Of a stretch of 22,910 nucleotides of DNA, positions 1-22,910 are shown one piece after another (positions within the stretch are counted from its first letter, which is position 1; each line of letters begins with the position of its first letter). The notes below the pieces were generated by a model. It was not told where the DNA came from. It saw only the letters and a list, made by a program, of their open reading frames with translations, and ran no database searches. The DNA is from a virus. The position numbers and the translations under genes were made by a program. The stretch spans positions 1 to 22,910 of the IMG/VR virus record IMGVR_UViG_3300049810_000308. The stretch is one strand, 5' to 3'.

Positions 1-258
1 GATCAAAGTTCTCATTTCGTGCATAGCTTCATTAGCTAGCTTTGCATCTATAACTTTTGATGCGGCATCTTTTGTTTGCCCAAGAATTGATTTGTCAGCA
101 AAGCGTTCTTTTTGTATTTGCTTTTCACCAGCAAACAAACCATCCAAAGCCCCGGCAATGTCTTTGATGTCGTTGGCTGTTGCAATATTGCCTTTAATAA
201 AATCTACAGACTTCTGCACCAAAGCGATGCCAGTCAGTGCGGCACTAATCGGCTCCAT
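1..258 (-). CDS. Hypothetical protein after the holin, possible lysis-associated membrane protein (partial)
   Basis: The frame opens with ATG at 258 and stays open to the window edge, giving 86 N-terminal residues; the C-terminus lies outside. An AGGAG sits about 8 nt before the ATG, inside the holin gene, and the two genes overlap by 14 nt. The protein starts MEPISAALTGIALVQKSVDF and continues as an Ala/Lys/Asp-rich, probably helical chain (KDIAGALDGLFAGEKQ), with no signal peptide. I remember longer marine-phage proteins with this N-terminus that end in a long helix and a C-terminal membrane segment. Together with the position directly after a holin, that suggests a lysis or spanin-like role. 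This is inference, because the diagnostic end is missing. I know no defined function for the family. Confidence 0.75.
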   Translation of the reverse strand, partial: MEPISAALTGIALVQKSVDFIKGNIATANDIKDIAGALDGLFAGEKQIQKERFADKSILGQTKDAASKVIDAKLANEAMHEMRTLI

Positions 259-415
259 CTTTGCGCTCCTGTAGCGCGTTCCAGATGCGTATAGACACCA
301 AGACAAAGGCACCGATCATGACAGCCAGTTCAACCCAATCTGTCGCGCTGACAACCCAAGGCGCACTCATCGCTCCGGCGGCAATAGTTAGGTCTTGGAC
401 TGTCTTGTGTTCCAT
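245..415 (-). CDS. Putative single-pass holin, T7 gp17.5-like
   Basis: A 56-residue frame begins with ATG at 415 and ends with TAG at 245-247. Its layout is a short polar N-terminus, one hydrophobic segment at about residues 28-44 (VELAVMIGAFVLVSIRIW), and a charged tail ending ERKDGAD. This matches class II holins such as T7 gp17.5 (67 residues, one membrane span, charged C-terminus). The gene order agrees: in T7 the holin directly follows the tail fibre. The start overlaps the stop of the upstream 60-residue gene by one base (TGATG), and the end overlaps the next gene by 14 nt, so translation is probably coupled. Holins oligomerise in the inner membrane and trigger lysis. No endolysin is visible in the window. 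A generic small membrane protein remains possible. Confidence 0.7.
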   Translation of the reverse strand: MEHKTVQDLTIAAGAMSAPWVVSATDWVELAVMIGAFVLVSIRIWNALQERKDGAD

Positions 416-597
416 CAGTCAGCATCCGCAATCGTAAGTGTGCCAGCCTCTACTTGGCGTAGGATTTCTGCGTAGTGGCGGTTGGCTGGGTCAAGCGGGA
501 CAAACATAGTTGTTCCATCTACAACAACCTCTATTGAGGTATTACTGCCATCAGTAGCGATATATTTTGCTGATGAAAAATCTATAAAATTATCCAT
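415..597 (-). CDS. Small tail-fibre-module protein, unknown function
   Basis: A 60-residue acidic protein with ATG at 597 and TGA at 415-417, starting two bases after the stop of the upstream gene. The N-terminal half looks like a beta segment (TSIEVVVDGTTMFVPLD). The C-terminal half reads PANRHYAEILRQVEAGTLT, a pattern common in small phage proteins encoded next to fibre genes, where a proline-started helix is followed by an acidic end. XkdW-type proteins have a similar short layout, but I cannot assign membership. There is no membrane segment or cysteine. Position between the fibre genes and the holin suggests a structural or assembly accessory for the tail tip. Confidence 0.75.
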   Translation of the reverse strand: MDNFIDFSSAKYIATDGSNTSIEVVVDGTTMFVPLDPANRHYAEILRQVEAGTLTIADAD

Positions 598-599
598 GT

Positions 600-1598
600 T
601 TATAGCTCCGCATCTGCTGTAAAGTTTCGCAGATAATGATTTCCACCATCAGTATCTAAACCCGCAAAGCCACCTGTCCACTGTATATTTACTGGATTTG
701 TTGGGTCAGAAGTATATGTTGTCGTCATTGTTGCACTAGCTCTTTTTTCAACTTTATAATGAACAACAATTTGAGCATAACCATCAGTAGTACTCATCAT
801 CCTAAAATTAGCTGGAAAATCATACTCCTCATAATATCTCTGACACAACGCCAACTCTTCACCAAAGCTGCGATGCTCAAACTCAGTGACTACTGAGCCG
901 ACTTCGAGTTGAACGCCTGTGAGGTAAAATGTTGCACTATTAGTAGCAATCCACTGCACTGAACCAGAGGTGCTATTTGCGGCAAACGCCCCTGATGTTG
1001 TCCATTGATTTGCGGTGCCGTGACCTGAAGAACCACCTCCCATATCCCAACGCAATATAATACCTTTGCCGTTAGTTTTATTCCAAGTACCACCCGTATC
1101 ACCAGCCCAAGACAGTGAAACCTTTGTCCAAGTATCCGCAGAACCAATGCTGAAAGTATTCAAATATCCACGACTTCCATCACTGTTATATGCAGTTACA
1201 GAATATGTGCCTGTAACACTCGACCGAACCCAAAATGACAGTGTAAGAGTTTGGGCATCGGAAGTACCATAAGCAGTGCGAATAATGTCATAACCCTCTA
1301 TGTCAGTATTAAAAGCATAGTAGTCACCTGACGCTATACTGCTATCAGCCGTTGTTACTGTTAGTTTGGTAGAATTAGAAAAGGTGTTATTTGGTACAGT
1401 CGAAGATTGTTCCATAGTAAAAACACCACCACCAGAAGCAAACCCCTTAAATCTGTCTATCCTGTATGTGCCTGATGATGACGCATTTACAGCCGATGTT
1501 CCACGTTGTGCCACGTTCATTGCACCATTGGTCACAAGATTCTTGCGACCTGACGGAGTGCTGGGTATCTGTGCTAGTTCTCTTGCGTTGCTAGTCAT
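600..1598 (-). CDS. Second tail fibre or adhesin protein with carbohydrate-binding-like beta domain
   Basis: A 332-residue protein whose ATG at 1598 shares one base with the TAA stop of the main fibre gene. The N-terminus contains GRKNLVTNGAMNVAQRGTS, a signature I know from many phage fibre and adhesin proteins. A long Ser/Thr/Gly-rich beta region follows at about residues 35-225. It includes TLTLSFWVRSSVTGTYSVTA and TWTKVSLSWAGDTGGTW, typical of jelly-roll carbohydrate-binding folds. It then reads TGVQLEVGSVVTEFEHRSFG and ELALCQRYYEEYD, another recurrent motif in such proteins. The C-terminus ends in a short beta domain. It probably sits at the tip of the tail fibre and binds surface glycans of the host. 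The fold assignment rests on pattern recognition. Confidence 0.85.
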   Translation of the reverse strand: MTSNARELAQIPSTPSGRKNLVTNGAMNVAQRGTSAVNASSSGTYRIDRFKGFASGGGVFTMEQSSTVPNNTFSNSTKLTVTTADSSIASGDYYAFNTDIEGYDIIRTAYGTSDAQTLTLSFWVRSSVTGTYSVTAYNSDGSRGYLNTFSIGSADTWTKVSLSWAGDTGGTWNKTNGKGIILRWDMGGGSSGHGTANQWTTSGAFAANSTSGSVQWIATNSATFYLTGVQLEVGSVVTEFEHRSFGEELALCQRYYEEYDFPANFRMMSTTDGYAQIVVHYKVEKRASATMTTTYTSDPTNPVNIQWTGGFAGLDTDGGNHYLRNFTADAEL

Positions 1599-4336
1599 TA
1601 TTCAGCCTCCAGTGCAGTCAAGCGTGTTTCAAAGTCGGCGTTTTGTGTTTCCAAGTCTTCGATGCGGTCTTTTTGGTCTGTGATTAGCTTCAAGAGAAGC
1701 GGCACAAAACGCTCATACTGCACACCTTCGGCAACTGGCGTATCCAATTCTGTTTCGACAGCCGCACCGTCATCATCATATGTGACTTCGTGTGTTGCAT
1801 AGTGAACAAGGCGCGGGTCGATAGCCGCAACTTCTTCGGCAATAAAACCCCAATGGCTATGGTCTGAATTATCTGCATCAAGAGTTGAGCGATAATACAC
1901 AGGCCGCAAGCCATAAAGTGCTTCTGCGTAAGATGCCTCAACATCTTCTATATCAGCTTTGTATTTTCTAGCAGAAACAGACCGCAAAAACAGACCACTA
2001 CTGTTAACAACCACATTAGCTGATGATGCCGAGCCATTATTATAGGTCGGCAAGCTAGTTATGTGGCCCGAACTGTCGATACGCATGCGTTCTGTGCCAT
2101 TAGTAAGGGCAACAAGGTTAGAGCCATCTGCCCCAATTTGAACATTATTTCCCGTTTCTGTATTATTACGAAAAACCATTTTTACAGCAGAATTGTCGGT
2201 ATCTAAAATAGCTGTAATTGCACTATTGCTAGGGTTGTCAATATGCAAACCTGCACTTGGGCTGCTCGTGCCGATGCCTACGTTGCCCGAACTGTCGATG
2301 CGCATGCGCTCCGTAGATTGTGTAGCAAAAGCCAGTGCATCATTGGCGTGTCGATATTCTACATAACCTCTATATCTATCAGTGCCAGTAGTGCCATCTG
2401 CAAAGCCAAGAGAATGTGTACCGTCTGTCGGTGAGAACAAGGTAATTCCACCTGAATCACTAGATGCAGTGCTACCTATAGAAACATCAACACCAGCACC
2501 TGCAACACCGCTATTGGTTGAGCCGATTTGTACATTGCCCGAATCGGTAAGGGTAACTCTGGTGCCAGTGCCGCCACCTTCATCCCAGTTGTCTATAAAC
2601 TCAAGTTTTCCACCGCTTGATTTGATATCCCAGTAAGACCCCAGACTATCGCTTGCACCTGTTTCAGCCAGTCGCAATGTTGCTTCTGCGGAACCAGACG
2701 ATGTTTCTGTGTCTCTAATGGTAACAATAGGATTAGCACCACGAATCTCGGCAATGGTGTCAGGGCTGGTTGTCCCAATTCCGACCCGATTATTCGTGCT
2801 GTCAACGTGCAGGGTGTTGGTGTCAAACGATACATCACCTGTGATGCCGCCACTAAACCCAACAGCACCACTAAAAGTGCCGCCAGCAGTTTTGGAAACC
2901 ATGTCGGCGGTGGTGAAAGATTTGAAAGCATATATGTTTACTTGATCGCCAACAGTTGCACCACTATCCAGCACAACACTGGTGCCATTGGTTGCAGTAA
3001 AATCTGCTGGGTCAAGCACCACACCATTCATTACAACTTGGAGATTGTCTACAGTGTAACTCAGTGTGGCACTGTTATCGTCACTGCCTGAGAATGTAGT
3101 TTGCCCAGCAGTGGCGGTATATTCGTACAGGATTAAACTTACATTGCCAGCCGAGGTTGCGGCTATCCAGTTTGCACCATCATAGACACGCATCTCATTG
3201 GCAGTAGAGTTAAAATAGAGATCGCCACTTGTGAGAGCATCACCATCATTATCTACTGTTGGATTACTGCTTTTGCTTCCAAGGTAAGTATCATCAAAGT
3301 TATCAAACGCAGATGCCGCGCTTGCCGCAGAAGCCGCCGCCGCAGTCTGTGAGGATGCCGCCGCAGTTGCAGAACTAGCCGCCGCAGTAGCCGAGGATGC
3401 GGCCTCAGTTGCTTTTGTTGTAGCCGTTGTAGCTGAAGTAGCGGCATTAGTAGCTGATGTTGCCGCTTCCGATGCCTTAGTTGTTGATGTGCTTGCAGAA
3501 GTTGCGGCATTAGTCGCGCTTGTAGCCGCCTCACTTGCTTTGGTTGTAGCTGTTGTTGCACTACTAGCGGCATTGGTAGCACTTGTGCTTGCTTCACTTG
3601 CCTTTGTAGTAGCTGTGGTGGCATTAGTAGCGGCAGATGTAGCAGAACTCGCCGCATTTGTTTCGCTAGTGCTTGCATTGCTGGCTGATGTTGATGCCTC
3701 TGATGCTTTAGTTGTAGCTGTGCTTGCTGAAGCCGCCGCGCTAGTTGCACTGCTAGCGGCATTAGTGGCTTGCGTGGGAGCCGCAGTAATAGCAGAAATA
3801 TTATTAGCACAAGTTTCAATGTCTGTTGCTTGGTCTGCAACAGTTTGTGTAGCTGTAATAGTCGGGCCAGCCTCCACAGCACCAGTAGTAGAGTTAAATG
3901 CCAGCACTTTACCAGCACGACCAGTAACATTTGGAAGGGTAACACTTACAGTTGTATCACTGTCTGACAAAACAATGCCACGACTTGCAAGATCCTCAAG
4001 ATCTGCAACCATAGCAATAATCTTATCTAACTCTGTGTTCAGAGATGAGACTTGGAACGGCCCGGAAGCTGGAAAGTCAGTAGTTCTTTCAAGGGTAACA
4101 TCACGAGTAATAACAACCTTATCATTCAGAGTTGCACCGGATGTGAGTGTAACTGTGCCAGTTGAGCCACTACCACCACTTACAGTATAATGAGTTGTGA
4201 TCGTCTTCAGTGTCTCGTTAATATAGACATTGAGGTCAGAGTTACTAAAAAACTCAAAAGGAACCGTAAACGCAGTCTGTCCAGCCGTAGCTGTGTACGC
4301 TATGCGTGGGTTGTTATCTGATATACTAATCGTCAT
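1598..4336 (-). CDS. Tail fibre with T7 gp17-like N-terminal domain and C-terminal S74 autocleaving chaperone
   Basis: A 912-residue protein with ATG at 4336 and an AGGA about 8 nt upstream. Residues 1-135 resemble the T7 gp17 N-terminal adaptor that attaches the fibre to the tail (AYTATAGQTAFTVPFEFF, then SGATLNDKVVITRDV, then SSLNTELDKI). Residues 190-343 are an Ala/Ser/Thr repeat. Residues 406-470 repeat part of the adaptor module. Residues 515-760 carry beta-helix-like repeats (VGIGTTSPDT; NVGIGTSSPSAG; two copies of TERMRIDSSG). The C-terminus is an intramolecular chaperone of the peptidase S74 type: S788 in SARKYKADIEDVE with K793 five residues later, then HWGFIAEEV, and a closing coiled coil at about 880-910. 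In that family trimerisation is followed by cleavage just before the serine. The protein is the likely main receptor-binding fibre. Confidence 0.95.
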   Translation of the reverse strand: MTISISDNNPRIAYTATAGQTAFTVPFEFFSNSDLNVYINETLKTITTHYTVSGGSGSTGTVTLTSGATLNDKVVITRDVTLERTTDFPASGPFQVSSLNTELDKIIAMVADLEDLASRGIVLSDSDTTVSVTLPNVTGRAGKVLAFNSTTGAVEAGPTITATQTVADQATDIETCANNISAITAAPTQATNAASSATSAAASASTATTKASEASTSASNASTSETNAASSATSAATNATTATTKASEASTSATNAASSATTATTKASEAATSATNAATSASTSTTKASEAATSATNAATSATTATTKATEAASSATAAASSATAAASSQTAAAASAASAASAFDNFDDTYLGSKSSNPTVDNDGDALTSGDLYFNSTANEMRVYDGANWIAATSAGNVSLILYEYTATAGQTTFSGSDDNSATLSYTVDNLQVVMNGVVLDPADFTATNGTSVVLDSGATVGDQVNIYAFKSFTTADMVSKTAGGTFSGAVGFSGGITGDVSFDTNTLHVDSTNNRVGIGTTSPDTIAEIRGANPIVTIRDTETSSGSAEATLRLAETGASDSLGSYWDIKSSGGKLEFIDNWDEGGGTGTRVTLTDSGNVQIGSTNSGVAGAGVDVSIGSTASSDSGGITLFSPTDGTHSLGFADGTTGTDRYRGYVEYRHANDALAFATQSTERMRIDSSGNVGIGTSSPSAGLHIDNPSNSAITAILDTDNSAVKMVFRNNTETGNNVQIGADGSNLVALTNGTERMRIDSSGHITSLPTYNNGSASSANVVVNSSGLFLRSVSARKYKADIEDVEASYAEALYGLRPVYYRSTLDADNSDHSHWGFIAEEVAAIDPRLVHYATHEVTYDDDGAAVETELDTPVAEGVQYERFVPLLLKLITDQKDRIEDLETQNADFETRLTALEAE
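3308..3769 (-). repeat. Ala/Ser/Thr-rich 21-residue repeats inside the tail fibre gene
   Basis: Fibre residues 190-343 are almost entirely Ala, Ser and Thr. The marker lysine of the TTKASEA or TTKATEA unit occurs at residues 210, 245, 266, 287 and 308, a spacing of 35, 21, 21 and 21. All are multiples of seven, fitting three-heptad units of a trimeric coiled-coil shaft. The first interval holds an extra 14 residues. The tract also produces long open frames in two other frames (plus strand 3489-4190, minus strand 3253-3945), which are compositional artefacts. Confidence 0.9.
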
Positions 4337-4360
4337 GGCGCAATCCTATCATAATTTGGC

Positions 4361-7300
4361 CTAGTTTCCACTCAAAGTTTCTCGGATGCCTTCTCTAAAG
4401 TCTCTATCCATTCCAAATAAAGACACCCAACCAGTAGGAGTATTGTATGCAATGCGTTTAGCACCCTCACTTTCTCTTCCATTTAAGAGATCGTTTACGC
4501 CCTGAAGCCATTCAGCAACCATGCCCGGTGCGGCACCAGCAAACTCTAATGAAGCATCGACACCATTGGGTCGATATTTTCCCCCAATAATTGAGTATTC
4601 GGGATCAACAGCACCAATTCCAATGGCAACATGTAACATCGAATAGGCAATATCGGAATACACACCAGCAATACCAGAGAAATCAAAAGTTCTTGCAATA
4701 ATGTCTACATTGTCTTTGCTTTCAAACCACCAATCAGGCTGTCTAAACTTTTGTGCAATATACGCCATGCCAAACAATGCCAATGCGCCTTGAACTCTGT
4801 TCATTCTTGCTGGATCTGCGAGAGATGCGGTTATTCTGTTTGTTGCCGCAAGACCAAAATCCCAGAACTGGAATGGTGCTGTCATCATACCATTCTCAAT
4901 GCGAACAAGATTAACATCGCGTGTTGATGCTTGCTTGTCTGGCTTATAACCAAGCTGTTTGGTTGCCCAGTTTTCTTTTACATAAACAACACCGCGAGTA
5001 ATAATTGGTTTGTCAAAAGCCGTAGCAAACATAATTGTGTTGCCCAAGCCCCTGTCCATTGCGGCCTCCCATTTAAAACGCAACTCACGCTGTCTTGGAG
5101 TTGCTTGAGGCCAGTTACTTACATTAGCAAAGTAAAAGTTACCATCTTGTATAATGGCATCAAATTCAGCTATCTCTTTGCAATCTTCCAACTCAAGGCC
5201 GTACCGAGCCATATACTCAATGTCATCACCTTGCGTCTTGCCACTGGCAATACGTTTGATTCTTTCGATGTAATGACTTTGACGCAACACAGCATCTATT
5301 ATGCGACCATACCTTGTAATAATACCAAGATTGTTACCAATCAAAGGAATGTTGTAAAAAGCATTGGTAATTGGATTTAATACTCGTTCTTTTGCATTTG
5401 GAACTACACGAGTAATATTGTCAGAAACCAATCTCATCTTACCTTGTGAGTTAAGAGCAATCTCCAAACCCCTAACTATCTTTTTTTGTTCGGCTACAGC
5501 AAGACCGTAAAGCTCACTTTTTGTATTGCTAATTAATGGATCAAGAGTTCTGCGGAATCCGTGTTCAAACACAACAGCACCCAAATCCCCAAGCGCGGCT
5601 ACACCAGCGTTATTAAGATAAGTAAGTCCAGCAATATCTTTTAATCCATCAATAACCTGTTGATCCCACCGATCAGGATTTTGACGATACATACCCATTG
5701 TGTATTCATAGTCAGCAAGCAAGTCTCTACGAACACCAGCTATTTCCTTGGGTGTTAGCTTGCCATCCTGATACATAAGCTCTTCAGCCTCATCCAAAAT
5801 ATCATCAATATTTTTCTTGCCAAAGTTTCTTGCCCACTCAATGCGCTGACCCATCTTGCGGGTATAAGCCGAAATAACCTGTTGGTCGCGTATAATAAAG
5901 TCTTTTACTTTCCACTCAGGAATATCAAGAGTACGCATACGAGTGTGCTTGCTACCCACAAGACCAGTTCCGGGTGTGTAGTTTTCAGCTTCTTCCATAA
6001 TGGTGCGAACAATACCTTCAGCAATCTCACGATCTGTAATTGCTGGATTGCGCTCAACCATTTTTTGGGAGTCTCTGTCCCAAACAAGTTTCTTTGGATT
6101 CTGCTGGACATGCTCTTCAATAATATTAGTAAACGCTTCTCGTTGCTCTGGGTCGCGCAACTTCAACTTGTCATAGTAAATTGGAAAGTAAAACTTTGCC
6201 CGATCAATACCATTAGAAAGCAAGGCTTCATTGTACTCTAAATCATTACGCAGTCTGGCAATGGTTTCCTCAAGTTTAGCAACACGACCTTGTTGTTTTT
6301 TGGTCATGCCTCTTTTGCCTTTATCTGTTTGGATGCCTTCTATTTCAGCTTCAGCATTTTCTATTTTTTCTTTTAGGTTAGCAATGCTGTCCTGAACATC
6401 CTTTTGTCCTTTGAACAAATTTAATTCAACAGCACGATCTTCATAATCCTTAAAAAACTCTCTAAGTATTGTAAAACTTTTTTTATCTACATCTGACAAA
6501 CTATCGTAGCGATTTGGCACATCCCAATCTTCACCAAACTCTATATATCTTTTTGCCAAGTCATTAAACCACTGTTCAAAACTTAACTTGTCTGTTGTAA
6601 ATGTGTAAACACTACTAGCATCCATTCCCACTAAAGGTGGAACAGACTTTAAATTTACTAAAACTTCTTTATCATACAAAGTTCTTAGTTCAGATAACAT
6701 TGCATCACCTCTTGCTTGATGAACAGGTGCGCGTTGCATAATTGATTGATAACCTCTGCCAACTACATTTCTAGCTGTTGCCATTGCCGCATTGCCATTG
6801 ATTGTAGAGTAAATACGTTTAACGGCATCCGGTATTTTATCATTCAAAAGAATACGTTTTGCTGGTGTAGACAATGCTCTGTAAAAAATGTTCTCTGTTG
6901 CAACAGTTTTTTTCAAACCCTCGCCAGCAATAGTTCTTTCATAAGCTAACTTATTTACACGATCTACATAACTAGCATCAGATTCGCCCGGTGTTCGCTT
7001 TACTTGTGATCGAACAAGTTCTTTATGAACCAAGAAATCTTTGTACTCTCTGCGGCTTTTTATATCGCCGGGATTAAATGGTGTTGCACCTTCAACTTCA
7101 GGAAGTGTCCAGACAGCCGCATCATACTGAGCATCCGCAACATCTTCATTTATTTCAATTTGATCTTTTTCAACTTTTACTGGTTGCTCTTGATCTGCAC
7201 CACGAACATAAGAAACTGTATAGCCCTCAACCTCACCTACAAAATCACCACGATCTGTAAGCATATCTTTTGTGGTATTAAGAGCATCTTCTGTATGCAC

Positions 7301-7888
7301 TCTCATATTCTTGTAAATAGAAGGAATGGAGCCAAACAAACTGCCCAGCGCAGTAGAAGCGGCAAGTGTCATACCAACTTCTGCTTTTGTAGCAAGCGGA
7401 TCGAAAGGAGCGCGTGTAGCCTCTCCAGCAAGGCCAGCCGCAAAACCACCTTTGGCAGATGCAGTAGCCGCTTGACGCACTGTCATACCACCTCTTGCAA
7501 GCAATCCCAGCTGACCAGCAACAGGCAAAGCAAACGCAACGTTAACAGGGTCTACAATCCCGGCAATCAACTGAGAAGGATAATACCAAGAGGTTTTGTC
7601 CAACTCATTTCGGATGCGTTGAGAACTGTTTATTTGAGACTTAATAAAATTTGCATGCTCTTTGTTTTTAGCCCTATACAAATCCTCTGTATGTAATTCA
7701 TACCCCTCAATATCTTCTCTAAAATCATAATTAGGGTCACGCTCAACACCTTCAAACTTTAAGAACTCTTGTGTTCGAGTTACTAAAGGAGAGTATTGGT
7801 ATGCGTAAGCATTAGATAGATTTTCAAAAAATCCACGCTCTCTTAAATCTTGTAACCCAAAGTCAGGTGTTGAAGTTTTAAAAGCCAT
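4361..7888 (-). CDS. Large internal virion (ejection) protein, T7 gp16-like by position
   Basis: A 1175-residue protein; ATG at 7888 shares one base with the TAA of the upstream gene. It is the largest gene and occupies the place of T7 gene 16 (1318 residues), directly before the fibre. Visible parts: a charged N-terminal 100 residues; hydrophobic or small-residue stretches at about 107-135 and 171-190 that could insert in a membrane; a coiled coil at about 497-557 (ANLKEKIENAEAEIEGI and ARLRNDLEYNEALL); and a hydrophobic C-terminal part with ALALFGMAYIAQKF and SMLHVAIGIGAV, ending near TPTGWVSLFGMDRDF. In T7 such proteins leave the head and form a conduit for DNA across the envelope. I see no N-terminal lytic transglycosylase motif such as T7 gp16 carries. 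Function is by synteny and size. Confidence 0.85.
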   Translation of the reverse strand: MAFKTSTPDFGLQDLRERGFFENLSNAYAYQYSPLVTRTQEFLKFEGVERDPNYDFREDIEGYELHTEDLYRAKNKEHANFIKSQINSSQRIRNELDKTSWYYPSQLIAGIVDPVNVAFALPVAGQLGLLARGGMTVRQAATASAKGGFAAGLAGEATRAPFDPLATKAEVGMTLAASTALGSLFGSIPSIYKNMRVHTEDALNTTKDMLTDRGDFVGEVEGYTVSYVRGADQEQPVKVEKDQIEINEDVADAQYDAAVWTLPEVEGATPFNPGDIKSRREYKDFLVHKELVRSQVKRTPGESDASYVDRVNKLAYERTIAGEGLKKTVATENIFYRALSTPAKRILLNDKIPDAVKRIYSTINGNAAMATARNVVGRGYQSIMQRAPVHQARGDAMLSELRTLYDKEVLVNLKSVPPLVGMDASSVYTFTTDKLSFEQWFNDLAKRYIEFGEDWDVPNRYDSLSDVDKKSFTILREFFKDYEDRAVELNLFKGQKDVQDSIANLKEKIENAEAEIEGIQTDKGKRGMTKKQQGRVAKLEETIARLRNDLEYNEALLSNGIDRAKFYFPIYYDKLKLRDPEQREAFTNIIEEHVQQNPKKLVWDRDSQKMVERNPAITDREIAEGIVRTIMEEAENYTPGTGLVGSKHTRMRTLDIPEWKVKDFIIRDQQVISAYTRKMGQRIEWARNFGKKNIDDILDEAEELMYQDGKLTPKEIAGVRRDLLADYEYTMGMYRQNPDRWDQQVIDGLKDIAGLTYLNNAGVAALGDLGAVVFEHGFRRTLDPLISNTKSELYGLAVAEQKKIVRGLEIALNSQGKMRLVSDNITRVVPNAKERVLNPITNAFYNIPLIGNNLGIITRYGRIIDAVLRQSHYIERIKRIASGKTQGDDIEYMARYGLELEDCKEIAEFDAIIQDGNFYFANVSNWPQATPRQRELRFKWEAAMDRGLGNTIMFATAFDKPIITRGVVYVKENWATKQLGYKPDKQASTRDVNLVRIENGMMTAPFQFWDFGLAATNRITASLADPARMNRVQGALALFGMAYIAQKFRQPDWWFESKDNVDIIARTFDFSGIAGVYSDIAYSMLHVAIGIGAVDPEYSIIGGKYRPNGVDASLEFAGAAPGMVAEWLQGVNDLLNGRESEGAKRIAYNTPTGWVSLFGMDRDFREGIRETLSGN

Positions 7889-9978
7889 TACATTGGCCCC
7901 GCTAATGCTCTACCAAGTTCTCGAACTGGCTTTTCTTTAAGAGCCAAATCTTGTCTAGCAATTTCTCTTTGCTCTGCCTCCTCAGCAAACCTTCTTCTTC
8001 GCTGTAAAACAGTCTTAGCTTCTATCGCATTAATATCAATAGTTACAAAATTACCAAGCGAATCCATACGAGGCTGACCCTGTGAGTCAACAAAAGTCCA
8101 TCTGCCATACTCTCTATCATTGGTAGGGTCTGCTTTTAAAAATGTATCTCTTCCTAGATTAAATTTTTCAATCCCCATTGAAGCATCATTCATTTTTTCA
8201 ATTATACTAGCCGCATGTAATTCAAACTGAATTAACTGATACCCATCATAGTATTGATTAGGCGTATACGCTTGTTGTGCATATCCGCCATCAGGAACAT
8301 AGCTAAGACTGTATTCCTTGTAATAGGTAGAATATATATTATCCATGGTGGCATTGGCTTTTGCCACACTTGTTCCATGAACTGCGTTAGCATAAATAGC
8401 ACCATATCTTTCTATAAAGTCTGGATTGTATTTATCTTGCTTGTACAAAGCAGTTTTAGCTAATCCAACAGGAGATTTTCCTGTGTAGTCATCGCTTGCA
8501 GTTATGTAATCTTTAGCCGCAAGTTTCCGACCAACCATATTTACTTCTTGAACACCACCCGCAAGAACTCTGATAGCTTTAAATTTATCTTCATCAGATG
8601 GATATGTTTCATCTATTGCAAGAACACTTTCAATAAAATAAAGATTTTCTGCTTCTAACCCTAAATCTCCTACAGGAACCCCATCAACTGACAGCATTGA
8701 ATCTTTAGCAATTCTAGCCATTCCAATAATCAATGGAATGTTTTGAGGGCTTTCAACATTCTCTTGAAAAAAATCTAATGTATTTTTGACAACAGAAGGA
8801 ATTGCTCTACTGCTAGTAATTATATCTGCCATCTCAGGATTGTTTTGATAGGCCTGAAGAAATTCATATGGATTATTTGGTGCAATATTAAATTGTTGTT
8901 CAAGAGCAAACTGAGTTGCTTTTTGATTTTTTACTCCAGACTTACCGCTACCAAACAAAGAGGCTAATTCTTGCTGTTCTCTTCGCGCAACCTCTTCTTT
9001 TGACAAGTTAGTGTCTGAACTGCTTAAACGAGAAAAGACAGCATTGCGAGTTTGTTGATCAGATAAAATCCCACCGGGAGCCATTAATGCCGCAATCTCA
9101 GGCACAAACTCCATGCTTCTGGTGGGTGTACCACCAATAGAAATTTCTGAAAGAAGAATAGCCCTTTGCTCTCTTGAAAGACCTAAAAAGCCAGAGTTGT
9201 TAAGAATACCCAAAGCATAGCTAGATCTTAAGGCATCACGAAGTTCACCTTGTTTTCTAACAGAAATCGCAGATGTTTGAGTAAGCTCATCAATTTCAGC
9301 AGATAATCTAAGATAATCTTCTCTAGTAACAAGCTCTCCTGCATCGCCAGCTTTAACTTGTAACTCACCAATCTTTTTTTGAATCTGTTGTTCTAGTTTA
9401 TATGCATTAGCATTTTCAGCTTTTTCAGAGTTCAGAACTCTAATGTTATTAATATGCTTTGATTGAGAAAGAGTGGCCTGATCTCTGAATTGTTGAGCAG
9501 AACGCAAGCCGCCAGCTTTTTCAATCTGCTGTGCTGTTTGTTCTACAAATGTAGAAACATCTTTAGCAAACAAACTCTCTTCATCAACACTGTTAGCATA
9601 CTTAGCTCTTGCTTGAACCATGTGTTCGTCTAGTCTGCGCGAACTATCTACGGCATAACGCTTTTGCAAAATGCCATTTACTTGATCTTTAGTTTTACCA
9701 CTAAGATATTTGGGCATTTTGTGGGAGCCGGGGCTTCCATCTGGGTTAGTCATGCTGACTGTTTCTGCCCACTCACTAAACTTGCGTTGCTCGTAGTCTT
9801 GCTGAAGCTCCATGCCAGCTTGCATAAATTGAGAAGCAGTATTGAATGTTGCGTTAGAAAGTGTGCGTGACGCATTTGCAAGTTGCTGTGCGGCCTGAAC
9901 TTCACCCGCATCTGTACGCGCAACACCAACAGGTCTGTTAATGAATGATTGTCTTTTAGGTACTCTAATCTCAGCCAT
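7888..9978 (-). CDS. Internal virion protein, T7 gp15-like by position
   Basis: A 696-residue protein close in size to T7 gp15 (747 residues). Its ATG at 9978 and its TAA at 7888-7890 each overlap the neighbouring gene by one base. The first residues, MAEIRVPKRQSFINRPVGVA, form a basic start. Long, mostly helical, Gln/Glu/Ala-rich sequence follows (LQQDYEQRKFSEWAETV; KLEQQIQKKIGELQV; AEEAEQREIARQDLALKEK near the end). There is no membrane segment or enzymatic motif that I can see. In T7-like virions gp15 is part of the inner core, is ejected with DNA and joins gp16 in the periplasmic tube. The assignment depends on order, size and helical character rather than on a diagnostic motif. Confidence 0.85.
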   Translation of the reverse strand: MAEIRVPKRQSFINRPVGVARTDAGEVQAAQQLANASRTLSNATFNTASQFMQAGMELQQDYEQRKFSEWAETVSMTNPDGSPGSHKMPKYLSGKTKDQVNGILQKRYAVDSSRRLDEHMVQARAKYANSVDEESLFAKDVSTFVEQTAQQIEKAGGLRSAQQFRDQATLSQSKHINNIRVLNSEKAENANAYKLEQQIQKKIGELQVKAGDAGELVTREDYLRLSAEIDELTQTSAISVRKQGELRDALRSSYALGILNNSGFLGLSREQRAILLSEISIGGTPTRSMEFVPEIAALMAPGGILSDQQTRNAVFSRLSSSDTNLSKEEVARREQQELASLFGSGKSGVKNQKATQFALEQQFNIAPNNPYEFLQAYQNNPEMADIITSSRAIPSVVKNTLDFFQENVESPQNIPLIIGMARIAKDSMLSVDGVPVGDLGLEAENLYFIESVLAIDETYPSDEDKFKAIRVLAGGVQEVNMVGRKLAAKDYITASDDYTGKSPVGLAKTALYKQDKYNPDFIERYGAIYANAVHGTSVAKANATMDNIYSTYYKEYSLSYVPDGGYAQQAYTPNQYYDGYQLIQFELHAASIIEKMNDASMGIEKFNLGRDTFLKADPTNDREYGRWTFVDSQGQPRMDSLGNFVTIDINAIEAKTVLQRRRRFAEEAEQREIARQDLALKEKPVRELGRALAGPM

Positions 9979-10484
9979 TATTCATTTATCCTAAACAGTG
10001 AGGCCGCAGTTCCAAGAGCCTGTGCATACACTTGCTTTCTGCCCAGCTTGGCTTGTTGCATCCCAGCTTCAGCCGCAACAATACCAGCACGAGATAGTGT
10101 CTCTGCTTCTGTAAGAGTTTTGGCAGTTTCACGAGCCGCTTGTAAGGTTATTCTTGATGACTGTTCAGCCGCATCTTCAACAACACGCTTACTAATAGCA
10201 TCAAGCGTATTGTCAGTCATATTCATATATCCGGCAGTTGCTCCTGCAACAGCCATCCAGTTACCCAGTTCACGAACAATATCAACGTGCTGTTGACTTG
10301 CCGCCAGTTTAATATCAGGAATGGTGTTGCGAAACTGCTGTGCTTGTCTAGCACTTTGCACAGACTGAGCAACAGCGACTTGTTGCTGTGCCGCAACAGA
10401 CTTCATGCCAGCCGTTGCGCTTACATAGCCAGCCGCCCCAGTAAGAGTTGCCTCACCCAAAAGATCCCAACGAAAATCCGACAT
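9978..10484 (-). CDS. Internal virion protein, T7 gp14-like by position
   Basis: A 168-residue protein (T7 gp14 has 196). ATG at 10484 and TAA at 9978-9980 each share one base with the adjacent genes. The sequence alternates small hydrophobic stretches (LTGAAGYVSATAGM near residue 13; NWMAVAGATAGYM near residue 76) with Ala/Gln-rich helices (AAQQQVAVAQSVQSARQAQQ and ITLQAARETAKTLTEAETL). Members of this group are small core proteins that insert in the outer membrane during ejection. The place between tail tubular protein B and the gp15-like gene supports this. No other function is suggested by the sequence. Confidence 0.85.
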   Translation of the reverse strand: MSDFRWDLLGEATLTGAAGYVSATAGMKSVAAQQQVAVAQSVQSARQAQQFRNTIPDIKLAASQQHVDIVRELGNWMAVAGATAGYMNMTDNTLDAISKRVVEDAAEQSSRITLQAARETAKTLTEAETLSRAGIVAAEAGMQQAKLGRKQVYAQALGTAASLFRINE

Positions 10485-12712
10485 TATACAATCACCTCAA
10501 TAACCATCCCGTTAATCTGGAGATCAAACGGAACATCTTGGGATATTGTTAGTTTTGGATCCTGACTATACCCCAACAATCTAAACTCTTTTCTCCCATT
10601 GAACTTGGTTCGTGCAAGAGAAAAATCATCAGTAACAGATCTTATAACAAGATCCTTGCCATTTACAGATACAGAAAGTGTATCAACTAAATCAAGAGTA
10701 ACCATCACAATATGGCGTGGGTCACTGGTCATAACACCAGTTGCAATGTTAGCGTCAATAGGCAGGGTCACAAGTTCAATATCAAACTGATAGCCTATAT
10801 ATGCAGTAGATACAGACTTAACAGCAGACACATCTACCTGACCACCAGACACAGTATATTCTCCAAGATAGTCTGTGCCACTTACAACCTTCACAGTTGC
10901 GCCATTTGCAAACTCACCAGATACAGTAAAGACACCATTAGACCCGGAATACTCCTTGGAGTAATCCATCGGAATACCCTCAAGAACTTCTTCCAGATAG
11001 TAAGCATTGGAGCCAGAGCCATTGTCTCTTTGTACAGCTACAAACAAACGCTGACCGACAGTGCAGATGCTATGGAACTTGCCGCTAGTTGACCATTGCG
11101 CCCAGCCAGCCTTACGCTCTGACCTCAGTGAGTAAAACGTACTAAGCGTTCCATCTGGATTCACAAAGTAAATGTAACTTTCTGGTCTGTTAAACCCACC
11201 CTGCACAACAGTTGCCTGAGTTGGGTTCTTTACAAGATGTGGTGCAGTCACAGCAATGTTGCTGGTGTTGTAAGCAAGTTCAGCATCATTATAGAGATAT
11301 GAACCTACCATCCTACCATTTGCTTGCAGATATATGGTGGTTCCATCAAACGCTTGAGGCTTGAGATCTGCCGCACCAAAAGCTGTCTGACGCTTTACCT
11401 GTGCATTAGTTGGTGTAATCGGACGCTCTGTCAAAGCAGGAACATACGCCTCTGAAGACGTTCCGAATACTTGCAAGTCACGATTAGAGACTAGATGCTT
11501 AACCTGACTAAACGCACCAAAGCCACCATTGATTTCAATGCCATCATTATCTCGTGCATCATTCAAAGCAAAGTTAAAGTAGTCAGCAGACTTGGATGCC
11601 CAAAGAAAGTCTGGCTGAGAAGGTGTGCCACCAAACCACAGTCTATTTTCGTGGAATGTTACCGCTTGAGGGAATCCTCGTACAGTTGAGTAACTTTGTT
11701 CTTGAAAGTCTGTAGTCGCTCCGGTGCTTGCGACACGAGGCGATCCACCACCAATCTCACTTGAATTGGCAGTTGCACCCGCCGTAATCTCGTAAGTATT
11801 GTCATCAATAATTTCAGCAATCGTCCGACTACCATTAATAGAGTTTGCATTAATACCGCCAACAGTATCAGCACGATCAATAGTAACAGTGGCACTTGCC
11901 GATAGGCCGTGATTAGGATGTGTGACAACCACTCTATTACTGCCATTGACCGTGTGGAGAGCATCAATAGATAGTTGCTTTCTAATCGTTCCATATACTG
12001 TAGCCGTAACCACTGTAGAACTTGTGAAGGCTGTAATTTCGCAATGGGTGTCATGTATTTTAATATACGATCCAACATGGTCACTCGTAAAATATGCAGA
12101 ACTTGTTGTTAGTGTAACGCCAGTTCCACTTGTTGCAGAGGGTGTAATAGTAACGCCATTACCTTGAAAATCATAATAAGGCTGACCAACTTTTGTGTTA
12201 CCAGCAAAGGTATCAAACTCAAAGTTTTCTACCTGAAAGGTAGTCAGTCCAGTTCTTACAATAACTCGTGGTGCAAACTGAGAGTGACACACAAACATAA
12301 AGTCACCATTAGTTGCATAAGAAAACTGCTCAAGACGCGCTGTTGTCCAAGGCAGGGCGGCAGAGTTTACATCCTGAGTAATCGTTTGGATGCTAGTTAC
12401 CGCACCAGTAGTAGGGTTAATTTGGAATACTTCTAATCTAGCGTTGCTAAATGCAAAGATATACCTTTCGTCATCAGAAAAAACAAAAGGCTCAAGGCGC
12501 AACTCAAACCTACCTGTAGATACAGCAGGACTGCTAAATGCCGCAATCCGGCTCGTGCCGGGGCGTTTCTTCAGACCACCCTCAGTAAGAATGGAAAGAT
12601 TCTTAATTGTGCTAGCACCAGCTTTGTATACTTCAGTATCTACACGGGAGGTAAACGAGGGACTCAGTTCGCCAAACTCAAAGCTGTTGATAGGAATCTT
12701 TATCCTTTGCAT
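10484..12712 (-). CDS. Tail tubular protein B (nozzle), T7 gp12-like
   Basis: A 742-residue protein (T7 gp12 has 794). ATG at 12712 shares one base with the TGA of tail tubular protein A (TGATG). The N-terminus carries the family-typical stretch INSFEFGELSPSFTSRVDTE followed by YKAGASTIKNLSILTEGGLKKRPGT. The rest is mostly beta-rich, with Ser/Thr/Val/Gly strands, a motif FPQAVTFHENRLWFGGTPSQ near the middle and VNPDGTLSTFYSLRSERKAGW further on, both common in marine podovirus nozzle proteins. In the virion six copies form the nozzle below the gp11 ring and carry the fibres. Confidence is high because gp11-like, gp12-like and core genes appear in the canonical order. Confidence 0.93.
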   Translation of the reverse strand: MQRIKIPINSFEFGELSPSFTSRVDTEVYKAGASTIKNLSILTEGGLKKRPGTSRIAAFSSPAVSTGRFELRLEPFVFSDDERYIFAFSNARLEVFQINPTTGAVTSIQTITQDVNSAALPWTTARLEQFSYATNGDFMFVCHSQFAPRVIVRTGLTTFQVENFEFDTFAGNTKVGQPYYDFQGNGVTITPSATSGTGVTLTTSSAYFTSDHVGSYIKIHDTHCEITAFTSSTVVTATVYGTIRKQLSIDALHTVNGSNRVVVTHPNHGLSASATVTIDRADTVGGINANSINGSRTIAEIIDDNTYEITAGATANSSEIGGGSPRVASTGATTDFQEQSYSTVRGFPQAVTFHENRLWFGGTPSQPDFLWASKSADYFNFALNDARDNDGIEINGGFGAFSQVKHLVSNRDLQVFGTSSEAYVPALTERPITPTNAQVKRQTAFGAADLKPQAFDGTTIYLQANGRMVGSYLYNDAELAYNTSNIAVTAPHLVKNPTQATVVQGGFNRPESYIYFVNPDGTLSTFYSLRSERKAGWAQWSTSGKFHSICTVGQRLFVAVQRDNGSGSNAYYLEEVLEGIPMDYSKEYSGSNGVFTVSGEFANGATVKVVSGTDYLGEYTVSGGQVDVSAVKSVSTAYIGYQFDIELVTLPIDANIATGVMTSDPRHIVMVTLDLVDTLSVSVNGKDLVIRSVTDDFSLARTKFNGRKEFRLLGYSQDPKLTISQDVPFDLQINGMVIEVIV

Positions 12713-13299
12713 CAGCTTCTCCTTTCAGCAGTAAACCTCGATGTTGCAAGTTTGCGAGAAGTCTGTTGCTGACTATCAAGTGACCTTGCTTTACGCATGG
12801 CAACTTCATACTTGCTTTCCATAAGTTGTATTAGATTTGGATCTCGTGCAATGCTTCCGGCAAATACAGAAGCCATTGCGTACTCTACCGCAATCGTAAA
12901 GTAAGAAGGCCAGTCAATCTCAAGTGCGCGATATGTATAATCAGCAATCACAACCTGACCAGAACTAATATCAGAAAATACTTTGTCACCATAAACCTGA
13001 TATTCAAAGATTATATCACTTACAGTGAGAGCGTGGAGCATAAGCAAATCGCTTGGAAGCTGGTGCGCTATATCATAACGACCACTAGGAGCGTTGGTAA
13101 GTTCGCTCAGTTGCTTTTGCTCAGTTGCAAATCTCCAGCGAGAAGAGCAAAGGTTTGTACGAGCAATATCCTCATACATATTTACAGCAACCAGTGACTC
13201 AGTAGTACCATCATCAAATGAGGTAATAGGCTCTGCCCCGATTAGGATCAAAGCCCTTGCACAAATATCAATAGCTGAGTTCGATGCTGTAGATGCCAT
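12712..13299 (-). CDS. Tail tubular protein A (gatekeeper), T7 gp11-like
   Basis: A 195-residue protein matching T7 gp11 in size (196). The N-terminus reads SNSAIDICARALILIGAEPI then SFDDGTTESLVAVNMYEDI and CSSRWRFATEQKQL, the usual opening of this adaptor family. It forms a dodecameric ring between the portal and the nozzle. ATG at 13299 has no Shine-Dalgarno in the nine bases before it. Those bases directly follow a strong hairpin (13309-13330), and an AAGGA lies on the far side of that hairpin. The stop overlaps the start of tail tubular protein B by one base. Spacing to the previous gene is 38 nt, unusually wide for this tightly packed operon. Confidence 0.93.
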   Translation of the reverse strand: MASTASNSAIDICARALILIGAEPITSFDDGTTESLVAVNMYEDIARTNLCSSRWRFATEQKQLSELTNAPSGRYDIAHQLPSDLLMLHALTVSDIIFEYQVYGDKVFSDISSGQVVIADYTYRALEIDWPSYFTIAVEYAMASVFAGSIARDPNLIQLMESKYEVAMRKARSLDSQQQTSRKLATSRFTAERRS

Positions 13300-13308
13300 A
13301 ATAGGTCA

Positions 13309-13336
13309 GAGGGGGGATTGCTCCCCCCTCATCCTT
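13309..13336 (-). promoter_or_regulatory. GCAA-capped hairpin with flanking Shine-Dalgarno before tail tubular protein A
   Basis: On the transcribed strand GAGGGGGGA (13330-13322) pairs perfectly with TCCCCCCTC (13317-13309) around the loop GCAA (13321-13318), a GNRA tetraloop. AAGGA (13336-13332) lies immediately 5' of the stem. The start codon at 13299 lies nine bases 3' of it. Linear spacing from AAGGA to ATG is 32 nt, which is too far; with the stem folded it is about 10 nt. There is no T tract after the stem on either strand, so an intrinsic terminator is unlikely. The place between capsid and tail genes is also that of the T7 Tphi terminator. Structure is directly readable; function is inferred. 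Confidence 0.65.
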
Positions 13337-13337
13337 A

Positions 13338-13607
13338 TTAGTCACTGTCTGTCGCGGTTACAGTCAGACCATCAACTACGTCAATAGCTGATGCCGTTAC
13401 TGAGTTTGCGTAAGTCAGTGTCACAGCAGGTGTACCACCTGTTGAAGTTACAGCAACGATTACATCATTTGCACCGATCATGCCTACTGCATCATTAAAA
13501 TAATTTGCAGTATTTACAGTAGCAATAGTATCAGTGGTTGTGTAGTGCCACAGGTTTACACCTGAAGCTGATGCAAGGTTGGTAAGTCCAGAAGAAGCGT
13601 ATGCCAT
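13338..13607 (-). CDS. Small protein after the capsid gene, probable head accessory or decoration protein
   Basis: An 89-residue acidic, Thr/Ala/Val-rich protein with ATG at 13607 and AGGGGA about 8 nt upstream, starting 11 nt after the capsid stop. It contains SGVNLWHYTTTDTIATVNTA and YFNDAVGMIGANDVIVAV, then STGGTP and an acidic end TVTATDSD. I remember close relatives directly next to capsid genes in many marine phages, where they are left as hypothetical or described as decoration-like. The strand-rich pattern is compatible with a small beta domain, and a strong ribosome site suggests high expression. No catalytic residues are apparent. A tail or fibre role cannot be excluded. Confidence 0.85.
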   Translation of the reverse strand: MAYASSGLTNLASASGVNLWHYTTTDTIATVNTANYFNDAVGMIGANDVIVAVTSTGGTPAVTLTYANSVTASAIDVVDGLTVTATDSD

Positions 13608-13618
13608 AATCAGTCCCC

Positions 13619-14431
13619 TTAGTTATTGTCAAGAACTTCATAGACACCATTGTCATCAATAACAATAGCACCCATGGACATGTGAGCAGTTACCAGATGG
13701 GCTACTTTCTGTGGAACATAGTTCACTTCAGTAGATACATCTGAACCAACAGCAAGACCAACAGCAGAGGTGTGATAAGCAAAAGACTTACCAGCAGATA
13801 CGGCTGAAGTTGAGAATACCTTGAAGCCAAGGAATTCTTTCATGGTCATGCCACCAGCAAACGGAAGATTCTGCTCACCTACAAAGTCGCTAGAAGCAAA
13901 CTCTGTAATGTTAAACAGATCAGCGTAACCCTTCGAGTTCATCGCAAGGTAACGTCCACCGTCCTCTGGAATGTCAGCACCGCCAAAGGTTTCAAAGAGT
14001 GACAACAGGTCAGCTTTTTCAAGAGCCGAGCTTGTGTCGTGGATTTGTGTGCTGTTAGCACCAGCATCCATAGCAGTAATCAACAACTCGTCAGTCTTAC
14101 GACCCAGAGCATATGCCGCCGATTGAGCAACAGCTTGACGCTCATCAATGTTTGTTTTGAGTTCGTCAAGTTTGTCGATGTATTCGGGAGCAAAATGATC
14201 CGTCAGAGTTGCGGTTACATTTGTATGTACAAGCTCCATGCTTGTTACATCACCGTTCCGAGATTTGGTGTTGGCAACGCCTTTACCAATTTTCTGGAAA
14301 CGAGCAGTTGAACCAGTGACATTGGTTGCTTGGCGCACAGTGTTACGAAGTTTAGACCCCATACGCTGATAAGCAAGATGCACTTCAGTTTCAAACTGCG
14401 TAATAAAGGCTTGGTCAATAGTATTAGCCAT
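13619..14431 (-). CDS. Major capsid protein
   Basis: A 270-residue protein with ATG at 14431 and AAGGA about 10 nt upstream. It starts ANTIDQAFITQFETEVHLAY and continues QRMGSKLRNTVRQATNV, GSTARFQKIGKG, LTDHFAPEYIDKLDELKT and ERQAVAQSAAYALGRKTDEL. These features are familiar from marine podovirus capsid proteins with the HK97 fold. The C-terminal part has GRYLAMNSKGYADLF and a closing VTAHMSMGAIVIDDNGVYEV. It is shorter than T7 gp10A (345 residues). It follows the scaffold gene after a 141-nt gap, the widest inside the operon's structural part. No second, frameshifted form is evident at its 3' end. It should be the most abundant virion protein. Confidence 0.92.
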   Translation of the reverse strand: MANTIDQAFITQFETEVHLAYQRMGSKLRNTVRQATNVTGSTARFQKIGKGVANTKSRNGDVTSMELVHTNVTATLTDHFAPEYIDKLDELKTNIDERQAVAQSAAYALGRKTDELLITAMDAGANSTQIHDTSSALEKADLLSLFETFGGADIPEDGGRYLAMNSKGYADLFNITEFASSDFVGEQNLPFAGGMTMKEFLGFKVFSTSAVSAGKSFAYHTSAVGLAVGSDVSTEVNYVPQKVAHLVTAHMSMGAIVIDDNGVYEVLDNN

Positions 14432-14542
14432 CTTTACAGTCCTTAAAAAAGTTACAATTACAGTTCAGGATTGGTTGTCCGTCATCGCCTCATCTAGTTA
14501 TCCCAAGGGGGCTATCAGCTACATACGGGCCTATCACAAGAG

Positions 14543-14571
14543 ATAATGCCTGATTAGTTGCATTTTTGCAA
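14543..14571 (-). promoter_or_regulatory. Possible sigma70-like promoter before the capsid gene
   Basis: On the minus strand TTGCAA (14571-14566) and CATTAT (14548-14543) are separated by exactly 17 nt, each matching four of six consensus bases. The upstream part overlaps a short stem GTTGCA/TGCAAC with an AAAA-type loop (14572-14557) that begins directly after the scaffold stop codon. The rest of the 141-nt gap (14432-14572) holds no gene and, towards its 3' end, the capsid Shine-Dalgarno. A dedicated promoter or processing site would fit the need for excess capsid protein, but the match is weak. Confidence 0.25.
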
Positions 14572-14572
14572 C

Positions 14573-15292
14573 CTATTTGAATAGCTTTCTAAACCCTTCA
14601 TCCACTTCTTTAATGAAGGCAGGATCACGCTGGGTTGGATTCCAATATCTCGGATCCTTCATCATTGTGTTCAAATCATCCTGTGAAAGACGAGATGGGC
14701 TGACAGCATCACTGGATATAGGTGTTTCATTCAAAGCGTTCATCACTGTTTCTAGCAGAATAACACCATCACCAGTTTGTCCAATACGCATGATTTCTGA
14801 CCCTAGATTTTCAGGAAAAAACTTCTGCGCCCACAGACCAACAGCCTCAATACGGGCATTGGCGTTTTCGCCTAGCTTTTTACTTTCCTCTTCAATGTCC
14901 GGGCCAGAAGGAACCATATTAATAATATCCTGAAGACCAGTCTCAAACTCTTCCTGATTAAAACCGTTCTTATGGGCAAACTCCCCATACTTCTCCAAAA
15001 ACTCATAACTAAGTTCCTCGCCTTCTGCCATATATTCTTCAGGAACTTTGTACTCACCAGCCGCTTGAGGCACACCCTCAGTTGCGGCAGTCTCCAGTTC
15101 CTCAATAATAGAAGTGCGTAAGTCTTCCTCGCTTTTACCCAGCTTGCTTTCCAAAGAAGAGTAAGAATTAACCAGATCCTCTGGTGTGTTAAACTTTTCT
15201 GGAAGCCACTCTGGACGTTCTACAGCTACGGCTTCAGGTGTTTCTGCTACTGCTTCAGCAGGAGCTTCCGCATTATCTGTTGCTTCACTCAT
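14573..15292 (-). CDS. Capsid assembly scaffolding protein, T7 gp9-like
   Basis: A 239-residue very acidic protein. The first 25 residues are Ala/Glu/Pro/Val-rich and disordered, followed by ERPEWLPEKFNTPEDLVNSY and SSLESKLGKSEEDL, a hallmark of podovirus scaffolds. A helical middle follows (LSYEFLEKYGEFAHKNGFNQ). The end reads LNTMMKDPRYWNPTQRDPAF, then a basic tip FRKLFK; scaffolds of this type contact the capsid shell with a basic C-terminus. ATG at 15292 overlaps the upstream stop by 8 nt (ATGAGTGA). The place between portal and capsid is that of T7 gene 9. The protein should be lost from the mature head. Confidence 0.92.
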   Translation of the reverse strand: MSEATDNAEAPAEAVAETPEAVAVERPEWLPEKFNTPEDLVNSYSSLESKLGKSEEDLRTSIIEELETAATEGVPQAAGEYKVPEEYMAEGEELSYEFLEKYGEFAHKNGFNQEEFETGLQDIINMVPSGPDIEEESKKLGENANARIEAVGLWAQKFFPENLGSEIMRIGQTGDGVILLETVMNALNETPISSDAVSPSRLSQDDLNTMMKDPRYWNPTQRDPAFIKEVDEGFRKLFK

Positions 15293-15539
15293 TAGATTTT
15301 ACCTTTTCTGCATGTTTGATGCGCCTCTCAATGAGGCCAACTAAATAACGCTGACCCTCAAGATGTCTGAGTTCAGCGTCACTAATGTTCGGCCCACTCA
15401 CAGCTTCAATGGTTATTGAGCGAAAGTAAGACAGAACTTCTTTGCCAAGATCGTCCGTAAACAATGCTTGAATATTTTGAGATATCTTTTCATCTACCGC
15501 TTTAGGGCGCGGAAACCCATCAATAGATATGTTTGACAT
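15285..15539 (-). CDS. Bbp19-like small protein between portal and scaffold
   Basis: An 84-residue protein with ATG at 15539 directly after the portal stop (TAA then ATG). It contains DDLGKEVLSYFRSITIEAVS and SDAELRHLEGQRYLVGLIER. That is the pattern of the small Bbp19-type phage proteins (named after Bordetella phage BPP-1), where a G-x-x-x-L helix is followed by an E-G-Q-R helix. The family's function is unknown; members lie among head genes of podoviruses. The gene overlaps the scaffold start by 8 nt, so the three genes portal, this one and scaffold are probably translated in step. Family membership is from memory of the motif. Confidence 0.85.
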   Translation of the reverse strand: MSNISIDGFPRPKAVDEKISQNIQALFTDDLGKEVLSYFRSITIEAVSGPNISDAELRHLEGQRYLVGLIERRIKHAEKVKSNE

Positions 15540-17069
15540 TTATTGTTGCGGTGGCAGAGCCGCTTGTTGCTGTTGCATCATTGCCGCCATTTGTTGCATC
15601 TGCTGACGCTCTGCCTCATCCCTTACCAGTGTGTCTGGAACCCCAAACTTCTTGGCAAGGTAAATCGCCGCCTCCTCTGAACTAACTAGCATATTGACCA
15701 TCTCAGGCCCAAAGCGAACAGCAACCATTTCAAGAAAACGATCCACTGTTCCAATATCTTGATTAGCCTGTGCCTGTGCAAGTGGTGATACACTGCGAAC
15801 CTTTACCTCTCTTCCGTTCACATTCGGAAGGTCGATGCGCCCCTGCTTTTTCAAAATAAATACTACACGTTGCAAGATGGGCTGAACCATCTCTGCCATC
15901 AAACGACCAAACGCAGAGCCAATTCTGCGCGACAGGTCAGCCATTCTTTCGGCAACCTCTGTTGCTGTAGCTGGTGTTTTGTTTGGATCACCAAGCATAT
16001 CATTATACAGCGCACGTTTGATGTTTAGGCGCATATCGTTCAGCACCAGATTAGCAACGTCAAAACTTCCTGCTGGCTGGATTGGTTGCAAGCCGCCCGT
16101 TCCCGGTGCCTTTGGTATAACAGTTCCGGGAACAAGGTTAATGGTATCAACATTAATAACACCATCATCATCCATCTGATAGATGCCAGAGATAGCCATC
16201 TGAGCGTTTTCCAGAATCAACTCAACAGTAAGGTTAGTTGTTTTGATAGCACTCAAAGCATTGACCAACGGCCCACGCCCATAAGTTTCGCCAGCCGCTT
16301 TTGCCCAACGGAAGGGAATAAATGGATTAGAGCCAACACCATTAAACTCAGAAGTAAAGATCATCTCCTGAGACTGTTGCTCAATCACATAGTAACCAAA
16401 ACGTTCTTCATTGGGCTTGTCGTACAAACGACACACAACCTCAAGGAGTTTGCACTTGCCCTCTGGGTCTTGTTGCATCTTTTTAGCAAGATTTGTAGAT
16501 ATGGTTGCCTTCTTATAGACATGCGGAATATCAGAATAGCGCATCTCACGCTCACGATACACATGGTCAATCACATCATCTGGCCCCGATTCAAGAACAA
16601 TCTGAGGCATAGGCACAGCACTAAACTTAACAGGATGCACTGCGTCACCTTCATTAATCATCAGGCAAGCAGTACCTACAGCAAGATCCAAGAAGCACTC
16701 ATGTATCTCTTGACCAAAGTTTGAGTTCTGCAATACCTCAAAGATATACTCAGTTACTTCATCCAGCTTGTTATTGATTTCATCCTGCTCTTCAGCAGGA
16801 ACTTCGCTTCCTGAAACAAGGTCTGCCCAACGCGCAAAGTTTGGGACAAGGCCAGACTGCAAGCGAGATGCAAACTCTTGAGTTCCAACCACGGCGGTTT
16901 CATCAAATATTCTTTCATCTCTGCGTTGCCCCGGAGCCTCAAAATAATACCCACGCCGTTGAGGAAGCGCATAGTCATAGCACTCCTGAAACAAGTCCTC
17001 AAAAACTGCACGTTCAGCTTTTGCTTTTTTGTACTTTTGAAGAAACTTTTTTGTCTGTTCTTTATGCAT
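15540..17069 (-). CDS. Portal protein (head-tail connector), T7 gp8-like
   Basis: A 509-residue protein, close to T7 gp8 (536). Characteristic stretches are FEDLFQECYDYALPQRRGYY, DETAVVGTQEFASRLQSGLV, IPFRWAKAAGETYGRGPLVN and ATATEVAERMADLSRRIGSA, as in the head-to-tail connecting family. Twelve copies form the ring through which DNA is packed and ejected. I chose ATG at 17069, which overlaps the upstream stop by 8 nt (ATGCATAA), the same spacing seen at two other junctions. A GTG at 17099 would add ten residues but has a purine run directly against it and overlaps the upstream gene by 38 nt. The C-terminus is unusual, a Gln/Met-rich tail (QQMQQMAAMMQQQQAALPPQ). Confidence 0.93.
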   Translation of the reverse strand: MHKEQTKKFLQKYKKAKAERAVFEDLFQECYDYALPQRRGYYFEAPGQRRDERIFDETAVVGTQEFASRLQSGLVPNFARWADLVSGSEVPAEEQDEINNKLDEVTEYIFEVLQNSNFGQEIHECFLDLAVGTACLMINEGDAVHPVKFSAVPMPQIVLESGPDDVIDHVYREREMRYSDIPHVYKKATISTNLAKKMQQDPEGKCKLLEVVCRLYDKPNEERFGYYVIEQQSQEMIFTSEFNGVGSNPFIPFRWAKAAGETYGRGPLVNALSAIKTTNLTVELILENAQMAISGIYQMDDDGVINVDTINLVPGTVIPKAPGTGGLQPIQPAGSFDVANLVLNDMRLNIKRALYNDMLGDPNKTPATATEVAERMADLSRRIGSAFGRLMAEMVQPILQRVVFILKKQGRIDLPNVNGREVKVRSVSPLAQAQANQDIGTVDRFLEMVAVRFGPEMVNMLVSSEEAAIYLAKKFGVPDTLVRDEAERQQMQQMAAMMQQQQAALPPQQ

Positions 17070-17451
17070 TAAAATACTGGTCAAAGAATCCAAGACCACC
17101 CTTCTGTCCAGTCACAAGGGATTTGCGACCCCTGCGGCGTTTTATACGAGCAACATCTTCTTCAAGACGCTCTTGCTTGGCCTCTGATTTAACTTCTGTA
17201 ACTTTCTTTTCTTCTTCTTTTCTTTGTGCCTCTGCCGCTTCCCTAGCCTTTGCTGACTCAGCTCGTATCTCAGCTAAACTTTTACGCTGATCTTCCAAAG
17301 ATAGACGTTGAGCCTTGAGTGCCTCTTCCTGCTGTCGCATTGCGGCATCGGCGGCCTTTCGTTGGCTTCGTATACCTTCATAGGTAGCACCCATGTATAA
17401 AAGGCTTGGTGCGGCTTTTACTACTCCTTCAAAGAATTTTTTCCAACTCAT
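17062..17451 (-). CDS. Coiled-coil virion-associated candidate with GRKSL and GFFDQYF tail
   Basis: A 129-residue protein. Residues 1-30 are mildly hydrophobic (MSWKKFFEGVVKAAPSLLYM). Residues 30-100 are a highly charged Ala/Glu/Lys/Arg/Gln helix, clearly coiled coil (QQEEALKAQRLSLEDQRKSL). The end reads RRRGRKSLVTGQKGGLGFFD then QYFNA. T7 gp7.3, a small ejected virion protein encoded just upstream of the portal, has a similar basic Gly/Ser tail with GKKSL and a run of glycines. I therefore infer a comparable role, but similarity is limited to the tail. The start is 8 nt after the previous stop, with GAGG overlapping that stop. The last residues match those of the neighbouring gene at 17460-17948. 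Confidence 0.8.
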   Translation of the reverse strand: MSWKKFFEGVVKAAPSLLYMGATYEGIRSQRKAADAAMRQQEEALKAQRLSLEDQRKSLAEIRAESAKAREAAEAQRKEEEKKVTEVKSEAKQERLEEDVARIKRRRGRKSLVTGQKGGLGFFDQYFNA

Positions 17452-17459
17452 AACTTACC

Positions 17460-17948
17460 TCAAGCAAAGTAGCGATCAAAGAATCCGCGACCACGCCCCG
17501 GAGCCGCAGAAGTACCACGCCGACCACGAGTACCACGGCTAGTCATTCTTACAGCCATACTACTTGCTTTATCTACAGCCGCTTGCCTTCTGCGGTTTTC
17601 TATTACACCGGGAACATCCTTGGCTTCTTCTACGCCATACTCTTCAATACGCTCTTCTTTTTGTTCTTGTGCTTCGATTTGTTCTTGAATCTGTTTTTGT
17701 TCTGCTTCAATTCTTTTTCTTTCAGCTTCTTGTTCTGCTCGAATTGCATCTTCTTGTGCTTTTACTTGTGCATTATAGCCAGCAGTATATCTATCAAGCT
17801 CTTGTTGAGCCCTACCTATTGATTCGGGATTAATATATCTAGCTCTGAAATCTCCAGTTGGATTTCTTCGGATGCTTTCAAAAAGACTTCGCATTTGCTG
17901 AAGTTCTCTTTGACGCTCCTGTATGCCTTGAATTGTATACTCAGCCAT
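17460..17948 (-). CDS. Second coiled-coil protein with GFFDRYF tail
   Basis: A 162-residue protein starting 7 nt after the large terminase stop, with AGGTG 5 nt before the ATG. The N-terminal 60 residues are polar and helical (IQGIQERQRELQQMRSLFES). The middle is a Glu/Gln/Lys/Arg coiled coil (QEDAIRAEQEAERKRIEAEQ). The C-terminal 35 residues are Arg/Gly-rich and probably disordered (MTSRGTRGRRGTSAAPGRGR), ending GFFDRYFA. Without overall similarity to the next protein, it shares that final motif. By position between terminase and portal it could be a T7 gp6.7/gp7.3-type ejected protein or a packaging accessory. No enzyme motif is present. Confidence 0.8.
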   Translation of the reverse strand: MAEYTIQGIQERQRELQQMRSLFESIRRNPTGDFRARYINPESIGRAQQELDRYTAGYNAQVKAQEDAIRAEQEAERKRIEAEQKQIQEQIEAQEQKEERIEEYGVEEAKDVPGVIENRRRQAAVDKASSMAVRMTSRGTRGRRGTSAAPGRGRGFFDRYFA

Positions 17949-17955
17949 GTTGCAC

Positions 17956-19476
17956 CTACATCATTCGTGACCAGATACTAGTTTTACTCTTTTTTTCGCG
18001 TCTTGTGAAGACATCATAGTTTCTTTTGAGTTGCACAGGCTTCGCAACATTGTTATGACCCAACACATGACGACCCTCCCCACCACCAAGCATTAGGTAT
18101 TGAAGAGCATCATGGATATGGGAAAACCTATTTTTGTCTGGCTTATCATCATAACGCTCACCGGATACTTGCATACGCCGATAGCCATACCCACCTTCAA
18201 AGCCTTTAATCAATTCCTTGCACCGATAGTCTACGAGCAAGCCTGACTGACCCTCAACCATTCGGTTCAGAGTTCCGGCCACAGCCTCAATACGCAGTGA
18301 CACATCGTTTGATTGTGCTGGACGAGCAGTCAATCCTGCACCACGCAATACCTGAAAGGGTGTGCTTTCATCTGTCTGCGCTCTAAAGTCACCAGCAGGA
18401 TCACCAATAATATTAACCTCACAGCCAGAGTATCGGGTTGCAATCTCCTGCCGAAGTAGTTCAGCAAACCTTACAATGCCCATGTCAAACGCCACTATCT
18501 CTTGCAAGATAAGCCATCTGCCGCGCACACACTGACCAAACACAGCCGCAGGAGTCAGCCCAAAGTCCAAGCCAACGTATACAGGCACACCAGAAGCTAT
18601 AGGTATTTCCTCTTTACCAACATGAATATCACTCACCCACATCGGGTATACTGGTTTTCCATCGTTGATATTGCCAAGGCGGTTCATCACATATACGTCT
18701 ATCCAGCTTTTCGTCTTGCCCTGTATCAGATTCGAGTAATAACTCTTCAACATATTTTTTTGGTTTTCTGCACTCTCGTTTGGCTGGTATCCTGTAATTG
18801 TTCCGTTCTCGTCTTTTATTTCTATCATTGCGCTTGGTTGAGTGAAGAACTTCCAGTTGTCTGGAGCAACCAGCATCCTTGCCTCTTCTGCCGAGATGTG
18901 ATCTGGAACTGGTACTTCTCCTGACATGATAGGCCACCAATGGTCTTCCTCCGGTGCGTTAGTATCTGCAATCACGCCCGTCCAAGTCGGGCCACCCTCA
19001 CGCATAGACGGGAAACGTCCAACGCGCATTGTACAGGCATCAATAATAGACTTGGGTATTTCCCTAGCCTCGTTAATCCAGATGCCAGTCAATTCAAGAG
19101 AAAGCAGCTTCTTCACATCTTCCGGTCTATCCAGAGCAAGAAAGATAACTTCCAGATCTAAGTCACCCTGCTTGATGTGATGCGTATAGGGAACAGACCA
19201 CTGGAACTTGCCCCATGTATCTTCAGGAAACCAGTCCAGCCATGTCTTGATTGTAGTAGTTCTAAGTTGCGGGTTGGTATTACGAATGATTGCCCAGCGC
19301 GATCTGCGTATACCTTCCTCATTCTTTTCTTGCTCTAAGGCTCTGCGGAATACCTCCACACAGCAACCAACAGATTTGCCGGAGCCTACAGGCCCACGCA
19401 AACCTCTGAAGAAGGTGCTATCCTTCATAAAGGTTTTAAGCGTGTCACCATCTGGTTTATACTTAAAGGTCGTCAA
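17956..19476 (-). CDS. terL: Terminase large subunit (packaging ATPase and nuclease)
   Basis: A 506-residue protein with complete motor and nuclease motifs. Walker A is GPVGSGKS at residues 28-35. Walker B is LTGIWINEAREI with the acidic pair partner E136. The RNase H-like nuclease has D304 in YVGLDFG, D359 in NIIGDPAG and D456 in SHIHDALQY. It packs DNA into the prohead and cuts it, docking on the portal. The start is TTG at 19476: AAGGA lies 8 nt before it, and the resulting TFKYKPDGDTLKTFMKDSTF is the N-terminus I know from marine relatives. The nearest downstream ATG (19428) lacks a clear ribosome site. It overlaps the previous gene by 14 nt, so translation is likely coupled and perhaps kept low by the TTG. 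Confidence 0.96.
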   Translation of the reverse strand: MTTFKYKPDGDTLKTFMKDSTFFRGLRGPVGSGKSVGCCVEVFRRALEQEKNEEGIRRSRWAIIRNTNPQLRTTTIKTWLDWFPEDTWGKFQWSVPYTHHIKQGDLDLEVIFLALDRPEDVKKLLSLELTGIWINEAREIPKSIIDACTMRVGRFPSMREGGPTWTGVIADTNAPEEDHWWPIMSGEVPVPDHISAEEARMLVAPDNWKFFTQPSAMIEIKDENGTITGYQPNESAENQKNMLKSYYSNLIQGKTKSWIDVYVMNRLGNINDGKPVYPMWVSDIHVGKEEIPIASGVPVYVGLDFGLTPAAVFGQCVRGRWLILQEIVAFDMGIVRFAELLRQEIATRYSGCEVNIIGDPAGDFRAQTDESTPFQVLRGAGLTARPAQSNDVSLRIEAVAGTLNRMVEGQSGLLVDYRCKELIKGFEGGYGYRRMQVSGERYDDKPDKNRFSHIHDALQYLMLGGGEGRHVLGHNNVAKPVQLKRNYDVFTRREKKSKTSIWSRMM

Positions 19477-19654
19477 TTTTCATATCCTTGCCGACTTTCA
19501 TCAGTTTTTCTACAACCTCCGGCGCGATAATGGATATGAGTTTATCAGCTTCGTAATCAGTACAAAATTCTTTGGGGTGATGCTTCAGATGCACCTTCTT
19601 TACAATCGTTCTAAGTATTCTGCGTTCTTCTTCATTTATTGTATGCAAGAACAT
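19463..19654 (-). CDS. Small protein before the large terminase, unknown function
   Basis: A 63-residue protein with ATG at 19654 overlapping the upstream TAA by one base, and with its own end running 14 nt into terL. It is helical and rich in Lys, His and Glu: TINEEERRILRTIVKKVHLK then HHPKEFCTDYEADKLISIIA. One Cys and a His cluster (KHHPKEFC) are visible, but there are too few ligands for a clear metal site. I remember near-identical proteins directly upstream of terL in other marine phages, so it appears a stable partner of the gene, possibly a packaging accessory. Function is unknown. Confidence 0.8.
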   Translation of the reverse strand: MFLHTINEEERRILRTIVKKVHLKHHPKEFCTDYEADKLISIIAPEVVEKLMKVGKDMKIDDL

Positions 19655-19908
19655 TAGGATCTGTACCTCGCTGTCTTTTTTGCAATTCGTTTCGGTTGTT
19701 TAGAAAATTGTTTACCTCTTCGAGTCGCTCTGCGTTTAGCAGACGTAGTGGCGGCGTATTCACGGGACGATAGAGCTTTAATCGCTTTTTCAGGTAAATA
19801 ACGTTCACCCGTTGCCTTTGGCCCCTGAGTAGAAGGTTTGCCACTTTTGGTGCGCCACTTCTGTTTGCCCCATTGAAGTAGGCTTCTCTGTGATTTTTTG
19901 AGTGCCAT
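19654..19908 (-). CDS. Small very basic protein, marine-phage family of unknown function
   Basis: An 84-residue protein with about a third Lys and Arg. It starts ALKKSQRSLLQWGKQKWRTK, continues SGKPSTQGPKATGERYLPEK, then KALSSREYAATTSAKRRATR and ends in a Lys/Arg-rich tail. This is a distinctive, strongly conserved family in cyanophages and other marine viruses, which I recall as a domain of unknown function. ATG at 19908 has GAGG about 8 nt upstream and begins 13 nt after the previous stop. The charge suggests nucleic acid binding or packaging with DNA. No enzymatic residue pattern is established. Confidence 0.85.
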   Translation of the reverse strand: MALKKSQRSLLQWGKQKWRTKSGKPSTQGPKATGERYLPEKAIKALSSREYAATTSAKRRATRRGKQFSKQPKRIAKKTARYRS

Positions 19909-19921
19909 AGGTTACGCCTCT

Positions 19922-20089
19922 TCAACTAGTGTACCCGCCACCACGTTTCTTGTACTCTCTAGCAAGCATCTGAGCCTTCCGAGCAGACCACTGCCCCGGC
20001 GCACCACCCTTGCCACCAGCCTTGATGCGATTAAATATGCGCTTCCGCATTGCTGGCTTCGTGTAATTCCCTGCCGCATTGACAGCCAT
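19922..20089 (-). CDS. Small basic protein of a marine-phage family (55 residues)
   Basis: Translating minus from ATG at 20089 gives 55 residues to TGA at 19922-19924: MAVNAAGNYTKPAMRKRIFN, then RIKAGGKGGAPGQWSARKAQ, then MLAREYKKRGGGYTS. I recognise this as a conserved small protein of cyanophages and other aquatic viruses, usually hypothetical. The ATG shares one base with the TAA of the previous gene. Gly- and Lys/Arg-rich composition with a central GQWSARKAQMLA helix suggests nucleic acid contact. It is short enough to be missed by a 60-residue cut-off. Confidence 0.85.
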   Translation of the reverse strand: MAVNAAGNYTKPAMRKRIFNRIKAGGKGGAPGQWSARKAQMLAREYKKRGGGYTS

Positions 20090-20274
20090 TATGCTTTCCT
20101 CTTCATAGAAGTCAAAGCACGTTGCCTGGATTTCTTGGGCAACTCTTTCAAATGGAATAGCTTCTCACTAGATTTAGTGTGGCTTGCACCAGTATGCACC
20201 TCACCACCCTCCATCTTGTGAGTCTTGCCCTTAAACAAAGAGCCATCCTTTTTGAAGTGAGGTACGCCCTTCAT
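20089..20274 (-). CDS. Small basic His/Lys-rich protein (61 residues)
   Basis: A 61-residue protein from ATG at 20274 to TAA at 20089-20091. It reads MKGVPHFKKDGSLFKGKTHK, then MEGGEVHTGASHTKSSEKLF, then HLKELPKKSRQRALTS and a Lys-rich end. The repeated pattern of Gly, His and Lys turns (KDG, KGKTHKM, HTGASHT) is familiar from small aquatic-phage proteins of unknown function. Both ends overlap neighbours by one base (TGATG at the start, TAATG at the end). Five histidines could bind metal, but no standard site is formed. Confidence 0.8.
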   Translation of the reverse strand: MKGVPHFKKDGSLFKGKTHKMEGGEVHTGASHTKSSEKLFHLKELPKKSRQRALTSMKRKA

Positions 20275-20375
20275 CAGTAAGATCCCCGCTTGTAGGATCC
20301 CTTACCCTTCTTGGGCTTTACTTTGCGCTGCTTGTATTTCTTATCAAGCAGTGACTTTGCCATAGGATTCTTCAT
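20274..20375 (-). CDS. Very small basic protein (33 residues)
   Basis: Translation from ATG at 20375 to TGA at 20274-20276 gives MKNPMAKSLLDKKYKQRKVK then PKKGKGSYKRGSY. Lys and Arg form over a third of the residues. The pattern MAKSL..K.YKQRVV..KKGKGSY is known to me from small cyanophage proteins. The ATG follows the previous stop with no gap, and the stop overlaps the next ATG by one base, which supports a real coupled gene despite its length. Function is unknown; RNA or DNA contact is likely from charge only. Confidence 0.75.
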   Translation of the reverse strand: MKNPMAKSLLDKKYKQRKVKPKKGKGSYKRGSY

Positions 20376-20696
20376 TTATTTTTTAAATCCCAAAAAACTC
20401 TTAAATTGAGTATCTATTGCTTCAACTTGCTTTTGTGCCGCCGCATTAGCTTTACGTTTTTCTTCAGGTGAAGCATCCATTTGTTTAATTTGAGTACGCG
20501 CTTTTCTCATTTCTTTTCTAAGAACATTCTGTCCTATTTCATACATACGCCTTCGTTTGCCAGAATTTTCTGCCAAATAATTAGTTGAGGGATTCATTAT
20601 ACCAGATAATGACATAGCTTTATCTTCAACCGATCCTTTGAAATCTTTTGTTACCATATCAAATAAACTTTTGGATGTTGTAAATTTAAAATCCAT
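20376..20696 (-). CDS. Small basic helical protein, unknown function (106 residues)
   Basis: I place the start at ATG 20696 (MDFKFTTSKSLFDMVTKDFK), five bases after the previous stop and with AAGGTGAAG about 14 nt upstream. A longer frame exists only with a TTG at 20726 that overlaps the previous gene. The middle has NPSTNYLAENSGKRRRMYEI and the C-terminal half is a Lys/Ala/Gln helix (RKARTQIKQMDASPEEKRKA), ending FKSFLGFKK. It resembles a small coiled-coil or nucleic-acid-associated protein. I do not recognise the family. The base composition is somewhat more AT-rich than its neighbours. Confidence 0.75.
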   Translation of the reverse strand: MDFKFTTSKSLFDMVTKDFKGSVEDKAMSLSGIMNPSTNYLAENSGKRRRMYEIGQNVLRKEMRKARTQIKQMDASPEEKRKANAAAQKQVEAIDTQFKSFLGFKK

Positions 20697-20701
20697 TTTA
20701 T

Positions 20702-20986
20702 CTACCACTTCACCTTGTTTGCCCAATAAGCCGCAGACAATCTGCCTCTGGCTATGTTTCTACGATGACGCGCCTTAAAACTAGCACGTTTCTTTTTCAT
20801 CGCCTCGCTCTCACCTTCCTTTGGTTTGCCAGCAGTCTTAGCCCCTTGCTCACCAAAACGAATGGTTTTGATCTTATCACCTACCTTTGCCACCACAACA
20901 TGTGATTTAGTTGGATGGTTCGGTGTGCGCTTAACTTGATTGTAACGCCTCAGTCCTAAACGTACAAGGCGGGGGTCTTTAGACAT
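20702..20986 (-). CDS. Basic protein of a widespread aquatic-virus family (94 residues)
   Basis: I prefer ATG at 20986 (MSKDPRLVRLGLRRYNQVKR), which overlaps the previous stop by 8 nt (ATGTCTAA). A GTG at 21025 would add 13 residues and a longer overlap. The body is TPNHPTKSHVVVAKVGDKIK, then TIRFGEQGAKTAGK, ESEAMKKKRASFKARHRRNI and RGRLSAAYWANKVKW. I recognise this combination as a conserved small protein of T4-like cyanophages and other aquatic viruses. Its function is not known. The pI must be very high. The pattern of Arg and Lys around a beta hairpin (HVVVAKVGDKIKTIRFG) suggests nucleic acid binding. Confidence 0.85.
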   Translation of the reverse strand: MSKDPRLVRLGLRRYNQVKRTPNHPTKSHVVVAKVGDKIKTIRFGEQGAKTAGKPKEGESEAMKKKRASFKARHRRNIARGRLSAAYWANKVKW

Positions 20987-22109
20987 TAGCCTCTTCCTTG
21001 TATTGGGTAGTGTAGGAGTTCCCACGCCAATTAAATGTTTCTAAACCATCCCTGCGGCTTTTCGCAAATGCCTCACCAAAAGCCATGTCATCAATGCTGT
21101 CGCTGTAAAGACGCTTATCAATAGCTTGGCGCATCTGTTCCATGCGCTCATCACTCAATATGCTTACAGGCAAAACAGAACTGGGAGAAGGAATGTTAAC
21201 ATTAACATCCGGTATGCTTCCAACCATTCTATCAAAAGAAGGAATCTCAACATCAATATCTAAAAGACCACCAAGGGATTCCACCACATCCTGTGCAGAG
21301 TCTCTAAACTTATCATAGATCTTGAAGCCACCATCAGGAGACTTCTCTGCCGCAAAGTATTGCATAACATCCGGCATGTCCTCAAAGTCAGGCATATCAA
21401 TATCAGTAAGTGAGGTAGTTTGAATCTCTGGATTTGCCGCAAAGAAGTTTGTCAGCTTCTCTCTAGCAAGAGCAATAAACTCTAATGGAGCATCTTCAGT
21501 TTTAACTGAACCCTTCTCAGCAAAGCTATCAGCTATAGTATTGTAAGCCGCGCTGATAAAATTGTTTGCATAAGCATAATCAAAAATATTTACATCAGAG
21601 TCTTTAGGCGGCACTGTGCCAGCAATATTAAATGTAAAGGTTTGATCTATATCTTGTGCGTCATACACACGCTCGGAATAAGCATCCATAGCCACCCTAC
21701 TTTTTGGAGACTTTGAAGCATCAAAATTATACGCGTCCTTTATTGAAAAGCCACCATCAGCAGTGTCCTTAAAATTAAATGCACCTACAAGGGTAAACAT
21801 CTCAAACACAGGATCAGTTGCAGACTTCACATACAAGTCAATGTCTGATTGTTCAAACCTTCCACCCCTATAAAAATTTTCAGGACGGTTGCCATCTTTC
21901 ATAGTTGGATAGTCTTCGTAAGAAACAAAACTTCTACCATCTGCCTTCGCTTTTGCGACAGCCGACCTAAGAACATCCAGCTTGTCGTCAGCCAACAGAG
22001 CAATGTTTGTATCACCAGCCGCAAAAGGAATACCAAGAGTATTGGTAACAGCGTTTCCAACTTTAAATCTAGCGTACTGGTACGCATTTTCTGGTAACAA
22101 ACTTACCAC
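20979..22109 (-). CDS. Protein with possible colicin M-like core and recurrent C-terminal phage motif
   Basis: A 376-residue acidic protein from GTG at 22109 (GAGGA 7 nt upstream). Residues 22-130 hold TNTLGIPFAA, VAKAKADGRSFVSYEDYP, FTLVGAFNF and DGGFSIKDAYNFD. This order resembles the catalytic barrel of colicin M-type bacteriocins (A..G...I.Y.DY, then LG.F, then I.D.YDF). The canonical D-x-Y-D-x5-H-R site is not kept: the second Asp is Asn129 in DAYN and no His follows in place, so lipid II hydrolysis is doubtful. A second DGGFKIYDKF copy lies at 259-268. The end reads AFGEAFAKSRRDGLETF then NWRGNSYTTQYKEE, a tail I remember from many phage virion-associated proteins. Function is unknown; a virion or peptidoglycan-related role is speculative. 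Confidence 0.85.
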   Translation of the reverse strand: MVSLLPENAYQYARFKVGNAVTNTLGIPFAAGDTNIALLADDKLDVLRSAVAKAKADGRSFVSYEDYPTMKDGNRPENFYRGGRFEQSDIDLYVKSATDPVFEMFTLVGAFNFKDTADGGFSIKDAYNFDASKSPKSRVAMDAYSERVYDAQDIDQTFTFNIAGTVPPKDSDVNIFDYAYANNFISAAYNTIADSFAEKGSVKTEDAPLEFIALAREKLTNFFAANPEIQTTSLTDIDMPDFEDMPDVMQYFAAEKSPDGGFKIYDKFRDSAQDVVESLGGLLDIDVEIPSFDRMVGSIPDVNVNIPSPSSVLPVSILSDERMEQMRQAIDKRLYSDSIDDMAFGEAFAKSRRDGLETFNWRGNSYTTQYKEEANV

Positions 22110-22140
22110 TTCACATTCCTCAATCTATCAAGACATTCGG

Positions 22141-22169
22141 AGTATAAGTTTTTTTTCGAGCCTTGAGAA
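22141..22169 (-). promoter_or_regulatory. Possible sigma70-like promoter after terS
   Basis: On the minus strand TATACT (22146-22141) matches five of six bases of a -10 box. TTCTCA (22169-22164) 17 nt upstream matches four of six bases of a -35 box, with an eight-A tract in the spacer. Transcription would start near 22134, just before the GAGGA and GTG start of the next gene. The rest of the 123-nt gap (22110-22232) holds no gene. Directly after the terS stop it carries two G runs on this strand (22231-22219), of five and six G. Confidence 0.3.
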
Positions 22170-22232
22170 GAAAAAATGTTTGTATGGGATGTGGGCGACT
22201 ACATGCAACGCAACTTTTCCCCCCTACCCCCT

Positions 22233-22613
22233 CTAACCAAGGTCGATGTCTACTCGGATATCGCCAGCATGCAAATGCATATGCTTATCTGGTGCCTTGA
22301 AACCAGCCCGGTCTAACAAATCCTTACTAGCCTCAAGCTGGACGTACTCACTCTTCGCAGTGCTGGCTAGCTTTGTCACAGTGGACAGGGCGAGGGTAGC
22401 CCTAACCCCAAGTTGTTCTCTAATCTTCTCTACCATATACGCCTGCACATGCGGCAAGGCTAACGCCTTGCTTGCACTCACTCTTCCGCTCTCACCCTCG
22501 GCGTATCCCACTGCGTGTGCCGCATCCTTGATCGTTCCACCATTTGCTACGAGGTGTTCCACGAGTGACTGCTGTTTGCGAGTGAGCTTACGTTCACTTT
22601 TTACTACATTCAT
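22233..22613 (-). CDS. terS: Terminase small subunit
   Basis: A 126-residue protein from ATG at 22613 to TAG at 22233-22235. The N-terminus has the classic small-terminase opening: ERKLTRKQQSLVEHLVANGG, then TIKDAAHAVGYAEGESGRVS and ALALPHVQAYM, a helix-turn-helix that binds the packaging site. The C-terminal half is an oligomerisation helix pair with STAKSEYVQLEASKDLLDRA then GFKAPDKHMH. In the complex a ring of TerS recognises viral DNA and loads TerL. Unlike T7, where the two subunits are almost adjacent late in the operon, this gene is separated from terL by the 376-residue gene and seven small genes. GAGGA lies about 12 nt upstream. Confidence 0.9.
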   Translation of the reverse strand: MNVVKSERKLTRKQQSLVEHLVANGGTIKDAAHAVGYAEGESGRVSASKALALPHVQAYMVEKIREQLGVRATLALSTVTKLASTAKSEYVQLEASKDLLDRAGFKAPDKHMHLHAGDIRVDIDLG

Positions 22614-22828
22614 TACTCAACATAATCCTCAGTTGTGCCAGTTCATGCTCTGCTGGTTGCATGCCTTCCGGAGTTTAAGAGGGTTCGTCAAGATAAATCA
22701 AGCTGCAATTATGCAACACCCCTTGCATTTGTGCATGTTTGTTTGTGCTTAGTATTAGGTCGCAGTCCTCCTTAGTCGCGGTAAGGGGTCATTCCCAACC
22801 GACTTGCCCTAACGTACACACTGTCGCC
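22614..22828 (-). other. Gene-free leader upstream of terS
   Basis: No credible gene is visible. The minus strand has TAAGGAGG at 22774-22767, a perfect Shine-Dalgarno, but no ATG, GTG or TTG follows within range. It lies in a short hairpin TAAGG/CCTTA (22770-22774 with 22782-22786). Three ATGCAA or TTGCAT hexamers occur at 22657, 22711 and 22723, the last two forming an inverted pair around GGGGTG on the minus strand. The stretch may hold a promoter, operator or packaging recognition site for terS; I see no convincing -10/-35 pair. Confidence 0.5.
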
Positions 22829-22907
22829 TGATTGCATACCCCCGGCCCGCACCACTCGGGCTTCGCCCGACCGTGTTGGGGGTCGCGGCTTCGCCGCTAT
22901 GCAATCA
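22829..22907. repeat. GC-rich branched inverted repeat
   Basis: TGATTGCATA (22829-22838) is the exact reverse complement of TATGCAATCA (22898-22907). Directly inside, CCCCC (22839-22843) can pair with GGGGG (22878-22882). Two further hairpins are enclosed: TCGGGC-TTC-GCCCGA (22856-22870) and GCGGC-TTC-GCCGC (22885-22897). Together they form a branched three-way structure of about 80 nt, much richer in GC than the genes. On the minus strand both tips read GCGAAGC, known as an unusually stable mini-hairpin. It could be a structured RNA, a packaging or replication site, or an attachment site. The pairing is exact; the role is unknown. Confidence 0.75.
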
Positions 22908-22910
22908 TTC

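Follow-up and report, generated by a model that had tools for sequence, protein, structure and literature searches.

Related systems

In bacteriophage T4, an RNA structure between the Shine-Dalgarno (SD) sequence and the AUG of genes 25 and 38 shortens a suboptimal spacing, from 27 to 11 nt in gene 25 and from 22 to 5 nt in gene 38 (PMC3014915). Destabilising mutations cut initiation in both genes, and the gene 25 structure was also probed (PMC3014915). In E. coli thrS, as summarised where the work is cited, the ribosome-binding region is broken by a hairpin that stays folded when accommodated (Sacerdot 1998, cited in PMC3936740). Hairpin-bridged ribosome sites have few proven cases and are textbook curiosities.

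Comparative analysis of sequences argues strongly for a split ribosome-binding site at the start of a phage tail tubular protein A (TTPA) gene, arranged around a capsid/tail punctuation hairpin that lacks a U-tract. The window, i.e. the whole stretch analyzed, is the 22,910 nt of IMG/VR record IMGVR_UViG_3300049810_000308, a 22.9-kb virus fragment. The arrangement is kept in many lineages of uncultured, mostly marine podoviruses, where there are natural length variants and switches to an ordinary SD. Reports of this arrangement in these phages were not found in the open-licence literature.

The TTPA site is similar to T4 genes 25 and 38 in that a hairpin lies between the SD and the AUG of a phage gene, here with a reduction in spacing from 27–45 to 6–10 nt. 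It differs in that the phages are unrelated and the gene is a podovirus TTPA behind a capsid module, in that the hairpin, which is at the terminator position of outgroups, is conserved well beyond the range of the split SD, and in the repeated switching between split and ordinary SD. The T4 sites are proven by mutation, whereas the TTPA site is likened to them on anatomy and comparative evidence. Unlike thrS, where the cited summary has a single-stranded ribosome-binding domain upstream of the hairpin, the TTPA site has the SD itself upstream; by the same summary the thrS leader is autoregulated, whereas no regulator is known for the TTPA site. In T7, Tphi is at the map position of the TTPA hairpin, after the capsid gene and before the gene for tail tubular protein A, as the first-pass annotation of this DNA had pointed out. 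Tphi has a U-tract and is followed by an ordinary SD (AAAGGAGG before gene 11), whereas the window hairpin has neither.

The TTPA junction in the window

All genes of this region are on the minus strand. The TTPA gene (12712–13299) encodes 195 amino acids and matches the tail protein phrog_394 (E-value = 1.7e-33); its match to Pfam Tube is just under the cutoff. Upstream is an 89 amino acid gene (13338–13607) of phrog_18004, function unknown (E-value = 2e-20), which comes after the major capsid protein gene (13619–14431, Phage_capsid_2, Pfam E-value = 6e-62). The tail tubular protein B-like gene (10484–12712, phrog_376) has an ordinary strong SD, AAAGGAGA, with -8.6 kcal/mol at 5 nt. By sequence, the nearest cultured relatives are Pelagibacter phage Hodr and Methylophilales phage MEP301.

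The order of elements at the junction, on the minus strand, is TAA TAAGGAT GAGGGGGGA GCAA TCCCCCCTC TGACCTATT ATG. The stop codon TAA of the upstream gene (13340–13338) is followed by the distal SD AAGGA (13332–13336), with an anti-SD duplex of -4.9 kcal/mol, and one base further on by a 9 bp hairpin (13309–13330, -19.0 kcal/mol) composed of the stem arm GAGGGGGGA (13330–13322), the tetraloop GCAA (13321–13318) and the stem arm TCCCCCCTC (13317–13309). A 9 nt spacer without an SD, TGACCTATT (13300–13308), separates the hairpin from the TTPA ATG (13299–13297). The hairpin, the AAGGA and the ATG are thus where the first-pass annotation had placed them, and its spacings of 32 nt unfolded and about 10 nt folded agree with the 32 nt linear and 10 nt folded found here. 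The linear distance is non-functional for an SD and there is no other SD in range, while the stable hairpin brings the folded distance into the functional range. The 20 nt before the TTPA ATG display no anti-SD pairing (energy 0), which bears out the claim that no SD stands just before it. Most other genes in the window have anti-SD energies of -4 to -9.9 kcal/mol at ordinary spacing. The gene starting at 15539 likewise lacks an SD in the final 20 nt of its leader, and any hairpin there is weak (-4.5 kcal/mol).

No other uninterrupted stem-loop in the window is as stable as the TTPA hairpin. The runner-up (-14.9 kcal/mol, 13639–13676, minus strand) is within the 3′ end of the major capsid gene. 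Twenty shuffled 22.9-kb windows gave a mean best hairpin of -15.5 kcal/mol and two of them attained -19, thus the window value is only moderately unusual and hairpin strength alone proves little. The local fold at the junction is -34.1 kcal/mol (z = -2.64). A search of the window against Rfam gave no match.

The distal SD had been drawn as free. Its position stands, but full accessibility does not, since the AGG of the SD (13333–13335) pairs weakly with CCU of the spacer (13303–13305) in the minimum-energy fold. Extension of the stem by AGG:CCU pairing was considered as a general sequestration device; it is present in the window clade and little beyond, and was rejected. Also rejected was an ATG inside AAGGATGAGG, whose frame reads through the hairpin for 8 codons and meets a TGA before the TTPA start; this frame is lost in a related locus (L194, GATAAGG) and is not conserved.

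The window hairpin is GC-rich in the manner of an intrinsic terminator. A U-tract is absent after it on the mRNA strand, where TGACCTAT comes next, and a terminator scan calls it only on the plus strand, where no gene reads into the hairpin.

Comparison of capsid/TTPA junctions

Viral contigs were scanned with five TTPA queries and combined with annotated phages, which gave 388 usable loci and 177 distinct capsid/TTPA junctions from short-tailed phages of a large, uncultured and mostly marine group. A strong hairpin, with an energy under -12 kcal/mol, is present within the 75 nt that precede TTPA in 170 of the 177 junctions. The final 75 nt of the gene itself served as control site, where such a hairpin is present in none of the 177 (median -2.5).

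Four classes of junction were distinguished. In class A (n = 51) the SD lies immediately 5′ of the hairpin, with the ATG 6–9 nt beyond the hairpin. Class B (n = 80) has the hairpin followed by 16–25 nt that contain an ordinary SD. Class C (n = 40) includes the Pelagibacter phage Hodr clade and others, and has the hairpin with no clear SD. Class D (n = 6) has no strong hairpin; two of these are HTVC010P-type phages with an ordinary SD, and in the other four (the L170 group) both hairpin and SD are absent and stop and start are 6 nt apart. Three loci (L166, L168 and L169) are counted as junctions without an SD and not as split sites. The 40 class C junctions and the four close relatives with neither element show that TTPA can be translated without a hairpin or a clear SD. 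As 40 junctions keep the hairpin with no clear SD, bridging is not its sole role.

The window clade retains AAGGA, and its relatives have stronger AGGAG forms. In several loci (L012–L018 and L046) the phrog_18004-type gene is missing and the same element is found directly behind the major capsid gene. In HTVC010P and HTVC034P (L083:3877–3905 and L088:3880–3904) a hairpin with TTTTT runs right up to the ATG of a small gene that precedes TTPA, and no SD was found outside the stem for this gene.

Loss of the AAGGA with gene order kept had been named beforehand as evidence against bridging. Such junctions do occur; however, among the 120 hairpin junctions that lack a split SD, 80 carry an ordinary SD after the hairpin, which strengthens the bridging interpretation.

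SD position and spacing

Class A is defined partly by its SD, therefore the unbiased comparison uses the hairpin-to-ATG distance alone. This distance is bimodal across the junctions. At an anti-SD cut of -4 kcal/mol, junctions with a spacer of up to 10 nt (n = 64) have an SD before the hairpin in 41 cases and after it in none, and those with a spacer above 10 nt (n = 107) have it before the hairpin in none and after it in 74. With a laxer motif cut, five junctions have an SD on both sides. The Fisher p of the before/after table is 7e-13, on junctions that share kinship. On quick trees from a short protein, about 10 changes of SD arrangement are needed, and well-supported branches hold five independent switches, each either neutral or in the direction expected and none contrary; with only five independent pairs the sign test is not significant. 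Two class A loci (L266 and L311) are nested in a class B clade, and two of class B (L049 and L054) adjoin the window's clade. The arrangement proven in T4 seems to have evolved and switched repeatedly in these phages.

Class A hairpins are 20–38 nt long. The linear spacing in this class is 27–45 nt (mean 32.2, sd 5.5, n = 51), and the folded spacing is 6–10 nt (mean 7.4, sd 0.9, n = 51). Hairpin length and folded spacing are not correlated among the 51. The SD spacing is therefore kept in relatives over the whole range of hairpin lengths, and a constant folded spacing is the pattern that would be expected if the ribosome senses the folded and not the linear distance. The split arrangement is specific to this gene, i.e. 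4154 ATG starts of open frames of at least 80 codons were scanned in the loci and 47 split-SD sites were found, with all 47 at TTPA.

These data bear on the function of the hairpin as nothing other than a terminator or 3′-end stabiliser, a counterpart of Tphi to which the upstream AAGGA is irrelevant. Tphi itself and outgroup hairpins with U-tracts are at this junction, and the hairpin is conserved even without a visible SD. However, the split-SD class has no U-tract (0–4 T in 8 nt, runs of three at most), and such a function leaves unexplained both the constant folded spacing and the presence of an SD before the hairpin exactly where there is none after it. This explanation appears quite improbable.

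Covariation and energetics of the hairpin

Covariation was analyzed in class A, on 27 distinct hairpins with four-base loops. Six of the nine stem pairs change on both sides and 95% of cells pair; doubly changed cells number 55, compared with 17 in shuffles. The stem scores 0.567 for covariation and shuffles score 0.171, with none of 500 shuffles as high. Sliding to shifted registers destroys the signal (score at most 0.151). The arms thus covary, and the structure is conserved through compensatory changes in relatives with a split SD. In near relatives of the window the outer stem pair is G-C, G-U or A-U. The loops interchange GNRA, UUCG and UAAC, and others are 14 nt long. Covariation, together with constant folded spacing, supports the likeness to T4 genes 25 and 38 that the first-pass annotation had proposed.

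Melting of the hairpin has a computed median cost of about 23 kcal/mol, and freeing the SD, spacer and ATG with the hairpin retained costs about 3.5 kcal/mol. The gain from anti-SD pairing is about -3 to -8 kcal/mol across junctions. In the window, freeing the SD from its AGG-CCU pairing costs 5.3 kcal/mol against a gain of -4.9. On this balance the window site is probably modest, and stronger sites would be expected in relatives with AAAGGAG.

A process of termination and reinitiation would place a different meaning on the AAGGA, which would hold ribosomes that have ended at the capsid-module stop until they slide to the TTPA start, with the hairpin incidental or just shortening the path. This is partly compatible with a split site and the confidence in the two overlaps. 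It agrees with the position of the SD directly after the stop in the split class, and with the 6 nt from stop to start in the hairpin-less L170 group. The covarying hairpin, the folded spacing held constant over hairpins of such different lengths and the cost of melting are all contrary to it, and reinitiation as the explanation is doubtful.

T7 late messages are cut by RNase III, and the strong stems at the capsid/tail junction, with an extended stem-bulge-stem in the MEP301 clade, could be processing sites of this type where a cut separates the capsid and tail messages. However, in the split-SD class a cut within the hairpin would part TTPA from the one SD that it has. In addition, most of the stems are 8–10 bp (9 bp in the window), which is short for RNase III. 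Processing is thus a very remote prospect here.

Proposed mechanism and origin

The split site would function as follows. The SD AAGGA stands right behind the capsid-module stop, with the stable hairpin next and the start codon 9 nt on. We infer that the 30S subunit binds the distal SD by base pairing and takes up the hairpin in its folded state, which would give an effective spacing of about 7–10 nt instead of 27–45 nt. One hairpin may have two jobs, i.e. that of a spacer-shortener for the tail gene and that of punctuation or 3′-end protection of the capsid message. The dual role is probable because the U-tract is absent and the SD is in front of the hairpin in this clade. The further role that the first-pass annotation raised, in setting the tail-to-capsid protein ratio, finds no support here.

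A hairpin with a U-tract is found in Vibrio phages, Pseudomonas AF, Yersinia YeP5, Rhodobacteraceae MD07 and a faecal contig, either at the junction that is homologous or at the first one after the capsid gene, and mostly an ordinary SD follows. The hairpin itself is probably older than the split SD, since relatives and outgroups have it at the same junction, sometimes with a U-tract. In class A the U-tract has been lost or was never present. The parsimonious order of events, on trees with no formal rooting, would be a terminator-like ancestral hairpin with movement of the SD to its front, possibly several times. The first-pass annotation had argued against a terminator. It was correct that a U-tract is missing, but a complete separation of the site from termination is not supported, as outgroups carry U-tract terminators at this junction.

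Gene finders and predictors of ribosome-binding sites will label genes of this type as SD-less. The natural set of hairpins offers ready variants for measuring accommodation of hairpins by the 30S subunit.

Similar patterns at other genes

A protein-free DNA pattern representing AAGGA-hairpin-ATG (AAGGA, GGGGG, CCCCC and ATG) was run over viral contigs and gave at least 120 matches. Among the matches listed, 51 of 120 are at TTPA, and these include divergent TTPAs outside the first set. A control with GAAAG in place of AAGGA gave 85 matches in all with 3 at TTPA, and one with GTA in place of ATG gave 52 in all with none at TTPA. The three GAAAG matches at TTPA all contain AAAGG themselves, thus this control is contaminated and overstates the background.

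Matches at SU10-type capsid, family-A DNA polymerase and small HTH genes point to a site split around a punctuation hairpin as a general, recurrent phage device behind abundant proteins (capsid, replication protein), although this generalization is tentative and somewhat less than an even prospect.

Five loci (L436:9668–9706, L416, L420, L435 and L443) have AAAGGAG, a hairpin, 8–9 nt and the ATG of a family-A DNA polymerase gene. L518 has the same layout at another gene, which by eye is DNA cytosine methyltransferase-like. In these loci the gene is directly behind one matching phrog_9528, and the hairpin arms vary. These sites are likely a second split SD, as judged from their layout.

A small HTH-like gene (YSQ... 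family) is found in nine loci (L449, L476, L495, L540, L550, L551, L568, L607 and L608) behind a phrog_27714 gene ending in DDW. Here the SD comes after the stop codon and is followed by a hairpin with varying arms, with the ATG 5–8 nt on. This is a likely third candidate for a split SD.

Behind the SU10-type major capsid gene, two loci (L412:4578–4622 and L486:5995–6030) show AAAGGAG, a hairpin and ATG. L412 and L421 have a U-tract between hairpin and ATG.

Eight loci (L419, L456, L469, L473, L475, L491, L498 and L438) have short conserved frames of 33–53 aa (MQQLEQARTSKLIS...) with AAGGAG, a hairpin of varying loop and ATG in front. These may represent either a small gene or a segment of an RNA element.
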